From Pelagibacteraceae bacterium AG-390-O04 (GTDB taxonomy: Bacteria; Pseudomonadota; Alphaproteobacteria; Pelagibacterales; Pelagibacteraceae): DNA of 64,000 nucleotides. The notes beneath the pieces are model-generated. The model searched no databases. It was not told the DNA's origin and worked only from the letters and a program-made list of their open reading frames with translations. The stretch is from the NCBI GenBank assembly GCA_003278065.1, contig QCHE01000005.1, positions 1-64,000 on the forward strand. The letters run 5' to 3'. Shown here in pieces: positions 1 through 64,000 of this stretch. Position 1 is the stretch's first letter. Every line of letters begins with the position of its first letter. The position numbers were made by a program, and so were the translations under genes.

Positions 1-164
1 CAAACTTAAAAAAAGCTCTAGAGGCTATACTAAAAGAAATTGATATAGATGACAGGAAAATGAAAACTATATTATTTAGTCCATCTGCAGCTTCTTTTGA
101 TACCTTTAAAAACTTTGAATATAGAGGGTCTTATTTTAATAAACTTATAAAAAAGAATTTTTAA
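1..164 (+). CDS. murD: UDP-N-acetylmuramoylalanine--D-glutamate ligase MurD, C-terminal end (partial)
   Basis: Only the last 53 codons are inside the window, read in frame from base 3 to a TAA at 162-164. The end matches the MurD C-terminal domain: a short strand TILFSP, then an SFD-x-F-KNFEYRG block that corresponds to the conserved 'SFDxFxxFExRG' signature of MurD. The enzyme adds D-glutamate to UDP-MurNAc-L-Ala in cytoplasmic peptidoglycan precursor synthesis. The ATP-binding and central domains lie upstream of the window. The stop codon falls directly at the edge of the DUF6492 remnant that follows. Confidence rests on the short signature only. Confidence 0.85.
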   Translation, partial: NLKKALEAILKEIDIDDRKMKTILFSPSAASFDTFKNFEYRGSYFNKLIKKNF

Positions 165-166
165 AA

Positions 167-856
167 AGATTAAATTGGTATTATCAACAAATTCTTAAAA
201 TAGTTTTTATTTTGAATAATAAAATATGCCAAACTAATAATTTAATTTTGTGGGATGCTGATACTCTCATTCTTAAAAAAATAAATTTTTTCAATGATAA
301 TTATAGTATAAATTATTCTAATGTGTTTGAATATCATAGATCCTATTTTTTAACTTCCCAAAAATTACTTAATATAAAAATTCCAATAAATTATTTATCA
401 TCAATCAATCAATTTATTGCTATTAACTCTAAAGAAAATAAGTTTATAAAATCAAAATTAATGGGTATTTCTAATCAAAAGGTAAATGCAAATAATATTT
501 CTCAAAAAATTTTTAAATCAATTTTTTTAGGTAATATTAATTTTAATCATTCTATGTTTTCTGAATATGAAACTATTGGTCTATGTAAATATCTTAAAAA
601 TCCAAATTTTAAACAAAAAATTATATTTTTTTTGAGATATAAAATTTCTGGAAAATTGTCAAATTTTCAAAAAAAAATTTGCATATTTTTTAATTGTTTC
701 CATGTCAGCTATGAAGAACACAATAACAATAAATATAAGAAAAAAATTCTATCTAAAAAACAAAATTTTTTTTCATTTATTAAAATTTTTTTTAAACAAT
801 ATGTAAAATATAATGGAAGAAAAATTAAATATTTATTTACCTATAAATTTAATTAA
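167..856 (+). pseudogene. DUF6492 family protein, N-terminally truncated remnant
   Basis: The reading frame carries DUF6492 (glycosyltransferase-like) hallmarks: LNWYYQQILK near base 170, LILWDADTL near 240, EYHRSYF, and a FSEYETIG block near 560. DUF6492 proteins normally have a further N-terminal segment before the WYxQQ helix. Here that segment is absent, because homology begins immediately after the murD stop codon. The open frame runs upstream only to a stop at 140-142. The only usual start is TTG at 212, which lies downstream of WYYQQ and would cut into the domain, and no Shine-Dalgarno is visible. A protein from TTG-212 would have 214 residues, rich in K, N, F and I. I infer a deletion remnant; a short expressed protein cannot be excluded. 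Its stop codon shares TTAA with the convergent GGCT-like gene. Confidence 0.6.
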
Positions 857-1260
857 TTTTGATTTGTAAGAGCTCTAGTTAAATATTTGTCATCCAATCC
901 ACAATTTTTATAACCTCGTTTAACTATATTCAAATATCTTTCTGTGGGATATCTAAAAGAAGTTTTTTTAACCATGGTATATGTCATTACTTTCTTTCCA
1001 TAATAAAAAAAATAATATTTTTTATAAAGTTTTGGGTAATCTTCATAGACATCAAGTTTTTTTTCATCACTATTTGATATTTCAAATAGTCCACCTGGTA
1101 CAATTGAATTTTTTTTAATTTCTATATCTGCAGCCCTATATTTACTTCTGAAAGTTAATCTAAAATTTTTAAGTTTAATTTTTTTTAAAAAAACACTATC
1201 CTTACATCTTCTTTTCATTTGAAAATGATGAAGATTACTCCCATAAGCAAAATAAAGCAT
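853..1260 (-). CDS. gamma-glutamylcyclotransferase (GGCT/AIG2-like) family protein
   Basis: 135 residues. The N-terminal YGSNL motif (residues 6-10) is the glycine-rich loop of the GGCT fold. The acidic catalytic position of the family fits E73 in DVYEDYP, and VPGGLFEIS (54-62) matches the conserved core strand. Family members release 5-oxoproline from gamma-glutamyl peptides or amines, but the substrate cannot be told from sequence. The ATG follows the cinA-like stop codon with no gap, so the two are probably co-transcribed. The C-terminus is basic and shorter than in many homologs. The last codon overlaps the facing DUF6492 remnant. Confidence 0.8.
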   Translation of the reverse strand: MLYFAYGSNLHHFQMKRRCKDSVFLKKIKLKNFRLTFRSKYRAADIEIKKNSIVPGGLFEISNSDEKKLDVYEDYPKLYKKYYFFYYGKKVMTYTMVKKTSFRYPTERYLNIVKRGYKNCGLDDKYLTRALTNQN

Positions 1261-2010
1261 TTATCTCTCTACAACTTCAATTTTTTTTTCATCGACAAAT
1301 TTTAAAATTTGTAAATTACATTCATTTATTTTTGACTGATTTTCTGACCGAATAACTATTGATACTCCTAGTTTACCCGCGTGAAAAAAAGGATAGCTAC
1401 CTATTTCTACATCTTTATTTTGTTCCTGTACTTGAGTTAATGAATTAGCAATTTCACTTTCTACAGTTCTTAAACTTATCGTAAGACTTAATATTGGTTC
1501 TCCTCCCACAATTTTATTTTTTAATCCACCTAACATTGATTTTAATATTGAAGGAACTCCTGGTAAACAAAATACATTTTCAATACTAAAACCTGGTGCC
1601 CCACTCGTTGGATTTAATATTAATTCAGCATTCTCAGGCATCCAAACCATTTTTTGTCTTCCTTCATTAAATTCACCAGGTTTATAATATGCTTCTAATA
1701 TTCTATATGCTTCCTTGTGTATTTCGTATTTTCGATTAAATGCTTTTGAAACTGATTGTGCTGTAATATCATCATGTGTAGGTCCAATGCCTCCTGTTGT
1801 AAAAACATAATTATGATTTTTTCTTAATAGATTTAATGTATCAATTATAATTTTTTCTTCATCTGGAACAACTCTGACCTCACAGACTTTTACACCAATA
1901 GAGTTTAACCAAGAAGCCAAGGTACTAGTATTAGTGTCTTGCGTTCTACCTGAAAGAATTTCATTACCAATAATTAATATGGCAGCATTTACTTTTGTTT
2001 TTTTTGTCAT
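1261..2010 (-). CDS. CinA-like molybdopterin-binding (MoCF/MoaB) domain protein
   Basis: 249 residues. NEILSG (16-21) and GGIGPTHDD (73-81) are the signature of the MoCF/CinA N-terminal domain, followed by GAPGF and the LPGVPS loop. Long CinA proteins add a C-terminal NMN deamidase domain near residue 260 onward; this one stops before it, so NMN deamidase activity is not expected. Single-domain CinA-N proteins of this size occur in alphaproteobacteria and their function is not settled. Some CinA N-domains hydrolyse ADP-ribose or related pyrophosphates. The gene starts 20 bp from the divergent sfsA start and runs directly into the GGCT-like gene. Confidence 0.85.
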   Translation of the reverse strand: MTKKTKVNAAILIIGNEILSGRTQDTNTSTLASWLNSIGVKVCEVRVVPDEEKIIIDTLNLLRKNHNYVFTTGGIGPTHDDITAQSVSKAFNRKYEIHKEAYRILEAYYKPGEFNEGRQKMVWMPENAELILNPTSGAPGFSIENVFCLPGVPSILKSMLGGLKNKIVGGEPILSLTISLRTVESEIANSLTQVQEQNKDVEIGSYPFFHAGKLGVSIVIRSENQSKINECNLQILKFVDEKKIEVVER

Positions 2011-2030
2011 TTTATATGTATAATTTGAAA

Positions 2031-2729
2031 ATGAAATTTACCAAGTCTTTAATTAAAGGCAAATTAATCAAAAGATATAAACGATTTTTTGCTGATGTTA
2101 AATTAAATAAAGAAATTGTAACAACCCATTGTCCAAATACTGGCTCAATGAAGGGGCTTCTTGATAAAGGTAATGACGTTTATATTTCAAAAAGTGACAA
2201 TCCTAAAAGAAAATTGAAATATGGCTTAGAATTAATTAAAGCTCAAAAAAATTTAGTTGGTGTTAATACTCATATGGCTAACAAAATTGTAAATCATGGA
2301 TTAAACAATAATCTAATTAGTGAATTAAAGAATTGTGATAAAGTAAAACCAGAAGTTTTTTTTAATAAAGAAACTAGATTTGATTTCCAGGTAGAGAAAA
2401 AAAAACAAAAAAGCTTCATAGAAGTTAAAAATGTTACTCTCTTTAGAGAAAAAAAAACTGCAGAATTTCCTGATGCGGTTACATCAAGAGGCTCAAAGCA
2501 TTTGCTTGCCCTTATTGATGCCATAAAAGAAGGGTATAAAGCTTACTTAATATTTTTAGTTCAAATTCAAAATATGGAATATTTTAAGATAGCGAAAGAC
2601 ATAGACATTGATTATTATGAAAATTATAAAATAGCAAAAAAAGCAGGAGTTAATTTTTTAGCATACAGGTGTAAAATAACTTCAAAAGAAATTTATATAG
2701 AAAAAAAAATTAATATCATTGATGAGTAA
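2031..2729 (+). CDS. sfsA: SfsA family DNA/RNA nuclease-fold protein
   Basis: 232 residues from ATG 2031 (MKFTKSLIKGKL). In-frame ATGs at 1995 and 2016 lie upstream, but their translated segment is not family-like and 1995 overlaps the divergent cinA-like start, so 2031 is chosen. SfsA hallmarks are TTHCPNTGSM, the FIEVKNVTL strand, AEFPDAVTSRGSKHL and the late FLVQIQ strand. The E-V-K and F-P-D-A elements form the PD-(D/E)XK-like core. E. coli SfsA was named from maltose metabolism, but its biochemical role is unclear. The stop overlaps the map start, which opens the long plus-strand operon up to grxD. Confidence 0.9.
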   Translation: MKFTKSLIKGKLIKRYKRFFADVKLNKEIVTTHCPNTGSMKGLLDKGNDVYISKSDNPKRKLKYGLELIKAQKNLVGVNTHMANKIVNHGLNNNLISELKNCDKVKPEVFFNKETRFDFQVEKKKQKSFIEVKNVTLFREKKTAEFPDAVTSRGSKHLLALIDAIKEGYKAYLIFLVQIQNMEYFKIAKDIDIDYYENYKIAKKAGVNFLAYRCKITSKEIYIEKKINIIDE

Positions 2730-3495
2730 TTATACTGAAAAATTTGAAAAAATGAGAATAGCAGGTAATCTCGCTGCTAGAACGCTAGATATGTTAACTG
2801 AAAATATCAAAGAAGGTATATCAACTGATTATATAGATAAACTTGGATATGAATTTATAAGAGACAATGGTGGTTTCTCCGCACCTTTATATTACAGAGG
2901 ATTTAAAAACTCGTTATGTACATCGCTTAATCATGTCGTTTGTCACGGTATACCAAATAAAGATAGAATTTTAAGAGATGGAGATGCATTAAATGTTGAT
3001 GTAACAGCTATAATTAATGAACATTATGGTGATACAAGTCGAATGTTTTGTATTGGTAAAACCTCAGTTAAATTAAACAATCTTATTGATGCTACATATG
3101 AATCTTTGATGAGGGCAATTAAAATTTTAAAACCTGGAATTAAGCTTGGTGATATTGGAAATGAAATTCAATCTTATGTTGAAGAGAAAGGATTTTCTGT
3201 TGTCAGAGATTTTTGTGGTCATGGAATAAGTACTACTTTTCATGAGTCTCCCAATATATTGCATTATGGAACTAAAAATACTGGAATGGAATTAAAATCT
3301 GGAATGACTTTTACAATTGAACCGATGATTAATGCTGGAAAATTTGAGGTAAAAATGCTTAATGATGGTTGGACTGCAGTTACAAAGGATAAATCTTTAT
3401 CTGCACAATTTGAACATACATTAGGAATTACAGAAAATGGTTATGAAATCTTTACAGAATCTGCTAAAGGTTATTCAAAGCCTCCATACTTATAA
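2722..3495 (+). CDS. map: type I methionine aminopeptidase
   Basis: 257 residues from ATG 2722. A TTG at 2719 is possible, but ATG is preferred and overlaps the sfsA stop by 8 bp. The enzyme removes the initiator methionine from nascent proteins in the cytoplasm. The five metal ligands of type I MetAP are visible at D93, D104, H168 (FCGHGIS), E200 (TIEPM) and E231 (QFEHT). H71 in the HVVCHGIP segment fits the conserved substrate-binding histidine region. Length is typical of the bacterial class without N-terminal extension. It is followed by purB after 3 bp. Confidence 0.97.
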   Translation: MSNYTEKFEKMRIAGNLAARTLDMLTENIKEGISTDYIDKLGYEFIRDNGGFSAPLYYRGFKNSLCTSLNHVVCHGIPNKDRILRDGDALNVDVTAIINEHYGDTSRMFCIGKTSVKLNNLIDATYESLMRAIKILKPGIKLGDIGNEIQSYVEEKGFSVVRDFCGHGISTTFHESPNILHYGTKNTGMELKSGMTFTIEPMINAGKFEVKMLNDGWTAVTKDKSLSAQFEHTLGITENGYEIFTESAKGYSKPPYL

Positions 3496-3498
3496 TTA

Positions 3499-4791
3499 AT
3501 GATTAAAAGATATTCGCGAAAAGAACTTACTGATATTTGGTCAGAAGAAAATAAATATAAAATCTGGTTAGATGTTGAAGTAGCTGCAGCACAAGCTATG
3601 GAGAAACTTGGAGAAATACCTAGAGGTGTATCAACAATTGTAAGAAAAAAAGCTAAAATTAATGTAAAAAGGATCCATAAAATAGAGACGAAAGTAAAAC
3701 ATGATGTTATTGCTTTTTTGACTTCTGTAACAGAAAAAGCTGGCATTAAAGCCAGATATCTTCATCAAGGAATGACATCTTCAGATGTACTTGATACAAG
3801 TTTTAATATTCAATTGATTCAATCTGGAAAAATAATTATTAAAGATTTAGATCAAATTCTAAAAGTACTGAAAAAACAAGCCAGAAAATATAAATTCACT
3901 CCATGTATGGGGAGAAGTCATGGTATTCATGCTGAACCAATTACATTTGGTTTAAAATTAGCATCCTTTTACGAAGAATTTAAAAGAAACAAAAAAAGAT
4001 TATTAAATGCAATCGATGAAATTTCAACATGTGCGATTTCAGGTGCTGTTGGAACTTTTGCTAATATTTCTCCAAACGTAGAAAAACATGTGGCAAAAAA
4101 ACTTAATTTAAAAGTTGAGCCAATATCAACGCAAATAATTCCTAGAGATAGACATGCTTTTTATTTTTCTGTTTTAGGAATAATAGCTGGATCTATTGAG
4201 AGAGTTGCTACTGAAATAAGACATTTACAAAGAACAGAAGTTTATGAATTACAGGAATATTTCTCAAAAAATCAAAAAGGTTCCTCTGCAATGCCTCATA
4301 AAAAGAATCCTATTTTAAGTGAAAACCTAACAGGGCTAGCGAGGATAGTTAGAAGCTCAGTCAGCCCCGCTTTAGAAAATATTGCTCTTTGGCATGAAAG
4401 AGATATTTCACATTCAAGTGTTGAGAGGCAAATAGGACCAGATGCAAATATTACTCTAGATTTTGCTTTAGTTAGGCTTACAAATATTATTGATAATATG
4501 ATTGTTTATCCAAAAAAAATGTTAGAAAATTTAAATTTAACTAAAGGGCTTATTTTTTCACAAGAACTTATGCTTGAACTTACAAAAACTGGCTTAAGTA
4601 GAGAAAAATCTTATAAAATGGTTCAAACATATGCTAAAAAATGTTTTGCTGAAAATTTAGATTTATTCAAAATTATTCAATCTGATAAATATATAACAAA
4701 TAACATTTCTCAAAAAAAATTAAAAACTATATTTAGTTATTCAAAACATTTTAAAAATGTGAATTTAATTTTTAGAAGGGTATTTAAATAA
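3499..4791 (+). CDS. purB: adenylosuccinate lyase
   Basis: 430 residues, the usual size for the shorter bacterial PurB. It catalyses two fumarate eliminations, from SAICAR to AICAR and from adenylosuccinate to AMP. The fumarase/aspartase superfamily signature is present as GSSAMPHKKNP near residue 265, together with GMTSSDVLDT (91-100) and the catalytic histidine region GRSHGIHAEP (138-147). TAA and the next ATG overlap as TAATG with purC, which suggests translational coupling. The gene heads a five-gene block of de novo purine synthesis. Confidence 0.97.
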   Translation: MIKRYSRKELTDIWSEENKYKIWLDVEVAAAQAMEKLGEIPRGVSTIVRKKAKINVKRIHKIETKVKHDVIAFLTSVTEKAGIKARYLHQGMTSSDVLDTSFNIQLIQSGKIIIKDLDQILKVLKKQARKYKFTPCMGRSHGIHAEPITFGLKLASFYEEFKRNKKRLLNAIDEISTCAISGAVGTFANISPNVEKHVAKKLNLKVEPISTQIIPRDRHAFYFSVLGIIAGSIERVATEIRHLQRTEVYELQEYFSKNQKGSSAMPHKKNPILSENLTGLARIVRSSVSPALENIALWHERDISHSSVERQIGPDANITLDFALVRLTNIIDNMIVYPKKMLENLNLTKGLIFSQELMLELTKTGLSREKSYKMVQTYAKKCFAENLDLFKIIQSDKYITNNISQKKLKTIFSYSKHFKNVNLIFRRVFK

Positions 4792-5576
4792 TGAAAAAAG
4801 GAAAAAAACTTTATGAAGGAAAGGCTAAAATTATTTTTGCTACAAATGATAAAAATTTAGTTATTCAATATTTTAAAGATGATGCTACAGCATTTAATAA
4901 TCAAAAAAAAAGTACGATAGAAGGTAAGGGAGTCTTAAATAATAGAATATCTGAATATATTCTCTCAAATTTAAATCAAATAGGAATTAAAAATCATTTA
5001 GTAAAAAGACTTAATATGAGAGAACAACTTGTTATGCTTGTTGAAATTATACCTATAGAATTTATTGTAAGAAATATTGCTACTGGTTCCTTGACCAAAA
5101 GATTAGGTATTGAAGATGGAACTACACTTGAAAGACCTTTAATAGAATATTGTCTTAAAAATGATAAATTAGGTGATCCAAATATAAGTAGAGAACATAT
5201 TTTGGCATTTAAATGGCTTGATGATATTCAGCTTGATTTGATAGATGAAAAATTAAAAAGACTTAATGATTTTTTACTTGGTTTATTTAGGGGTGTTGGG
5301 ATCAAATTAGTTGATTTTAAAGTTGAATTTGGTTTCACACATGAAAGTGGAAAAAATGATATAATTTTAGCTGATGAAATAAGTCCAGATACTTGTAGGT
5401 TATGGGACTCAATTACTGAAAAAAAATTAGATAAAGATAGATTCAGGAAAGATCTTGGTGATTTAATTCCAGCTTATACCGAAGTTGCAAAAAGATTAGG
5501 CATTCTTCACGAACAATCAAATGTATCGGCAGTTAATGTAACAAAATTATCGTCTGTAAAAAAAAAAAATAAATGA
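4791..5576 (+). CDS. purC: phosphoribosylaminoimidazole-succinocarboxamide synthase (SAICAR synthetase)
   Basis: 261 residues. PurC condenses CAIR with aspartate, using ATP. The N-terminal KLYEGKAKIIF is the ATP-grasp glycine-rich loop of the family; PIEFIVRNIATGS is the central signature, and DEISPDTCRLWD near residue 200 is the second PurC signature. The basic tail (VKKKNK) is slightly longer than in many homologs. The end overlaps purS by 4 bp (ATGA). Product and substrate connect directly to the purB product upstream in the same transcript. Confidence 0.97.
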   Translation: MKKGKKLYEGKAKIIFATNDKNLVIQYFKDDATAFNNQKKSTIEGKGVLNNRISEYILSNLNQIGIKNHLVKRLNMREQLVMLVEIIPIEFIVRNIATGSLTKRLGIEDGTTLERPLIEYCLKNDKLGDPNISREHILAFKWLDDIQLDLIDEKLKRLNDFLLGLFRGVGIKLVDFKVEFGFTHESGKNDIILADEISPDTCRLWDSITEKKLDKDRFRKDLGDLIPAYTEVAKRLGILHEQSNVSAVNVTKLSSVKKKNK

Positions 5577-5815
5577 AAATTTCTGCAATAATAACTTTAA
5601 AAAATGATGTTTTAGATCCGCAAGGAAAAGTGATCCATCAAACATTAGATGGCATGGGTTTTGATAATGTTAATGAAGTGAGGCAAGGAAAATATTTTGA
5701 AATTGATGTTAAAGAAAATGATCCTAAAAAAGCCAAAGAGATTGTTGAAAATATGTGTTCAAAACTTTTAGCAAACCTTGTTATTGAAAATTATAAGATT
5801 ATTGAAACACAATAA
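5573..5815 (+). CDS. purS: phosphoribosylformylglycinamidine synthase subunit PurS
   Basis: 80 residues, the normal PurS length. PurS bridges PurQ and PurL in the three-subunit FGAM synthase found in Gram-positives, archaea and alphaproteobacteria. Visible family features are the LKNDVLDPQGKVI start and the DNVNEVRQGKYFEID block. It begins inside the purC stop (4-bp overlap) and is followed by purQ after 3 bp. The fixed order S-Q-L argues for co-translational assembly of the complex. Confidence 0.95.
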   Translation: MKISAIITLKNDVLDPQGKVIHQTLDGMGFDNVNEVRQGKYFEIDVKENDPKKAKEIVENMCSKLLANLVIENYKIIETQ

Positions 5816-5818
5816 TTA

Positions 5819-6502
5819 ATGAAATCATCAGTAATAACCTTTCCTGGTTCAAATTGTGATAGAGACATGGATGTTGCTCTAAAAAAATTTGGATTTAATA
5901 ATAAAATGGTTTGGCATAATGATAGCGAACTCCCTAAAAGCGATCTAATTGTTTTACCTGGTGGTTTTTCTTATGGTGATTATTTACGTTGTGGAAGTAT
6001 GGCCTCTAAATCTAAAATAATGCAATCAGTAATAAATTTTGCAAAATCTGGTGGACTAGTAATGGGAGTTTGCAATGGGTTTCAGATTTTAGTTGAGGCT
6101 GGTTTAGTACCTGGAGTTTTGTTAAGAAATAAATATTTACAGTTTATCTGTAAAAATGTTTTTGTAAAATTAGAGAACAAAGAAAATTCATACTTTAAAA
6201 ATCTTGATAAAAATATCTTAGAATTTCACATAGCTCATAATGAGGGAAATTATTTTTGTACCAATGATCAGCTAAAGGAGATAGAGGATAATAACCAAAT
6301 TGCTCTATACTATTGTGATAACGAAGGTCAAATAAATGAAAATTTTAATCCCAATGGATCAATAAAGAATATTGCGGGTATCTTCAATAAGAATAAAAAT
6401 GTTTTAGGAATGATGCCACATCCAGAAAGAATGATTGATCAAAGTTTATCTGGAGAAGATGGCTCTCTTTTTTTTAAAAATTTAATTAATAATATAAGAT
6501 AA
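5819..6502 (+). CDS. purQ: phosphoribosylformylglycinamidine synthase, glutaminase subunit PurQ
   Basis: 227 residues. This is a class I glutamine amidotransferase domain that supplies ammonia to PurL. The catalytic cysteine lies in MGVCNGFQIL near residue 86, the His-Glu pair in MMPHPERM near residue 203, and GGFSYGDYLRCG is the PurQ-specific oxyanion region. TAATG overlap with purL couples the two subunits. No departure from family length or motifs is seen. Confidence 0.97.
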   Translation: MKSSVITFPGSNCDRDMDVALKKFGFNNKMVWHNDSELPKSDLIVLPGGFSYGDYLRCGSMASKSKIMQSVINFAKSGGLVMGVCNGFQILVEAGLVPGVLLRNKYLQFICKNVFVKLENKENSYFKNLDKNILEFHIAHNEGNYFCTNDQLKEIEDNNQIALYYCDNEGQINENFNPNGSIKNIAGIFNKNKNVLGMMPHPERMIDQSLSGEDGSLFFKNLINNIR

Positions 6503-8694
6503 TGTTAGTAAACCAAAAAGTAGCTGTAGAACATGGTTTAAAAGCAGAAGAATATGAGAAAATATGTAAACTTTTAAAAAGAACTCCTAACATTACAGAA
6601 CTTGGAATTTTTTCTGCCATGTGGAATGAACATTGTTCATATAAATCATCAAGACTTCATTTAAAAAAAATGCCAACAAAAGGAAAAAAGGTTATTCAAG
6701 GGCCAGGTGAAAATGCAGGTGTAATAGATATTGAAGATGGTGATGCAATAGTTTTTAAAATTGAAAGTCACAATCACCCATCGTTTATAGAACCATATCA
6801 AGGTGCTGCTACAGGAGTTGGTGGTATAATGAGAGATGTTTTTACAATGGGAGCTAGACCAATAGCAAACTTAAATTCAATCCATTTTGGATCACCTCAA
6901 CATAAAAAAACAAAAAATTTATTAAGAGGAGTTGTTCATGGAATTGGTGGTTATGGTAATTGCATGGGTGTTCCTACTATTGCCGGACAAACCTCATTTG
7001 ATAGTTCATATAATGGAAATATTTTAGTAAATGCTATGACTTTAGGTTTAGTTAAAAAGAATAAGATATTTTATTCAAAGGCTGCTGGTTTAAATAAACC
7101 TGTAATTTATGTCGGATCAAAAACTGGAAGAGATGGAATTCATGGAGCAAGCATGGCCTCGGCTAGCTTTGATGAAAAAATTGAGGAAAAAAAACCTACA
7201 GTTCAAGTTGGTGATCCATTTACAGAAAAACTTTTACTTGAAGCCTGTTTAGAACTTATGTCAGGAGATTCAATTATAGCAATCCAAGATATGGGTGCAG
7301 CTGGCTTAACATCCTCTAGTATTGAAATGGCATCAAAAGGAAATTTAGGAATTGAAATTAATTTAAACAAAGTTCCTTGCAGGGAATTAAAAATGACCCC
7401 CTATGAAATTATGCTTTCTGAAAGCCAAGAAAGAATGTTGATAGTTCTTGAAAATGGAAAAGAAGAATTAGCAAAAAAAATATTTGATAAATGGAACTTA
7501 GATTTTGCAATTATTGGAAAAACAACAAATACAAAAAATATAGAATTATTTTTTGATAATAAACAAGTAGCAAATATACCTGTTAATACATTAGTTGAGA
7601 ATTCACCAATGTATGATCGAAAATGGAAAAAGGCTAAATTACCAAAAAAAAATAAATTAAAAAAAGAAGTTTTTACCAAACTTAAAATTAAAAATGTTTT
7701 ACAGAAAATTTTATCAAATCAAAATATTTGTAGTAAAGAATGGATTTGGCAACAATACGATCATACTGTGATGGGTGATACTATTCAAAAACCTGGTGGA
7801 GACTCAGGTGTAGTTAGAGTACATGGAACTGATAAGGCAGTAGCAGCATCAGTTGACTCATCAGCTGTTTATTGTTGGGCTCACCCTTTAACAGGTGGAA
7901 AACAAGTTGTTGCAGAAAGTTGGAGAAATTTAATTTCTGTAGGAGCAACTCCAACTGCGATCACAAATTGTTTAAATTTTGGAAGTCCAGAAAACGAAGA
8001 CAACATGGGTGAATTTGTTGAATGTGTAGAAGGAATTAGTGAAGCAAGTGAATACTTAGACTTTCCTGTCGTTTCTGGAAATGTATCTTTTTATAATCAA
8101 ACGAAAGAAGTTGGAATCAAACCAACTCCTTCGATAGGTGGTGTTGGATTGATAAAAAACTATAAAAAAATGATTACAATGGACCTTAAAGAAATTAATA
8201 ATCTAATATTAGTTATTGGTAAAACTGAAGGGCATATTGATCAAAGTTTATTTGCTAGAACAATTTTGGATGAAAAAAATGGCCCTCCCCCAGAAGTAAA
8301 TCTTTTTAATGAAAAAAATAATGGTGAATCCTTACTTAGTTTAATTGAAAAAGACTATATTAAGAGTGCACATGACATATCTTTAGGTGGATTGCTTACA
8401 GCTATAAGTAAAATGTGTATTAAAGGAAATAAAGGCATCAAATTTAGAAAATTGAAAAATTTATTAAATAAATTTGAGTATTTTTTTGCTGAAGATCAAG
8501 GAAGATATTTGATTGAAATTAATTTAAAAGATTTGGTTAATGTTAAAAAAATTTTGGATAAAAATTCAGTTTTTCATGAAGAATTAGGGGTTATTATTGA
8601 AAAAGAAATGATTATTGATGAAAAGACAAAACTTACAATTGACGAATTGAGATCTTATAATACAAATTGGTTAGAAAACTATATGGATTCTTAA
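6502..8694 (+). CDS. purL: phosphoribosylformylglycinamidine synthase, synthetase subunit PurL (small type)
   Basis: 730 residues, the size of the small PurL that works with separate PurS and PurQ. It converts FGAR, ATP and ammonia to FGAM. SAMWNEHCSYKSSR near residue 35 is the catalytic histidine region, ESHNHPSF marks the first AIRS-like domain, and the duplicated domain is marked by PGGDSGVVRVHG and GNVSFYNQT. Lysine-rich linkers around residues 375-400 reflect the A-rich composition. The TAA overlaps the bolA ATG. Confidence 0.97.
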   Translation: MLVNQKVAVEHGLKAEEYEKICKLLKRTPNITELGIFSAMWNEHCSYKSSRLHLKKMPTKGKKVIQGPGENAGVIDIEDGDAIVFKIESHNHPSFIEPYQGAATGVGGIMRDVFTMGARPIANLNSIHFGSPQHKKTKNLLRGVVHGIGGYGNCMGVPTIAGQTSFDSSYNGNILVNAMTLGLVKKNKIFYSKAAGLNKPVIYVGSKTGRDGIHGASMASASFDEKIEEKKPTVQVGDPFTEKLLLEACLELMSGDSIIAIQDMGAAGLTSSSIEMASKGNLGIEINLNKVPCRELKMTPYEIMLSESQERMLIVLENGKEELAKKIFDKWNLDFAIIGKTTNTKNIELFFDNKQVANIPVNTLVENSPMYDRKWKKAKLPKKNKLKKEVFTKLKIKNVLQKILSNQNICSKEWIWQQYDHTVMGDTIQKPGGDSGVVRVHGTDKAVAASVDSSAVYCWAHPLTGGKQVVAESWRNLISVGATPTAITNCLNFGSPENEDNMGEFVECVEGISEASEYLDFPVVSGNVSFYNQTKEVGIKPTPSIGGVGLIKNYKKMITMDLKEINNLILVIGKTEGHIDQSLFARTILDEKNGPPPEVNLFNEKNNGESLLSLIEKDYIKSAHDISLGGLLTAISKMCIKGNKGIKFRKLKNLLNKFEYFFAEDQGRYLIEINLKDLVNVKKILDKNSVFHEELGVIIEKEMIIDEKTKLTIDELRSYNTNWLENYMDS

Positions 8695-8924
8695 TGTCGA
8701 TGGATTTAAAAGAAATTGAAAAATATATAAAAGAAGCTATGCCTGATGCTGTAATTGAAATACAAGATTTAGCTGGAGATGGCAATCACTACTCGGCAAC
8801 TGTAACTTCCTCGCAATTTTCAGGTAAAAGTAAAATTGAACAACATAAAATGGTTTATAACTCTTTAAAAGGTAAAATGGGAAACGAACTTCACGCTTTA
8901 GCAATTAAAACAAAGGAACGATAA
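8694..8924 (+). CDS. BolA family protein
   Basis: 76 residues from ATG 8694, which overlaps the purL stop as TAATG; this start is preferred over an upstream TTG at 8667 inside purL. The BolA fold is recognisable from the I-x-A-x-P-D-A-V-I-E-I-x-D start, the GDGNHYSATVTSSQF strand-turn that carries the histidine used for [2Fe-2S] sharing with monothiol glutaredoxins, and the C-terminal NELHALAIKT helix. The next gene is exactly such a glutaredoxin, again with TAATG overlap, so a BolA-Grx iron-sulfur complex is strongly suggested. It resembles the BolA2/IbaG branch more than E. coli BolA. Confidence 0.92.
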   Translation: MSMDLKEIEKYIKEAMPDAVIEIQDLAGDGNHYSATVTSSQFSGKSKIEQHKMVYNSLKGKMGNELHALAIKTKER

Positions 8925-9256
8925 TGGATAATCAAACAAAAGATTTAATTCAAAATCATATTAATACTAACGATGTATGTTTATTTATGAAAGGAACACC
9001 AGACGCACCGCAGTGTGGTTTTTCAATGGCAGTTACCAATATGTTAAAAATTCTGGAAGTTGATTTTAAAAGTATTAATGTTTTAGAGGATCAATCAATA
9101 AGGGAAGGTATTAAAATTTATAGTGATTGGCCTACAATTCCTCAACTATATATAAAAAAAGAATTTGTTGGAGGGTGTGATATTGTTAAAGAAATGTACG
9201 AAAGTGGTGAACTTAAAAAAATTTTTGACGATAAAGGAATTAAATATAAAAAGTAA
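8924..9256 (+). CDS. grxD: monothiol glutaredoxin, Grx4 type
   Basis: 110 residues. The active site is CGFS (in PQCGFSMAV, residues 31-34 from the ATG), the hallmark of class II glutaredoxins that carry and transfer [2Fe-2S] clusters with glutathione. The GSH-binding elements are also present: FMKGTPDAPQ, WPTIPQLYI (cis-proline loop) and GGCDI. It is the last gene of the plus-strand operon that begins at sfsA, and its BolA partner sits directly upstream. Only 3 bp separate its stop from the convergent rpsD stop, and no terminator is visible. Confidence 0.96.
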   Translation: MDNQTKDLIQNHINTNDVCLFMKGTPDAPQCGFSMAVTNMLKILEVDFKSINVLEDQSIREGIKIYSDWPTIPQLYIKKEFVGGCDIVKEMYESGELKKIFDDKGIKYKK

Positions 9257-9259
9257 TTA

Positions 9260-9877
9260 CTATCTAGAATAGTATTCAATTACTAAATTTGGTTCCATAA
9301 TCACTGGATAAGGAACTTCATCAAATTTTGGTATTCTAATAAACTTAAATTTTTTATTTTTTTCATCCATTTGGATATATTCTGGGGTTTCTCTCTCTTT
9401 ATTAGCTAATGCAATATCAATTATAGCTAACTGTTTTGATTTATCTCTTATTTCAATAGAGTCCTCTTCCTTAACCAAATAAGATGAAATATTTACTTTT
9501 TTACCATTAACTTTTACATGATTGTGATTTATTAATTGCCTTGCTGAAAAAATTGTAGTCGCAAACTTAGCTCTATATATCACTGCATCTAACCTTCTCT
9601 CTAAAAGTCCAATTAAATTTTCACTAGTATTTCCTTTAAGCATAGTGGCTTTTTTATAAATATTTCTAAATTGTCTTTCATTGATATTACCATAATAAGC
9701 TTTTAATTTTTGTTTTGCCTGAAGTTGAATTCCGTAATCTGAAGGTTTAGAAGTTTTTGTTTGACCGTGTTGACCTGGTCCATATGCTCTCGTATTGAAT
9801 GGGCTTTTTGGCCTTCCCCAAAGGTTTACCTTTAATCTTCTGTCTACTTTATGTTTAGAGTTTAATCTTTTTGTCAT
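9260..9877 (-). CDS. rpsD: 30S ribosomal protein S4
   Basis: 205 residues, the normal length. It binds 16S rRNA early in small-subunit assembly. N-terminal [20 protein letters not shown], the [14 protein letters not shown] block and the S4 RNA-binding motif ([15 protein letters not shown] followed by [14 protein letters not shown]) are all intact. It stands alone, as is usual in alphaproteobacteria, and not in the alpha operon. It follows trmJ by 40 bp and may be read from that operon or its own promoter. Confidence 0.98.
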
Positions 9878-9917
9878 TTAATAGAGGGCTTTATAAACTT
9901 ACTCCTTATTTTGTCAA

Positions 9918-10631
9918 TCAACGTTTTTTACCTAAACTTGCAAATACCCCAGATAATATACGTGTTTCTTTATCGGATAAGTCCATTTTATAAAAAATAT
10001 TTCTTAAGTTCTCGAGCATTTTTGGTCTCTTTTCTTTGGGTCTAAAGAAACTTATTTCATCTAAATTTTTGACACAAAGACTTAACATGGCTTGTATTTC
10101 TTTTTTGCTTGCAGATTTAACTTTTTTTGATCTTTTAAAAGTAACTCCTCTTAATTTAATAATATTGGCAACAAATTGAGCAACAATAATTAAACTATGA
10201 GATAAATTTAGGGACTTAAAGTCAGGGTTAGTAGGTATTTGTAAGGTGTAATTAGCATAACTAATCTCATCATTAGATAAACCTGATGCTTCTGAGCCAA
10301 ATAAAAAACCAATTTTCTTTTTAAAATTAATTTTTTTTAAATCATCTAAGTTTATGTGTTTAATATTTTTATTTCTAAACCTTGCAGATGTGGCAATGAC
10401 TACGTCAATTTTACTAAGAGCTTTCTCTAAATTATCATATATTTGACTTTGTTTAATAATGTCTTTAGCTCCAACAGATGTAGCTAAAATTTTATCATTT
10501 GGATAAACTGGCTTTGGATTGATCAAAATTAATTTCCTAAAACTAAAATTTTTAATTGCTCTAGCACAAGCACCAATATTTTCAGATAATTGAGGTTTGT
10601 TTAAAATAAAATAGATATTGCTTTTACTCAT
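9918..10631 (-). CDS. trmJ: TrmJ-like SPOUT tRNA 2'-O-methyltransferase
   Basis: 237 residues. The three SpoU/TrmH motifs are visible: NIGACARAIKNF (motif 1), IGFLFGSEASGLSNDE (motif 2) and SLNLSHSLIIVA (motif 3, knotted SAM site). The overall length with a C-terminal extension of about 80 residues fits TrmJ, which methylates ribose at tRNA position 32. Assignment to position 32 is from family resemblance. The ATG is separated from the cimA stop by no bases, so it is translated from the cysS-cimA-trmJ transcript. Confidence 0.88.
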   Translation of the reverse strand: MSKSNIYFILNKPQLSENIGACARAIKNFSFRKLILINPKPVYPNDKILATSVGAKDIIKQSQIYDNLEKALSKIDVVIATSARFRNKNIKHINLDDLKKINFKKKIGFLFGSEASGLSNDEISYANYTLQIPTNPDFKSLNLSHSLIIVAQFVANIIKLRGVTFKRSKKVKSASKKEIQAMLSLCVKNLDEISFFRPKEKRPKMLENLRNIFYKMDLSDKETRILSGVFASLGKKR

Positions 10632-12233
10632 TTACTTGCTTGCGGGGGCATTATCTTTAAACAGTTTATAATCTAAACTATCAATTAATGCTTTAAATGA
10701 AGCATCAATTATGTTTGTAGATACACCAATAGTAAACCAATTTTTTCCTCTAGAGTCTGTGCTTTCAATTGATACTCTAGTAACAGCTTCAGTACCTGTA
10801 TTTAAAATTCTAACTTTATAATCAACTAATTTTAAATCTTTTAGGTACTTTGAATATTTTGCCAATCTATCAACATTTTGTCTGATTGCATTATCTAAAG
10901 CATTTACTGGTCCATTACCCTCACCTTCACAAATAATTTTTTCTCCATCGACTTCTAATTGGGCTTTTGCAGATGATATGATTTCTCCAGATTTATTTTT
11001 TTTTACTGAAACGTCATATTCATTTATAGATATATATCTCGGTATTTCTCCAATAATTCTTCTAGCCAATAACTCAAATGATGCATCTGCTCCATCGTAA
11101 CTATATCCAATAAATTCTCTATCTTTAACTTCATCTAGTAATTTTTTAATTTTAGGATCATTTTCTTCAATATCAATTTTTATACTTTTTAATCTTGAGA
11201 TTATGTTTGATTTACCAGACTGGTCAGAGACAACAATATTTCTTGAATTACCAACTTCTTCAGGATTTATGTGTTCATAGGTTTTTGGATCCTTTTGAAC
11301 AGCAGATACATGTAATCCACCTTTATGAGAAAAAGCTGCTGCACCAACATACGGTAGATGTTGATTTGGTTTTCTATTCAAAATTTCATCTAATAATCTC
11401 GAACAATCTGTTAAATTTTTAATATTTTTAGAATTTATCCCAACTTCAAATTTAGATGAAAAATCTTTCTTTAAAAAAAGTGTTGGTATCAAAGACATTA
11501 AATTTGCATTTCCACATCTTTCACCTAATCCGTTTATAGTCCCTTGGATTTGACGAACACCAGATAAAACTGCGGCTAAAGAATTTGCAACAGCATTTCC
11601 AGTATCATTGTGAGCATGAATACCTAAATTTTTTCCAGGAATAATTTTTGATACCTCAAATACTATTTTTGAAACTTCATGAGGAAGTGTTCCTCCATTT
11701 GTATCACATAAAACAATCCATCTTGCTCCTTGATCATAAGCAGCTTTAATACAAGAAAGAGCATATTTTGAATTTGTTTTATAGCCATCAAAAAAATGTT
11801 CTGCGTCAAACATAAATTCTTTTTTCGCTTTAACAAAATGTTTTGCACTCTCACTAATATTTTCTAAATTTTCTTCATTAGATATACCTAGAGCAACATC
11901 AACATGAAAATCCCATGATTTTCCAACAAGACATACTGCGGGGGTATTTGAATTCATTAGAGCTGATAATCCAGTATCGTTTTCTGCACTTCGACCTGAT
12001 CTTTTTGTCATTCCAAAACATGTAAGTTTTGAATTTTTTAAATTATGTTTTTTTTGAAAAAACTCAGTATCAGTTGGATTAGCTCCAGGCCAACCAGCTT
12101 CAATGTAATCAACACCAAGATTATCTAAGGCAAATGCAATTTTTTCTTTATCTTCAATAGAAAAATCTACTCCTTGCGTTTGAGCACCATCTCTTAATGT
12201 TGTATCAAAAATATATAACCGCTCTCTACTCAT
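10632..12233 (-). CDS. cimA: (R)-citramalate synthase
   Basis: 533 residues. The enzyme condenses pyruvate and acetyl-CoA to citramalate, which gives a threonine-independent route to isoleucine. DTTLRDGAQ near residue 10 and the HxHND metal site (GIHAHNDTGNAVAN near 204) are the alpha-IPM synthase superfamily signatures. The GVDYIEAGWPGANPTD segment and the GLNERCGNA-like GLGERCGNANL block match the CimA branch and not LeuA. The C-terminal LeuA-type allosteric domain (from about residue 400) is present, so feedback control by isoleucine is plausible. It overlaps cysS by 4 bp. Confidence 0.9.
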   Translation of the reverse strand: MSRERLYIFDTTLRDGAQTQGVDFSIEDKEKIAFALDNLGVDYIEAGWPGANPTDTEFFQKKHNLKNSKLTCFGMTKRSGRSAENDTGLSALMNSNTPAVCLVGKSWDFHVDVALGISNEENLENISESAKHFVKAKKEFMFDAEHFFDGYKTNSKYALSCIKAAYDQGARWIVLCDTNGGTLPHEVSKIVFEVSKIIPGKNLGIHAHNDTGNAVANSLAAVLSGVRQIQGTINGLGERCGNANLMSLIPTLFLKKDFSSKFEVGINSKNIKNLTDCSRLLDEILNRKPNQHLPYVGAAAFSHKGGLHVSAVQKDPKTYEHINPEEVGNSRNIVVSDQSGKSNIISRLKSIKIDIEENDPKIKKLLDEVKDREFIGYSYDGADASFELLARRIIGEIPRYISINEYDVSVKKNKSGEIISSAKAQLEVDGEKIICEGEGNGPVNALDNAIRQNVDRLAKYSKYLKDLKLVDYKVRILNTGTEAVTRVSIESTDSRGKNWFTIGVSTNIIDASFKALIDSLDYKLFKDNAPASK

Positions 12234-13573
12234 TTAAATTTCCACAATGTTTTACCATCTTTGTCTTCTATTAAAACACCTTTATCATAAAGTTCATCTC
12301 TAATTTTATCAGCTTCCTTATAATCTTTATTTTCCCTAGCTATATTTCTTAGTTCAATCTTGTTATTTATCTCTGTCTCATTAATTGAAACTTTATTTTT
12401 TTTATATTTTTCCCATTGTTCTTTATCTTCATTAAAAAGACCAATAAATTTACATGCAGATACAAATAATTCTTTACTCTCCCCTTTATTAGCTTTTTCA
12501 TAAAGTTGATGTAAATTTGCTATGTAACCTGGGGTATTTAAGTCTTCGTATAAAGGTTTTAAAACTTCTTCTGATACTTTAACAAATTTGATATTTGATG
12601 AATAAAGACGATACCATTTATCTAAGGTATTTTGGCAATCGTCAATTAGTTTATCATTCCAGTCTAATGGCTGTCTGTAATGAGAACTAATTAATGCTAA
12701 TCTAATAACTTGTCCACTTACCTTATTTCTAAAATTTTTTATCTTTAAAATATTTCCTTGAGACTTAGCCATTTTTTCATTAGACATTGTAATAAATGCA
12801 TTATGAATCCAATATCTTGCAAAAACTTTTGACTCATTTGCACATCTAGATTGAGCTATTTCATTTTCGTGATGAGGAAATATCAAATCTATTCCTCCAC
12901 CATGGATATCAAATTCATTACCCAAAAATTTTTTTGACATCGCGGAACATTCTAAATGCCAACCTGGTCTACCCTTTCCCCAAGGTGAGTCCCATGAGGG
13001 TTCATCTTTGTTTGATGGTTTCCATAATACAAAGTCCTCTGGATTTTTTTTGTTTTCACTAACTTCTACTCGAGACCCTGCAATTAAATCTTCTAATTTT
13101 TTGTTTGATAATTCCCCATAATCAGAAAATTTTTTAACTTCAAAATACACATGATTATTAATTGCATAGGCAAAACCTTTTTTGATAAGTTCATTTATCA
13201 TCTCAATCATTAAGTCAATATGTTCAGTAGCTTTAGGTTGATAAGTGGGATTTTCACAATTTAAAAACTTACAATCCTCATTAAAACTTGTTGTTATTTT
13301 TTCAGCTAATTTTTTTGTAGATATTTTTTGATCTTGAGAAGATTTAATAATCTTATCATCGATATCAGTAATATTTCTTACATAAGTAACTTTTGAAAAA
13401 CTATTTTTAAGTAGTTTAAAAAGAATATCAAAAATAACTAATGGTCTAGCATTACCAATATGTGGATCATCATAAACAGTCGGTCCACAAACATACATTC
13501 CAATGTTTTTCTTATCCTTTGGAATAAATTGTTCTTTTTTATTAGTTAAATTATTTGTTAAAAAAATATCCAT
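12230..13573 (-). CDS. cysS: cysteinyl-tRNA synthetase
   Basis: 447 residues, slightly shorter than the usual 460. The HIGH-type motif is HIGNARP near residue 39 and the KMSKS motif appears as KMAKSQGN. The zinc site of class I CysRS is visible in CGPTVYDD, the GWHLECSAMS segment and the HHENE motif. GGGIDLIFPHHENEIAQS is diagnostic for CysRS. The C-terminal anticodon-binding part is somewhat reduced. The gene is coupled by ATGA overlap to cimA. Confidence 0.97.
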   Translation of the reverse strand: MDIFLTNNLTNKKEQFIPKDKKNIGMYVCGPTVYDDPHIGNARPLVIFDILFKLLKNSFSKVTYVRNITDIDDKIIKSSQDQKISTKKLAEKITTSFNEDCKFLNCENPTYQPKATEHIDLMIEMINELIKKGFAYAINNHVYFEVKKFSDYGELSNKKLEDLIAGSRVEVSENKKNPEDFVLWKPSNKDEPSWDSPWGKGRPGWHLECSAMSKKFLGNEFDIHGGGIDLIFPHHENEIAQSRCANESKVFARYWIHNAFITMSNEKMAKSQGNILKIKNFRNKVSGQVIRLALISSHYRQPLDWNDKLIDDCQNTLDKWYRLYSSNIKFVKVSEEVLKPLYEDLNTPGYIANLHQLYEKANKGESKELFVSACKFIGLFNEDKEQWEKYKKNKVSINETEINNKIELRNIARENKDYKEADKIRDELYDKGVLIEDKDGKTLWKFK

Positions 13574-13624
13574 ATTAATTGATTAAGAAATATACCTTAT
13601 TTGTTGATTTGTTAATCTAATTGA

Positions 13625-14362
13625 TTAACTAGGAATTTTGCATACTGGAATTGGCTCCATTTTATGCAAATTTTGTTTTCTAATTTTTTCGTACTCTGCT
13701 TTATGAGGTGAGTCGGGATTAACCATAGCATCTTCTAAATCACTATATTTAAAACCTAGTTGTCCCTCATCAGTTCTCCCATCATCCCAAAGACCATCTG
13801 TTGGAGGAGCATCAATTATTTCTTTTAATATGCCAAGTTCTTTTCCAATTTCCCAAACTTCCGATTTATTACAATCAGCTATAGGTGAAATATCTACTCC
13901 ACCATCACCATATTTTGTATAAAAACCAACTCCAAAATCTTCTACTTTATTACCTGTTCCAACCACTATTCCATTATTTGCTGCTGCGACTTGATAAAGT
14001 GTAGCCATTCTTAATCTTGCTCTAGAGTTAGCAAATCCATGTTCATTATTAAATTTATTTAAAGTTGAGAAAAAAGACTTAAATAATTCATCTAAATTAA
14101 TTGTATGAGCTTCAACATTTTTAAATTTTTCAACTAACCATTTTTGATGTTTCAAACTAAGATCGTGCTGATTTTCTTTTTGTTTTATTGGCATCGATAA
14201 AACAATTGTCTTTATGCCTGTCATTGCACTTAAAGTACTTGATACTGAAGAGTCTATACCACCAGAAATTCCTACAACCAAAGACTCTGCTTTACTTGGC
14301 ATTTGATCAACATAAGATTTGATCCAATTTGATATATATTTTACTTTTTCTGAAGGATTCAT
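13625..14362 (-). CDS. nadE: NAD+ synthetase, ammonia-dependent
   Basis: 245 residues. GISGGIDSSVSS near residue 31 is the PP-loop that binds ATP, and GTGNKVEDFGVGF with YGDGGVDISPIAD are the NadE signatures for deamido-NAD binding. No N-terminal nitrilase-type glutaminase domain is present, so free ammonia is the expected nitrogen donor. The residue count is about 30 shorter than E. coli NadE. It sits between class II DAHP synthase and cysS with short gaps (38 and 51 bp) and may share their transcript. Confidence 0.94.
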   Translation of the reverse strand: MNPSEKVKYISNWIKSYVDQMPSKAESLVVGISGGIDSSVSSTLSAMTGIKTIVLSMPIKQKENQHDLSLKHQKWLVEKFKNVEAHTINLDELFKSFFSTLNKFNNEHGFANSRARLRMATLYQVAAANNGIVVGTGNKVEDFGVGFYTKYGDGGVDISPIADCNKSEVWEIGKELGILKEIIDAPPTDGLWDDGRTDEGQLGFKYSDLEDAMVNPDSPHKAEYEKIRKQNLHKMEPIPVCKIPS

Positions 14363-14400
14363 ACTTTATATTTAATCACCTTGTAATTTAAAACAATGGC

Positions 14401-15780
14401 TTAAGATGCCGCTTGAATAGCATTTTTAGAATAGCTGCTATTCTTTTTTATCTCATCTGAAATCAAAAATGCTAATTCTAAGGCTTGATCTGAATTTAAT
14501 CTAGGATCACAATGAGTATGATACCTGCTTGACAAATCAGCATCAGATATTTTTCTTGCACCTCCTGTACACTCTGTCACGTCTTGTCCAGTCATTTCAA
14601 CATGAAGTCCACCTGCATAAGATCCCTCTGACTGGTGAACTCCAAAAACATTTTTAACCTCTTTTACTACATCATTAAAAGGTCTAGTTTTAAAACCAGT
14701 AGTTGATTTAATAGTATTACCATGCATTGGATCACACGACCATACAACATTAAGTCCTTCTTTTTTAATTCCTCTTATTAGTTTAGGTAAAAACTTTTCA
14801 ACATTCTGATGACCAAATCTCGATATTAAAGTAATTTTGCCTTTTTCATTTTTAGGATTTAAGATTTCACAAATTTTCGCTATCTCATCAGGTTTTGAAG
14901 TTGGTCCACATTTAATTCCGATTGGATTTTCAATTCCTTTACAAAATTCAACATGGCCACCATCTAATTGTCTAGTTCTATCACCAATCCAAACAAAATG
15001 TGCAGACGTAGCATGATATTCACCAGTTGTAGAATCTACTCTGGTCATACTCTCTTCAAATGGTAGGTGTAGAGCTTCGTGTGATGTCCAAAAATTTACA
15101 GTGTATAATCTATTATTAAAATCTGAAGTTATTCCGCAAGCATCCATGAATGCTAATGCGTCAGCAATCTTGTCCTCTAAATCTTTAAATTTTTTAGCTT
15201 GGGGGCTTTTTCTAATATAGTCTAAATTCCATAAATGAACTTTATTTAAATCTGCAAAACCACCTTTAGAAAATGCTCTTAAGAGATTAAGTGTTGAAGC
15301 AGATTGTGAATAAGCTTTAAACATTCTTTTTGGATCTGGTCTTCTTGCTTTTTCAGTAAAATCTATTCCATTAATGTTATCACCTAAATAACTTGGTAAT
15401 TCTTTATCACCAACTTTTTCTGTTGGAGCGCTTCTAGGTTTTGAAAATTGACCCGCTATTCTTCCTAATTTAACAATAGGTACTGAAGCTGAATAAGTCA
15501 TTACTAAAGCCATTTGAAGAATAACTTTAAAAGTATCTCTTATATTATCAGGATTGAATTCAGCAAAACTCTCTGCACAGTCACCACCCTGTAATAAAAA
15601 AGCTTTACCATCAACAACTTTAGCCAATTGTTCTTTTAGATGTCTTGTTTCACCAGCAAAAACAAGTGGTGGAAATGTTTTAAGTTTATTTAAAACATTA
15701 TTAAGTTCCTTTTCATCATCATACTTAGGTATATGTTTGACAGGGTACTTTCTCCAACTATTTATTTTCCAATTTTTCAT
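14401..15780 (-). CDS. 3-deoxy-7-phosphoheptulonate synthase, class II
   Basis: 459 residues from ATG 15780 (MKNWKINSWRKYP); a TTG two codons upstream is possible. It makes DAHP, the first step of the shikimate pathway. The plant-like class II (AroA-II) family is clear from FAGETRHLKEQLA, FLLQGGDCAESFAEF, RIAGQFSKPRSAPTE, the metal-binding region WSCDPMHGNT and the C-terminal HVEMTGQDVTEC. This family is unrelated in sequence to AroF/G/H. No fused chorismate mutase is seen. A 64-bp spacer separates it from the FkbM gene upstream. Confidence 0.96.
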   Translation of the reverse strand: MKNWKINSWRKYPVKHIPKYDDEKELNNVLNKLKTFPPLVFAGETRHLKEQLAKVVDGKAFLLQGGDCAESFAEFNPDNIRDTFKVILQMALVMTYSASVPIVKLGRIAGQFSKPRSAPTEKVGDKELPSYLGDNINGIDFTEKARRPDPKRMFKAYSQSASTLNLLRAFSKGGFADLNKVHLWNLDYIRKSPQAKKFKDLEDKIADALAFMDACGITSDFNNRLYTVNFWTSHEALHLPFEESMTRVDSTTGEYHATSAHFVWIGDRTRQLDGGHVEFCKGIENPIGIKCGPTSKPDEIAKICEILNPKNEKGKITLISRFGHQNVEKFLPKLIRGIKKEGLNVVWSCDPMHGNTIKSTTGFKTRPFNDVVKEVKNVFGVHQSEGSYAGGLHVEMTGQDVTECTGGARKISDADLSSRYHTHCDPRLNSDQALELAFLISDEIKKNSSYSKNAIQAAS

Positions 15781-15850
15781 ATTCAACTCAAGATTGTTTT
15801 ATCAGAGTTTTATAAGTAATCAACTTAGAATTAAAACTTCTTAAATGTTG

Positions 15851-16678
15851 CTAAAAATCTAATTCTTTTAATGTTTCCTCAGACACATACCAGGCATCAA
15901 ATGAAGTAAGTTTGTTGAAAACTCTTTTGTAATTATGTGTTTTCATTAAACTATCTATTTGTTTTTGGTAATCTGTAAAATTATGCTCAATTGTAAACAA
16001 TTTTGGTCTATAGATATCTAAATTAAAAAATTTTAAAATTTCATATTCAGATCCTTCAGTATCTATAGAAATATATGAAGGAGAAATATTATTAAAATAT
16101 TCTTTAATTACATCATTTAATGAAATTGTTTCTACTGAAATTATTTTACCACCCTTTTTCCTTTCAGTAGTATTTCCTGGCATTGAGTTTTTATCACTTT
16201 CTATAAAATCATTAATAGTTGATAAAACACCAACATCTGACATAAAGAAATCTAAACTTTTACCACTATGAGACCAAATACATTTAGTGATTATATTGCT
16301 CATTTTTCTATTTTTTTTTAAGGCTTCATGCCATTGTATACTTGGCTCAGACAATACACCTTTCCAACCTTCAAAAGCTTCTAATGAAAATGAATTAGAT
16401 AAATCTAAACCATCAGTAGCGCCAAATTCTAAAAATGTTTTTTCATACTTATTAGCAATAATAAATGATGCAAAAGCATCTTGATATAACTGAGATTTAA
16501 CATTTTTAAATGAATTAAAGCTATTAATAAACTTCTCTAATAATTTTTTATTATCTTCAATCAAAACATTTTTCTCAAATGCTTGTTTTAGTAATAAATA
16601 ATTATCAAAATTTTTAGCTTTAGAAAATGAAGCTAATTCCCAAAAATTTACATTTTTTTTAAAATTTATTTTAGTCAA
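15851..16678 (-). CDS. FkbM family SAM-dependent methyltransferase
   Basis: 275 residues if the TTG at 16678 is used; there is no in-frame ATG before the conserved core, and no clear Shine-Dalgarno is present. The FkbM-type core starts with KTFLEFGATDGLDLSNS (motif I, near residue 76), then GWKGVLSEPS (acidic residue for SAM), and ISIDTEGSEYEIL near residue 205, the FkbM signature. Such enzymes O-methylate sugars or secondary metabolites, and the target here is unknown. It lies 2 bp behind glmS, which hints at a surface-polysaccharide role without proving it. Confidence 0.82.
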   Translation of the reverse strand: MTKINFKKNVNFWELASFSKAKNFDNYLLLKQAFEKNVLIEDNKKLLEKFINSFNSFKNVKSQLYQDAFASFIIANKYEKTFLEFGATDGLDLSNSFSLEAFEGWKGVLSEPSIQWHEALKKNRKMSNIITKCIWSHSGKSLDFFMSDVGVLSTINDFIESDKNSMPGNTTERKKGGKIISVETISLNDVIKEYFNNISPSYISIDTEGSEYEILKFFNLDIYRPKLFTIEHNFTDYQKQIDSLMKTHNYKRVFNKLTSFDAWYVSEETLKELDF

Positions 16679-16680
16679 TT

Positions 16681-18501
16681 TTATTCGACAGTAACTGATT
16701 TTGCTAAATTTCTTGGTTTGTCTATATCAAATCCTTTTTTAAGCGCAGAATAATACGCTAGTTTTTGTAATGGTATTGTTAAAAGAAAAGGTAAAAGATC
16801 TTCATTAGTGTTTTCAACTTCTATTTTTTCCCAAATATTTTCTGAAACGATTTCATCTTTATTTTTATTTGTAATTAATAAAACTTTTGCACCTCTAGCA
16901 ATTACCTCCTGCATATTTGAAATAGTTTTTTTATAATAATTATCTCTAGGGGCCAATACAACAACTGGCATTCCCTCCTCAATCAAAGCTAAAGGTCCAT
17001 GTTTCATTTCACCTGCTGGGTATCCTTCGGCATGAATATATGACAACTCTTTAAGTTTTAAAGCACCCTCGAGTGCTATTGGATACGAAAAACCTCTACC
17101 TAAAAACATAGAACCTTTAGCTTCATTAAATGTATTAGATATATTTTGTATTTTATTGTCAATTGTTAATGTTTTTTTAACTTGTTCAGGAAGATTTTTA
17201 AGATCTTGGAGTTTTTCAATAAATAAGTTTTTTTTTAAATCTTTCTTCAAAAATCCTATTTTTAAAGCCAAAATATATAAAATTAATATTTGTCCTAAAA
17301 AAGCTTTTGTTGAAGCTACACCAATTTCGGTTCCACAATGAATTGGTAAAACAAATTCTGAGTCTCTGGCAATTGAGCTCTCAATTACGTTAACTACAGC
17401 ACATGTTTTCATTTTATTTTTATTGCATAAATCTAAAGCTGCATAAGTATCAGCAGTTTCTCCAGATTGAGAAACAAATACATATAGAGTATCTTTTTTA
17501 AATCTATTTTTTCTATACCTAAACTCAGACGCAATATCTATGTTTACATCAAGTGATGTCAATTCCTCAAACCAGTATTTTGCCATTAAACATGAATGGT
17601 ATGCAGTACCGCAGCCTACTAAAGTTATTGAATTTATATCATCAATTTTCCAAGGAAAATTATAAATATTTATATCGTTATTAGACATATCGATATATTC
17701 TTTAATTCCATTTTTTAATGTAGTGGGCTGTTCCTCAATTTCTTTTGCCATAAAATGCTTATAGTCACCTTTGTCATATTTTTCTTCTTCTGATGATAAT
17801 TCTAAAACTTTTTTATTTATCTTAACTCCATCATCATTAAAGAATTCAATATGATCTTTTTTAATAATACAAAATTCGCCATCATTTAAGTAAGTTATTT
17901 TGTTTGTCATAGATTTTAAGGCATATGAGTCAGATCCTAAATAATTTTCATTAGGACCATAACCAACTGCTAAAGGTGATCCTCTTCTAGCTCCAATTAT
18001 TAAATCTGGTTGATCTTTAAATAAAATACCAAGGGCAAAACTTCCATGAAGTGATTTTAAAGTTTTCTTGATTGAATTCACAATGTTCTCAGATTTTAAA
18101 TTTTCTGTTATCAAATGTACTATTACCTCAGTATCTGTTTGTGATTTAAATTTATGACCTTTTCCAACCAAAAATTTTTTTAATAAAGTTGAGTTTTCAA
18201 TTATTCCATTATGAACAACAGAGACATTTTGGGATGAATGAGGATGAGCATTAATACTGTTAGGTAAACCATGCGTAGCCCATCTTACATGACCAATTCC
18301 TATAGTACCTTCCATGCTTTGTATTAAAGAATTTTTTTCAAGATTATCTACTCTGCCTTCTGATTTAACTTCATGAATTAATCCATTGGAGAGGGTTGCA
18401 ATCCCTGCTGAATCATAACCTCTATACTCTAATTTTTTAAGTGAATTGATAATTGTTGCTGAAACAGGTTTGTTACTATTAATTCCAATTATTCCACACA
18501 T
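16681..18501 (-). CDS. glmS: glutamine--fructose-6-phosphate aminotransferase (isomerizing)
   Basis: 606 residues, the full normal length. The N-terminal glutaminase starts with MCGIIGI, so Cys2 is the nucleophile, and HVRWATHG plus HNGIIEN are its glutamine-binding loops. Two SIS domains follow (FVSQSGETADTYAAL near residue 345; GRGFSYPIALEGALKLKE near 475), and the C-terminal AKSVTVE closes the active site as in the family. It makes glucosamine-6-P. It is preceded by the shortened glmU by 2 bp, so amino-sugar steps are clustered. No glmS ribozyme is expected or seen. Confidence 0.97.
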   Translation of the reverse strand: MCGIIGINSNKPVSATIINSLKKLEYRGYDSAGIATLSNGLIHEVKSEGRVDNLEKNSLIQSMEGTIGIGHVRWATHGLPNSINAHPHSSQNVSVVHNGIIENSTLLKKFLVGKGHKFKSQTDTEVIVHLITENLKSENIVNSIKKTLKSLHGSFALGILFKDQPDLIIGARRGSPLAVGYGPNENYLGSDSYALKSMTNKITYLNDGEFCIIKKDHIEFFNDDGVKINKKVLELSSEEEKYDKGDYKHFMAKEIEEQPTTLKNGIKEYIDMSNNDINIYNFPWKIDDINSITLVGCGTAYHSCLMAKYWFEELTSLDVNIDIASEFRYRKNRFKKDTLYVFVSQSGETADTYAALDLCNKNKMKTCAVVNVIESSIARDSEFVLPIHCGTEIGVASTKAFLGQILILYILALKIGFLKKDLKKNLFIEKLQDLKNLPEQVKKTLTIDNKIQNISNTFNEAKGSMFLGRGFSYPIALEGALKLKELSYIHAEGYPAGEMKHGPLALIEEGMPVVVLAPRDNYYKKTISNMQEVIARGAKVLLITNKNKDEIVSENIWEKIEVENTNEDLLPFLLTIPLQKLAYYSALKKGFDIDKPRNLAKSVTVE

Positions 18502-18503
18502 GA

Positions 18504-19127
18504 TTATTTTGATTTCCTTTTATAATTTCGAATTTCAGTTTGTAAACTTCTCGTAAGCGCTAGAGATTTTTTCTTTACATTTTTTGTAATAACCGAGCCA
18601 GCACCAATAACGCTGTTTTCTTCGATAGTTATAGGAGCTACCAATGATGAATTAGAACCTATAAAAACATTATCTTTAATTTTAGTTTTACTTTTTTTAA
18701 CACCATCATAATTACAAGTGATTGTTCCTGCGCCGACATTAACTGATTTACCGATCATACTATCGCCAATATAAGCTAAATGATTTACTTTAGATTTTTT
18801 TCCAAGAGTGCTTTTTTTTATCTCTACAAAATTTCCTATTTTTGATCCCTCTTTTAATATGGTTCCAGGTCTAATTCGGGCGTATGGTCCAATCTCAACC
18901 TTATTTTCTATTTTACAATTTTCTAGATGCGAAAAGGATTTGATGGTTACGTTATTTCCAATTTTAACTTTTTCTCCAAATACTACATAAGGTTCGATTG
19001 TTACGTTCTTACCTAACTTGGTATCTTTGGAAAAATAAATTGTCTCAGGACCAACCATTTTTACTCCCATCTTTAAAAATTTATGCCTAAGGTGATTTTG
19101 GAGTTTTTGTAAATTTAACTGTTTCAT
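18504..19127 (-). CDS. GlmU-type acetyltransferase domain protein lacking the uridylyltransferase domain
   Basis: 207 residues, against about 455 for full GlmU. The sequence begins at the inter-domain helix (LQNHLRHKFLKMGVKMVGPETIYF) and continues as a left-handed beta-helix with hexapeptide repeats. GlmU acetyltransferase landmarks are present: GPYARIRPGT, GNFVEIKKS, NHLAYIGDS and GAGTITCNYDG. The expected activity is GlcN-1-P acetylation. The N-terminal pyrophosphorylase domain is missing altogether: only 71 bp separate this gene from the divergent gph. UDP-GlcNAc formation would therefore need a separate uridylyltransferase. A full-length gene elsewhere in the genome is the main alternative. 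Confidence 0.85.
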   Translation of the reverse strand: MKQLNLQKLQNHLRHKFLKMGVKMVGPETIYFSKDTKLGKNVTIEPYVVFGEKVKIGNNVTIKSFSHLENCKIENKVEIGPYARIRPGTILKEGSKIGNFVEIKKSTLGKKSKVNHLAYIGDSMIGKSVNVGAGTITCNYDGVKKSKTKIKDNVFIGSNSSLVAPITIEENSVIGAGSVITKNVKKKSLALTRSLQTEIRNYKRKSK

Positions 19128-19198
19128 CTATGAAATTCTTTATATTAAGTATATATGTTTCTTAATTCACAAAATATTTCTTAAAAATACTTTTGAAA

Positions 19199-19882
19199 AT
19201 GAAACAAAAATTTACAATTCTTTTTGATTTAGATGGAACTTTGGTAGATACAGCACCTGATTTAATGCGCGCTCATAACCATGTAATGGAGAAATTTGGT
19301 TATCCTACAAAGTCAACTAATGAAATCAGAAATCTTGTTGGTCAAGGCGCTGGGGCAATGCTTGGAAGATCTATTTGGGGACAAGCAAAAAAGGAATTTG
19401 GAAAAGTACAGGATGAAAGATTAAAAAAAGAAATGGTGAAAGATTTTATAGATTTTTACGGAAAAAATATTGTTAATGAAAGCACACTAATAAACGGTGT
19501 CAAAGATTTTTTAATATGGTCTAAAGATAATAATATTTCTATGGCGGTTTGTACAAATAAACAGGAACATTTAGCTGTAGATCTTTTAAAAAAAATTGGC
19601 ATTTATGATTTTTTTGAGTATGTGGCTGGCCACAATACTTTCAATTACTGCAAACCAGATCCGAGACACTTAACTTCAGTCATTGAAATATTAGATGGAG
19701 ATATAAAAAAATCATTGATGATAGGAGATAGTGAAACCGATGCTAATGCAGCTAAAGCTGCTAATATTCCAGTTATTTTACTTGAAGATGGATATACTGA
19801 AAAAAATACAACTGAAATTTACCACAATCACCTTATAAAAGACTTTATAGGTATTGAAAAAATAGTATCAAAATATCTTTAA
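19199..19882 (+). CDS. gph: phosphoglycolate phosphatase-like HAD hydrolase
   Basis: 228 residues counted from ATG 19199 (MKQKFTILFDLDGTLVDT); a TTG two codons earlier is possible. HAD motif I is DLDGTLVDT, motif II is AVCTNK, motif III the lysine in NYCKPDP, and motif IV MIGDSETDA. Together with helical cap length this fits Gph, which clears 2-phosphoglycolate. HAD substrates are hard to assign, so other small phosphate esters remain possible. It is divergent from the glmU-like gene and ends 54 bp before prpD. Confidence 0.85.
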   Translation: MKQKFTILFDLDGTLVDTAPDLMRAHNHVMEKFGYPTKSTNEIRNLVGQGAGAMLGRSIWGQAKKEFGKVQDERLKKEMVKDFIDFYGKNIVNESTLINGVKDFLIWSKDNNISMAVCTNKQEHLAVDLLKKIGIYDFFEYVAGHNTFNYCKPDPRHLTSVIEILDGDIKKSLMIGDSETDANAAKAANIPVILLEDGYTEKNTTEIYHNHLIKDFIGIEKIVSKYL

Positions 19883-19926
19883 TATTGATTATTTTTTTTT
19901 AACTATTAAAAACAAATTCGTTAATT

Positions 19927-19931
19927 AGGAG
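19927..19931 (+). promoter_or_regulatory. Shine-Dalgarno sequence supporting the TTG start of prpD
   Basis: AGGAG lies 5 nt upstream of the TTG at 19937. There is no in-frame ATG or GTG between this site and the first conserved MmgE/PrpD residues, so the site supports TTG as the real start codon. Most genes in this window have no such clear Shine-Dalgarno. Confidence 0.65.
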
Positions 19932-19936
19932 TTATT

Positions 19937-21439
19937 TTGATATTACATAATGTAAAAGTTTATCCATCTAAAATTCATTTACCTAAAACAAAACAACTTG
20001 CATGGAAAATAGCTGAAATCGCAAGTGATAATGCTAGACTAGATAAAGATGCTATTGAAATGGCAATCAACAGAATTATTGACAATGCATCTGTTGCTAT
20101 TGCCTCTCTTAACAGAAGGCCTGTAGTTTCATCAAGAGAGATGGCTTTGAAACATTCAAGGAAAAATGGTGCCACACTATTTGGTGTTAATAGTAAATTA
20201 AAATTTGATTGTGAGTGGGCAGCATGGTCAAATGGTACAGCTGTTAGGGAACTTGATTTTCATGATACTTTTTTAGCTGCAGATTATAGTCATCCAGGAG
20301 ACAATATTCCTCCGCTCATTAGTGTTGCACAACAAAATAAAAAAAATGGTTTAGATCTTTTAAGAGGAATTATAACTGCTTATGAAGTTCAAGTTAATTT
20401 AGTTAAAGGAATTTGTTTACATAAACATAAGGTTGATCATATAGCTCACTTAGGTCCAAGTGTTGCTGCAGGAATAGGATCGATGCTAAAACTAAATATA
20501 GAAACTATTTATCAAGCAGTACAGCAAGCATTACATACAACAATTTCAACAAGACAATCTCGAAAAGGTGAAATTTCAAGTTGGAAAGCATATGCTCCTG
20601 CACACGCTGGAAAACTTGCCATAGAAGCTGTCGATAGAGTAATGCGTGGTGAGGGTGCCCCTAGTCCAATTTATGAAGGTGAAGATAGTGTGATTGCAAG
20701 AATTCTTGATGGAAAAAAAGCACTATATAAAGTTCCTCTTCCAAAAAAGGGTGAAATAAAGAAAGCAATTCTTGAAACTTATACAAAAGAATATTCAGCC
20801 GAGTATCAATCTCAAGCATTAATTGATTTAGCAAAAAAATTGAAAAAAAAAGTACAAAATCTAAATCAAATAAAAAAAATTGATATTTATACTAGTCATC
20901 ACACACATTACGTTATTGGTACCGGTGCTAATGATCCTCAAAAGATGGATCCAAACGCATCAAGAGAAACATTGGATCATTCAATTATGTATATATTTGC
21001 TGTAGCGTTAGAAGATGGGAATTGGCACCACGTAAAATCTTACTCAAAATCAAGAACTAAAAGAAGAAGCACAATTAGAATTTGGAGATCAATAAAAACT
21101 CATGAAGACAAAAAATGGACGAAAAGATATCATGATCCAAATCCTAAAAAAAAAGCATTTGGCGCAAAAGTCATAATTACCCTAAAAAATGGAAAAAAAA
21201 TTGTTGAAGAGCAAGGTGTTGCTGATGCCCATCCTTATGGCTCACGTCCTTTTAAGAGAAAAAATTATATCAATAAATTTTTAACTTTGACTGAAAATAT
21301 ATTGAGTAAAAAAGAGAGTGATAGATTTCTAAAAATAGTACAAAATCTAAGAAAAATTAAATCAGGTCAATTAGATAAATTGAATATAGAAATTAAAAAA
21401 AGTAAACTTAAGAGAAATTTAAGAAAGGGAATTTTTTAG
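19937..21439 (+). CDS. prpD: 2-methylcitrate dehydratase (MmgE/PrpD family)
   Basis: 500 residues with a TTG start supported by AGGAG at 19927-19931. The family core is clear: [23 protein letters not shown] near residue 112, [15 protein letters not shown]-like [18 protein letters not shown] and [13 protein letters not shown]. PrpD dehydrates 2-methylcitrate in propionate breakdown and does not use an Fe-S cluster. The enzyme is followed by prpB with a TAGTG overlap and by prpC, which gives the methylcitrate cycle in order D-B-C. No prpR or prpE is next to it. Confidence 0.93.
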
Positions 21440-22335
21440 TGCATTTTATAGAAAAAGATCCAAGTCAAAAAAGAGAAGATTTTGCTAAAAAATTAGAGTC
21501 TAATAAAATTTTAAGAGTCCCAGGTGCTTATAATCCTCTTACAGCAAAATTAATTGAAGAAATTGGTTACGACGCTGTCTATGTTTCTGGCGGGGTAATG
21601 GCAAACGATCTTGGATTTCCAGATATTGGTTTAACTACTCTTCAAGATGTAAGCACTCGATCTTATCTTATTTCAAGAGTAACTAATCTCCCAACTATTG
21701 TTGACATAGATACTGGTTTCAATTCTTGTAAAGAAACAATTGAAACTTTTGAAGAATTTGGAATATCTGCAGTACATCTGGAAGATCAAATAGAGAGAAA
21801 AAGGTGTGGACACTTAGATAACAAAGAACTTATTTCAACAGATGCAATGGTAAAAAAAATAAAAGAGTGTGTTGCTGCCAAAAAAGATAAAAATTTTAAA
21901 ATCATTGCGAGATCTGATGCAAAAAGTGTTGAAGGTATAGATAAAATGATTGAAAGATGTAAGGCATATATAGATGCAGGTGCTGAGATAATTTTTCCAG
22001 AAGCTTTGCATGACGAAAAAGATTTTGAAAAAGTTAGAAAAAAACTTTCAAGTTATTTATTAGCTAATATGACAGAATTCGGAAAAACTAAATTATTCGA
22101 TTACAAAAAATTAGAGGAATTTGGATACAATATAGTCATATATCCAGTTACAACTCAAAGATTAGCTATGAAAAATGTTGAGGATGGATTAAGAGACATT
22201 TATGTAAATGGACATCAAAACAATATTATTGATAAGATGCAAACTAGAAAAAGATTGTATGAATTAGTTGATTATGAAAAATATAATAGTTTAGATGAAA
22301 AAATTTACAACTTTAGTACTGATGGACATGAATAA
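21439..22335 (+). CDS. prpB: 2-methylisocitrate lyase
   Basis: 298 residues with a GTG start overlapping the prpD stop. It cleaves 2-methylisocitrate to pyruvate and succinate. The isocitrate lyase superfamily catalytic motif K(R)CGH appears as KRCGHL near residue 122. The Mg-binding acidic groups are in DIDTGF and LEDQ, and the N-terminal VPGAYNPLTAKLIEE and YVSGG segments match PrpB and not AceA. The GTG, though unusual, follows directly from prpD translation. Confidence 0.95.
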   Translation: MHFIEKDPSQKREDFAKKLESNKILRVPGAYNPLTAKLIEEIGYDAVYVSGGVMANDLGFPDIGLTTLQDVSTRSYLISRVTNLPTIVDIDTGFNSCKETIETFEEFGISAVHLEDQIERKRCGHLDNKELISTDAMVKKIKECVAAKKDKNFKIIARSDAKSVEGIDKMIERCKAYIDAGAEIIFPEALHDEKDFEKVRKKLSSYLLANMTEFGKTKLFDYKKLEEFGYNIVIYPVTTQRLAMKNVEDGLRDIYVNGHQNNIIDKMQTRKRLYELVDYEKYNSLDEKIYNFSTDGHE

Positions 22336-23459
22336 TGACTGATGAAATTAAAAAAGGTTTACTAGGAATAATAGTGGATGAAACAGAAGTTTCAAAAGTA
22401 ATGCCTGAAATTAATTCTCTAACATATAGAGGTTATGCTGCACAAGACTTATGTGCTAAATGTAAATTTGAAGAAGTAGCTTATTTAATCTTAAATGGAG
22501 AGCTACCAAATAAAAATCAATTAAAAAAATTTGAAAAACAAGAAAGAAAAGAAAGGAAACTTTCTAAAACTATTCTTGAAGATATTAAAAAATTTCCAAA
22601 GAAATCTCACCCAATGGATGTTGCAAGAACAGCTGTAAGTATATTGGGTCTCGAAGATAAAGAAACTAAAGATAATTCACCTGAGGCTAATATGCGAAAA
22701 GTGATGAGAATTTTTGCGAAAACACCTGTTGCACTAGCTGCCTTTTATAGATCTAGAAAGGGTAAAAAAATTATACCTCCAAAAAGTAATCTATCTTTTT
22801 CTGAGAATTTTTTTCATATGTGTTTTGGTAAAGTTCCCAACAAAGATATTGTAAAAGCTTTTGATGTATCTTTAATTTTATACGCAGAGCACAGCTTTAA
22901 TGTTTCAACTTTTACCGCACGAACAATTACGAGTAGCTTATCAGATATTCATGGTGCTATAACAGGTGCTATAGCAAGTTTAAAAGGTCCTTTACACGGT
23001 GGTGCTAACGAGGAAGTTATGCATATGATGAATAAAATTAAAAAACCAGAAAATGCGTTAAAATGGATTAACAAAGCTTTAGATAATAAAGATGTTGTAA
23101 TGGGATTTGGTCATAGAGTCTATAAAAGTGGAGATTCTAGAGTTCCTACAATGAGAGAATATTTTGGAAAAGTTGCAAAAATTAAAAAAGATAAAAAATT
23201 TGAAAAGATCTATGACATAGTTGAAAAAGTTATGATCGAAAGAAAAAATATTCATCCTAATGTCGATTATCCTACGGGACCTACTTACCATTTGATGGGT
23301 TTCGATACTGATTTTTTTACACCAATTTTTGTTATATCTAGAATTACTGGATGGTCTGCACACATTATTGAACAACATGCAGCAAATAAATTAATAAGAC
23401 CACTAGCAAGCTATAAAGGAAATCAACACAGAAAAGTTGTTCAATTGAATCAAAGGTAA
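22335..23459 (+). CDS. prpC: 2-methylcitrate synthase
   Basis: 374 residues, typical of the short citrate-synthase-like PrpC (full citrate synthase is about 430). It condenses propionyl-CoA with oxaloacetate. Catalytic residues are visible in LYAEHSFNVSTF (His), GHRVYKSGDSR (His and Arg) and PNVDYPTGP (Asp). SLKGPLHGGANEEVM is the family signature. The order with prpD and prpB supports methylcitrate rather than citrate synthase. It ends 2 bp from the convergent methyltransferase stop. Confidence 0.93.
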   Translation: MTDEIKKGLLGIIVDETEVSKVMPEINSLTYRGYAAQDLCAKCKFEEVAYLILNGELPNKNQLKKFEKQERKERKLSKTILEDIKKFPKKSHPMDVARTAVSILGLEDKETKDNSPEANMRKVMRIFAKTPVALAAFYRSRKGKKIIPPKSNLSFSENFFHMCFGKVPNKDIVKAFDVSLILYAEHSFNVSTFTARTITSSLSDIHGAITGAIASLKGPLHGGANEEVMHMMNKIKKPENALKWINKALDNKDVVMGFGHRVYKSGDSRVPTMREYFGKVAKIKKDKKFEKIYDIVEKVMIERKNIHPNVDYPTGPTYHLMGFDTDFFTPIFVISRITGWSAHIIEQHAANKLIRPLASYKGNQHRKVVQLNQR

Positions 23460-23461
23460 TT

Positions 23462-24091
23462 TTAATTTTTTTCTATCTTTGCAAATCTAGAATTTAGCAA
23501 TATATCGCATTTAAAATTCTTTTCTTTAACATATTCATCGATGGCTTTCTTTACGCCTGGAGCATAATGCAAGTTATAATCATCACATAAAATTGTTCCA
23601 TTTTTATTAATTACATCAATACAACAATTTAAATCATTTTTTACTGTTTCGTAATCGTGTCCTCCATCTAAAAAGACGTAGTCTATTTTGCTCATATCAA
23701 TTTTTTTTAAAATCCTATTTGAATTGCCTTTAATTAAGTGAACATTATCTTTAAATTTTATCAATAGTTCTTCAACTGCTTCAATCGTATATGGGTCCTG
23801 TTTTTTGATGAATTTAAAATAAATTTGTTTTAATGGGTTTAAAAAATTTGTATTAGGTATTATTTCTGATTTATTTTCATCATTTTTTTCAAATAAATCA
23901 ATACCTATATATTTAAAATCATTTTTGTTAATTTCAAAAAGTAATTCACAAATATTTCTAGCTGTGACACCATGAAATACACCTACTTCTAAAAACGTTT
24001 TTGGTTTTTTTTTAATTATTTCATTCAGAAAAAAATCACCAACACCTTTTTGTTTAAGACTGGTTTTTCTAAAATACTTTTTATATTTCAA
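23462..24091 (-). CDS. class I SAM-dependent methyltransferase (Methyltransf_24-like)
   Basis: 209 residues from a TTG at 24091; no in-frame ATG precedes the core. KTFLEVGVFHGVTARNI (near residue 34) is the SAM-binding motif I, IGIDLFE the acidic loop, and DYVFLDGGHDYETVKNDL near residue 138 matches Methyltransf_24 proteins such as those found in polysaccharide and cephalosporin hydroxylase-like groups. GTILCDDYNLHYAPGVKKAI completes the core. The substrate is unknown. It lies 5 bp downstream of nrdB, possibly by read-through rather than function. Confidence 0.78.
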   Translation of the reverse strand: MKYKKYFRKTSLKQKGVGDFFLNEIIKKKPKTFLEVGVFHGVTARNICELLFEINKNDFKYIGIDLFEKNDENKSEIIPNTNFLNPLKQIYFKFIKKQDPYTIEAVEELLIKFKDNVHLIKGNSNRILKKIDMSKIDYVFLDGGHDYETVKNDLNCCIDVINKNGTILCDDYNLHYAPGVKKAIDEYVKEKNFKCDILLNSRFAKIEKN

Positions 24092-24096
24092 TTGAA

Positions 24097-25122
24097 TTAA
24101 CTAAAAGCTTCTACCCAAGTTCCTTGAGTTGATGCTTTAGAATATTCTGTTGCACGACCCTCGAAGAAGTTCATATGTTCAACTGCATTTAACATAGTGT
24201 CTAACCATCCAAGAGGATTTTTCTGCACATCATAAATTGGTTCTAAACCTAATTGGACTAATCTCCTATTTCCAATAAATCTAATGTAGTCTTTAACTTC
24301 TTGAGCTGTTAAACCTTCCATTGGGCCCATTTCAAAAGCAAGGTCAATAAATGCATCTTCGTGCTCAATTATAGTTCTACAAGCTTCATAAAGTTCTTTT
24401 TTAAGTTTAGGAGTCCAGATCTCTGGGTTTTCTTTAATGAATTCTTTAAAAATCCTTATCATTGAATTACAGTGAAGAGTTTCATCTCTAACAGACCAAG
24501 TAACTATCTGACCCATTCCTTTCATTTTGTTATGTCTTGGAAAATTTAAAAGAATTGCAAAACTTGCGAATAATTGAAGTCCTTCAGTAAAAGCACTAAA
24601 TACAGCAACTGTTTTTGCAATATCTTCTTTTGAATTTACATTAAAACCTTGCATGTAATCATATTTATCTTTCATTTCTTTATATTTCATGAAAGCCGAA
24701 TATTCAGACTCAGGCATACCGATAGTATCTAATAAATGAGAATATGCAGCTACATGAACTGTTTCCATTGCTGCAAAAGCTGTCATCATCATTAAAACTT
24801 CAGTAGGTTTAAATACTGTAGTGTAGTGTCTTAAATAACAGTTATTAACTTCAACATCAGCTTGTGTAAAAAATCTAAATATTTGAGTTAATAAATTTTT
24901 TTCAGGTTGAGATAAATTTTTTTGCCAATCTCTAACATCATCTCCCAAAGGCACTTCTTCAGGCAGCCAATGAATTCTTTGTTGGGTTAGCCAGGCATCA
25001 TAACACCATGGATATCTAAATGGTTTATAAACAGGATTTTCAACTAATAGTCCCATTTTTTTTGGCTGAATTATTTCTTTTTTCTCTACTTTGATTTTTT
25101 CACTTACTGACATGATAGGCAT
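24097..25122 (-). CDS. nrdB: ribonucleotide reductase, small (beta) subunit
   Basis: 341 residues from ATG 25122; an ATG at 25113 is an alternative. The start overlaps the nrdA end by 19 or 10 bp. Metal-ligand helices of the R2 fold are visible: the acidic residue in FTQADVEVNN, the METVHVAAYSH helix with E and H ligands and the tyrosine seven residues after E, the position of the radical tyrosine in class Ia/b enzymes, and the later VRDETLHCNSM and IEHEDAFIDLA helices. It generates the radical for NrdA. Subclass (Ia with Fe, or other metal) is not decided by sequence here. Confidence 0.94.
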   Translation of the reverse strand: MPIMSVSEKIKVEKKEIIQPKKMGLLVENPVYKPFRYPWCYDAWLTQQRIHWLPEEVPLGDDVRDWQKNLSQPEKNLLTQIFRFFTQADVEVNNCYLRHYTTVFKPTEVLMMMTAFAAMETVHVAAYSHLLDTIGMPESEYSAFMKYKEMKDKYDYMQGFNVNSKEDIAKTVAVFSAFTEGLQLFASFAILLNFPRHNKMKGMGQIVTWSVRDETLHCNSMIRIFKEFIKENPEIWTPKLKKELYEACRTIIEHEDAFIDLAFEMGPMEGLTAQEVKDYIRFIGNRRLVQLGLEPIYDVQKNPLGWLDTMLNAVEHMNFFEGRATEYSKASTQGTWVEAFS

Positions 25123-27044
25123 TCCTCGTATTCTGGTTGTTCGTTTGATTGTTGATTTTTAGATTTATAAACATTAGCTGTAATATCTGTTGATTTTGCA
25201 TCGTTAATATTTTCAGCTCTTTGGATTGATTTTGATCTACAGTAATAAAGGCTTTTAAGACCTTTTTTCCAAGCATCAAAATGAATTCTGTGAAGTTCTC
25301 TCTTATGTACGTCTGCTGGCAAAAATAAATTAACTGACTGTGCTTGAGAAATGAAAGGTGTTCGATCTCCGCTTAGTTCAATAATCCATTTTTGATTTAA
25401 TTCAAAAGCAGTTTTAAAAACATCTTTTTCTAACTCACTTAAGAAATCTAAGTGTGAAACAGAGCCTTGATTAGTTGTTATTGTAGACCAAGTCTCATCG
25501 TCATTTTTACCATGACCATCTAAAATTTCTTCTAAATATCTATTTCTAACATTAAAAGATCCGGACAATGTTTTGTGTGTGTAACTATTTGCTGCTATTG
25601 GTTCTACACCCGGGGACGCTCCACCACAAATAATTGAAATTGAAGCTGTTGGAGCAATTGCAGTTTTATTTGAAAATCTTTCGTTGAATCCATATTCTGC
25701 AGCATCAGGACAAGCTCCTCTTTCCTCTGCTAATTCTTTAGAAGCTTTGTTAACTTGTTCATCAATTTGTTTAAATATCTTTTTATTCCAAGATTTAGCC
25801 ATTACTGACTCAAGTGGAATTCTATTTTTTTGTAGAAACGAATGAAAACCCATTACGCCCAATCCAACACTTCTTTCTCTCTCTGCTGAATAAATTGCAT
25901 CTTTAAACTGCTCAGGAGCTTTATTAATAAAATCAGATAATACATTATCTAAAAATCTCATAACATCACTAATCATGTCAGGATCATCTTTCCATTCATC
26001 ATATTTTTCCAAATTTAATGATGAAAGACAACAAACAGCTGTTCTGTCTCTTCCATGTTTATCAATTCCTGTAGGCAAAGTTATTTCACTACATAGGTTA
26101 GATGTTTTAACAGTTAAGTTGGCAAGTTTATGATGTTGAGGAATTAATCGATTAACTGTATCAATATAAATAATGTACGGCTCACCCGTTTCAATTCTCG
26201 CAGTTAATAACCTTATCCATAAATTTCTAGCAGATATGGTTTGCTGAACTGTTCCGTCTGCTGGACTTTTTAGTGCCCATTGTTCATCAGTTTCGACTGC
26301 ACGCATGAATGCATCTGAAACTAAAACTCCATGATGTAAGTTCAATGCTTTTCTATTTGGGTCACCACCAGTTGGTCTTCTCATTTCAATAAATTCTTCA
26401 ATTTCAGGATGATCCACTGGAAGATAACAAGCGGCCGAACCTCTTCTTAAAGAACCTTGGCTAATAGCCATAGTTAAAGAATCCATAACCTTGATAAAAG
26501 GAATTATTCCAGATGTTTTTCCGACCTTACCAATTTTTTCCCCGATCGATCTTAGGTTTCCCCAATAACTTCCAATACCACCACCTTTTGCTGCAAGCCA
26601 AACATTTTCACTCCAAAGATCTAAGATTCCTCCTAAACTATCAGACGCTTCATTTAAAAAACATGAAATTGGCAATCCTCTTTTTGTTCCACCGTTTGAT
26701 AAGACAGGTGTTGCTGGCATGAACCAGAGATTACTTATGTAATTATAAATTCTTTGTGCATGTAAATTATCATCTGAGTATGAGCTTGCTACTCGTGCAA
26801 ACAAATCTTGAAAAGACTCATTATGACCAAGGTATCTATCTTTTAAAGTTGCTTTACCAAAATCAGTTAAGTTTGCATCTCTTGAACGATCAATCTTGAT
26901 AATGATACCTTTGTCATTTTGGAAGAGTTCGGTTTCGTTATTTAATGAAAAAAGGTCGGGCCTATTAGCTTTAGGTAGTTCTTTTACTTCAGGGCTATAT
27001 TCGGAGACAGCTTTCTTTAGGGCTTGTGATAGAATTTTATTCAT
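25104..27044 (-). CDS. nrdA: ribonucleoside-diphosphate reductase, large (alpha) subunit
   Basis: 646 residues. Active-site elements are LPISCFLNEASD (first redox cysteine), NLCSEITL (N-x-C-x-E with the thiyl-radical cysteine), AVCCLSSLN (second redox cysteine) and the C-terminal ECLSCQ tail, whose CxxC re-reduces the site. The length is about 100 residues less than E. coli NrdA, and the first 45 residues show no recognisable ATP-cone. Allosteric ATP/dATP on-off control may therefore be absent, as in class Ib-like enzymes. Two NrdR-like boxes lie 35-80 bp upstream. Confidence 0.95.
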   Translation of the reverse strand: MNKILSQALKKAVSEYSPEVKELPKANRPDLFSLNNETELFQNDKGIIIKIDRSRDANLTDFGKATLKDRYLGHNESFQDLFARVASSYSDDNLHAQRIYNYISNLWFMPATPVLSNGGTKRGLPISCFLNEASDSLGGILDLWSENVWLAAKGGGIGSYWGNLRSIGEKIGKVGKTSGIIPFIKVMDSLTMAISQGSLRRGSAACYLPVDHPEIEEFIEMRRPTGGDPNRKALNLHHGVLVSDAFMRAVETDEQWALKSPADGTVQQTISARNLWIRLLTARIETGEPYIIYIDTVNRLIPQHHKLANLTVKTSNLCSEITLPTGIDKHGRDRTAVCCLSSLNLEKYDEWKDDPDMISDVMRFLDNVLSDFINKAPEQFKDAIYSAERERSVGLGVMGFHSFLQKNRIPLESVMAKSWNKKIFKQIDEQVNKASKELAEERGACPDAAEYGFNERFSNKTAIAPTASISIICGGASPGVEPIAANSYTHKTLSGSFNVRNRYLEEILDGHGKNDDETWSTITTNQGSVSHLDFLSELEKDVFKTAFELNQKWIIELSGDRTPFISQAQSVNLFLPADVHKRELHRIHFDAWKKGLKSLYYCRSKSIQRAENINDAKSTDITANVYKSKNQQSNEQPEYEECLSCQ

Positions 27045-27078
27045 AATATATGTATTATATTTGCTTATTTATACGAAA

Positions 27079-27125
27079 ACAACTATATGTTGTATGCGCT
27101 TTAATTTAATATACTATATAAACAA
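27079..27125 (-). promoter_or_regulatory. putative NrdR operator (two boxes 31 bp apart) upstream of nrdA
   Basis: On the plus strand, ACAACTATATGTTGT (27079-27093) has perfectly inverted 5-bp arms and contains ACTATATG at 27082. A second copy of the core, ACTATATA, starts at 27113, exactly 31 bp later. NrdR boxes resemble ACACWATATATWGTGT and occur as pairs about 31-32 bp apart upstream of ribonucleotide reductase genes. The pair is placed properly before the nrdA start at 27044. The second box is a weaker palindrome. The nrdR gene itself is not in the window. Confidence 0.5.
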
Positions 27126-27204
27126 CAAATCAATAGAACATTTATAGAACGCGACAAAAAAAATATCAATAAAAAAATCAAAAAAAAGGTAAGTAATTAA
27201 CAAA

Positions 27205-28659
27205 ATGTCTGAAAATTTAAAAATAAATCCTTATGGGTTTAGAGAATATGACGCACGATGGTTGTATGAAAAAGACATTAATGGGCCTGGTATAGAGAAT
27301 CTTGGTAAAGGCTTGGGTACACAAATAAAGATTCATACAAAAAAAAATGACCCTAGAGTAATCGTTGGGCACGACTATAGATCATACAGTGATGAAATCA
27401 AAAGTAATCTTAAAAAAGGATTAATATCAGCTGGTTGTTATGTAGAGGATATTGGTTTGTCATTATCTCCAATGGTTTATTTTGCACAATTTCACTTAAA
27501 TGCAGATGCAGTTGCGATGGTAACTGCTAGCCATAACGAAAATGGTTGGACTGGAGTTAAAATGGGAATTAAAAAAGGTCTAACACATGCTCCTGAGGAG
27601 ATGAAAGAACTAAAAGAAATTACTTTAAATAAAAGTTTTTCCAAAGGAGAGGGAAATGAAAAATTAATAAAAAATTTTAGTAAGATTTATAAGGATGATT
27701 TAATTAATAAAAATAAAATTAAAAGAAAAATAAGAACAGTTGTTGCTTGTGGCAATGGAACGGCTGGTATTTTCGCGCCAGATATTTTGAGAGGTATTGG
27801 TTGTGAAGTAATTGAATTAGACTGTAATTTAGATTGGACTTTCCCAAAATACAATCCTAATCCTGAAGATTTAAAAATGCTACATGAAATAGCTAGAGTG
27901 GTTAAAGAAAATAATGCTGATATCGGTTTTGGATTTGACGGCGATGGAGATAGAGTTGGTGTTATTGACAATAATGGAAATGAAATATTTTCTGATAAGA
28001 TTGGTTTATTAATCGCAAGAAATTTATCTGTTTCTCATAAAAATTCAAAATTTATAGTCGATGTAAAATCAACTGGACTTTATACAAATGATGAAATTTT
28101 GAATAAAAATAATTGTGAAACAATCTATTGGAAAACTGGCCACTCCCATATCAAAAGAAAAGTTCACAACGAAAAAGCCTTAGCTGGATTTGAAAAAAGT
28201 GGACATTTTTTCTTTAATAAACCTTTAGGATATGGATATGATGATGGAATAAATTCTGCAATCCAAGTTTGTCATCTCTTAGATCAGCAAAATAAAAAAA
28301 TAAGTGAAATGATAAAACAACTTCCTAAAACTTTTCAATCTCCTACAATGGCACCTTATTGTAAAGATAATGAAAAATATAAGGTTGTAGAAGAAATTAT
28401 TATCCAAATAAAAAAAATTAAAGATGAAAAGATCAAAATAGATAATCAGGTGATAAAAGAAATATTAACTGTTAATGGTATAAGATTTTCTTTTGAAGAT
28501 GGCTCTTGGGGTTTAATCAGAGCATCTTCAAATAAACCTTCATTGGTTATTGTAACAGAGAGCCCTACTTCAAATGAAAGAAAAATAAAGATATTTAAAT
28601 TTATTGATGAGATGCTTCAACAAACTGAAAAAATTGGAGATTATGATCAAAAAATATAA
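27205..28659 (+). CDS. phosphomannomutase/phosphoglucomutase (alpha-D-phosphohexomutase)
   Basis: 484 residues. The phosphoserine loop is TASHNENGW near residue 110, the metal loop GFDGDGDRVGV near 247, the sugar-binding loop GFEKSGHFFF near 331, and the C-terminal phosphate loop ATESPTSNERKI-like TESPTSNER. The start NPYGFREYDARW is the usual FREYDIRG equivalent. It interconverts hexose 1- and 6-phosphates, feeding cell-surface sugars. Mannose or glucose preference cannot be read out. The stop (TAA) directly abuts the convergent stop of the next gene as TAATTA. Confidence 0.9.
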   Translation: MSENLKINPYGFREYDARWLYEKDINGPGIENLGKGLGTQIKIHTKKNDPRVIVGHDYRSYSDEIKSNLKKGLISAGCYVEDIGLSLSPMVYFAQFHLNADAVAMVTASHNENGWTGVKMGIKKGLTHAPEEMKELKEITLNKSFSKGEGNEKLIKNFSKIYKDDLINKNKIKRKIRTVVACGNGTAGIFAPDILRGIGCEVIELDCNLDWTFPKYNPNPEDLKMLHEIARVVKENNADIGFGFDGDGDRVGVIDNNGNEIFSDKIGLLIARNLSVSHKNSKFIVDVKSTGLYTNDEILNKNNCETIYWKTGHSHIKRKVHNEKALAGFEKSGHFFFNKPLGYGYDDGINSAIQVCHLLDQQNKKISEMIKQLPKTFQSPTMAPYCKDNEKYKVVEEIIIQIKKIKDEKIKIDNQVIKEILTVNGIRFSFEDGSWGLIRASSNKPSLVIVTESPTSNERKIKIFKFIDEMLQQTEKIGDYDQKI

Positions 28660-29799
28660 TTAAATATCTTTTTTATCCTCATTATCGTCCGTTTTGTTTT
28701 CTTGATCATTATTCTTGGATGTTCCTAAAATATTTTCATTTGATAATTGATCGCTATAAAACTTTTTAATTAAAGCCTCTTCTTTCATCTTTTGTTCTTG
28801 ATCAAATTCATCTTCCCATTCTTTAATTCGTCTATTTTCCTCTATTATTCGTTCTTCCTCTTCTTCTTTATGCTTTAATGCAATCGCTTTTTCTTCTTCA
28901 ATTTTTCTTTGTTTTTCCTCTTCTTTTCTCAGTTTCTCAGCTTCTTCTAGTTGTTCTTTTTCTTTTAATATTCTCTCATTTTCTGCTTCCTTAAGCTTTT
29001 TCTCTTTTAATTTTAGCTCCTCCTCTTTAGCTCTTTGTTCAGCTTGTTCTTTAAGTAATTGTCTTTCTAATTCTTGATGTCTTTGGATTTCGAGTTGTCT
29101 TAATCTATTCTCAGTTTCTCTTAATTTTTCTTCTTCATACTTTAATTTTCTAGCTGCTTCTCTTATTTTTTGTTCCTCGTCTAATCTTTTTTGTCTTTCT
29201 ATTTCTTTTAATTGGTTTTGTTCCTGTCTTATTTTTTCTTTTTCTTCTCTTGCCCTTAATGCTTCTGCTTCTTTAGTTTTTAATGCCTCTTGTTTAATCT
29301 TAATTTTTTCTTCTCGAATTCTCTGTCTTTCGAGCATCTTAAGTCTTAAATCTTCCTCTTTAAGCCTTCTTGCATCTTCTCTAATTTTTTTAGTTTCTTC
29401 ATCTTTAATTTTTTGTTGTTCAATCTTTATTCTTTTGGCTTCTATTTTTTTTCTTTTTTCCTCATTTTTTCTTACTTGTTTTTCGTTCTCAATAATTAAT
29501 TTTTGTTGAATTAATATTTGACGTTTTTCTTCTCTAATTTTATTTAATTTTTCTTTTTGTGCTTCTCTTTTTTGTCTTTGTTCTTCTTTTTTTTCGTCTA
29601 ATTTTAATTTTTTTTCTAATCTTTCTTTTTGTTTTTCTCGTTCTTTTTTAAGATCGTTGTAATAATTTCCTAATTTTTTTTTTGTGTTTTCAATAAAATT
29701 TAAAGGATTAACTTTATTAATATCTAAATTTTTTGGAACTAAAGATTGTATATTTTTTAACCCAACACTTGCTTTTTTTTTATTTTTTTTAGTTTTCAT
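28660..29799 (-). CDS. long charged-helix (coiled-coil or single-alpha-helix) protein, function unknown
   Basis: 379 residues. From about residue 48 to 345 the protein is almost wholly E, K, R, Q with scattered I and L and no proline or glycine, so a single helix near 45 nm long is predicted (0.15 nm per residue). Recurrent pieces such as EEKIKIK, REEKEKIRQEQ and LKEAENERILKEKEQLEEAE look like repeats made by local duplication. The N-terminal 45 residues hold proline and hydrophobics (SLVPKNLDINKVNPLNF), and the C-terminus is acidic and disordered. No signal peptide or membrane span is seen. A structural or scaffold role is possible, but nothing in the neighbourhood defines it. Confidence 0.7.
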   Translation of the reverse strand: MKTKKNKKKASVGLKNIQSLVPKNLDINKVNPLNFIENTKKKLGNYYNDLKKEREKQKERLEKKLKLDEKKEEQRQKREAQKEKLNKIREEKRQILIQQKLIIENEKQVRKNEEKRKKIEAKRIKIEQQKIKDEETKKIREDARRLKEEDLRLKMLERQRIREEKIKIKQEALKTKEAEALRAREEKEKIRQEQNQLKEIERQKRLDEEQKIREAARKLKYEEEKLRETENRLRQLEIQRHQELERQLLKEQAEQRAKEEELKLKEKKLKEAENERILKEKEQLEEAEKLRKEEEKQRKIEEEKAIALKHKEEEEERIIEENRRIKEWEDEFDQEQKMKEEALIKKFYSDQLSNENILGTSKNNDQENKTDDNEDKKDI

Positions 29800-29976
29800 A
29801 AAAAGTTAAGCTTAACAAAATAGTTAATCATTAAAATATAAGTTGTGGTTAAATTGAGTTTAGAAAATATGATAAACAACGAAATATAAAAAAAATTTTA
29901 ATAAAAGATCAAAATACAATTTCTGCGTGTAAAAAAACTTTACGTAATTTAATTAAGAATCAGCTAATAGCAGGTA

Positions 29977-30318
29977 ATGATTAAAAAATTTAAAAAATTT
30001 TTTTTAATATCTTGTTTAATAACACTTAACAATTGTGCTGTTTCAGGATCAACTTTTTTAGGACCAATATATACTGGTGCTAAAACTGGTAGTGTTTATC
30101 AAGCTTCTTTGTCTTATGGCACTGGAAAAATTATTAACAATTTTAAATCTGATACTTTTTCTCAAAAGACAAATCTTCAAAATGAGAAATTATATAAAAA
30201 AACTCATATTTCTTTTCCTGACATTCCTTATGTTGATAAGGATCCTATTATTTTAGCATCTTATAAAGTTGATGAAATAAAATTTTCAGAAATTATAGAA
30301 CCTGAACATCTCCCTTAG
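29977..30318 (+). CDS. small predicted lipoprotein, function unknown
   Basis: 113 residues. A short basic start, a hydrophobic stretch (FFLISCLITL) and cysteine 20 in LNNC form a plausible, slightly atypical lipobox, so export and lipidation are predicted. After the cysteine, a glycine-rich segment GPIYTGAKTGSVYQASLSYGTG precedes a hydrophilic tail with FPDIPYVD. I do not recognise a characterised family. A hairpin terminator lies 64 bp after the stop. The gene is divergent from the charged-helix gene over a 177-bp A/T-rich spacer. Confidence 0.65.
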   Translation: MIKKFKKFFLISCLITLNNCAVSGSTFLGPIYTGAKTGSVYQASLSYGTGKIINNFKSDTFSQKTNLQNEKLYKKTHISFPDIPYVDKDPIILASYKVDEIKFSEIIEPEHLP

Positions 30319-30381
30319 AGAACTATTAAATTCAATTATTACGGGTTTTACTATCTTTTACGAATCAATTAATTAATAACT

Positions 30382-30417
30382 AAGGGTGGTAGAGGGAGAC
30401 TGAAACCGCCCTTTTTT
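30382..30417 (+). terminator. rho-independent terminator after the lipoprotein gene
   Basis: AAGGGTGGT (30382-30390) pairs with ACCGCCCTT (30405-30413), one G-U pair in nine, over a 14-nt loop, followed by a T-run. It is one of the few clear hairpin terminators in the window and sits between convergent lipoprotein and TauE-like genes. The loop itself is G/A-rich and unusually GC-rich for this genome. Confidence 0.8.
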
Positions 30418-30422
30418 ATTTC

Positions 30423-31208
30423 TTATAATTTATAAAATTCGTAAAAAAATTTAATTGAAACTATTAAAAGAAAAAAGCCAAAAAACTTACTTATTTTATT
30501 CTTATCTATACTATGTACTGTCTTAGCTCCAACTCTAGCCATGATAGTTGTTATTGGAATGAATATTAAAAAAGCTGGAATATTTATAAATCCAATGCTT
30601 AGTGGCAAATTAGCTTTTAAATAATTACCTGAAATTAAAAAACCTATTGCTCCAAATAAAGCAATCATAAAACCTATTGCAGCAGCGCTACCAATAGCTT
30701 TATTAATTGAATAACCAAAAAATTTAAGTATCGGTACATTCATTACTGCTCCACCTATACCCATAATAGCAGAAATAAAACCTACCACAAAACCAAGAAT
30801 AATCTTTAAATGAAGTTTCATTTCAATAATTATATTTTTTTCTTTTTCTTTAATTAAGAGCAAGTAAATACCTAATAATAAAATGACTACTGAAAAAAAT
30901 AAAACTAATGATTTAGTTTTTAAAGATGCTGCAAATATTGCTCCAAAAACAACGCCTGTAATTACAAATAATCCATAATTTTTTACAATATTAAAATCTA
31001 CTGCATTAAATTTATGATGGGTTAAAACTGAAACAGTAGATGTAGGTATTATTATTGCAAAAGATGTTCCTACAGCTAAATGCATTATATATCCTTGATC
31101 AATTCCTAAAGAGCCAAAAATATAATATAGAAATGGAACAGTGATTAAACCACCACCAATACCAAATAAGCCAGCAACAAAACCTACTGGAATAGCTGTC
31201 AAAGCCAT
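30423..31208 (-). CDS. TauE/SafE family sulfite exporter-like membrane protein
   Basis: 261 residues from ATG 31208. Two repeat halves of the TauE/SafE fold are visible: PVGFVAGLFGIGGGLITVPFL at the start, and GFISAIMGIGGAVMNVPIL near residue 140, with seven or eight membrane spans in total. Family members move sulfite, sulfoacetate or other small organic anions across the inner membrane. The frame stays open and family-like for 16 more codons upstream to a CTG at 31256 with AGGA before it, so the true start may be non-ATG inside the dusA end. No substrate gene is adjacent. Confidence 0.85.
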   Translation of the reverse strand: MALTAIPVGFVAGLFGIGGGLITVPFLYYIFGSLGIDQGYIMHLAVGTSFAIIIPTSTVSVLTHHKFNAVDFNIVKNYGLFVITGVVFGAIFAASLKTKSLVLFFSVVILLLGIYLLLIKEKEKNIIIEMKLHLKIILGFVVGFISAIMGIGGAVMNVPILKFFGYSINKAIGSAAAIGFMIALFGAIGFLISGNYLKANLPLSIGFINIPAFLIFIPITTIMARVGAKTVHSIDKNKISKFFGFFLLIVSIKFFYEFYKL

Positions 31209-31248
31209 CAATAAAACAATATAACTATACTCGTTTGTTAAAATAGAG

Positions 31249-32241
31249 TTAAGCAGATTGTCCTACACTTGTATCAACATTATTATATTTAATTTTATCC
31301 ATAATATGATCAATTTTTTTAATATCAGCGTTTCTTACACACATATTTTCACTTAAATATCGTTTCCAATAACTAGAGCCTGTCTGTCCGTGAAACAGTC
31401 CCAGGGTATGTCTCATAATTTGATTTAACCGTGTTCCTTTTTTTAACTCTTTTTTTACGTAAGGAATTAATTGTTGAATTACATCTTGTCTACTTGGCAC
31501 ATTATTATTTATAAATATTTCTTTTTCTATTTCAGCCAATAAATAAGGGGTATGATAAGCTGCTCTCCCAATCATTACTCCATCTGTTTTTTCTAAATGA
31601 GGTTTTATTTGATCTACAGATGTTATTCCTCCATTTATAATTATTTCTTCATTAGGAAAATCTTCTTTTAGTTTATAAACATAATCATATTTAAGTGGTG
31701 GAATATTTAAATTTTGTTTAGGTGTAAATTTACCTAACATTGCTTTTCTAGCATGGATAATAAAAGTCTTAACTCCTGTTGATTTTAAAGTTGAAACAAA
31801 TTCATATAAATTTTCATAATCCTCAACTTCGTCATATCCTATTCGAGTTTTGATCGTTACTGGTAATTTAGTTACTGATTGCATTTTGCTCAAACAATCT
31901 GCAACTAATGCAGGCTCTTTCATTAAACAAGCACCAAATCTATTTTTTTCAACTTTTCTACTTGGACAACCCAAATTGAGATTAATTTCATCATAACCAA
32001 AATCCTCTCCTATTTTACTAGCTTCAGCTAACAGTTTTGGCGAAGATCCGCCTAATTGCAATGCAACTGGTTTTTCATTGATATTAAATTCTAATAATTT
32101 TTTTTTATCACCCCTACTTATCGCTTCATCTACCACCATCTCTGTATATAAAAGAACATTTTTAGAGATTAGTCTTAGAAAAAATCTCTCATGACGGTCT
32201 GTGCAATCCATCATAGGAGCAACTGACACTTTCCTATTCAT
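31249..32241 (-). CDS. dusA: tRNA-dihydrouridine synthase A
   Basis: 330 residues. The FMN-barrel of Dus begins VAPMMDCTDRHERFFLRL, the DusA-specific start. The catalytic cysteine sits in LNLGCPSRKVEKNRFGACLM, and KTRIGYDE, IIHARKAMLGKFTPKQN and INGGI complete the FMN and tRNA sites. It reduces U20/U20a in the tRNA D-loop. The end overlaps the likely extended start of the TauE-like gene. RpoZ lies 24 bp upstream in the same direction. Confidence 0.95.
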   Translation of the reverse strand: MNRKVSVAPMMDCTDRHERFFLRLISKNVLLYTEMVVDEAISRGDKKKLLEFNINEKPVALQLGGSSPKLLAEASKIGEDFGYDEINLNLGCPSRKVEKNRFGACLMKEPALVADCLSKMQSVTKLPVTIKTRIGYDEVEDYENLYEFVSTLKSTGVKTFIIHARKAMLGKFTPKQNLNIPPLKYDYVYKLKEDFPNEEIIINGGITSVDQIKPHLEKTDGVMIGRAAYHTPYLLAEIEKEIFINNNVPSRQDVIQQLIPYVKKELKKGTRLNQIMRHTLGLFHGQTGSSYWKRYLSENMCVRNADIKKIDHIMDKIKYNNVDTSVGQSA

Positions 32242-32265
32242 AGATATAGACTTTATATTATTTTG

Positions 32266-32799
32266 TTATGAGTTTGAAGCTTCTGTATCGTCTGAATTTA
32301 CTTCTGTCTCTTGGCTATCTTGTTCTGAAACTTCATCTAAAGATACTTCTCCTTGATCATTTAAGTTTTCATCAATAGAAGGTTCAATATCTGGTTTTGC
32401 AGTTTCAGATAACTCTGCTAAATCCTCTTTTGATACTTGTATTTTTTCAGGAGTTTTTCTTGCTCTTTTTGATGGTAAAATAGGTGTTCCACTTTTTGAA
32501 ATTTCGCCCTTATATAAACTTTCAAAGTCATCTCCTACTTCTTCATCATCTTCTGCCCCATCATCTACTTGTTCTACATGTTTTCTTAACTTGTAAACTG
32601 CACTTTCAGTTAAATCAGGAACTTTGATATTTTCTTCAGCTATTTCTCTAAGAGCAATGACGGTATTTTTGTCATTATCTCTATCTAAAGTTGGTTCAAT
32701 CCCAGAGTTTAATTGAGTAGCTCTTTCTTTAGCAACTAAAACTAACTCGTAAGGACTATCAACTTTATCAATACAATCTTCTACAGTAACTCTAGCCAT
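32266..32799 (-). CDS. rpoZ: RNA polymerase omega subunit with long acidic C-terminal tail
   Basis: 177 residues, against about 90 in E. coli and about 120-135 in many alphaproteobacteria. The first 75 residues are standard omega: [13 protein letters not shown], the [14 protein letters not shown] helix that clamps beta-prime, and a [12 protein letters not shown] helix. From about residue 76 the chain turns acidic and serine-rich ([13 protein letters not shown], later many E, D and S) with a short basic island [10 protein letters not shown]. The tail is probably disordered. It is preceded by the MFS gene at 44 bp and followed by dusA. Confidence 0.93.
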
Positions 32800-32843
32800 G
32801 CGCAGTATCTATACAGTGACATGTAAAAAATCAAGGAGATTTT

Positions 32844-34052
32844 TCAAATAATTTGTGGATTTAGCTTATTTCTTACAAAAAAAAGAAGTGTCAAAGAGAT
32901 CAAAATATAAGTAAATGAAATTAGAGCAATTGATTCAATTGAGTATCCCCTGTCTATTAAAAAACCAAATAAAGCAGTTCCAAATGCTGTTGAAAATACC
33001 ATCAATGCTGTAGTTAGAGCCTTAATAGATCCAATGTATCTTACTCCATAAATTTCAGCCCAAGTAGACGAACCTAATACATTAGCTAATCCATTAGAAA
33101 CACCTATCAATCCAAGGAAAATAAATGATGTAATAGAGGTATCAAAATAAAATAAAACTAATGTTGAAAGTAATAAAGGTATGTTCATAAAAACCAATAA
33201 CTTTCTACTTGTGAACTTATCAATCAAAAAACCAGAAATTAATAAAGTCAATACAGATAAAATTGAATAAGCCATAAATGATTGTGCTATTATAAATGAA
33301 CCCCATTCTTTAGACTCTGTAATAAAAGATTGATAAACAAATACCCCGGTAGCAATCCATGGCATTGCCAACATATTTAAGCAAATTATATAAAATCTGT
33401 AATCTTTTAAAACTTCAATTCTTCTCCATTGCCTAATTTCTTTTATTTCAGAATTAATTGTGTCTACTTGTTCTCTTGTATCAAAATCTAATTTCCTAAT
33501 TAAAAAGAAAGAGGCGAATGGTAAAAAGATTAAAGTTAAAATAGATATTGATATCCAAATATTTTGCCAAGCAGTAATTGTTAACAAATAAACAATTAAT
33601 ACAGGTAAAATAAATTCTGCTGTTGAAAGACCAAACCATCCAGCACTTAGAGCTTTACCTCTCGATTTAGTAAAATACCTTGTGATGGTTGTTGTTGCAG
33701 TATGGGACATCAGGCCTTGACCAGAAAATCTCATCAAAAAAACAGCAATAAATAAAAAAGCTATGGATGATATCTTTGAAAAGAAAAAACAAGAAAACGA
33801 TAGAAGTAAAGTTACATAAAAAGCAAATTTAAAAATATTGATATCATCAATTTTTTTTCCAACCCAAATTAAAAGAAAGCTACTTAATAATGTTGCTGAA
33901 GCATAGATTGAGCCAAATTGTCCATGTGTGATTGAAAGTGTTTCTCTGATACTCGAATTAAACAAACCAAGAAAAAAACTCTGTCCAAAACTTGAAAAAA
34001 ATGTAAAAATAAAACCAAATATGATTACTTTTAAACTTAAACTATTAAACAT
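32844..34052 (-). CDS. major facilitator superfamily (MFS) transporter
   Basis: 402 residues with about 12 membrane helices in two halves separated by a charged loop near residues 190-215 (DTREQVDTINSEIKEIRQW). The loop between helices 2 and 3 carries the MFS-like WVGKKIDDIN. The first half has RFSGQGLMSHTATTTITRYF, seen in OFA/NNP-related and oxalate-formate-like carriers. The substrate cannot be assigned. It is divergent from the beta-hydroxyacid dehydrogenase gene, separated by only 8 bp, and might carry a related organic acid, which is inference only. Confidence 0.82.
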   Translation of the reverse strand: MFNSLSLKVIIFGFIFTFFSSFGQSFFLGLFNSSIRETLSITHGQFGSIYASATLLSSFLLIWVGKKIDDINIFKFAFYVTLLLSFSCFFFSKISSIAFLFIAVFLMRFSGQGLMSHTATTTITRYFTKSRGKALSAGWFGLSTAEFILPVLIVYLLTITAWQNIWISISILTLIFLPFASFFLIRKLDFDTREQVDTINSEIKEIRQWRRIEVLKDYRFYIICLNMLAMPWIATGVFVYQSFITESKEWGSFIIAQSFMAYSILSVLTLLISGFLIDKFTSRKLLVFMNIPLLLSTLVLFYFDTSITSFIFLGLIGVSNGLANVLGSSTWAEIYGVRYIGSIKALTTALMVFSTAFGTALFGFLIDRGYSIESIALISFTYILISLTLLFFVRNKLNPQII

Positions 34053-34060
34053 AAAAAATT

Positions 34061-34930
34061 ATGAGTTGTAATGTAGCGTTCATAGGTCTTGGTGTCATGG
34101 GTTATCCGATGGCTGGTTATATATCAAAAGGTGGACATAATGTAACTGTTTTTAATAGAACAAAATCAAAAGCAGAGAAATGGATTAAAGAATACAAAGG
34201 TAAAATGACAGAGACTCCTGCAGAAGCTGCGAAAGATGCAGAGTATATCTTTACCTGTGTTGGAAATGATAATGATTTAAGAGAAGTTACTTTTGGTGAT
34301 AATGGTGCATTTAAAACTATTAAAAAGGGTGCAATTTATATTGATAACACTACAGCATCAGCAACAATTGCAAGAGAAATTTATGAGCACGCAAAGAAAA
34401 ATGGATTTGGTGCATTAGATGCACCCGTATCTGGCGGACAAGCTGGTGCGGAGAATGGTGCATTAACAGTGATGATTGGTGGTGACCAAGCAGACTTTGA
34501 TAAAGCGAAAGATAAAATTGATTGCTACAGTAAAAAAATGAAACTACTTGGTAAAGCTGGATGCGGACAATTAGCAAAGATGGTTAATCAAATTTGTATA
34601 GCAGGATTAGTTCAAGGATTGTCTGAGGGAATTAATTTTGGAATGAAGGCTGGATTAAACATGGAAGATGTTATTGAAGTAATTTCAAAAGGTGCTGCAC
34701 AATCTTGGCAAATGGAAAATAGATACAAAACTATGATTGATGATAAATTTGATTTTGGTTTTGCAGTTGACTGGATGAGAAAAGATTTAAAAATTGCAAT
34801 GGATGAAGCTAAGAATAATGGTTCATTGTTACCGGTCACAGAACTTGTTGATAAATTTTACGGAGAAGTTCAAGGTTTAGGTGGAAATCGTTGGGATACT
34901 TCAAGCTTAATAAAAAGATTTAGAAAGTAA
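34061..34930 (+). CDS. NAD(P)-dependent beta-hydroxyacid dehydrogenase (3-hydroxyisobutyrate / tartronate semialdehyde reductase family)
   Basis: 289 residues. GLGVMGYPMAGYISKGGH is the Rossmann glycine loop; NRTKSKAEKW follows beta-2, and the R may favour NADP. DAPVSGGQAGAENG near residue 124 is the substrate-binding signature of the family and the catalytic lysine sits in GQLAKMVNQ near 171. The C-terminal DWMRKDLKIAMDEA fits 3-HIBDH and GarR alike. A PNPOx-like gene follows after 3 bp. No branched-chain amino-acid catabolic genes are adjacent, so the precise substrate is open. Confidence 0.88.
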   Translation: MSCNVAFIGLGVMGYPMAGYISKGGHNVTVFNRTKSKAEKWIKEYKGKMTETPAEAAKDAEYIFTCVGNDNDLREVTFGDNGAFKTIKKGAIYIDNTTASATIAREIYEHAKKNGFGALDAPVSGGQAGAENGALTVMIGGDQADFDKAKDKIDCYSKKMKLLGKAGCGQLAKMVNQICIAGLVQGLSEGINFGMKAGLNMEDVIEVISKGAAQSWQMENRYKTMIDDKFDFGFAVDWMRKDLKIAMDEAKNNGSLLPVTELVDKFYGEVQGLGGNRWDTSSLIKRFRK

Positions 34931-34933
34931 TGT

Positions 34934-35533
34934 ATGCAACCAGCATACTATGAAAACCTAGAAGAAATTCAGAATAAGTACTGGTCTATGTTAGATGATG
35001 CAGTGACTAACAGAGCCTCACCTTTTAGAATTCCAGTTTTTATGTGTACTCATCAAGATGAAGTTGATGGCAGAATAGTAGTTTTGAGAAAATCAGATAG
35101 AGAAAATAATTTATTACAATTCCATACTGATCTGAGATCTCCAAAAGTAGATATATTAAAGAAAAATAATAAAGCCTCCCTACTTTTCTATGATAAAGAA
35201 GAAAAAATACAATTAAGAGTGAAGGTTGAGTGTGAAGTTAATAATCAAAATTACACTACAGAAGAGTCATGGAAAAAAACTCAACATATAAGCAGACGTT
35301 GTTATTTAACTGATAGTCCACCAGGAACTGTATCAGAAAATCCAACATCTGGTATGATATCTAAATTAGAAGATTTTGATTACACTATGGAACAAAGTGA
35401 AGATGGTTATAAAAACTTTACTGTAATAAAATGTAAGATTAAATCTACTGAATGGCTTTATCTTGCAGCAAAAGGACATCGAAGAGCAAAGTTTGATTTA
35501 GAAACTAATAAGAATGATTGGTTAGTTCCTTAA
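34934..35533 (+). CDS. pyridoxamine 5'-phosphate oxidase-related FMN-binding protein
   Basis: 199 residues with the split-barrel PNPOx fold: RIVVLRKSDRENNLLQFHTDLRSPKVDIL and ASLLFYDKEEKIQLRVKVECEV are the FMN-binding strands. It lacks the canonical PdxH C-terminal signature and is better placed with PNPOx-like flavoproteins of unknown substrate. It probably shares a transcript with the dehydrogenase upstream. The stop shares one TTAA with the convergent gamma carbonic anhydrase gene. Confidence 0.78.
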   Translation: MQPAYYENLEEIQNKYWSMLDDAVTNRASPFRIPVFMCTHQDEVDGRIVVLRKSDRENNLLQFHTDLRSPKVDILKKNNKASLLFYDKEEKIQLRVKVECEVNNQNYTTEESWKKTQHISRRCYLTDSPPGTVSENPTSGMISKLEDFDYTMEQSEDGYKNFTVIKCKIKSTEWLYLAAKGHRRAKFDLETNKNDWLVP

Positions 35534-36042
35534 AAAATTGATTTAGAATATTTTTTCCAATTATCTTGATAATGTTTTGTATTTTCTGCTACAGCTTTTT
35601 TTTCTTCCTCAGTAACTTCTCTGACAACTTTACCAGGAGAACCAATCACTAAAGAGTTATCTGGTATCTCTTTATTCTCTGTAATTAAAGCTTTTGCACC
35701 AATGATACAATTTTTTCCAATCTTAGCGTTATTAAGAATCACTGCGCCAATTCCAATAAGACTATTGTCTCCTATAGTGCAACCATGAAGCATAACCATA
35801 TGTCCGACAGTTACATTCTTTCCAATTTTTAATGGATAACCAGGATCTGTATGTAAAACACTTCCATCTTGAATATTAGATCCCTCACCTACATATATAT
35901 TTTCAATATCTCCTCTTAAGGTTGCATTGAACCAAATGCTTGAATTCTTTTCTAAAGTAACATCACCTATTATAGTTGCATTAGGTGCTACCCAATTTTC
36001 GCCAGAGTTTTTTGTTTTTTTATCTTTTAAATCATAAAACAT
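35530..36042 (-). CDS. gamma carbonic anhydrase family protein
   Basis: 170 residues. The left-handed beta-helix is made of hexapeptide repeats such as NATIIGDVTLEKNSSIWF. Candidate metal histidines are in SVLHTDPGY and in VGHMVMLHGCTIG, the positions used in gamma-CA, and the end VREVTEEEKKAV matches the YrdA/PaaY/CaiE-like group. Many members have no proven anhydrase activity, so acyl-carrier or scaffold roles remain possible. It is divergent from the thioredoxin-like gene by 20 bp. Confidence 0.86.
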   Translation of the reverse strand: MFYDLKDKKTKNSGENWVAPNATIIGDVTLEKNSSIWFNATLRGDIENIYVGEGSNIQDGSVLHTDPGYPLKIGKNVTVGHMVMLHGCTIGDNSLIGIGAVILNNAKIGKNCIIGAKALITENKEIPDNSLVIGSPGKVVREVTEEEKKAVAENTKHYQDNWKKYSKSIF

Positions 36043-36062
36043 AATTTATATATTATTACATT

Positions 36063-36617
36063 ATGCCAATACAAACTCCAATATGTGATTTCGGCCAAAA
36101 GGCACACGACTTTAAGCTTAAATCTACAGACAATAAAATAATTTCTCTTGATGATGTTAAGGGCGAAAATGGAACTTTGATAATGTTTATCTGCAACCAT
36201 TGTCCTTATGTTAAAGCAGTTACCAAAGATATTGTTGAGGATTGTAAAAAATTAAAAGATCTAGGTGTTAATTCGGTTGCTATATGTGCAAATGATGCTG
36301 AAAACTATCCAGAAGATTCATTCGATAACATGATTTTATTTGCAAAAAAAAATCAGTTTGATTTTCCTTATCTAGTAGATGAAACACAAGAGATTGCTAA
36401 AACTTATGATGCGGTATGTACACCAGATTTCTTTGGTTATAATAAAGAATTAGAACTTCAATACAGAGGTAGATTAAGAGAGCTTAAAAATTTAGTACCA
36501 GTAAGAGATGGTGAAAGTGATTTGTTTAAAGCAATGAAAGAAATTTCAGAGACTGGTAAAGGACCAGAACAACAAACTCCAAGTGCTGGATGTAGTATCA
36601 AGTGGAAAAATAATTAA
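36063..36617 (+). CDS. thioredoxin-like / AhpC-TSA family protein
   Basis: 184 residues. The redox-active CxxC is CNHCPYVKA near residue 43, as in the PRDX-like2/ResA-related family. DFKLKSTDNKIISLDD is the usual strand before it, and the cis-proline loop is near TPDFFGY. GRLRELK and the C-terminal PSAGCSIKWK (an additional cysteine) are typical for the group. It would reduce peroxides or protein disulfides in the cytoplasm since no signal peptide is present. TAATG overlap joins it to the following GT4 gene. Confidence 0.85.
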   Translation: MPIQTPICDFGQKAHDFKLKSTDNKIISLDDVKGENGTLIMFICNHCPYVKAVTKDIVEDCKKLKDLGVNSVAICANDAENYPEDSFDNMILFAKKNQFDFPYLVDETQEIAKTYDAVCTPDFFGYNKELELQYRGRLRELKNLVPVRDGESDLFKAMKEISETGKGPEQQTPSAGCSIKWKNN

Positions 36618-37699
36618 TGTATTTAATTGCAACAAGATCTTTCCCACCTGAGTTAGGCGGAATGCAAAGCTTAATGTGGGGTCTTGCTAAAGAAATGTCT
36701 AAAAACTTTATGATTAAAGTTTTTGCAGATTATCAAGAAAATCACAAAGAGTTTGATAAAGAGGTTAGCTTTTCAATTGAAAGAGTAGGAGGAATTAAGT
36801 TTTTACGTAAAATAAGAAAAGCCCAATTAATAAATGAATTTTTAAAAGAAAATAAAGTCCAAGGAATTATAGCTGACCACTGGAAAAGCTTAGAGTTAAT
36901 AAAAACTACTAAGAATAAATATTGCTTAATTCATGGAAAAGAAATCAATCATCCTAAAGGAAGTTTTCAAAATAAAAAAATAGTAAAAGTTTTAAATGAT
37001 GTTGAAAAAGTAATTGCTAATTCAGAGTATACAAAAAATTTAGCAATTGATATTGGTGTTGATCAAGCTAGAATAATAGTGATAAATCCTGGAGTTAATC
37101 CTGCTAAAGAACTAAATAAAAAATCATTAGATAAAGTTGAAAATTTATTGAAAATAAAAACACCACGATTAATTACTGTCTCAAGATTTGATAAAAGAAA
37201 AAATCACGAAAAAGTCTTAATGGCACTAAGAAATTTAAAACAGATGTATCCAGATATTGTTTATATTTGTATTGGTTATGGAGAAGAGGAAGAAAATATT
37301 AAAGAATTAGTTAATGAACTTGACCTAGGAACACAAGTTATGTTTTTTAAAGATATCGGTGATGATTTAAAAAATGCTTTAATTGCTAAATCTAATATTT
37401 TTGTCATGCCATCCATTATACATAAAAAATCTGTTGAGGGATTTGGAATAGCTTATGTTGAAGCTGCTCAATATGGTGTTACATCTCTTGGAGGAAAAGA
37501 TGGTGGTGCATCTGATGCTATTCAACATGATATAACAGGATTAATTTGTGATGGAAATAATCTTGAAGATATTTATTCTTCACTCAATTCAATGATAGAG
37601 GATAAAAAATATTTAGCACTCGGAAAAAATGCAAAAGAACTATCTTCAAAATTTAATTGGTCTAATGTAATTGAAAAATATAAAAAATTACTTCAATAA
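36617..37699 (+). CDS. glycosyltransferase family 4 protein
   Basis: 360 residues. The N-terminal SFPPELGGMQSLMWGL is the usual acceptor-binding start of GT4, and the nucleotide-sugar site contains SRFDKRKNHEKVL near residue 188. The conserved E-x7-E is seen as EGFGIAYVEAAQYG near residue 276. The acceptor and sugar are unknown, but lipid or surface polysaccharide is likely. The last 12 bases overlap the convergent GT9 gene, so two glycosyltransferases meet tail to tail. Confidence 0.88.
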   Translation: MYLIATRSFPPELGGMQSLMWGLAKEMSKNFMIKVFADYQENHKEFDKEVSFSIERVGGIKFLRKIRKAQLINEFLKENKVQGIIADHWKSLELIKTTKNKYCLIHGKEINHPKGSFQNKKIVKVLNDVEKVIANSEYTKNLAIDIGVDQARIIVINPGVNPAKELNKKSLDKVENLLKIKTPRLITVSRFDKRKNHEKVLMALRNLKQMYPDIVYICIGYGEEEENIKELVNELDLGTQVMFFKDIGDDLKNALIAKSNIFVMPSIIHKKSVEGFGIAYVEAAQYGVTSLGGKDGGASDAIQHDITGLICDGNNLEDIYSSLNSMIEDKKYLALGKNAKELSSKFNWSNVIEKYKKLLQ

Positions 37700-38629
37700 A
37701 TTAATCAATCTCTCAAAAACTTTTTCAGCACTTAAGTTATTTAGATCACTTACTTCAATTGCTTTAAAATTCTCTCTCTCAATACTTACTTTATAAGCTG
37801 TTGTATGTTTGCCAAATAATGTAAGACCTTTTGTTCCTGTATGAGCAGTTATATGTGCGGGACCAGTGTCATTAGCAATTACACACGAACTACCTTTTAT
37901 CAAAGAAGTTAATTGGGATATATCTAATGCTCTTCCATTATCCAATAATGCAATTGCATTTATCTCTTTTGCATCTTTAATTTCTGTAGGACCAGGTGCA
38001 GTTACAATTTTATAGTCGTCTCCATATTTGTTAGAAATTTTTTGAATAAGATCGTTGTAATAAGGCCATTTTTTAATTGTTAAATGAGGAGAGCAAAAAG
38101 GAAATAATAAAATATATCTATCTAGCTTATAAAAATTTTTAATTTCACTAATGTCAGTAGAAGCCCAACTAAAATCAGGTTTTAAAGTATTTAATGTATT
38201 TAAGCCAGACTCTTGCAATTGGTAATCAAATCTTTCAAGTACCGATATTTTATCAAATTCTTCTTTATTTTTATCTGATGGTAATGTTGTAATTGAACTA
38301 GACCAAACTATTTTATCAGCTTTTGGAAAAAGAATGTTTTTATAAAAATTAGTTCTTGATGAATTTTGAAGATCAAAAACTTTAGAAAAGTTGTGCTTCT
38401 TTAATTCTCGCATTAAAAAATATAAATAAATTAAATTATATCTAGGTAATCTCTTATCCAAAATCACTTCATGAACAAAAGGATTTTTCTTAAATAAATG
38501 AAAGTAAGGTTTGGTTGTAAGCAGAAATATATGATCATTTTTATTGTTTTCAGATATATCTTGAATTGCACCACTTGCTTGGGCTATATCTCCTAATGAA
38601 CCGTGTTTAATAATTAAAATATTAGACAT
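37688..38629 (-). CDS. glycosyltransferase family 9 (heptosyltransferase-like)
   Basis: 313 residues. KHGSLGDIAQASGAI is the GT9 start, and VIANDTGPAHITAHTGTKGLTLFG near residue 250 the ADP-heptose-type donor site. WPYYNDLIQKI and the intervening Rossmann halves fit the GT-B fold. Heptosyltransferase activity on LPS core is the textbook role, but members in streamlined marine bacteria may use other sugars. It is divergent from the DUF6165 gene by 32 bp. Confidence 0.87.
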   Translation of the reverse strand: MSNILIIKHGSLGDIAQASGAIQDISENNKNDHIFLLTTKPYFHLFKKNPFVHEVILDKRLPRYNLIYLYFLMRELKKHNFSKVFDLQNSSRTNFYKNILFPKADKIVWSSSITTLPSDKNKEEFDKISVLERFDYQLQESGLNTLNTLKPDFSWASTDISEIKNFYKLDRYILLFPFCSPHLTIKKWPYYNDLIQKISNKYGDDYKIVTAPGPTEIKDAKEINAIALLDNGRALDISQLTSLIKGSSCVIANDTGPAHITAHTGTKGLTLFGKHTTAYKVSIERENFKAIEVSDLNNLSAEKVFERLINLLK

Positions 38630-38661
38630 ATTTATAACAAGATAGCACAGTATTAGATTTT

Positions 38662-39051
38662 ATGAATAAAATTATAGTAGAAGTTTCAATTGGAGAACTT
38701 TTAGACAAAATTTCAATTTTAGAGATTAAACAGGAAAAAATAAAAGATCCTGAAAAGTTAAAATTTATCAACCACGAGCACTCTATTTTAAAAGATCAAC
38801 TTGGAAAAAATGTTAAGTCCGATGACAAGCTAGACAATCTTTATCAATCACTTAAAGAAATAAACGCTAAACTTTGGATTATTGAAGACGATAAAAGACA
38901 ATGTGAGAAAGATAAAGACTTTGGGGAAAAGTTTATCAAGCTTTCTAGAGACGTACATTTTTTAAATGATGATCGTGCAAAAATTAAGTTAGAGATAAAC
39001 AATCATACCGGATCGATCATCAAAGAAATAAAAGAATATACTAGTTATTAA
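38662..39051 (+). CDS. DUF6165 family protein
   Basis: 129 residues, mostly helical. The start VEVSIGELLDKISILEIKQEKI matches the N-terminal helix pair of DUF6165, and the rest is rich in K, D and E with a conserved NAKLWIIEDDKR block. I know of no established function. DUF6165 genes often occur beside glycosyltransferases, and here a GT9 and a GT4 are adjacent, so a part in glycan assembly can be suggested. It is followed by the M24-family gene after 8 bp. Confidence 0.72.
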   Translation: MNKIIVEVSIGELLDKISILEIKQEKIKDPEKLKFINHEHSILKDQLGKNVKSDDKLDNLYQSLKEINAKLWIIEDDKRQCEKDKDFGEKFIKLSRDVHFLNDDRAKIKLEINNHTGSIIKEIKEYTSY

Positions 39052-39059
39052 ATCATTTA

Positions 39060-40211
39060 ATGGGACTTCATTTTTCAAAAGAAGAATTCAAATCTAGGAA
39101 ATCTAAAGTTTTAAATACAATGAAAGAGCAAAATATAGATGCTCTACTTATGTTCAGACAAGAGTCAATGTATTGGTTAACAGGATACGACACCTTTGGA
39201 TACGTCTTTTTTCAAACATTAATTTTAGATAAAAATGGAGACACAATTTTACTAACCAGAGCTCCCGATTTAAGACAAGCTCAAAATACCTCGAACATAG
39301 AGGATATTAGAATTTGGGTTGATAAAGACGGATCAAACCCAACTGATGATCTTAAAATTATTTTGGATGAGCTAAATCTTAAAGGAAAAAAATTAGGAGT
39401 AGAATATGAAGCTTACGGTTTAACGGGTCGTAATGCACTTCGACTTAACAAATCTTTAGAAAATTATTCTAGTGTCGAAGATAAATCTGACTTAATAACA
39501 AAATTAAGAGTAGTTAAATCTAAAGAAGAAATTGTTTATGTAAAAAAAGCTGCTGAACTTGCTGATAAAGCTTTAGATGAAGTATGGAAATTTGCAAAAG
39601 CTGGTGTAAGTGAATCAAAAATATTAGCTGAAATGAATAAAGTTATATTTGAAGGAGGTGGCGATTATCCTGCAAATGAATTCATTATTGGTTCTGGTAA
39701 AAATGCTTTACTTTGCCGTTATCAAGCAGAAAAACAAATCTTGAATGATCAAGATCAATTAACTGTAGAATGGGCTGGTACTTACAGACATTATCATTCA
39801 GCTATGTTTAGAACTATTCCTATTGGAAAAGCTGATCCTAAACATCATAAAATGCATGAAGCTTGTGTTGAAGCATTAAAAAATTGTGAAAATAAACTTA
39901 AACCAGGTAATAAGATCGGAGAAGTTTTTAATGCTCATGCAAAAACTTTTGATGATCTTGGTTTTAATAAAGCAAGAATGAATGCGTGTGGTTATTCTTT
40001 GGGAACTACATTCTCTCCTAATTGGATGGATTGGCCAATGTTATATACCGGCAATCCCTATGTAATTAAGCCTGGAAATGTGTTCTTTATGCATATGATT
40101 TTAATGGACTCTGAAAATCAATTAGCAATGAACCTTGGTGAAACCTACTTGGTAACTGAAAATGGAAATGAAAGACTTGGAAAACAAAAACTAGATCTTG
40201 TTATTCTTTAA
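39060..40211 (+). CDS. M24-fold hydrolase of the creatinase / ectoine hydrolase (DoeA-like) type
   Basis: 383 residues: a creatinase N-domain (to about 150) and a pita-bread domain. The usual M24 metal ligands are largely replaced. The D-x10-D pair appears as VEWAGTYRHYHSAMFRT, the His-loop as ACGYSLGTT, and the first Glu as FFMHMILMD. This pattern fits metal-independent creatinase-fold amidohydrolases, and the NWMDWPM and HYHSAMFRTI segments resemble ectoine hydrolases. The substrate could be an osmolyte such as ectoine, but no doeB-D genes are nearby. DMSP lyase DddP, another member of the fold, keeps metals and is longer, so it is less likely. Confidence 0.72.
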   Translation: MGLHFSKEEFKSRKSKVLNTMKEQNIDALLMFRQESMYWLTGYDTFGYVFFQTLILDKNGDTILLTRAPDLRQAQNTSNIEDIRIWVDKDGSNPTDDLKIILDELNLKGKKLGVEYEAYGLTGRNALRLNKSLENYSSVEDKSDLITKLRVVKSKEEIVYVKKAAELADKALDEVWKFAKAGVSESKILAEMNKVIFEGGGDYPANEFIIGSGKNALLCRYQAEKQILNDQDQLTVEWAGTYRHYHSAMFRTIPIGKADPKHHKMHEACVEALKNCENKLKPGNKIGEVFNAHAKTFDDLGFNKARMNACGYSLGTTFSPNWMDWPMLYTGNPYVIKPGNVFFMHMILMDSENQLAMNLGETYLVTENGNERLGKQKLDLVIL

Positions 40212-41530
40212 AATTTTTTGTGAACTAATTTCATCCAATTATGATCTCTATGAATAGATAAAATTGCAATTATTTTATTATTCTCAAAATCGATTGTAAT
40301 ATTTTGTCCGCCAAAACCATCTAGTATAAAGATTGGTTTATCTCTTTTTCCAGAGATCCCTATGTGAAACTGACCACCATAATGTTTTGGATTTGAAAAA
40401 CCCTCTCTTGTATTCTTATTATTAACATTTCCTTTTTTTATTCTATTTTCAAACAAAGATTTTAAATATTGTCCTTCACATGTATTATTGTTCCAATCAT
40501 CAAGCATTGCAACAGCTATTCTAAGATAATCATATCTCGTGACATGCATTCCATAAGTTAAAGATGCTTGACTTCGACTTGCTTTTGGTTGTTGTTTTAT
40601 CACCATGTCATATTCAATTCCAACTTTGTCTATAAAAATTTCATTCAATATTTTTTTAAAATCTTTTCTACCCATCTTATACAAAACATAACTTCCTATC
40701 AGATTAGTATTTAGATTTGAGTAATGATATTTATTTTTACCAGGTGTTGTATTTTTCATTTCATTTTTCATAAAACTTTGAACAGAATATTCATTGACCC
40801 ATCTACTTGAGTTTTTGAATTCACCTCCACCTTTAGATTTTATATACTTATAATCTCCTGAGGCCATATTTAAGAGATTGATTATTGGTTGATCATAATA
40901 AAGGGTGTTCTCTAAAATAGGCCAGTCATTTAATCTATGATTAATTCCAGTGATATAACCTCTACAAACTGCATGACCAGTGATATAGGAAATTATTGAT
41001 TTTCCCATTGAGTTAGAGACATATTTGGAATTATTTTTGAAGATCTTACCAAATCTATCTTTGGGTGTTATTTCATCTACTACAACCTTTCCATTTACAT
41101 ATTCTAGATAACTTAAAAGAGCTGTTTTATTTAATTGTTTAATTACATATTCATCTTTTCTTAAATTAAATTGAAATTTTTTAAAATTTTTTGATTTCTT
41201 TATTTTAAATCCAGGTCTATTTTCTAATTTAGAATAGCTAATATATTTTTTTAGATAATGTTTTAAAATTTTTTCATCAGGTTTTGCATCCTCTGGAATT
41301 TCACCTGAATTATATGGATAACCTTTCCAAGGATTGTTCTTTCCTTTTTTTAAATGAGACTTAATCGGTTTTTGATCTGTGGATTGTAAAATATTCCCAT
41401 CACAATTATTGTAATACCAGGCCTGACTATATTTCTCTTCTTTTTCACAAATATCACTTGCTTTTAACTCTGTTATTAACACAGAGATAAAAGATATGGT
41501 AACAATGATTAGTGAAATGAATTTATTCAT
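40208..41530 (-). CDS. exported serine hydrolase (class C beta-lactamase-like family)
   Basis: 440 residues. A signal peptide covers about the first 24 residues (to LKASD). The SxxK motif is SMGKS in YVSNSMGKSIISYI near residue 174, and the YxN motif is YHYSNLNTNLIGSYV near 270. The third motif is probably the HIGISG region close to the C-terminus. The fold includes esterases, D-aminopeptidases and 6-aminohexanoate hydrolases, and no beta-lactam role is implied. It is joined to the transporter genes upstream without a gap, so a role on a nitrogenous oligomer or peptide is a guess. Confidence 0.8.
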   Translation of the reverse strand: MNKFISLIIVTISFISVLITELKASDICEKEEKYSQAWYYNNCDGNILQSTDQKPIKSHLKKGKNNPWKGYPYNSGEIPEDAKPDEKILKHYLKKYISYSKLENRPGFKIKKSKNFKKFQFNLRKDEYVIKQLNKTALLSYLEYVNGKVVVDEITPKDRFGKIFKNNSKYVSNSMGKSIISYITGHAVCRGYITGINHRLNDWPILENTLYYDQPIINLLNMASGDYKYIKSKGGGEFKNSSRWVNEYSVQSFMKNEMKNTTPGKNKYHYSNLNTNLIGSYVLYKMGRKDFKKILNEIFIDKVGIEYDMVIKQQPKASRSQASLTYGMHVTRYDYLRIAVAMLDDWNNNTCEGQYLKSLFENRIKKGNVNNKNTREGFSNPKHYGGQFHIGISGKRDKPIFILDGFGGQNITIDFENNKIIAILSIHRDHNWMKLVHKKF

Positions 41531-42208
41531 TTAAGAGTTAAAGCCATATTTTTTTTCTAAAAATTTAATCATATTATGGATTATAAAAGTCATAAATAGA
41601 TAAATACCACCAGCAACAATAAATACCTCTATTGGTTTAAAAGTTGTAGAAATTATATATTTTGCAACACCAGTTAAATCCATTATTGTAACCGTACTTG
41701 CTAGAGAAGTGCCTTTCATCATCAAAATTATTTCATTTCCGTATGCTGGAAGTGATTGTCTAATAGCTATTGGAATTTGTATTTTGTAAAAAATAATCTT
41801 GCTAGATATACCTAAGCTTTGACCAGCCTCAATTATACCTGGTTTAATTGTTTGGAATGCTGATCTTAAAATTTCTGAAGTGTAGGCTCCAGTATTAAGA
41901 GCAAAAGCAATAATTGCACACCAATATGGTTCTTTCAAAATGACCCATAAAAATGTAGTTCGTAAATATTCAATTTGTCCTAAGCCAAAATAAATAATAA
42001 ATATTTGAACTAATAAAGGTGTGCCTCTAAATATATAAGAGTATCCATATGCAAATTTATTAATTATGATATTTTTGTTTAACCTCAAAATTGCAAATAA
42101 TAATCCAATAAACAAACCTATAATTAATGAAACTGACAAAAGTTTTAAAGTTATAACAGCAGCGTTAAGTAATTTTGGAAAACTATTGATCATCAATTCA
42201 AAATCCAT
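41531..42208 (-). CDS. polar amino acid ABC transporter permease (HisM/ArtM-type)
   Basis: 225 residues with about five membrane spans. The EAA loop that contacts the ATPase is EAGQSLGISSKIIFYKIQIP, at residues near 125-145, and IFRGTPLLVQIFIIYFGLGQ is the usual N-terminal motif of this permease family. It overlaps the partner permease by one base and is followed at once by the serine hydrolase. No ATPase gene is present in the unit. Confidence 0.92.
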   Translation of the reverse strand: MDFELMINSFPKLLNAAVITLKLLSVSLIIGLFIGLLFAILRLNKNIIINKFAYGYSYIFRGTPLLVQIFIIYFGLGQIEYLRTTFLWVILKEPYWCAIIAFALNTGAYTSEILRSAFQTIKPGIIEAGQSLGISSKIIFYKIQIPIAIRQSLPAYGNEIILMMKGTSLASTVTIMDLTGVAKYIISTTFKPIEVFIVAGGIYLFMTFIIHNMIKFLEKKYGFNS

Positions 42209-42900
42209 TAATACCCCTTGCTATATTTAACTTCTAATTTATTAATTAATTTCATACTTACAAAAGTGAGTAATAAATATAAAACCGCTGCGAATGAGTA
42301 AAAGAATAATGGATCTCTTGTTGACCCAGCTGCAATATACGATTGTCTCATAATTTCAACTAAACCAGTGACTGATATTAAAGATGTGTCTTTAAGAGTT
42401 ATTTGCCAAACATTGCTTAAATTGGGTATAGCCAATCTTAAAGTTTGAGGTAAAATAATTTTAAAAAATTTACCAAATTTACTTAAACCCAAAACATTGG
42501 CAGCCTCAAACTGACCTTTGTCTATTGATTGAACTGCTCCCCTAAAAACTTCAGTTGAATAAGCTCCAGAAATAATTCCTATTGCAAATGCGCCAGTTAT
42601 AAATGCATTTATTTCAATATACTCATTATAACCAAATATAGAAGCAACATACATAACAGCCCCGGTACCTCCAAAAAAGAAAAGGTAGATTACTAATAAT
42701 TCTGGAACACCTCTGATTACAGTTGTGTAAGAATTTGCTATGAAATTTAATAATTTATTTTTTGAGAGTTTAAGTGGAGTAAAAATTGCTGCAAAACTAA
42801 AACCAATTATCATTGCTGTAATAGATACAGCAATCGTCATTAGGGTTGCATAAAACAGCTCATCACCCCAACCAGTTTTTCCAAATGCTAGAAGTTCCAT
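42208..42900 (-). CDS. polar amino acid ABC transporter permease (HisQ/OccQ-type)
   Basis: 230 residues, about five membrane helices. VIRGVPELLVIYLFFFGGTG and the EAA loop EAANVLGLSKFGKFFKIILP match HisQ and OccQ proteins of lysine/arginine/ornithine/octopine systems. It forms a heterodimer with the second permease, whose gene overlaps its stop. The binding-protein gene is 44 bp upstream, and the arrangement SBP-HisQ-HisM is typical except that HisP is absent. Confidence 0.92.
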   Translation of the reverse strand: MELLAFGKTGWGDELFYATLMTIAVSITAMIIGFSFAAIFTPLKLSKNKLLNFIANSYTTVIRGVPELLVIYLFFFGGTGAVMYVASIFGYNEYIEINAFITGAFAIGIISGAYSTEVFRGAVQSIDKGQFEAANVLGLSKFGKFFKIILPQTLRLAIPNLSNVWQITLKDTSLISVTGLVEIMRQSYIAAGSTRDPLFFYSFAAVLYLLLTFVSMKLINKLEVKYSKGY

Positions 42901-42944
42901 AAAGATTGGCGACTATATATTATAGTCGCCAAATCTAAAATTAA

Positions 42945-43775
42945 TTACATAGAAGCGTCAAAACCGAACCATTTAGTAGCAATTCTACTTATGTCTCCGT
43001 TCTTTCTTGCTTTCTCAATTGCTTTATTAAATGCTTTTAAAAGTTCAGTATCATCTTTTCTGATACCAACTCCAACACCATTACCAAACGCACCACCTGA
43101 AAAAGTTGGTCCAGTTAAAACAACTGGCTTACCAGATTTTTCTGCATAATCACTAAATGCTACTGCAGCAGCTAATGCGGCATCACATCTTCCTGAAGCT
43201 AAATCTAAGTTAACTTCATCTTGGGTTTTGTATGTTCTTACATTTACTTTCCCAACATCACCAGAGTCTAAAAAATTTTGGTGAATTGTTGCAGTTTGTA
43301 CACAAACTGTTTTTCCAGCTAAAGCTGCAGTAAGAGTTTTTAATGCTTTTTTTGCATCAGCATTAGGTTTAGTTAGATTGATTCCTGCAGGTGTATCTAA
43401 TCCTTCTAAGCTCGAACCTTTCATGACTGCTAACGAAGCAACTTCATCAGCATAACCTTGAGAAAAACTTATTGCTTTTTGTCTTTCAGCTGTAATTGAC
43501 ATCCCAGCCATAATTGCATCAAATTTTCTCATGATTAAAGCTGGTATCATTCCATCCCAATCCTGTTCAACGATCACACACTGTTTACCCATGTATCTAC
43601 ATAATGAGTAAGCCAACTCAACCTCAAATCCAATCAATTTACCTGATGCATCTTTTGAATTCCATGGAGGATAAGCTCCTTCAGTTCCTATTTTGATTTT
43701 ATCTGCTGCATTAACATTTCCAATAATCAAAAATGAGGCAAGAACTGAAAAAATAGTTTTTTTAAGTATATTCAT
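42945..43775 (-). CDS. ABC transporter substrate-binding protein, basic amino acid (LAO/octopine) type
   Basis: 276 residues with a signal peptide cleaved probably after GNVNA (residue 23). The SBP_bac_3 core is KIKIGTEGAYPPWNSKDASGKLIGFEVELA (read in two parts), followed by WDGMIPALIMRKFDAIMAGMSIT and CVQTATIHQNFL. Similarity in wording to HisJ/ArgT/OccT proteins suggests lysine, arginine or ornithine. A clear AAAGGAG Shine-Dalgarno stands upstream. It is 64 bp downstream of speD::speE, which needs putrescine derived from arginine or ornithine, but the functional link is inference. Confidence 0.92.
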   Translation of the reverse strand: MNILKKTIFSVLASFLIIGNVNAADKIKIGTEGAYPPWNSKDASGKLIGFEVELAYSLCRYMGKQCVIVEQDWDGMIPALIMRKFDAIMAGMSITAERQKAISFSQGYADEVASLAVMKGSSLEGLDTPAGINLTKPNADAKKALKTLTAALAGKTVCVQTATIHQNFLDSGDVGKVNVRTYKTQDEVNLDLASGRCDAALAAAVAFSDYAEKSGKPVVLTGPTFSGGAFGNGVGVGIRKDDTELLKAFNKAIEKARKNGDISRIATKWFGFDASM

Positions 43776-43839
43776 TATTTTCTCCTTTAATAATTATCTA
43801 ATAAGTATTTCACAAATTAAAGTATTTAAAAAGAAAAAA

Positions 43840-44880
43840 TTAGTGATTTATTGAGGAAGAAAAATTCCAAGAACAGTCAAAACTTGGTATGTAAACTCTT
43901 GATAAATTAGTATTTCCAAAATGATGGTTAAAAACATTTAACCAATTTTCAACTTGAAGAGGTTTTTTATCTTGACTACCTACTTGAGCAGTAATTACAC
44001 CTTTTGGTTTCAAAATTCTCACAAGTGAATCCATATTCTTTGCTGCCAGATCAATGCAAAATTGATCATCATTTAAATCAACAAATATATGGTCATATGT
44101 ATCTTCTTTAACAGATTTAATACTTTCAAATGCATCTCCCCAAACACATTTAACTGAATTTTTTTCAGTCGCTTTTTTACCTATTTCACCTAGATGTTTT
44201 TTGCAAACTTCTACTACTTCAGGATCAAGTTCATACCAATCTATAAAATTAAATTTTTTAGAGATACACTCTCTCGCGACCCCTCCATCTCCACCACCAA
44301 TTATGGCTGCTTTTTCATTTGATTTGTTTAGTTTTAATCCTGATCCAACAAAAGTTGAGCTATAAAGATGTTCGTCTGTTGATGCTACCTGAATTTCACC
44401 ATCAATAAATAATGATTTTCCAAACTGTTCTAAATCAAGAATTTCAATATGTTGCCCTACTTTAGATTTAAAATCTTCAAGAACATCATTAACTACGTAA
44501 GATTTTTGTAAACCTGGTGAGCTATAAATATCATGATAAAGAGCTCTAGTGTCCCTGTTAAACTCTTTTCTGACAATTCTTTTGTGTTTGAATTCTTTTT
44601 TAACAATGTCGATTGCAACAGATGGAGTAATTTTTCCACAAGTAAAAAAATCAAAACTAATGATACCTTTTTCGGGAAAGGTGTGAAAACTAATATGACT
44701 TTCAGCTAATAAAGCTAAAATTGTAAAGCCTTGAGGTTCAAATTTATATTTTGATATATTTAAAATAGTAACTTTAGCTGCTTTTGCAATTTCGTTAATT
44801 ACTTTTTCAAATATTAAAGGATCATATTCTCTATCAGTCCCAATAATATCTAAAGTGATGTGCTCCCCAACTTTTATCAT
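43840..44880 (-). CDS. fused S-adenosylmethionine decarboxylase / spermidine synthase
   Basis: 346 residues. Residues 1-120 are a class 1 prokaryotic AdoMet decarboxylase: Ser61 in ESHISFHTFPE is the self-cleavage and pyruvoyl site, and H66 and C81 match the two further catalytic residues. From about 115 to 346 a spermidine synthase domain follows, with VASTDEHLYSSTF and GGGDGGVARE (196-204). The usual VDSTDP active-site loop reads VDLNDDQ, which keeps both aspartates but not the proline. One polypeptide would decarboxylate SAM and use the product at once on a diamine, releasing MTA. The gene is last in the mtnP-mtnA-aldolase operon, 5 bp from the aldolase. Confidence 0.9.
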   Translation of the reverse strand: MIKVGEHITLDIIGTDREYDPLIFEKVINEIAKAAKVTILNISKYKFEPQGFTILALLAESHISFHTFPEKGIISFDFFTCGKITPSVAIDIVKKEFKHKRIVRKEFNRDTRALYHDIYSSPGLQKSYVVNDVLEDFKSKVGQHIEILDLEQFGKSLFIDGEIQVASTDEHLYSSTFVGSGLKLNKSNEKAAIIGGGDGGVARECISKKFNFIDWYELDPEVVEVCKKHLGEIGKKATEKNSVKCVWGDAFESIKSVKEDTYDHIFVDLNDDQFCIDLAAKNMDSLVRILKPKGVITAQVGSQDKKPLQVENWLNVFNHHFGNTNLSRVYIPSFDCSWNFSSSINH

Positions 44881-44885
44881 AAAAA

Positions 44886-45551
44886 TTATCCACTTTTATA
44901 ATTTTTAACTTTCTCCAAAATTTTTTTCATTTCTGCAAACGAAAGATTCTTTGGCTCTCCCATCTTTAAAGCAATAACATATTGTTGGCAAATATTTTCT
45001 ACTTCTTGTGCAAGCTCAAATGCTTTTGATAAATTATCACCAAATGCAACCTGTCCGTGGTTTGACATCAAACATGCTTTTCTATCTTTTAAAGCTTTAA
45101 CAATATTCATTGAAAGTTCATATGTTCCAAAGGTTGCATACTCAGCACATCTAATATCTTCACCTCCTGCTAGAGCAATCATGTAATGAAATGGAGGAAT
45201 TGATTTACCGTGAGTCGAAACTGCTGAAGCATTAGGAGAATGCGCATGTACAATGGCTTTTGCCTCCCATTTATTCTTATAAATATCCTGATGAAATCTC
45301 CACTCTGAAGAGGGATTTTTTCCAGAATTAAACCAAGATAAAAAGTCTTTTTCTTCAGTTAGAGATAAAAAGACAATATCTTCTGGTTTAAGTGATTCGT
45401 ATTTTTTTCCTGAAGGTGTAATAAAAAAACCCTCAATACCATCCTCAATACCTCTAACCGAAATATTTCCTGATCTTAAAGGAGATAAATTTGTAGTATT
45501 AAGTTTGATAGAGTATTCAATTACTTCCTCCCTTTCTCTCAAATTTTTCAT
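44886..45551 (-). CDS. class II aldolase, FucA-like; probable 5-methylthioribulose-1-phosphate aldolase
   Basis: 221 residues. Catalytic Glu83 lies in PSSEWRFH, and zinc histidines are H102, H104 (VHAHSPN) and H165 (MSNHGQVAFG). The resemblance to L-fuculose-1-P aldolase is close over HYMIALAGG and CAEYATFGTYELS. Its 4-bp overlap with mtnA upstream and speD::speE downstream points to methylthioribulose-1-P as substrate. FucA-like enzymes in this position split it to DHAP and 2-methylthioacetaldehyde (the DHAP shunt). The MtnB dehydratase is the main alternative, but mtnC, mtnD and mtnW are absent here. Confidence 0.8.
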   Translation of the reverse strand: MKNLREREEVIEYSIKLNTTNLSPLRSGNISVRGIEDGIEGFFITPSGKKYESLKPEDIVFLSLTEEKDFLSWFNSGKNPSSEWRFHQDIYKNKWEAKAIVHAHSPNASAVSTHGKSIPPFHYMIALAGGEDIRCAEYATFGTYELSMNIVKALKDRKACLMSNHGQVAFGDNLSKAFELAQEVENICQQYVIALKMGEPKNLSFAEMKKILEKVKNYKSG

Positions 45552-46618
45552 TTAAATAACTTCTTTAATCCATCTTTTGATGCTTTACATATCCCTTTTT
45601 CAGTAATCAAACCTGTAACATATTTGGCAGGTGTAACATCAAAAGCCAAATTCACAGCTTTACTTTTTTTCGGGTATATTTGTACTTTTGTAACATTACC
45701 TTTTTCATCAATACCTTCTATATGAGATAATTCTTCTGAATTTCTCTCTTCAATAGGAATATCATTATGGTCTTTTATATTCCAATCAATTGTTGAACTT
45801 GGCAGTGCAACATAAAAAGGAATTTTGTTATCATGAGCTGCTAGTGCTTTTAAGTAAGTTCCAACTTTATTACAAACATCTCCATTAGCTAAAGTTCGAT
45901 CTGTACCGACAATACACATATCAACCTCACCTCTTTGCATTAAAATTCCACCAGTATTATCTGCAATGATTGTATTTTTAATCCCCTCTTCATTTAACTC
46001 ATAAGAAGTTAAATTAGCTCCTTGATTTCTTGGTCTAGTTTCATCTGCCCACACATGAACAGGAATACCTTTTTTATGTGCATGATATATTGGTGAAGTT
46101 GCAGTCCCCCAATTTATTGTTGCCAACCAACCTGCATTACAATGTGTGAGAATATTAACTGTATCTTTTTTTTTATTATAGATTTCTTCGATAATTTTAA
46201 GTCCATTTAATCCTATATTTTCACAAAATTTAACATCTTCTTCACATATATCTTTTGCTTCATTCAAAGCAATTTCTAAAATTTTATCACTATTAACACC
46301 TGATAATTTTTTTATCATTCTATCAACAGCCCACTTCAAATTTATTGCTGTTGGTCTCGAACTAATTAAATCCTCAGCAGATTTTTTTAAAAATGATTGA
46401 TCATTATTTTCAAAAATAGCTAAAACCAATCCATAAGCTGCGGTCGCTCCTATTAAAGGAGCACCTCTTACTTCCATTACTTTTATTGCATTTATTGCAT
46501 CATTTACTGTTTTAAGATCTTTAACAATAAATTGGTGTGGAAGTTTTGTTTGATCAATAATTTTTACAACATTGTTTTCAAACCAGATTGTGCGGTATTC
46601 TTTACCTTCAATTTTCAT
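45548..46618 (-). CDS. mtnA: methylthioribose-1-phosphate isomerase
   Basis: 356 residues. RGAPLIGATAAYGL near residue 51, the catalytic cysteine in NILTHCNAGWLAT near 160 and the aspartate in VGTDRTLANGDVCNKVGTY near 240 are the MtnA signature elements of the eIF2B-like fold. It isomerises methylthioribose-1-P to methylthioribulose-1-P. The ATGA overlaps on both sides (mtnP and aldolase) put substrate producer and product user in one transcript. No mtnK is present, which agrees with the use of a phosphorylase. Confidence 0.95.
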   Translation of the reverse strand: MKIEGKEYRTIWFENNVVKIIDQTKLPHQFIVKDLKTVNDAINAIKVMEVRGAPLIGATAAYGLVLAIFENNDQSFLKKSAEDLISSRPTAINLKWAVDRMIKKLSGVNSDKILEIALNEAKDICEEDVKFCENIGLNGLKIIEEIYNKKKDTVNILTHCNAGWLATINWGTATSPIYHAHKKGIPVHVWADETRPRNQGANLTSYELNEEGIKNTIIADNTGGILMQRGEVDMCIVGTDRTLANGDVCNKVGTYLKALAAHDNKIPFYVALPSSTIDWNIKDHNDIPIEERNSEELSHIEGIDEKGNVTKVQIYPKKSKAVNLAFDVTPAKYVTGLITEKGICKASKDGLKKLFK

Positions 46619-47487
46619 TTATTTAAAACCCTACCTGCAACTGTTTTTAATTTATCTTTAGTTTTTTGTGTTCTTTTTTCAGGTGCTGTGATAATAGCAA
46701 CGTCTAAACAATTGTTAGTTGGGTCTTTATGATCAATATGATTTTCAAAATTTTCTATTAAATTTTTAATCATATTTTTTGCTTTAGCAGCATTACCTAA
46801 TAAGACTTTTATTACTTGTTGAACATCAACATTTTCATGATCAGGATGCCAACAATCATAATCTGTAACCATTGATATAGATGCATATCTAATTTCTGCT
46901 TCTCTAGCTAATTTAGCTTCAGGCATATTAGTCATCCCAATAACATCCGCTTTCCAAGATCTGTATAAATTTGACTCTGCCAATGTTGAAAATTGAGGCC
47001 CTTCCATAACAACATATGTACCATTTCTTTGATATTCAATTTTTTCTTTTTTAATTGACTCCTCACATGCATTCATTAATCCATTAGATGTAGGATGAGC
47101 CATAGAAACATGAGCAACAATTTCGTCATCAAAAAATGTTTTTTCTCTGGCAAATGTTCGATCAATAAACTGATCAACAATAACAAATTTTCCAGGGGGC
47201 AAATCCTCTTTTAGAGACCCAACTGCTGAAACTGACACAATATCAGTTACACCTAACTGTTTAAGAGCATCAATATTTGCTCTAAAATTTATTTTTGAGG
47301 GAGAAACAAAGTGTCCTCTTCCATGTCTTGGTAAGAAGTAAACTTCTTTATTATTATAATTAGTTTTTAAAATTTGGTCTGAAGGTTTTCCCCATGGAGT
47401 ATTTAAATCAATTAATTCTCTATTTTCAAATTCTTCAACATCGTATAGTCCACTTCCACCGATTATTGCTAATTTATTAATTGCCAT
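46615..47487 (-). CDS. mtnP: S-methyl-5'-thioadenosine phosphorylase
   Basis: 290 residues. IIGGSGLYDVEEF at the start binds phosphate, and RHGRGHFVSPSKINFRANI, MEGPQFSTLAES and MTNMPEAKLAREAEI are typical MTAP segments. TDYDCWH fits the MTA-binding loop, where Asp near D209-D211 contacts N7 of the purine. Products are adenine and methylthioribose-1-P. It is the first gene of the operon and is divergent from apt, which uses the adenine. Bacterial PNP, a related family, lacks the DYDCWH element. Confidence 0.95.
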   Translation of the reverse strand: MAINKLAIIGGSGLYDVEEFENRELIDLNTPWGKPSDQILKTNYNNKEVYFLPRHGRGHFVSPSKINFRANIDALKQLGVTDIVSVSAVGSLKEDLPPGKFVIVDQFIDRTFAREKTFFDDEIVAHVSMAHPTSNGLMNACEESIKKEKIEYQRNGTYVVMEGPQFSTLAESNLYRSWKADVIGMTNMPEAKLAREAEIRYASISMVTDYDCWHPDHENVDVQQVIKVLLGNAAKAKNMIKNLIENFENHIDHKDPTNNCLDVAIITAPEKRTQKTKDKLKTVAGRVLNK

Positions 47488-47528
47488 ATCCTAAAAATAA
47501 TCTAATTATTTATATAACTCAAATTATT

Positions 47529-48056
47529 ATGGATTTAAAAGAATATATAAGATCTATACCTGATTATCCCAAAAAAGGAATTCTCTTTAGAGATATCACT
47601 ACTTTGATTAAAAATGAAAAAGCGTTTGCAGAATGTATTAATCAAATAGTCGATAAATGTAAGAAATATGATGTAGATAAGATAGCAGCTATAGAATCTA
47701 GAGGTTTTGTTTTTGCATCAGCTGTGTCTTATATCCTAAAAAAACCATTCATTATGTTGAGAAAAAAAAATAAATTACCTGCAGATGTCCATTCTGTAGA
47801 TTTTCAACTCGAGTATGGAACAGCCACTATTGAGGTTCATAAAGATTCAATTAAAAATAATGAAAATATTTTGATTATTGACGATCTCATAGCAACTGGA
47901 GGTACTGCGGAAGCAGCTGCTCAACTTGTTGAAATGTCTAAAGGAAAGGTTGCTGCCTTTATATTTGTAATCAATTTATTTGATTTAGGTGGAAATGAAA
48001 ATTTAAAGAAAAAAAATTATAAAGTTGAAAATTTAATTGAATTTCCAGGACATTAG
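47529..48056 (+). CDS. apt: adenine phosphoribosyltransferase
   Basis: 175 residues from ATG 47529 (MDLKEYIRSIPDYPKKGI), the normal length; a longer frame from 47481 would overlap the mtnP start and is not family-like. The PRPP loop is LIIDDLIATGGTAEAA near residue 118 and ESRGFVFASAVSY is the adenine-side loop. It converts adenine and PRPP to AMP. The divergent neighbour mtnP produces adenine, and just 41 bp lie between the two start codons, so coordinated expression is likely. Confidence 0.95.
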   Translation: MDLKEYIRSIPDYPKKGILFRDITTLIKNEKAFAECINQIVDKCKKYDVDKIAAIESRGFVFASAVSYILKKPFIMLRKKNKLPADVHSVDFQLEYGTATIEVHKDSIKNNENILIIDDLIATGGTAEAAAQLVEMSKGKVAAFIFVINLFDLGGNENLKKKNYKVENLIEFPGH

Positions 48057-48126
48057 CCAATACATAACTTATCCACAGGCTATTTATTAATTTGAAATTA
48101 ATGATTTTAATTATAGTTTAGAATTA

Positions 48127-49161
48127 ATGAGAATTGAAGAAGAACTTAAATTAGATTATTCAGATGTATTATTCAGGCCTAAGAGAAGTACTTTAAAAAG
48201 CCGTAAAGACGTAAATCTATTAAGAACATATAGATTTAAGTATAGCAAAAATGAATGGTCAGGTATTCCTATCATGGCTGCAAATATGGATGGTGTGGGA
48301 GAATTAAGCATTGCAGAAAAGTTAAACGAATATGGAATGATAACATGTTTAACTAAACAACATGACATTAAAAAGATAAAACAAAATAAAAATATTAAAA
48401 AAATTTACCCAAATATTGCTCTAAGTGTTGGTATCAAGAAAGAAGATTTTCAAAACTTGGATAAGGTTCTTAAAGAATTTAATTTCTTTAAATTTATATG
48501 TATTGATGTAGCAAATGGATACTCTGAACATTTTACGAATTTTGTAAAATCTGTAAGAGATAAATATCCTACAAAAACTATAATAGCAGGTAATGTTGTT
48601 ACAGCTGACATGACTCAAGAGCTAGTTCTCAGTGGTGCAGATATTGTTAAAGTTGGGATAGGCCCCGGAAGTGTATGTACTACAAGAATACAAACTGGAG
48701 TTGGATATCCTCAGTTAAGTGCAGTAATAGAATGTGCTGATGCTGCTCATGGCCTTGGTGCGCATATAATTGCAGATGGTGGGTGCACTTGTCCAGGAGA
48801 TGTTGCAAAAGGTTTTGGTGGAGGTGCAGATTTTGTAATGCTGGGTGGTATGCTAGCAGGTCATGATGAAGGCAAAGGAAAGTTAGTTAAGGCAAATGGT
48901 ACTAAATATATTGAATTTTATGGATCAAGTTCTGAAGTAGCTAATAAAAAACATTATGGTGGCTTGTCTGATTATCGAAGTAGTGAAGGAAGAACTGTAA
49001 GAGTAAAATATAGAGGAAAAATAAATGATACAGTTTTAAATATCCTTGGAGGAATTAGAAGCAGTTGTACATATGTGGGTGCTCCTTCACTTAAACAGTT
49101 AAGTAAATGCACAACATTTGTAAGAGTATCAAGCCAATTTAATGATACTTTTTTAAAATAA
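48127..49161 (+). CDS. guaC: GMP reductase
   Basis: 344 residues, like E. coli GuaC (347). LDYSDVLFRPKRSTLKSR is the GuaC start, and GIGPGSVCTTRIQTGVGYPQ holds the catalytic cysteine. IADGGCTCPGDVAKGFGGGADFVMLGGMLAGHDE continues the barrel (read in parts). The CBS pair seen in IMP dehydrogenase is absent, and the size excludes GuaB. The enzyme converts GMP to IMP. It follows apt by 70 bp, so adenine and guanine salvage sit together. The stop lies 7 bp before a convergent tRNA gene. Confidence 0.93.
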   Translation: MRIEEELKLDYSDVLFRPKRSTLKSRKDVNLLRTYRFKYSKNEWSGIPIMAANMDGVGELSIAEKLNEYGMITCLTKQHDIKKIKQNKNIKKIYPNIALSVGIKKEDFQNLDKVLKEFNFFKFICIDVANGYSEHFTNFVKSVRDKYPTKTIIAGNVVTADMTQELVLSGADIVKVGIGPGSVCTTRIQTGVGYPQLSAVIECADAAHGLGAHIIADGGCTCPGDVAKGFGGGADFVMLGGMLAGHDEGKGKLVKANGTKYIEFYGSSSEVANKKHYGGLSDYRSSEGRTVRVKYRGKINDTVLNILGGIRSSCTYVGAPSLKQLSKCTTFVRVSSQFNDTFLK

Positions 49162-49168
49162 TTTTATT

Positions 49169-49245
49169 TGGTAGCGGGAAGTGGGATCGAACCACTGACC
49201 TCGGGCTTATGAGTCCCGCGCTCTAACCAACTGAGCTACCCCGCC
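49169..49245 (-). tRNA. tRNA-Met (CAT anticodon)
   Basis: On the minus strand, a 77-nt cloverleaf: acceptor GGCGGGG with TCCCGCT (two G-U pairs), D arm GCTC/GAGC, anticodon loop CTCATAA (anticodon at 49209-49211) and T arm AGTGG/CCACT with a TTCGATC loop. The discriminator A and CCA end are encoded. The first base is G1 pairing U72, so it is not the typical unpaired initiator, which favours elongator tRNA-Met. tRNA-Ile with CAT (lysidine) is an alternative. The closing pair 31:39 of the anticodon stem is A-G. Confidence 0.93.
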
Positions 49246-49308
49246 AAAGAATTTAAAAAGATATATACTACTTTTAAATTTTTATGGAAACAGCTAATAA
49301 TTGTATAA

Positions 49309-49515
49309 TTAAAATATTAAAGCACCAAAAATCAAAATACTAAAAGAAGCAACAGCTGAAAACAGCAGTTTTTTTCTACTTTCTTTTTTTTGATCTAATT
49401 TCACTCTGTTAAGAAGAATGTTAATATTAGTACTTTTAGAACTAACTTGATCAGTATCTTTAGATAAATATCTAGATACCATTTTCTTTTTTACGTCTGT
49501 AAATGAATTTCTCAC
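49309..49515 (-). CDS. small single-span membrane protein, paralogous to its upstream neighbour
   Basis: 68 residues from a GTG at 49515; an ATG at 49482 would give 57. A hydrophilic basic N-terminus (SKSTNINILLNRVKLDQKKE) is followed by one C-terminal membrane span (LLFSAVASFSILIFGALIF). The NINILLNRVKLDQKKE block aligns with DINVLKSRIQDAQSKE of the next gene at the same distance before the membrane span. I know no function. The pair may be tail-anchored cytoplasmic-facing proteins. Confidence 0.55.
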   Translation of the reverse strand: MRNSFTDVKKKMVSRYLSKDTDQVSSKSTNINILLNRVKLDQKKESRKKLLFSAVASFSILIFGALIF

Positions 49516-49555
49516 AATGATATTTAATCATCTATTTTATAAATTTACAAATTAT

Positions 49556-49783
49556 TTAAATTGATAGGTAAATTCCTAATGAACCTAATGCTAAAAGAAA
49601 TAAAACTAATACTATTAAATTATGCTTATGTTCTTTACTTTGGGCATCTTGTATTCTCGACTTAAGAACATTTATATCTACTCTTCGAACTCTATTTTCA
49701 TTGGGATTTAAAGGCTTCTTAATATCACTATCAGTATTTGGGGTCTCTGATGCAGTGTTTTCTATCTCGAAGCCTTTACTCAT
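49556..49783 (-). CDS. small single-span membrane protein, function unknown
   Basis: 75 residues from ATG 49783. A polar N-terminal half with several acidic residues (ENTASETPNTDSD), a VDINVLKSRIQDAQSKEHKHN block and one C-terminal hydrophobic segment (LIVLVLFLLALGSLGIYLSI). There is no signal peptide ahead, so a tail-anchored arrangement is predicted. It lies 40 bp before the smaller paralog and is divergent from the winged-helix regulator, separated by 111 bp. A direct functional role cannot be assigned. Confidence 0.6.
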   Translation of the reverse strand: MSKGFEIENTASETPNTDSDIKKPLNPNENRVRRVDINVLKSRIQDAQSKEHKHNLIVLVLFLLALGSLGIYLSI

Positions 49784-49894
49784 AACCTATTAAAGCATAC
49801 TGAGAAGTTTATAACAAATTACATAAAGTTCAAATTGGGTCATTATTTGATTGACATATGTTCATATTGGGTTTCTTATTCATCCAATTAAATT

Positions 49895-50875
49895 ATGAGT
49901 ATAGAAAAATTAGACCTATCTAAAACACTTTCTGATGAGCAGGTTTATGAGTCTATCATGAATAATTATTCTAATTTGAGTAAGGCGTGGGTTTCTCATC
50001 AATGGAATTGGATGAACGGAGTATATTGGGCTTTTAAAGATCATTATAAATATATGATTGTTATTTCTTTAGTGGAAAAAACTTTACAATTTTATGATCA
50101 GATGAATATTTTATATAGCTATGATGAATATTATGCAAAATCATACTTACAGATTGATAAATTTAGTATTATAGAACTCTGTGATAAACTTCATTTACCA
50201 AAAGAAACTGTTAGAAGAAAAGTTTTAGAACTTGAAAAATTAGGTGTTCTAGTTAGAAAAAAAAAACAAATCATTATTGACCGATCTGCTTTTAATTTAG
50301 TAAAACCCGAAAACCAAATAAAACTTTCGTCCAAATATATTTATTTAGTTTCTAAAGGTTTAAATAGAGATAAAATCTATTCAAAAAAACTTGATCAAAA
50401 AATGATTGAAAATATGATTAAGAAAAAATTTTCAATGTGTTGGAGATGGTTTTATCGAATGCAAATTCCCCTGGTAATTGGTTATGATAAATTTATGCAA
50501 GATTTAAATACATTTCATATTTGGGGAACAATAGCTATGAATCAAGTTCTGAATGCTTCTAAAAATTTTGATAATCAAAATGTGAATTCACTTCCACTAG
50601 ACCATGGAGCTACTAGTAAAATTATTATCAAGAATGTTGGTTTAAGTTCAGGTGTAAGTGCTATGTCAATTTCAGAAATGACGTCAATTCCTAGAGCAAC
50701 AATAATTAGAAAATGTAAATATTTAACAAAAAATAATTTAATTAAAACAAATGAAAAAAAACAATTTGTTTTATCTACTTTAAACTTTAAAAAAATATTA
50801 CCTTATCAAACTGAAGCATTTTGGTTTAAAGCGAAGTTTATTCGTAAAGTTTTAAATCTTCTTGTAATTTCATAG
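49895..50875 (+). CDS. transcriptional regulator-like protein with two winged-helix domains
   Basis: 326 residues. A first winged helix spans about 90-130 (SIIELCDKLHLPKETVRRKVLELEKLGVL in two parts), and a second about 256-294 (MSISEMTSIPRATIIRKCKYL). Each is preceded by a tryptophan-rich helical stretch (SHQWNWMNGVYW at 34-45; CWRWFYRMQ at 182-190), which suggests an internal duplication of a helix bundle plus winged-helix unit. I recognise no named family. It could regulate the bile-acid-type transporter 47 bp downstream, or the two small membrane proteins opposite. Confidence 0.7.
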   Translation: MSIEKLDLSKTLSDEQVYESIMNNYSNLSKAWVSHQWNWMNGVYWAFKDHYKYMIVISLVEKTLQFYDQMNILYSYDEYYAKSYLQIDKFSIIELCDKLHLPKETVRRKVLELEKLGVLVRKKKQIIIDRSAFNLVKPENQIKLSSKYIYLVSKGLNRDKIYSKKLDQKMIENMIKKKFSMCWRWFYRMQIPLVIGYDKFMQDLNTFHIWGTIAMNQVLNASKNFDNQNVNSLPLDHGATSKIIIKNVGLSSGVSAMSISEMTSIPRATIIRKCKYLTKNNLIKTNEKKQFVLSTLNFKKILPYQTEAFWFKAKFIRKVLNLLVIS

Positions 50876-50922
50876 ATCTCTAATTAGATTATATTTATTA
50901 ATATATTTTCAAACAGGGGTCT

Positions 50923-51774
50923 ATGGGAATAGTAACAACGATAGCACCAATTGCATTAGCACTAATTATGTTAGCACTAGGTGCATCTTTAACAGTAAAA
51001 GATTTTACAAGAGTATTTGAAAATCCAAAAGATTTTTTAATAGGATTAATTTGTCAGTTACTTTTACTTCCAATTATTGCATATCTTTTAATAATTATTT
51101 TAAGAACACCTATTGAATTAGCATTAGGTGTAATGTTAATTGCAGCAGCTCCTGGTGGTGTAACTTCAAATGTATTAACAAAATTTGCTGAAGGAGATGT
51201 GGCCCTATCAATATCTTTAACAGCAATTACAAGTTTAATTAGTATTGTTTCTGTTCCTTACGTGGTTTTTTTATCGATTGAATTATTTGACATTACATAT
51301 GTTAAAAAAGAAGTTTCAATGCTTAGTATATCTTTAAAGATGTTTTTTGTTGTAACGGTTCCAGTTTTAATCGGAATGATTATTAGAAAACTTGCGAATG
51401 ATTTTATTTTAAATAATATGAATATTATCAATAAAATATCTATTACCTTATTCACAATTGTTTTTGTTGCTATCTACATTGAAGAGTGGGATAGCATTGT
51501 GATGTTCATAACAAAAGCTGGAACAATTGCTTTCACTTTAAATGTTACAATGATGATTGTAGCTTTTTATATAGCTAAATTTTTTGCAACTGGAGTTGCT
51601 CAAAGAAGATGTATATCTTTAGAAGCTGGACTCCAAAATGGAACTCTAGCAGTTTTTGTAGGAATGCAATTATTTGGTGATAATATGACATATATGGTTC
51701 CAACTGCAGCTTATGCTTTAATCATGATGACAACTTCTGTAATTTTTGTTCTTATTTTAAAAAAACAAACCTAA
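50923..51774 (+). CDS. bile acid:sodium symporter (BASS) family transporter
   Basis: 283 residues and about nine membrane helices, with the conserved LMLALGASLTVKDF start, ELALGVMLIAAAPGGVTSNVLTKFAEGDVALSIS (read in parts; the crossover region that binds sodium), and EAGLQNGTLAVF near residue 229. BASS proteins import organic anions such as pantoate, pyruvate or sulfonates with sodium; bile acids are not expected in the ocean. The neighbour DMGDH-like gene is convergent with 0-bp spacing, so context gives little help for its substrate. Confidence 0.9.
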   Translation: MGIVTTIAPIALALIMLALGASLTVKDFTRVFENPKDFLIGLICQLLLLPIIAYLLIIILRTPIELALGVMLIAAAPGGVTSNVLTKFAEGDVALSISLTAITSLISIVSVPYVVFLSIELFDITYVKKEVSMLSISLKMFFVVTVPVLIGMIIRKLANDFILNNMNIINKISITLFTIVFVAIYIEEWDSIVMFITKAGTIAFTLNVTMMIVAFYIAKFFATGVAQRRCISLEAGLQNGTLAVFVGMQLFGDNMTYMVPTAAYALIMMTTSVIFVLILKKQT

Positions 51775-54219
51775 TTATAGATTTTTATATTCTGTCCGTT
51801 TTAGGGGCTCTAATTGAATTGAGATAGGATATTTTATTTTTTCTACTTCAATGAATAAATTTTTAAACTGAAGTTCTTCATTAGATAAATTATTTTCTAT
51901 ATAACCAAATACTAAATTTTTTTTGAAGTTAAATGAGTAATTTCCTGAGGTTGATCTTCCTACGATTTTATCATCAATATAAATAGGTTCATCATGAAGT
52001 AACAAAGGCTTACCTGGTTCACTTTTTTTTAAAGTAAACATTGCAAATCTACTTTTTGTTTTATCTTTTTTTATTTTCTCTAATGCTTTTTTGCCTATAA
52101 AATCTAAATTCTTTTTATTGCTAATCGTGAAAGATAATCCAGCTTGATATTGATTTTCCTCAGGTGAAATATCATGTCCCCAATGTAAAAACCCACTTTC
52201 CATTCGCATAATATCCATTGCGTGCATTCCACAGTTAGAGATGTTAAAATCTTTCCCTTTATTAATAATTATTTCATAAATTTTTTTTGCATTATTTGTT
52301 TCAACATATAATTCATAACCCAATTCACCCACATAAGATAATCTTTGGGCCCAAATTTTTATCCCCTCAATTGTTATGTATTTTGCTGTCCCAAATTTAA
52401 AATCATCATTATCAAAATTATCGTTAGATATTGTTTTTATTAAATCTCTACTTTTTGGACCAAATAATCCAAATACACATAAATCATCAGTGATATCTTT
52501 TAATTTAACATCTTTTGAAAGATGTTTTTTTATGTGAAATTTATCTCTTTCTCTAGTTGCAGCTGAACTAATTATCCTAAAATGATTATTCTCAACACAA
52601 ACAACTGTTAAATCTGTTTCTATTCCACCATCAAGATTAAGCATATGTGTGTAAACACATTTACCTGGTTCGTTTTTAATATTAGCTGTACAAATTCTTT
52701 GTAATTCTTGATGGGCTTTATCTGACTTGATTTCAAACTTAGAAAATGGAGTTAAATCAAATAAACCAACGTTTTTAATAGTATTATTTGTTTCATACTC
52801 TGCTGAAGGATACCAACTTTGATAATTGTAACTATATTCATATTCAGCTTTTTCTCCATCTAAAGCAAACCACATAGGTCTCTCATACCCACCCGAAACA
52901 CCAAAACAAGCTCCAAAGCTTTTTAAATTATCATGATAAGGAAGAGTTTTGATATTTCTAGAAGTTTTGTGCTGTTTAAACGGCCAATGCATTCCATATA
53001 AATCACCCAATGACTCTGTAATTCTTTTTTTAATAAATCCTAATTCTGAGTGAAATTTTTGAAATCTTTTTATATCGTAACTAAAAATATCCTCATTAAT
53101 ATGACCAGTCATAAGCCATTCTGCAGTAACTTTACCAACACCTCCTCCACTACCTATACCAATACTATTTAGTCCACAGCATACAAAAAAGTTTTTAATC
53201 TCAGGCACTTCTCCTAATAAAGTATTTGTATCTGGTGTAAAAGACTCTGGTCCTGAAAAAAATTTTCTAATACCGGCTTTTTCTAAAACTGGAAATCTTT
53301 TAATAGCAGAAGCCAAGTAAGGCTCAAAATGTTCAAAATTTTCTTGAAATTCTCCAAATGAAAAATCTTCTGGAACTTTGTTTGTTTTATCCCAAGCAGG
53401 AATCGAATTTCCCTCAAAAATCCCTACTAATATTTTTCCAGCATCTTCTTTAATATAAGTTCGATTATCATAATCTCTAATGACGGGTAAAGTTTTTGAA
53501 AGATTTTCTATTGGTTCAGTAATAATATAAAAATGTTCTGCTGGATAAAGTGGGATACTTACTCCAGTTTTTTCTCCAATTTGTCTTGACCACATGCCTG
53601 AAGCTAAAACTATATACTCACAATCTATTTTTTTACCATTAACTTTGACTCCAGAAATTTTTCCATCTTTGGTCAAAATTTCTTCTACGGGTGATTTTTC
53701 AAAAATTTGTGCTCCATACATTCTGGCACCTTTCGCGAGCATATGAGTAACACCTGATGGATCAGCAGCACCATCTCCCGGCATTAAAATTCCACCAATA
53801 ACTTCATTTGTATTTATAATTGGATAATCTTTTTTAATTTGATCTTTATCTAAAATTCTTACATCGACATCATAAAGTTGTGCAGTTGTTGCTTGTCTTT
53901 GAAGTTCTTGCCACCTTCCTTTGTTTTGAGCAATTGAAAGGGCACCGTTTAGTCTTAAACCAGCTGAACGATCAACTTTTTTTTCAAGTTCTTTATATAA
54001 ATCTAAAGTATATTTTCTAATTTTGGTTATTGCAGCAGAAGGACCCAATTGACTTACAAGTCCTGCTGCATGCCAAGTTGTTCCTGATGTTAACTGATCT
54101 CTTTCTAAAAGAATTGTATCTTTCCAACCAAATTTTGCTAAGTGATAAGCAACGGAGCAGCCTACCACTCCACCTCCTATTACTACTACCTTGGTTGATT
54201 TAGGAATTTCTTTGGTCAC
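51775..54219 (-). CDS. dimethylglycine/sarcosine dehydrogenase-like FAD enzyme with GcvT domain
   Basis: 814 residues in two parts. The N-terminal DAO-type FAD domain starts VVVIGGGVVGCSVAYHLAK and carries TWHAAGLV, whose histidine is the covalent FAD site in DMGDH. From about residue 430 an aminomethyltransferase-like (GcvT, folate-binding) domain follows, including GLFDLTPFSKFEI and the DIMRMESGFLHWGHDI segment. The layout fits demethylation of dimethylglycine or sarcosine with transfer of C1 to tetrahydrofolate. The exact substrate is uncertain because this family is large in SAR11. It overlaps the epimerase gene by one base. Confidence 0.88.
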   Translation of the reverse strand: MTKEIPKSTKVVVIGGGVVGCSVAYHLAKFGWKDTILLERDQLTSGTTWHAAGLVSQLGPSAAITKIRKYTLDLYKELEKKVDRSAGLRLNGALSIAQNKGRWQELQRQATTAQLYDVDVRILDKDQIKKDYPIINTNEVIGGILMPGDGAADPSGVTHMLAKGARMYGAQIFEKSPVEEILTKDGKISGVKVNGKKIDCEYIVLASGMWSRQIGEKTGVSIPLYPAEHFYIITEPIENLSKTLPVIRDYDNRTYIKEDAGKILVGIFEGNSIPAWDKTNKVPEDFSFGEFQENFEHFEPYLASAIKRFPVLEKAGIRKFFSGPESFTPDTNTLLGEVPEIKNFFVCCGLNSIGIGSGGGVGKVTAEWLMTGHINEDIFSYDIKRFQKFHSELGFIKKRITESLGDLYGMHWPFKQHKTSRNIKTLPYHDNLKSFGACFGVSGGYERPMWFALDGEKAEYEYSYNYQSWYPSAEYETNNTIKNVGLFDLTPFSKFEIKSDKAHQELQRICTANIKNEPGKCVYTHMLNLDGGIETDLTVVCVENNHFRIISSAATRERDKFHIKKHLSKDVKLKDITDDLCVFGLFGPKSRDLIKTISNDNFDNDDFKFGTAKYITIEGIKIWAQRLSYVGELGYELYVETNNAKKIYEIIINKGKDFNISNCGMHAMDIMRMESGFLHWGHDISPEENQYQAGLSFTISNKKNLDFIGKKALEKIKKDKTKSRFAMFTLKKSEPGKPLLLHDEPIYIDDKIVGRSTSGNYSFNFKKNLVFGYIENNLSNEELQFKNLFIEVEKIKYPISIQLEPLKRTEYKNL

Positions 54220-55280
54220 TAATTATCTTTTTTATCAAACTCAAATTTAATCATCTTTTCAAGTGAATCATTTAAAGATCTTTTAATTTTCCATTTAGGA
54301 TAATCTTTTTTGAACTTAGAGTTATCTGAAATCCACCAAATATGATCTCCAACTCTATTATTTTTTAATATTCTAAAATTACTTTTTTTAAAGCTAATTT
54401 TTTCAATCATATTTATAGCTTCTAATATAGAGCAGCTATTTTCTCTGCCTCCACCCAAATTATAAACCTTACCTCCAGATTTAGGGGATTTCAAATACTG
54501 ATCAAAAGCTGTTATTACATCATAACTATTTATATTATCCCTAACTTGTTTTCCTTTATAACCAAATATTGAATATTGATTTCCATGAATTACAGATTTT
54601 ACCAAGTATGATAAAAAACCATGCAACATAGCTCCGGAATGATTTTCTCCTGTTAAACAACCTCCCCTGAAACAAACAGTATTTAATTTAAAATACCGAC
54701 CATACTCTTGAACTAATAAATCTGAAGATGTTTTTGATGCTCCAAATAATGAATGGGTTGTATGATCGATAGACATTTTTTCATCAATTCCATTTTTAAA
54801 ATATTTGTGTGTTTTATTTATTTCAAATCTATACTTCTTTTCCGTTAATGGTAAATAATTTGGAGTATCACCGTAAACTTTATTAGTTGAAGTAAATATA
54901 AACGAAGCATCTGGGCAATATAATCTGAAAGCTTCTAAAAGATTTAAAGTACCATTAGCATTTATACTAAAATCTGTGAATGGTTCTTTAACAGCCCAGT
55001 CATGTGAAGGTTGGGCAGCAGTATGAATTATAGCTTTTATTTTTTTTGAGTTTTTTTTGAATAATTTGAATATTTTATTCTGATTTCTTATGTCTAAATT
55101 TAAATGATTATATAATTTATTCTTATTTATTATATTTTTTTTCCAATTATTTGAACTTTTTTTTCCAAAAAAATATGATCTTAAATCGTTATCAATACCA
55201 ATTATTTTATGTTTTTTTTTAAGAAAATATTTACAAGTTTCATAACCAATTAATCCAAGAGATCCTGTAACAATAATCAT
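54219..55280 (-). CDS. NAD-dependent nucleotide-sugar epimerase, CDP-tyvelose epimerase-like
   Basis: 353 residues, extended SDR fold. TGSLGLIGYETCKYF is the Rossmann glycine loop; FTSTNKVYGDTPNYLP gives the Thr/Ser position, and HSLFGASKTSSDLLVQEYGR holds the catalytic lysine, with phenylalanine in the place of the usual YxxxK tyrosine. CFRGGCLTGENHSG and FGYKGKQVRDNI resemble CDP-paratose/tyvelose 2-epimerases. The substrate sugar is not certain. It sits between the DMGDH-like gene and a divergent GT9, so a glycan role is likely. Confidence 0.82.
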   Translation of the reverse strand: MIIVTGSLGLIGYETCKYFLKKKHKIIGIDNDLRSYFFGKKSSNNWKKNIINKNKLYNHLNLDIRNQNKIFKLFKKNSKKIKAIIHTAAQPSHDWAVKEPFTDFSINANGTLNLLEAFRLYCPDASFIFTSTNKVYGDTPNYLPLTEKKYRFEINKTHKYFKNGIDEKMSIDHTTHSLFGASKTSSDLLVQEYGRYFKLNTVCFRGGCLTGENHSGAMLHGFLSYLVKSVIHGNQYSIFGYKGKQVRDNINSYDVITAFDQYLKSPKSGGKVYNLGGGRENSCSILEAINMIEKISFKKSNFRILKNNRVGDHIWWISDNSKFKKDYPKWKIKRSLNDSLEKMIKFEFDKKDN

Positions 55281-55383
55281 AAGTTTAAATATTATATATA
55301 TGAATTATTTCAAATTTACATAAAATATAATAGAAAACATAAAATATTTCCTATAAAAAAGGTTATTATAGTTTAAAAATTTA

Positions 55384-56370
55384 ATGGATAAAATTTGTAT
55401 TGTTTATACTCATCATAAACTAGGTGATTTAATTTGGCAATTACCTTATATTAAGGCGATTAGTGAACATCATGATAAGAAGGTTGATTTAATTGTTAGA
55501 AAAAAAACACAAGCTCATTATATTCTAAAAGATCTCAATCATATTAATAAAGTTTATTATAATGAATTCCGAAAAGGTTTGGCGTACTGGGTGGATGTCT
55601 TTAAATTAAGAAAAATATTTAATTTAGAAAAATATGATTTTGTTTATATTTTAGATAAAGTAAATAAGCCTGCAATTGCTGCAAAATTAGCAGGTATTAA
55701 AAATATAATTGCACCAGGGCTTAGAAATCAAAAAAAATGGATTACAGTTAATAATTATTTAGATGAAAAAGATTGGAATCTTAATTATTCAGAACAATCA
55801 CAAAAATTTTTAAAAATAAATTCAATAAATTTAAAAGAAAAATATCCTAATCTCGAAGTTAATATTGAAAGATTAAAAGAAGGTAATGATGATCTTTTAA
55901 TTGACGGAAAAAAAATTGCATTTGGTATTGACTCTTTTGAGGATTTTAAAATGTGGTATGAAGAAGATTTTTTAGAATTAGCTGATCTTCTCTATAAAAA
56001 AAAAATATTTGATTTTATTTATTTAATATGTGGCCCTGAAAAATCCTATATTGCTAAAAAGATAATTGATAACTCAAAAAACCCATATTTTATAGACTGT
56101 TCAAACAAAGATCTGGGTGGAGTAATTTTAGCAATTAAAAATTCTGATTTTTATGTGGGTAATAATTCAGGCCCATTAAATTTGTCTGCAGCATTAGGAG
56201 TAAAAACCTTTGGTCTAATTGCAACAGACCCAGTAAGTGAATTAAAATACAGCAAAATAAAACCCATTACTCCTGAAAATTATGTTGATAATATTTGGAT
56301 AAGAGACAGGAAAGGTATGAAAGAACTTAAACCAATAAAGGTATTTGAGGCGATAATTAAAGATTTATAA
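55384..56370 (+). CDS. glycosyltransferase family 9 protein
   Basis: 328 residues. The start TFF-like IVYTHHKLGDLIWQLPYIKAI corresponds to the GT9 acceptor loop (G-D-x-x), and DFYVGNNSGPLNLSAALGVKTFG near residue 258 is the donor-binding signature. It is more divergent than the GT9 at 37688 and could use another sugar. A 103-bp A/T-rich spacer separates it from the divergent epimerase, and a structured region follows its stop. Confidence 0.84.
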   Translation: MDKICIVYTHHKLGDLIWQLPYIKAISEHHDKKVDLIVRKKTQAHYILKDLNHINKVYYNEFRKGLAYWVDVFKLRKIFNLEKYDFVYILDKVNKPAIAAKLAGIKNIIAPGLRNQKKWITVNNYLDEKDWNLNYSEQSQKFLKINSINLKEKYPNLEVNIERLKEGNDDLLIDGKKIAFGIDSFEDFKMWYEEDFLELADLLYKKKIFDFIYLICGPEKSYIAKKIIDNSKNPYFIDCSNKDLGGVILAIKNSDFYVGNNSGPLNLSAALGVKTFGLIATDPVSELKYSKIKPITPENYVDNIWIRDRKGMKELKPIKVFEAIIKDL

Positions 56371-56382
56371 CTTTCAAAAAAG

Positions 56383-56402
56383 AAGCCCCCTTACGGGGGC
56401 TT
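56383..56402 (-). terminator. rho-independent terminator of amtB
   Basis: A stem of AAGCCCCC and GGGGGCTT with a TTAC loop at 56383-56402. On the minus strand it is followed by CTTTTTTG, so it is oriented for amtB. The perfect GC-rich stem stands out in this AT-rich genome. On the plus strand no T-run follows directly. Confidence 0.8.
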
Positions 56403-56490
56403 AAACCAACTTTTAGAGGAAAGTTTTTTAAGGGGCTCTCCGATTTAAGTACGTTGAATACACAGAGAACGAAGAACCCCTTTATTGTTA
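56403..56490. other. possible structured RNA between GT9 and amtB 3' ends
   Basis: AACTTT (56408-56413) and AAAGTT (56420-56425) form a hairpin followed on the plus strand by T-run bases to 56429, which could terminate the GT9 gene. AAGGGG (56430-56435) pairs with CCCCTT (56477-56482), enclosing a 41-nt interior with possible TCTC/GAGA pairing. No gene is open in the segment. It may be an amtB 3'-UTR structure or a small RNA; the strand is not clear. Confidence 0.3.
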
Positions 56491-56494
56491 ACAA

Positions 56495-57796
56495 TTAGTC
56501 TCGTATTGCATAAGCAATTACACCTGTCTCAGTAACATCGGTACCTTTAGTTTCACCTTCTTTACTTAACCTAAGGCCGATAGTTGCTTTAATAGCACTA
56601 AACACAATGTAAGCGACTATGAATACAAATACATTTACTGCTAATACACCGATTAACTGTGCACTAAAATTTGCTCCAGAATTTGTAGCAGGAACGATTA
56701 ATGTTCCCCAAATTCCCGCAAATAAGTGTGCTGGTATTGCACCTACTACATCATCAATTTTTAATGAGAATAATAGTTTCGTACCGTAAACTACGATTAA
56801 ACCACCTACAGCACCAATTAAAATTGCTGCAAAAGGTGATGGAGCTAATGGTTCAGCTGTAACTGCAACTAATCCACCGATACATCCATTTAACATTTGA
56901 ATTACATCTGTTTTACCAAAATGTAATCTTGTAATTATAGCAGCACCCATTACACCACCAGCACCTGCTAAGAATGTATTCATGAAAATTGTTGATACAG
57001 CAATTGCATCGTCAGCAGTACCCATAGCTAATTGTGAACCACCGTTGAAACCAAACCAACCTAACCATAAAATAAATACTCCAATTGTAACTAACGGAAT
57101 TGATGAAGCAGCAAATGGTTTAAGTGGAGCAGGAACACCTGACTTTGTAAATCTTCCAAGTCTTGGACCAATAATTATTGCTCCAGCTAAAGCAGCTGCA
57201 CCTCCAGTTGAGTGTACTAAAGTCGAACCAGCAAAATCAGAAAAACCTAATTCTGCTAACCAGCCTCCACCCCACTGCCAACCCATTACGATTGGATAAA
57301 TAATTCCTGATAAAATTGCAGCGAATACGAAAAACGGCCATAATTTAATTCTTTCTGCCATTGTACCTGAAACGATAGAAACTGTTGTTGCACAGAATAC
57401 CATTTGGAAATACCAATCTGAACCATCTGAATAACCTGTGTCTACCGCACTGGCATCAGACCATGGTATAAATTTACCAATATATCCACCCTCTGGTATT
57501 CCGTAAGCTAGATTATAACCTACCATCCAAAACATTATTCCAGCAATTGAAAACAAACCTATGTTCTTAGCACAAATTACGGAGACACTTTTTGATGTAA
57601 CCATACCAGATTCCAACATAGCGAAGCCTGCCGCCATGAACATTACAAGAAAACCACAAATTAAGAACAATAAGGTATTAAAAATAAAACCCACTTCAGC
57701 AGAAACTGTTGTCTCTGCCATACCTGCACTACTCATATTTAATAAAAATATTAAACTTATAAGTGGCGCACTTATTTTTTTTAATAATTTAGTCAT
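56495..57796 (-). CDS. amtB: ammonium transporter
   Basis: 433 residues, with an N-terminal signal peptide ending near MAETT and 11 predicted membrane spans. The twin histidines of the conduction pore are in STLVHSTGGAAALAG (about 200) and IPAHLFAGIWGTL (about 355); GFAMLESGMV and WLGWFGFNGGSQ are further Amt signatures. A good GGGAGG Shine-Dalgarno stands ahead of the ATG. No glnK gene is next to it, unlike in most bacteria. The gene ends in a strong hairpin terminator. Confidence 0.96.
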   Translation of the reverse strand: MTKLLKKISAPLISLIFLLNMSSAGMAETTVSAEVGFIFNTLLFLICGFLVMFMAAGFAMLESGMVTSKSVSVICAKNIGLFSIAGIMFWMVGYNLAYGIPEGGYIGKFIPWSDASAVDTGYSDGSDWYFQMVFCATTVSIVSGTMAERIKLWPFFVFAAILSGIIYPIVMGWQWGGGWLAELGFSDFAGSTLVHSTGGAAALAGAIIIGPRLGRFTKSGVPAPLKPFAASSIPLVTIGVFILWLGWFGFNGGSQLAMGTADDAIAVSTIFMNTFLAGAGGVMGAAIITRLHFGKTDVIQMLNGCIGGLVAVTAEPLAPSPFAAILIGAVGGLIVVYGTKLLFSLKIDDVVGAIPAHLFAGIWGTLIVPATNSGANFSAQLIGVLAVNVFVFIVAYIVFSAIKATIGLRLSKEGETKGTDVTETGVIAYAIRD

Positions 57797-57890
57797 AAGA
57801 CCTCCCTTTTATGGGAATTCTTTTATTTCAAAAAATTTAGATAACTAACGCTGATTAAGAAAATTGGCTATGCAGTTTTTGCATATAGAA

Positions 57891-57922
57891 ACAGCCTCAA
57901 CGTTTTTTTACGTTAAGGCTGT
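57891..57922 (-). terminator. terminator downstream of the HU gene
   Basis: ACAGCCTCAACGT (57891-57903) pairs with ACGTTAAGGCTGT (57910-57922), 13 bp with one wobble over a short T-rich loop (A-rich on the minus strand). On the minus strand it lies 8 bp after the HU stop and is followed by TTTCTAT, a weak U-tract. It separates hup from amtB. Confidence 0.7.
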
Positions 57923-57930
57923 AAAGTCTA

Positions 57931-58206
57931 CTATTTATTAAATACTTCTTTTAAAGCTTTAGCAGGTAAGAATTTTACCTTTTGTGAAGCAGCAATTTGT
58001 ATCTGCTCGCCAGTTCTAGGATTTCTTCCAACTCTAGCTTTTCTTTTAGCTACTTTATAAGTACCAAATCCAGCGATTTTAACTGAATCATCGCCTTTTA
58101 AAGCGTCTAGAATAGTGTTGGTAATTGTGTCAAAAGTTCTTTCAGCATCTGCTTTGCTTAAGTTTAAAGCCCCTGAAAGCTTGACAATTAGTTGTTTTTT
58201 GTTCAT
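57931..58206 (-). CDS. HU family DNA-binding protein
   Basis: 91 residues, the normal HU size. N-terminal MNKKQLIVKL, the KIAGFGTYKVAKRKARVGRNPRTGE arm (read in parts; beta-ribbon that inserts into the minor groove with P of NPRTG), and the closing VKFLPAKALKEVFNK are all canonical. It compacts and bends DNA as a dimer. It is probably the main HU, given a separate terminator and a 158-bp upstream region with its own inverted repeat (58241-58259). Confidence 0.96.
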   Translation of the reverse strand: MNKKQLIVKLSGALNLSKADAERTFDTITNTILDALKGDDSVKIAGFGTYKVAKRKARVGRNPRTGEQIQIAASQKVKFLPAKALKEVFNK

Positions 58207-58240
58207 TTTAGCTCCGGTTTTATTAGGTTATTTACCATAA

Positions 58241-58259
58241 TTATCAAAAGTATTGATAA
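58241..58259. promoter_or_regulatory. inverted repeat upstream of the HU gene
   Basis: TTATCAA (58241-58247) and TTGATAA (58253-58259) are perfect 7-bp arms around AAGTA, 35-53 bp before the HU start codon. The position fits an operator or promoter element. AT-rich arms of this size can arise by chance, so confidence is low. Confidence 0.3.
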
Positions 58260-58364
58260 ATCAAGCCTTTTTTTAGTATCTAGCAATAATTTATACACAA
58301 CATCTTGTGAAATGTTAAAAAAATGTTGATTTTATTAACTTTTTTTACTTTGAAACGATTTTTT

Positions 58365-59477
58365 TTATCCTAGTAAACCGATGTCTTTTAAGTCATTAAA
58401 AGTTGTAAAAATCATTAATGATAACAATAAAAACAAACCGATTCGAAAAAAACCTTCTTGGGTTTTTTGAGATAAAGGACGGCCCAAAACTTTTTCAAAA
58501 GCATAAAACATTAAATGACCACCATCTAACATTGGTATCGGAAATAAATTAATTAAACCAAGACTTATTGAAATATAAGCCATCATACTGATGAATGCTA
58601 ACAAACCAAATTCTGCAACTTGCCCAGAAATTTTTGCAATTCTAATTGGTCCGCCAAGTTGGGAGGTGTCTGCCTTACCAAAAATCATGGCACCTATATA
58701 TTTTAATGAAGAAATACTAACATAATAAACTTCGTGGGCAGCATGGTAAATAGCTTGAGCTGGCCCTAATTTTACATGATTTATTTCATTATTGTATGCA
58801 CCTAATTTTATTCCAACCATTCTTTTATTAATCTTGTTACCAAGATTATCTTCTCCCTCAACAACATTAGGTTTAATTTTAAAAACTAAATCATCGTATG
58901 AACGTTTAACTTTAAAATTTATAAAATCATCTGTAGACATCATTATATATTTTGAGACATCCATAATACTCTTAACTTGATTTCCATCTATTTCTAAAAT
59001 TATATCGTTGTCTTTTAAACCTCCAGCCATAGCAGGACTATCTTTTTGTACTTCATTTATAACAGCTGGTGTAAAATCTTTACCAACAAATGTATAAATT
59101 GAAAAAAAAATCACTAAGGCAAGTAAAAAATTTGCCAATGGTCCACCAAACACAATTAAAACTCTTTGATACAAAGGTTTAAGTACAAATAATTTTTTTC
59201 TGTCTTCTTCATTATATTTTTGAATAATTTTTTCTTGATCTGATTGAGAAAAAACATTTCTATCACCAAAAAATTTTACATAACCTCCAAGCGGTATCCA
59301 GCATATTTTCCATCTTGTGCCAGATTTATCATTCCAGCCAATTAATTCTTGACCAAAACCAATTGAAAAATCAGTAACACCAACTCCATATTTTTTTGCA
59401 AAATAGTAATGTCCATATTCATGAATAAAAACAACAACTAATATTAGAAAAATAAAAGGTATAATGTAACTAAGCAT
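58365..59477 (-). CDS. rseP: RIP metalloprotease RseP (site-2 protease)
   Basis: 370 residues. The zinc site HExxH is H19-E20-Y-G-H23 in the first membrane helix. One PDZ domain lies around 120-200 (SPAMAGGLKDNDIILEIDG), and NLFPIPMLDGGHLMFYAFE near residue 310 supplies the second-half LDG signature. E. coli RseP has two PDZ domains, but the alphaproteobacterial form often has one. It would cut anti-sigma or signal-peptide remnants in the inner membrane. The neighbours bamA and lpxD that often follow rseP are not here. Confidence 0.92.
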   Translation of the reverse strand: MLSYIIPFIFLILVVVFIHEYGHYYFAKKYGVGVTDFSIGFGQELIGWNDKSGTRWKICWIPLGGYVKFFGDRNVFSQSDQEKIIQKYNEEDRKKLFVLKPLYQRVLIVFGGPLANFLLALVIFFSIYTFVGKDFTPAVINEVQKDSPAMAGGLKDNDIILEIDGNQVKSIMDVSKYIMMSTDDFINFKVKRSYDDLVFKIKPNVVEGEDNLGNKINKRMVGIKLGAYNNEINHVKLGPAQAIYHAAHEVYYVSISSLKYIGAMIFGKADTSQLGGPIRIAKISGQVAEFGLLAFISMMAYISISLGLINLFPIPMLDGGHLMFYAFEKVLGRPLSQKTQEGFFRIGLFLLLSLMIFTTFNDLKDIGLLG

Positions 59478-59478
59478 T

Positions 59479-60279
59479 TTAATTTTGATTTATATTAATA
59501 TTATCTAACCAATTTTTTAACTCAATCATTCTTTGAGTGCTATTTGACACAGACATCTCATCTTTAATAAAAGATATGTGATTATTAATTTCATCTTCAT
59601 TACTAAATGCTTTTCTATTTTGAATTAACTTATCTTTTCTAAACTCAATTAAACTTATCATTTTTTGATATGTTATTTCAGGATGATACTGCAAACCCCA
59701 AACTTTTGTATCTCCAATTTTAAAAAATAAACTTTGAATTTTATTTATTTTATTTGAAGCCAAACAAACTCCATTCTTAGGTAATGTGACAACTTCATCA
59801 AAATTAAATGCTGGAGAATTAAATTTTTCATTTTTTTCTCTATAAATTGGATGCCTTATACCCTCATTACTTAATGTGATTTCATTTGTAATTCCAATAT
59901 TAGATTTTTTAGCTTTTTTTACTTCACCACCTGCAGCTGTTACTGCAACTTGCATTCCCCAACAGATAGCTAATATATTTTTTACTTTTTTTTGACATTC
60001 TTTCATAAATTCAATTTGTCTTTTAATCTCTGGGGTATCATTATAAATATTAAGGCTACTTCCACCCCAAATTAGTCCATCATATTTCAAAAGTTTTTCT
60101 TTAACAGAATTTAAATTTCTATCTGAAGAAGGATTGACAACGTCATATTTAAGATTAGTTGAAAAATGATCTAAACTATCTTTCAGACTCTCTGTATGAG
60201 TTTGGATTCCTACATTTGAAAAACTCTCATTTTCCTCTCTTAAATTACCCTCAACTATAAGTAAATTTAGAGAGTTCAT
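59479..60279 (-). CDS. class I glutamine amidotransferase domain protein
   Basis: 266 residues. The nucleophile is the cysteine in LAICWGMQVAV near residue 106 and the His-Glu pair lies in LQYHPEITYQ near residue 198, so the triad is complete. No synthetase domain is fused. It is similar to GuaA-type or gamma-glutamyl hydrolase-like GATase proteins of unknown partner. Its ATG overlaps the Fe-ADH stop by 4 bp, which argues for a common pathway. A C-terminal helical tail (from about 220) is specific to it. Confidence 0.82.
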   Translation of the reverse strand: MNSLNLLIVEGNLREENESFSNVGIQTHTESLKDSLDHFSTNLKYDVVNPSSDRNLNSVKEKLLKYDGLIWGGSSLNIYNDTPEIKRQIEFMKECQKKVKNILAICWGMQVAVTAAGGEVKKAKKSNIGITNEITLSNEGIRHPIYREKNEKFNSPAFNFDEVVTLPKNGVCLASNKINKIQSLFFKIGDTKVWGLQYHPEITYQKMISLIEFRKDKLIQNRKAFSNEDEINNHISFIKDEMSVSNSTQRMIELKNWLDNININQN

Positions 60280-61442
60280 TTAAATAATTCACCTGAGATA
60301 CTACTTTGATACATAATTTTCATATCTTCTTTAGTAAGTTTCTTTGGATTTCCTAATGTAGAAGGGTCATTTATTGCCATCATTGATAATTTATCAATAT
60401 CTAAATCTTTTTCATCAATAACATTAGATAATTTATGTGGAATATTAATTTTTTTTCTTAGATCTAGCACCCAATTAATGAATCCATCAAATGTACTATC
60501 TTCTAGTTCAATGTAATTTGAGACTTTAATTATTTTATCTTCTATAACATCTTTATTAAAAGTTAAAACGTATGGCATAAAAATTGCATTAGATAAACCA
60601 TGATGAACGTTATTTAATGCATTAACAGGATGGCTAAGAGAGTGAATTGCTCCTAAACCTTTTTGAAATGCAGTTGAACCCATACTAGCTGCAGTCAACA
60701 TATTCATTCTTGCTTCAAGATTGTTTCCGTTACTAACAGCTTCAACTAACCAATCTTTTATTAATTTCATTCCCTCTAGGGCTATTCCATCTGCCATTGG
60801 ATGATATCCAGAAGCACAAAAAGCTTCTAGGTTGTGAGCTAAAGCGTCCATACCTGTTGCTGCAGTTATATTTGAAGGTAAACTAATTGTTAGAACTGGA
60901 TCAAGTATAACAATTGAGGGTAAAAATTTTGGATGAAAAATAATTTTTTTTACTCCCGTCTCTTCATTTAAGATTACAGATGCTCTTCCAGTTTCAGACC
61001 CTGTGCCTGCTGTTGTGGGAATGGCTATAATTGGTGCAATCTTATCTGAATTAGCTTTGGTCCAATTATCTCCTATATCTTCAAATTCCCATATTGATAA
61101 TACTTGACCAGACATAAATGCAACGGCTTTACCTACATCTAAAGCGCTTCCACCTCCAAAAGCAATTACACCATCACATTTTTTTTTGTTGTAATATAAT
61201 ACTCCCTCCTTAACATTTGTGCCAGTTGGATTTCCTTTAACATTTGAATATATTTCTATAGAGAATTTACTGTCTTTTAAGTCTTTAATTGCATTCTTAA
61301 TTATATTTGATTGAGCTAAACTACTATCAGTTACTAATAAAGGTCTTTTTATATTAAGTCCTTCACAAGCTAAAGTAAGATCTTTAATTCTATCTTTCCC
61401 AATCCACATAGTTGTTGGATAGTTCCAATTATAATATTTCAT
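60276..61442 (-). CDS. iron-containing alcohol dehydrogenase
   Basis: 388 residues, group III Fe-ADH. GGGSALDVGKAVAF near residue 97 binds NAD(P), TAGTGSETGRASVI the nicotinamide, and metal ligands are in GMDALAHNLEAF (D, H), and AIHSLSHPVNALNNVHHG (H, H). Many family members act on methanol, lactaldehyde, 1,3-propanediol or hydroxyacids. The tight coupling to the GATase gene and to a TPR gene 3 bp upstream is unusual, and no substrate can be assigned. Confidence 0.9.
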   Translation of the reverse strand: MKYYNWNYPTTMWIGKDRIKDLTLACEGLNIKRPLLVTDSSLAQSNIIKNAIKDLKDSKFSIEIYSNVKGNPTGTNVKEGVLYYNKKKCDGVIAFGGGSALDVGKAVAFMSGQVLSIWEFEDIGDNWTKANSDKIAPIIAIPTTAGTGSETGRASVILNEETGVKKIIFHPKFLPSIVILDPVLTISLPSNITAATGMDALAHNLEAFCASGYHPMADGIALEGMKLIKDWLVEAVSNGNNLEARMNMLTAASMGSTAFQKGLGAIHSLSHPVNALNNVHHGLSNAIFMPYVLTFNKDVIEDKIIKVSNYIELEDSTFDGFINWVLDLRKKINIPHKLSNVIDEKDLDIDKLSMMAINDPSTLGNPKKLTKEDMKIMYQSSISGELFK

Positions 61443-61445
61443 TTT

Positions 61446-62018
61446 TTAAATTGACTCTCTTTTAATTAATTCCTCTATCTCTTTTATCATAATTTTAGGA
61501 GATTTCATTGTAGGATATATTTTTTGGACTTTTTCATAACTTCTAATAGCCTTTTCATAATTCTTTAATCTAATATTTACTAAACCTTGACCTGCAAGTG
61601 CACCAAAATGTCTTTCTTCAAGTTCTAAAACTTTATCTATATCTTCTTGGGACTTTTGAAATTCACCAATTAAATAAAAAACAGTTGCACGTTTATTCCA
61701 TGCTTCTGCCCAATAAGGATCTAAATTTATAACTTGTGTAAATATGTTTATAGCTCTATTTAATTGTTGTTGATTAACTAACTCAGAACCCTCCATTAAC
61801 ATTGAAGTTAATTTTTTATTTTTTGGATGTGTACTCCATATTTTCCAGATTTTTTGCTCAATTTCAAATGTCAAACCATCATTATTGTTTTTTAATTCAT
61901 AAAATAATTTATTTAATTCAATTTCCCTTTCATTAGCTGTTGATGAGAAAACAAATAATAGATTAAATAAAATAATAATTAAAAGATGAATAGAGTAAGT
62001 TTTTAGGAGATTTTTCAT
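61446..62018 (-). CDS. exported TPR-repeat protein
   Basis: 190 residues from ATG 62018; a TTG one codon upstream is possible. A signal sequence (about 28 residues to STAN) precedes 2-3 TPR units: INIFTQVINLDPYWAEAWNKRATVFYLIGEFQKSQEDIDKVLEL (in two parts) and ALAGQGLVNIRLKNYEKAIRSYEKVQKIYPT. It is a periplasmic scaffold for protein contacts. Closest in shape to small alphaproteobacterial TPR proteins without known partner. It is divergent from NCS1, 90 bp away. Confidence 0.8.
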   Translation of the reverse strand: MKNLLKTYSIHLLIIILFNLLFVFSSTANEREIELNKLFYELKNNNDGLTFEIEQKIWKIWSTHPKNKKLTSMLMEGSELVNQQQLNRAINIFTQVINLDPYWAEAWNKRATVFYLIGEFQKSQEDIDKVLELEERHFGALAGQGLVNIRLKNYEKAIRSYEKVQKIYPTMKSPKIMIKEIEELIKRESI

Positions 62019-62108
62019 CAATATTGGCCCATTATGAACAAGATTAATTATATACTTTATGTACTTAATGCTCTACCGTCTACAAGTTGAATCAACACAG
62101 GGAGAAAT

Positions 62109-63560
62109 ATGAGTAGATCAAAATCGCTCTACAACGCAGATTTAGCTCCAACTCCGTCTAATAAAAAGAATTGGGGATGGTTCGAAATCTTTAACGTATG
62201 GGCAAACGATGTGCAAAGTTTATTCGGATATACTTTAGCAGCATCATTATTTCTAGCTTCAGGATTAAATGGCTGGGCAGTATTTTTAGCTCTAATACTC
62301 GCAGGCTTTTTTATCATGTGGTTAGTTAATTTATCTGGAAAACCAAGTGTAAAACATGGGATTCCATATCCAGTATTCGCTCGAGTCAGTATGGGTGTTT
62401 TTGGTGCAAATTTTCCTGCAATGGCAAGGGGATTAGTAGCAATGTTTTGGTATGGAGCTCAAACTTACGCTGCGTCAACAGCTGTTGCACTTTTAATAAC
62501 TGGTATTACTGGTAATCCAGGCACAGAAATGTTCTTAGGAATGACAGGTGTGATGTGGGTATCATTTATTTTTGTATCAGCATTTCAAGTTTACCTATTC
62601 TGGCAAGGTGTAGATCTAGTAAAAAAATTCTTAAATTTTGCTGGTCCAGCAGTTTATGTTGTTATGGTTTTACTAATGATTGTTATCTGGTTCAAAGCTG
62701 GTGGAGGTCTTTTATCAGAAGTTGGAGAAATATTTTCTGGTGGAGAACGTTCAGGAGGATTTGAAGGCTTAGGTTCTTTTGGAGCTTTTTTAGCAGTATT
62801 TTCTATCATGGTAGGATACTTTGCTGCTGTAGTAATCAACTTTGGTGACTTTGCTAGATTTGTCAAAGATGAAGATGAGATGAAAAAAGGAAACCTATGG
62901 GGATTAGTAGGTAATGTTATTTTCTTCTCATTTATCACACTAATGATTACTGGTGGAACAATTGCTATCTTTGGAGAGTATGTTGCAAATCCGACTGACA
63001 TGGTAGCTAAGGTAGATAATATTGTATTAACTATTGTTGCCGCATTTGCATTTTTCGCAGCAACAGTTGGTATTAATATGGTAGCTAACTTTATACCTCC
63101 TGCATATGACCTTGCAAACTTAATGCCAAGCAAAATCAATTTTAGAACTGGTGGTTTAATAACTGCTGCTTTTGGTTTTGTTATCGGTGGAATGTGGGTT
63201 GCAGTTATTACACAGATGGGATTATTTCCATTCGTAAACACTTTAGGTGCAATTTTAGCACCAGTGTTTGGTATAATGATTGTTGACTACTATGTAATCA
63301 AAAAACAAAAATTAGATGTCGATGATTTATTTAGTGACTCACCTAGTGGTAAGTATCACTATAATGGCGGTTTCAATGGTAAAGGAATGTTAGCTTGGGT
63401 GCTATCAGGATATATTGCTGTTGGTACAGTATGGCCAAACATACTATTCATGGGATTAGATGATTTCTTTGCTAACCTTGGTGGTGGTGGAGGTTATGCT
63501 TGGATAATTGGAGCATCATTAGGTGCTGTAATTCATTTAGCAATATCATCAAGAAAATAA
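62109..63560 (+). CDS. NCS1 family nucleobase/allantoin permease
   Basis: 483 residues and 12 membrane spans. The NCS1 core shows in NKKNWGWFEIFNVWANDVQSL near the start, GIPYPVFARVSMGVFGANFPA, ARGLVAMFWYGAQTYA (substrate-side W and Q), NFGDFARF and ANFIPPAYDLANL. A GGGAG Shine-Dalgarno lies 5 nt before the ATG. The convergent gene is a ureidoglycolate lyase, which suggests allantoin, a ureide or a purine base as cargo. Cytosine, uracil or thiamine-like substrates remain possible. Confidence 0.9.
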   Translation: MSRSKSLYNADLAPTPSNKKNWGWFEIFNVWANDVQSLFGYTLAASLFLASGLNGWAVFLALILAGFFIMWLVNLSGKPSVKHGIPYPVFARVSMGVFGANFPAMARGLVAMFWYGAQTYAASTAVALLITGITGNPGTEMFLGMTGVMWVSFIFVSAFQVYLFWQGVDLVKKFLNFAGPAVYVVMVLLMIVIWFKAGGGLLSEVGEIFSGGERSGGFEGLGSFGAFLAVFSIMVGYFAAVVINFGDFARFVKDEDEMKKGNLWGLVGNVIFFSFITLMITGGTIAIFGEYVANPTDMVAKVDNIVLTIVAAFAFFAATVGINMVANFIPPAYDLANLMPSKINFRTGGLITAAFGFVIGGMWVAVITQMGLFPFVNTLGAILAPVFGIMIVDYYVIKKQKLDVDDLFSDSPSGKYHYNGGFNGKGMLAWVLSGYIAVGTVWPNILFMGLDDFFANLGGGGGYAWIIGASLGAVIHLAISSRK

Positions 63561-63575
63561 TTTAATTTTAAATTA

Positions 63576-63612
63576 AAGCCCATCAATTTTTATTGGTGGG
63601 CTTTTTTTTTAT
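63576..63612. terminator. bidirectional terminator between the NCS1 and ureidoglycolate lyase genes
   Basis: AAGCCCATCAA and TTGGTGGGCTT form an 11-bp stem with a 6-nt T-rich loop. Nine or more T follow on the plus strand, overlapping the stop of the lyase gene, and a weaker T-rich tract follows on the minus strand, so both convergent genes may end here. Confidence 0.8.
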
Positions 63613-64000
63613 GTTTGGAATTCTAAAGTGACATTTTCTTTATCTAAATTATGAAGAACAAGATTGTTTCCGTCACCTAATCTATCTACAACTAAAAAAT
63701 TCATATCTTCTGTTGAAATTAAAGGAAAATGCCAAATCCCAGGATTATAATTTATGCCTATTCCTTTTGGAATAATAAAGGACTCAACTTTACTTAAGTC
63801 TGGACTGTCACCCTCTGGAGCAACAAATGCTAAAAATATTGTCTCTTTCATTGGAATAAAAGCTTGGCTACCAAGTGGATGTTTTTCCATCATATCTATT
63901 TTCATAGGAAAAGATCTTTTTAAAGCAGAAAAAATGCTAATGGTAGACTCTCCATTGTTTTTTTTTGTATTTAGGTTTGCAATACCATCATATCTTTTTG
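63609..64000 (-). CDS. allA: ureidoglycolate lyase (partial, 5' end outside the window)
   Basis: The last 130 codons are visible. An internal ATG at 63905 exists, but the frame is open and family-like to the window edge: RYDGIANL, ISIFSALKRSFP, then MMEKHPLGSQAFIP, NPGIWHFPLI and VVDRLGDG are AllA hallmarks. The enzyme splits ureidoglycolate into glyoxylate and urea, late in purine breakdown. About 30 more residues are expected beyond 64000. Its neighbour NCS1 gene would provide a ureide substrate. Confidence 0.88.
   Translation of the reverse strand, partial: KRYDGIANLNTKKNNGESTISIFSALKRSFPMKIDMMEKHPLGSQAFIPMKETIFLAFVAPEGDSPDLSKVESFIIPKGIGINYNPGIWHFPLISTEDMNFLVVDRLGDGNNLVLHNLDKENVTLEFQT

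Follow-up and report, generated by a model that had tools for sequence, protein, structure and literature searches.

What does an enzyme make when an AdoMet decarboxylase (AdoMetDC, SpeD) runs directly into an aminopropyltransferase (SpeE), and when a loop of the transferase departs from its usual sequence? The question is posed by a gene in the window that we analyzed, the first 64,000 nucleotides of contig QCHE01000005.1 of Pelagibacteraceae bacterium AG-390-O04. The gene, speDE, lies on the minus strand at positions 43840–44880, stop codon included, starts with ATG, and encodes a 346-residue fusion of a class 1b AdoMetDC to an aminopropyltransferase. The reading frame is not a product of chance, as it is conserved at full length, with ~59–97% identity, across the Pelagibacteraceae.

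Both halves carry the residues expected of their families. The SpeD domain (residues 7–109; 44554–44862, minus strand; PF02675) matches the Pfam AdoMet_dc model at 95.7 bits (cut-off 25) and the SpeD model TIGR03330 at 95.3 bits (cut-off 75.65), and its PHROGs matches are to SpeD families only. Conserved residues predict self-cleavage at E60–S61 (44698–44703, minus strand), with the pyruvoyl group arising from S61: E60–S61, H66 and C81 are invariant in an 8-row alignment, S61, H66 and C81 remain so in 24 rows, and their spacing equals that given for S63/H68/C83 of T. maritima SpeD in the accessible text of PMC10407285. The SpeE domain (residues 119–340; 43861–44526, minus strand) is delimited by PF17284 and PF01564 and by its fold, with Spermine_synt_N at residues 119–165 and Spermine_synth at 170–340 (87.4 bits, cut-off 22.9); the spermidine synthase equivalog models were not reached (TIGR00417, 98.9 against 249.55; PRK00811, 122 against 260). 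Within this domain lie the GGGDGG motif (residues 195–200; 44281–44298, minus strand) and the loop D268-L-N-D-D272 (44065–44079, minus strand), which replaces DSTDP. D198, D268 and D271 are invariant in the 24-row alignment, DSTDP fusions included for both loop aspartates. The original prediction, which gave no strand, had described the fusion with its E60–S61 site and GGGDGG motif, and all of these are present; its reading of residues 267–273 as VDLNDDQ was also correct, and DSTDP is confirmed as the usual form in other fusions (L007, L009, L010).

The fusion is widespread in the family and sparse beyond it. Within the family, 158 of 197 genomes gave a match (E ≤ 1e-10), as did 128 of 197 in an order sample; a class sample gave 13 matching genomes out of 385 (E ≤ 1e-20), five of them Pelagibacteraceae, and a phylum sample 15 out of 398 (E ≤ 1e-15), many of these matches spanning one domain only. 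The family search returned no fusion match for some near-complete SAR11 genomes, 12 of genus g280 and three of g1, and the order sample none for four of those listed from family f174. Each of 12 SAR11 genomes has a single aminopropyltransferase match that exceeds the cut-off, and four of the 12 have a second, weak match below it.

The altered loop had been taken for a special change in this protein, a view that does not survive comparison with its relatives. In 153 loci with a near-full-length match, the loop reads DLNDD in 150 and DSTDP in three, all three being non-SAR11 fusions. Eighty named loci, all DLNDD, lend the loop no independent support because they were retrieved by the peptide patterns NDDQFCI and FDCSWNF; in the 70 Pelagibacteraceae loci found without a loop pattern, at >50% identity (67 distinct aligned sequences), DLNDD is the sole form and both loop aspartates are kept. 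A local oddity of this genome is thereby ruled out, and VDxxDD is the common form in the clade. As the assayed members of the clade make spermidine in E. coli (PMC11107197), this is the outcome that the original prediction had named as its refutation. Outside the Pelagibacteraceae, DLNDD occurs in none of the loci examined from the class and phylum samples. The loop is one of three SpeE traits seen only in SAR11, the others being a gate shorter by 2–3 residues and the loss of the C-terminal ~45–50 residues that other bacterial fusions possess. Two genomes, G406 and G415, we take to be those of strains HTCC1062 and HTCC7211, respectively; the window protein is 85% identical to the G406 protein and 89% identical to the G415 protein, the DLNDD loop is identical in all, and we see no difference that would predict another function.

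These strains matter since their fusions, WP_011282223 (HTCC1062) and WP_008544956 (HTCC7211), which belong to the same family and follow the same two-domain plan, were expressed in E. coli by Li et al. 2024 (PMC11107197). The available portion of that report describes a functional AdoMetDC, production of spermidine in a speD deletion strain and of spermine and thermospermine in a speE deletion strain by both Ca. Pelagibacter fusions, and, with both, conversion of diaminopropane to norspermidine in relatively large amounts; LC-MS/MS areas were 4.2–5.0e7 for thermospermine and 7.9–8.1e7 for spermine. The suggestion that the acceptor range extends beyond that of a plain spermidine synthase thus holds for the assayed orthologs. 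In the window protein, the motif 2 aspartate D198, with G200 two residues on, and the motif 3 glutamate E217 fit the spermine synthase pattern given in the same portion (PMC11107197). The motif alignment there covered only residues 50–110 of E. coli SpeE, which places the loop outside that analysis.

Taken together, SpeDE is an ordinary member of an assayed family, and its loop is a family trait. On the strength of the activities of the HTCC1062 and HTCC7211 orthologs, the window protein most likely combines an AdoMetDC with a spermidine/spermine/thermospermine synthase in one chain; we infer from sequence that it shares their activity. The SpeD domain would cleave itself at E60–S61, acquire a pyruvoyl group and decarboxylate AdoMet; the SpeE domain would then transfer the aminopropyl group to putrescine to give spermidine, and would also add one to either end of spermidine, giving spermine and thermospermine, and to diaminopropane. 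With the neighboring genes included, we hold it very probable that SAR11 SpeDE makes spermidine, spermine and thermospermine from putrescine while the adjoining genes clear the methylthioadenosine (MTA) by-product.

Putrescine would probably come from arginine, by way of an ADC-like decarboxylase and agmatinase, or from uptake. The genome itself carries lysA, an ADC-like decarboxylase gene, and one match to the arginase/agmatinase family; for SAR11 ‘ODC’ homologs that were assayed, the text available from PMC9992855 gives arginine as the only substrate decarboxylated. On contig C14 of the same genome, a deoxyhypusine-synthase-like gene (L174:94–1134) scores 578.5 bits against NF002699, 1,9-bis(guanidino)-5-aza-nonane synthase (cut-off 500), and is adjoined by the ADC-like gene (L174:1137–2318). 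The placement of an arginine decarboxylase gene beside this match suggests that two agmatines may be coupled in SAR11, as is reported for Thermus (PMC10981699).

The loops of solved transferases offer a view of what the altered loop could signify. The comparison drew on only a few of ~30 solved sequences: those titled thermospermine synthase or polyamine aminopropyltransferase read DLADP (6bq2) or DLTDP (7xif, 1uir, 3anx), one of this group being titled triamine/agmatine aminopropyltransferase, and spermidine synthases read DSSDP (Plasmodium), DSTDP (1inl) or DSTEP (1iy9). The non-SAR11 fusions L189, L191 and L193 read DLNDP or DLTDP. It is a reasonable inference that the Ser to Leu change (DSxD to DLxD), rather than loss of the proline, goes with triamine acceptors, and that the SAR11 proteins then lost the proline and the C-terminal tail; the Ser to Leu change would be the likelier mark of specificity.

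The predicted structure invites comparison with animal spermine synthase. An AlphaFold2 model built from a 24-row alignment reached a mean pLDDT of 88.2 and a pTM of 0.68. The top six Foldseek matches to the model were chains of human spermine synthase (3c6k, 3c6m; 356–366 columns, rmsd 7–8 Å), as expected from the common two-domain plan, of which human spermine synthase is the sole solved example in the structure lists. VIA-align placed 7xif at Z 30.9 (236 aligned, rmsd 2.1) and human spermine synthase at Z 27.2 (226 aligned, rmsd 2.0) and 25.8 (323 aligned, rmsd 7.0) for the modeled chain, in a list that is taken up by the SpeE half (model residues 110–346) and is uninformative on the SpeD domain. 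By sequence, human spermine synthase is not the nearest protein, scoring 47.2 bits where thermospermine synthase reaches 68.9. The accessible text of PMC12803844 (Li et al. 2025) traces animal spermine synthase back to a bacterial fusion with the same arrangement of domains, reports that the SpeD-like domain of the human enzyme has lost its AdoMetDC function, and also describes AdoMetDC-aminopropyltransferase fusions from a delta-proteobacterium and Krumholzibacteria. A special kinship of the SAR11 protein with the animal enzyme, which fold, fusion and missing tail might evoke, is not favored by the sequence scores. The fusions with DLNDP or DLTDP loops do not help such a kinship either, as the two that were searched, L189 and L193, scored best against Pyrobaculum and Thermus transferases and worst against spermine synthase among PDB sequences.

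Other bacterial fusions (L007, L009, L010, L189, L191, L193) resemble the SAR11 form in the SpeD-then-SpeE chain, GGGDGG and both loop aspartates; they differ in having only 23–30% identity to it, DSTDP, DLNDP or DLTDP loops, and a retained C-terminal tail of ~45–50 residues. Three of them, from non-SAR11 Pseudomonadota (L189:1339–2538, L191:958–2277, L193:1327–2670), keep the full tail and are candidate triamine-using transferases. Two further observations concern variant fusions. In L010:1198–2427 and L180:5113–6510, the SpeD cleavage site reads ETSNI rather than AESHI, the serine being kept and the glutamate and histidine changed, and the substrate may differ. The fusion at L176:154–1203 (the same gene as in L012) has a degenerate SpeE motif, with IGSSEG for GGGDGG, and the loop MDLPDEQ; its transferase half may be dead or changed.

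Several other accounts of the SAR11 enzyme can be weighed against this background. The original prediction held that losing the proline after the second aspartate may alter amine specificity, a proposal left unsupported here; the change common to some solved triamine-using transferases is Ser to Leu. A switch to another diamine such as cadaverine appears highly unlikely: aspartate does replace the proline in every SAR11 copy, and the assayed orthologs do accept diaminopropane (PMC11107197), but all members of the clade have lost the proline and those assayed give spermidine in E. coli (PMC11107197), both loop aspartates are retained, and leucine, not proline loss, is what the triamine-using transferases share with them. 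The word cadaverine has 0 occurrences in the available text of the SAR11 assay paper (PMC11107197). That the SpeD domain is instead a neofunctionalised arginine or ornithine decarboxylase is barely credible; such shifts are known for class 1b SpeD, that of a pelagiphage included (PMC10407285 and PMC9992855, in the portions available), but this domain is the single SpeD of its genome (1.06 Mb in 31 contigs, 88.6% complete), and E. coli lacking speD regains spermidine with the orthologs (PMC11107197). In favor of direct channeling of decarboxylated AdoMet from the SpeD site to the SpeE site, also suggested by the original prediction, both steps sit on one chain and the family has retained the fusion. 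We regard channeling as unlikely, however, as fusion may merely fix stoichiometry or aid dimer formation, and the placement of the two domains in the model is unsure, given its pTM and the rmsd of its full-length superposition on human spermine synthase.

Upstream of speDE, and in the same direction, lies a gene set for disposal of MTA. A class II aldolase gene (PF00596; 44886–45551, minus strand), 5 bp from speDE, probably encodes an Ald2-like 5-methylthioribulose-1-phosphate aldolase; it is followed upstream by mtnA, for methylthioribose-1-phosphate isomerase (45548–46618, minus strand; TIGR00512, 423.5 bits, cut-off 279), and mtnP, for methylthioadenosine phosphorylase (46615–47487, minus strand; NF006492, 446.4 bits, cut-off 437). 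The divergent apt, for adenine phosphoribosyltransferase, occupies 47529–48056 on the plus strand (TIGR01090, 202.5 bits, cut-off 185.85); its first in-frame TTG is at 47481, and the ATG at 47529, picked by eye, is the likely start. Overlaps of 4 bp join mtnP to mtnA and mtnA to the aldolase gene, and from gene spacing we infer co-transcription of mtnP-mtnA-aldolase-speDE. No riboswitch was found for the operon, the sole gathering-score match in the whole window being a tRNA. In the proposed route, MTA from the aminopropyl transfers would pass to these gene products: MtnP would release adenine for recycling by Apt, and the resulting sugar phosphate would be isomerised by MtnA and then probably split by the class II aldolase into DHAP and an aldehyde, as in the DHAP shunt. 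The aldolase scores 186 bits with fuculose-phosphate aldolase models and 57 with MtnB, all below curated cut-offs; it may act on 5-methylthioribulose-1-phosphate, like Ald2, rather than as the dehydratase MtnB. Acireductone dioxygenase exceeded its cut-off in none of the 12 SAR11 genomes, with one weak match below.

The MTA DHAP shunt comprises mtnP or mtnN together with mtnK, mtnA and ald2 (PMC10986504). The window resembles it in its consecutive genes for MtnP, MtnA and a class II aldolase of the FucA type, and differs from it in that the set is linked directly to the polyamine enzyme and in that the aldolase falls below model cut-offs. No description of the link between speDE and an MTA gene set was found in the literature on MTA in Pelagibacter/SAR11 or on the DHAP shunt, for which the material comprised mostly titles and the beginnings of abstracts.

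On its downstream side, speDE is followed directly by genes for an amino-acid ABC transporter (41531–43775, minus strand), which many of the other loci also have at this place; its binding protein comes closest to the lysine/arginine/ornithine types but scores below cut-off. Farther off, three adjoining reading frames (19937–23459, plus strand) resemble, by eye, the 2-methylcitrate cycle genes prpD, prpB and prpC.

An MTA gene set adjoins speDE in every one of the 81 loci whose upstream sequence extends for 4 kb or more, a collection in which genomes may recur between the two sources and 20 unnamed regions were hand-picked for spread. The set takes three forms: MtnP-MtnA-aldolase in 71 loci, MtnP-MtnA-aldolase/dehydrogenase in seven, and an MtnN-like nucleosidase in three; within the 81, L079 and L064 lack an apt match and L109 lacks a match to mtnP or apt. 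The second form bears a 677-residue fusion of aldolase and short-chain dehydrogenase (L067:7126–9159, L140:3863–5893; NF006192, 887 bits, cut-off 639), which takes the position of the small aldolase, between mtnA and speDE, but on the opposite strand, and may both cleave the methylthio sugar and act on the aldehyde so formed. The MtnN-like nucleosidases are 174–178 residues long and below curated cut-offs (L078:7220–7744, L074:4768–5304, L039:920–1438, L075:7141–7674). Nine of 12 genomes have mtnA; it is absent from G406, G458 and G420, those with the nucleosidase beside speDE, so that at the presumed HTCC1062 locus (G406) an MtnN-like gene replaces the MtnP-MtnA-aldolase set of the window. 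The SpeDE of L140 is 93% identical to that of the window and yet its locus has the aldolase/dehydrogenase form, which makes the exchange of MTA sets look recent.

In a conjecture that we consider unlikely, MtnP, whose reaction is reversible, could leave MTA available, so that strains with MtnP-MtnA-aldolase, presumably including HTCC7211, could degrade spermidine through SpeE; the MtnN-like nucleosidase would destroy MTA irreversibly, and the genome that we take for HTCC1062 could not. This bears on the proposal of Noell et al. 2021, who worked with HTCC1062 and HTCC7211, that SpeE runs in reverse in HTCC7211 (PMC8437039). According to the accessible text of that study, putrescine rose in HTCC7211 fed spermidine, diaminopropane rose in cells fed norspermidine, and there is no spermidine dehydrogenase gene. 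We nevertheless find it quite unlikely that the SpeE half works mainly backwards in the cell, from spermidine to putrescine: the same text presents the effect as not clear in HTCC1062 (PMC8437039), and the reverse step would consume MTA, yet MTA-removing genes adjoin speDE in every well-covered locus. In its full form, the same unlikely conjecture puts speDE at the center of an MTA module that takes different plugs, where the type of plug decides whether aminopropyl transfer can be reversed and the SAR11-only SpeE traits open the active site. If true, the plug type would explain the difference between HTCC7211 and HTCC1062 observed by Noell et al. (PMC8437039, in the portion available), and DLNDD, the shortened gate and the lost tail would together give an open site that takes both ends of spermidine.

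Of the features of this locus, the by-product module is the part less expected and worth following. As SAR11 bacteria abound in the ocean and require reduced sulfur, their route to polyamines and the fate of its sulfur by-product matter for the flow of carbon, nitrogen and sulfur there. A loop that is fixed in the family, together with published products, makes the role of the loop in choosing the spermidine end testable by simple variants. The exchangeable MTA sets, for their part, predict that methylthio-sulfur meets different fates in different strains, and that spermidine breakdown perhaps differs among them as well.
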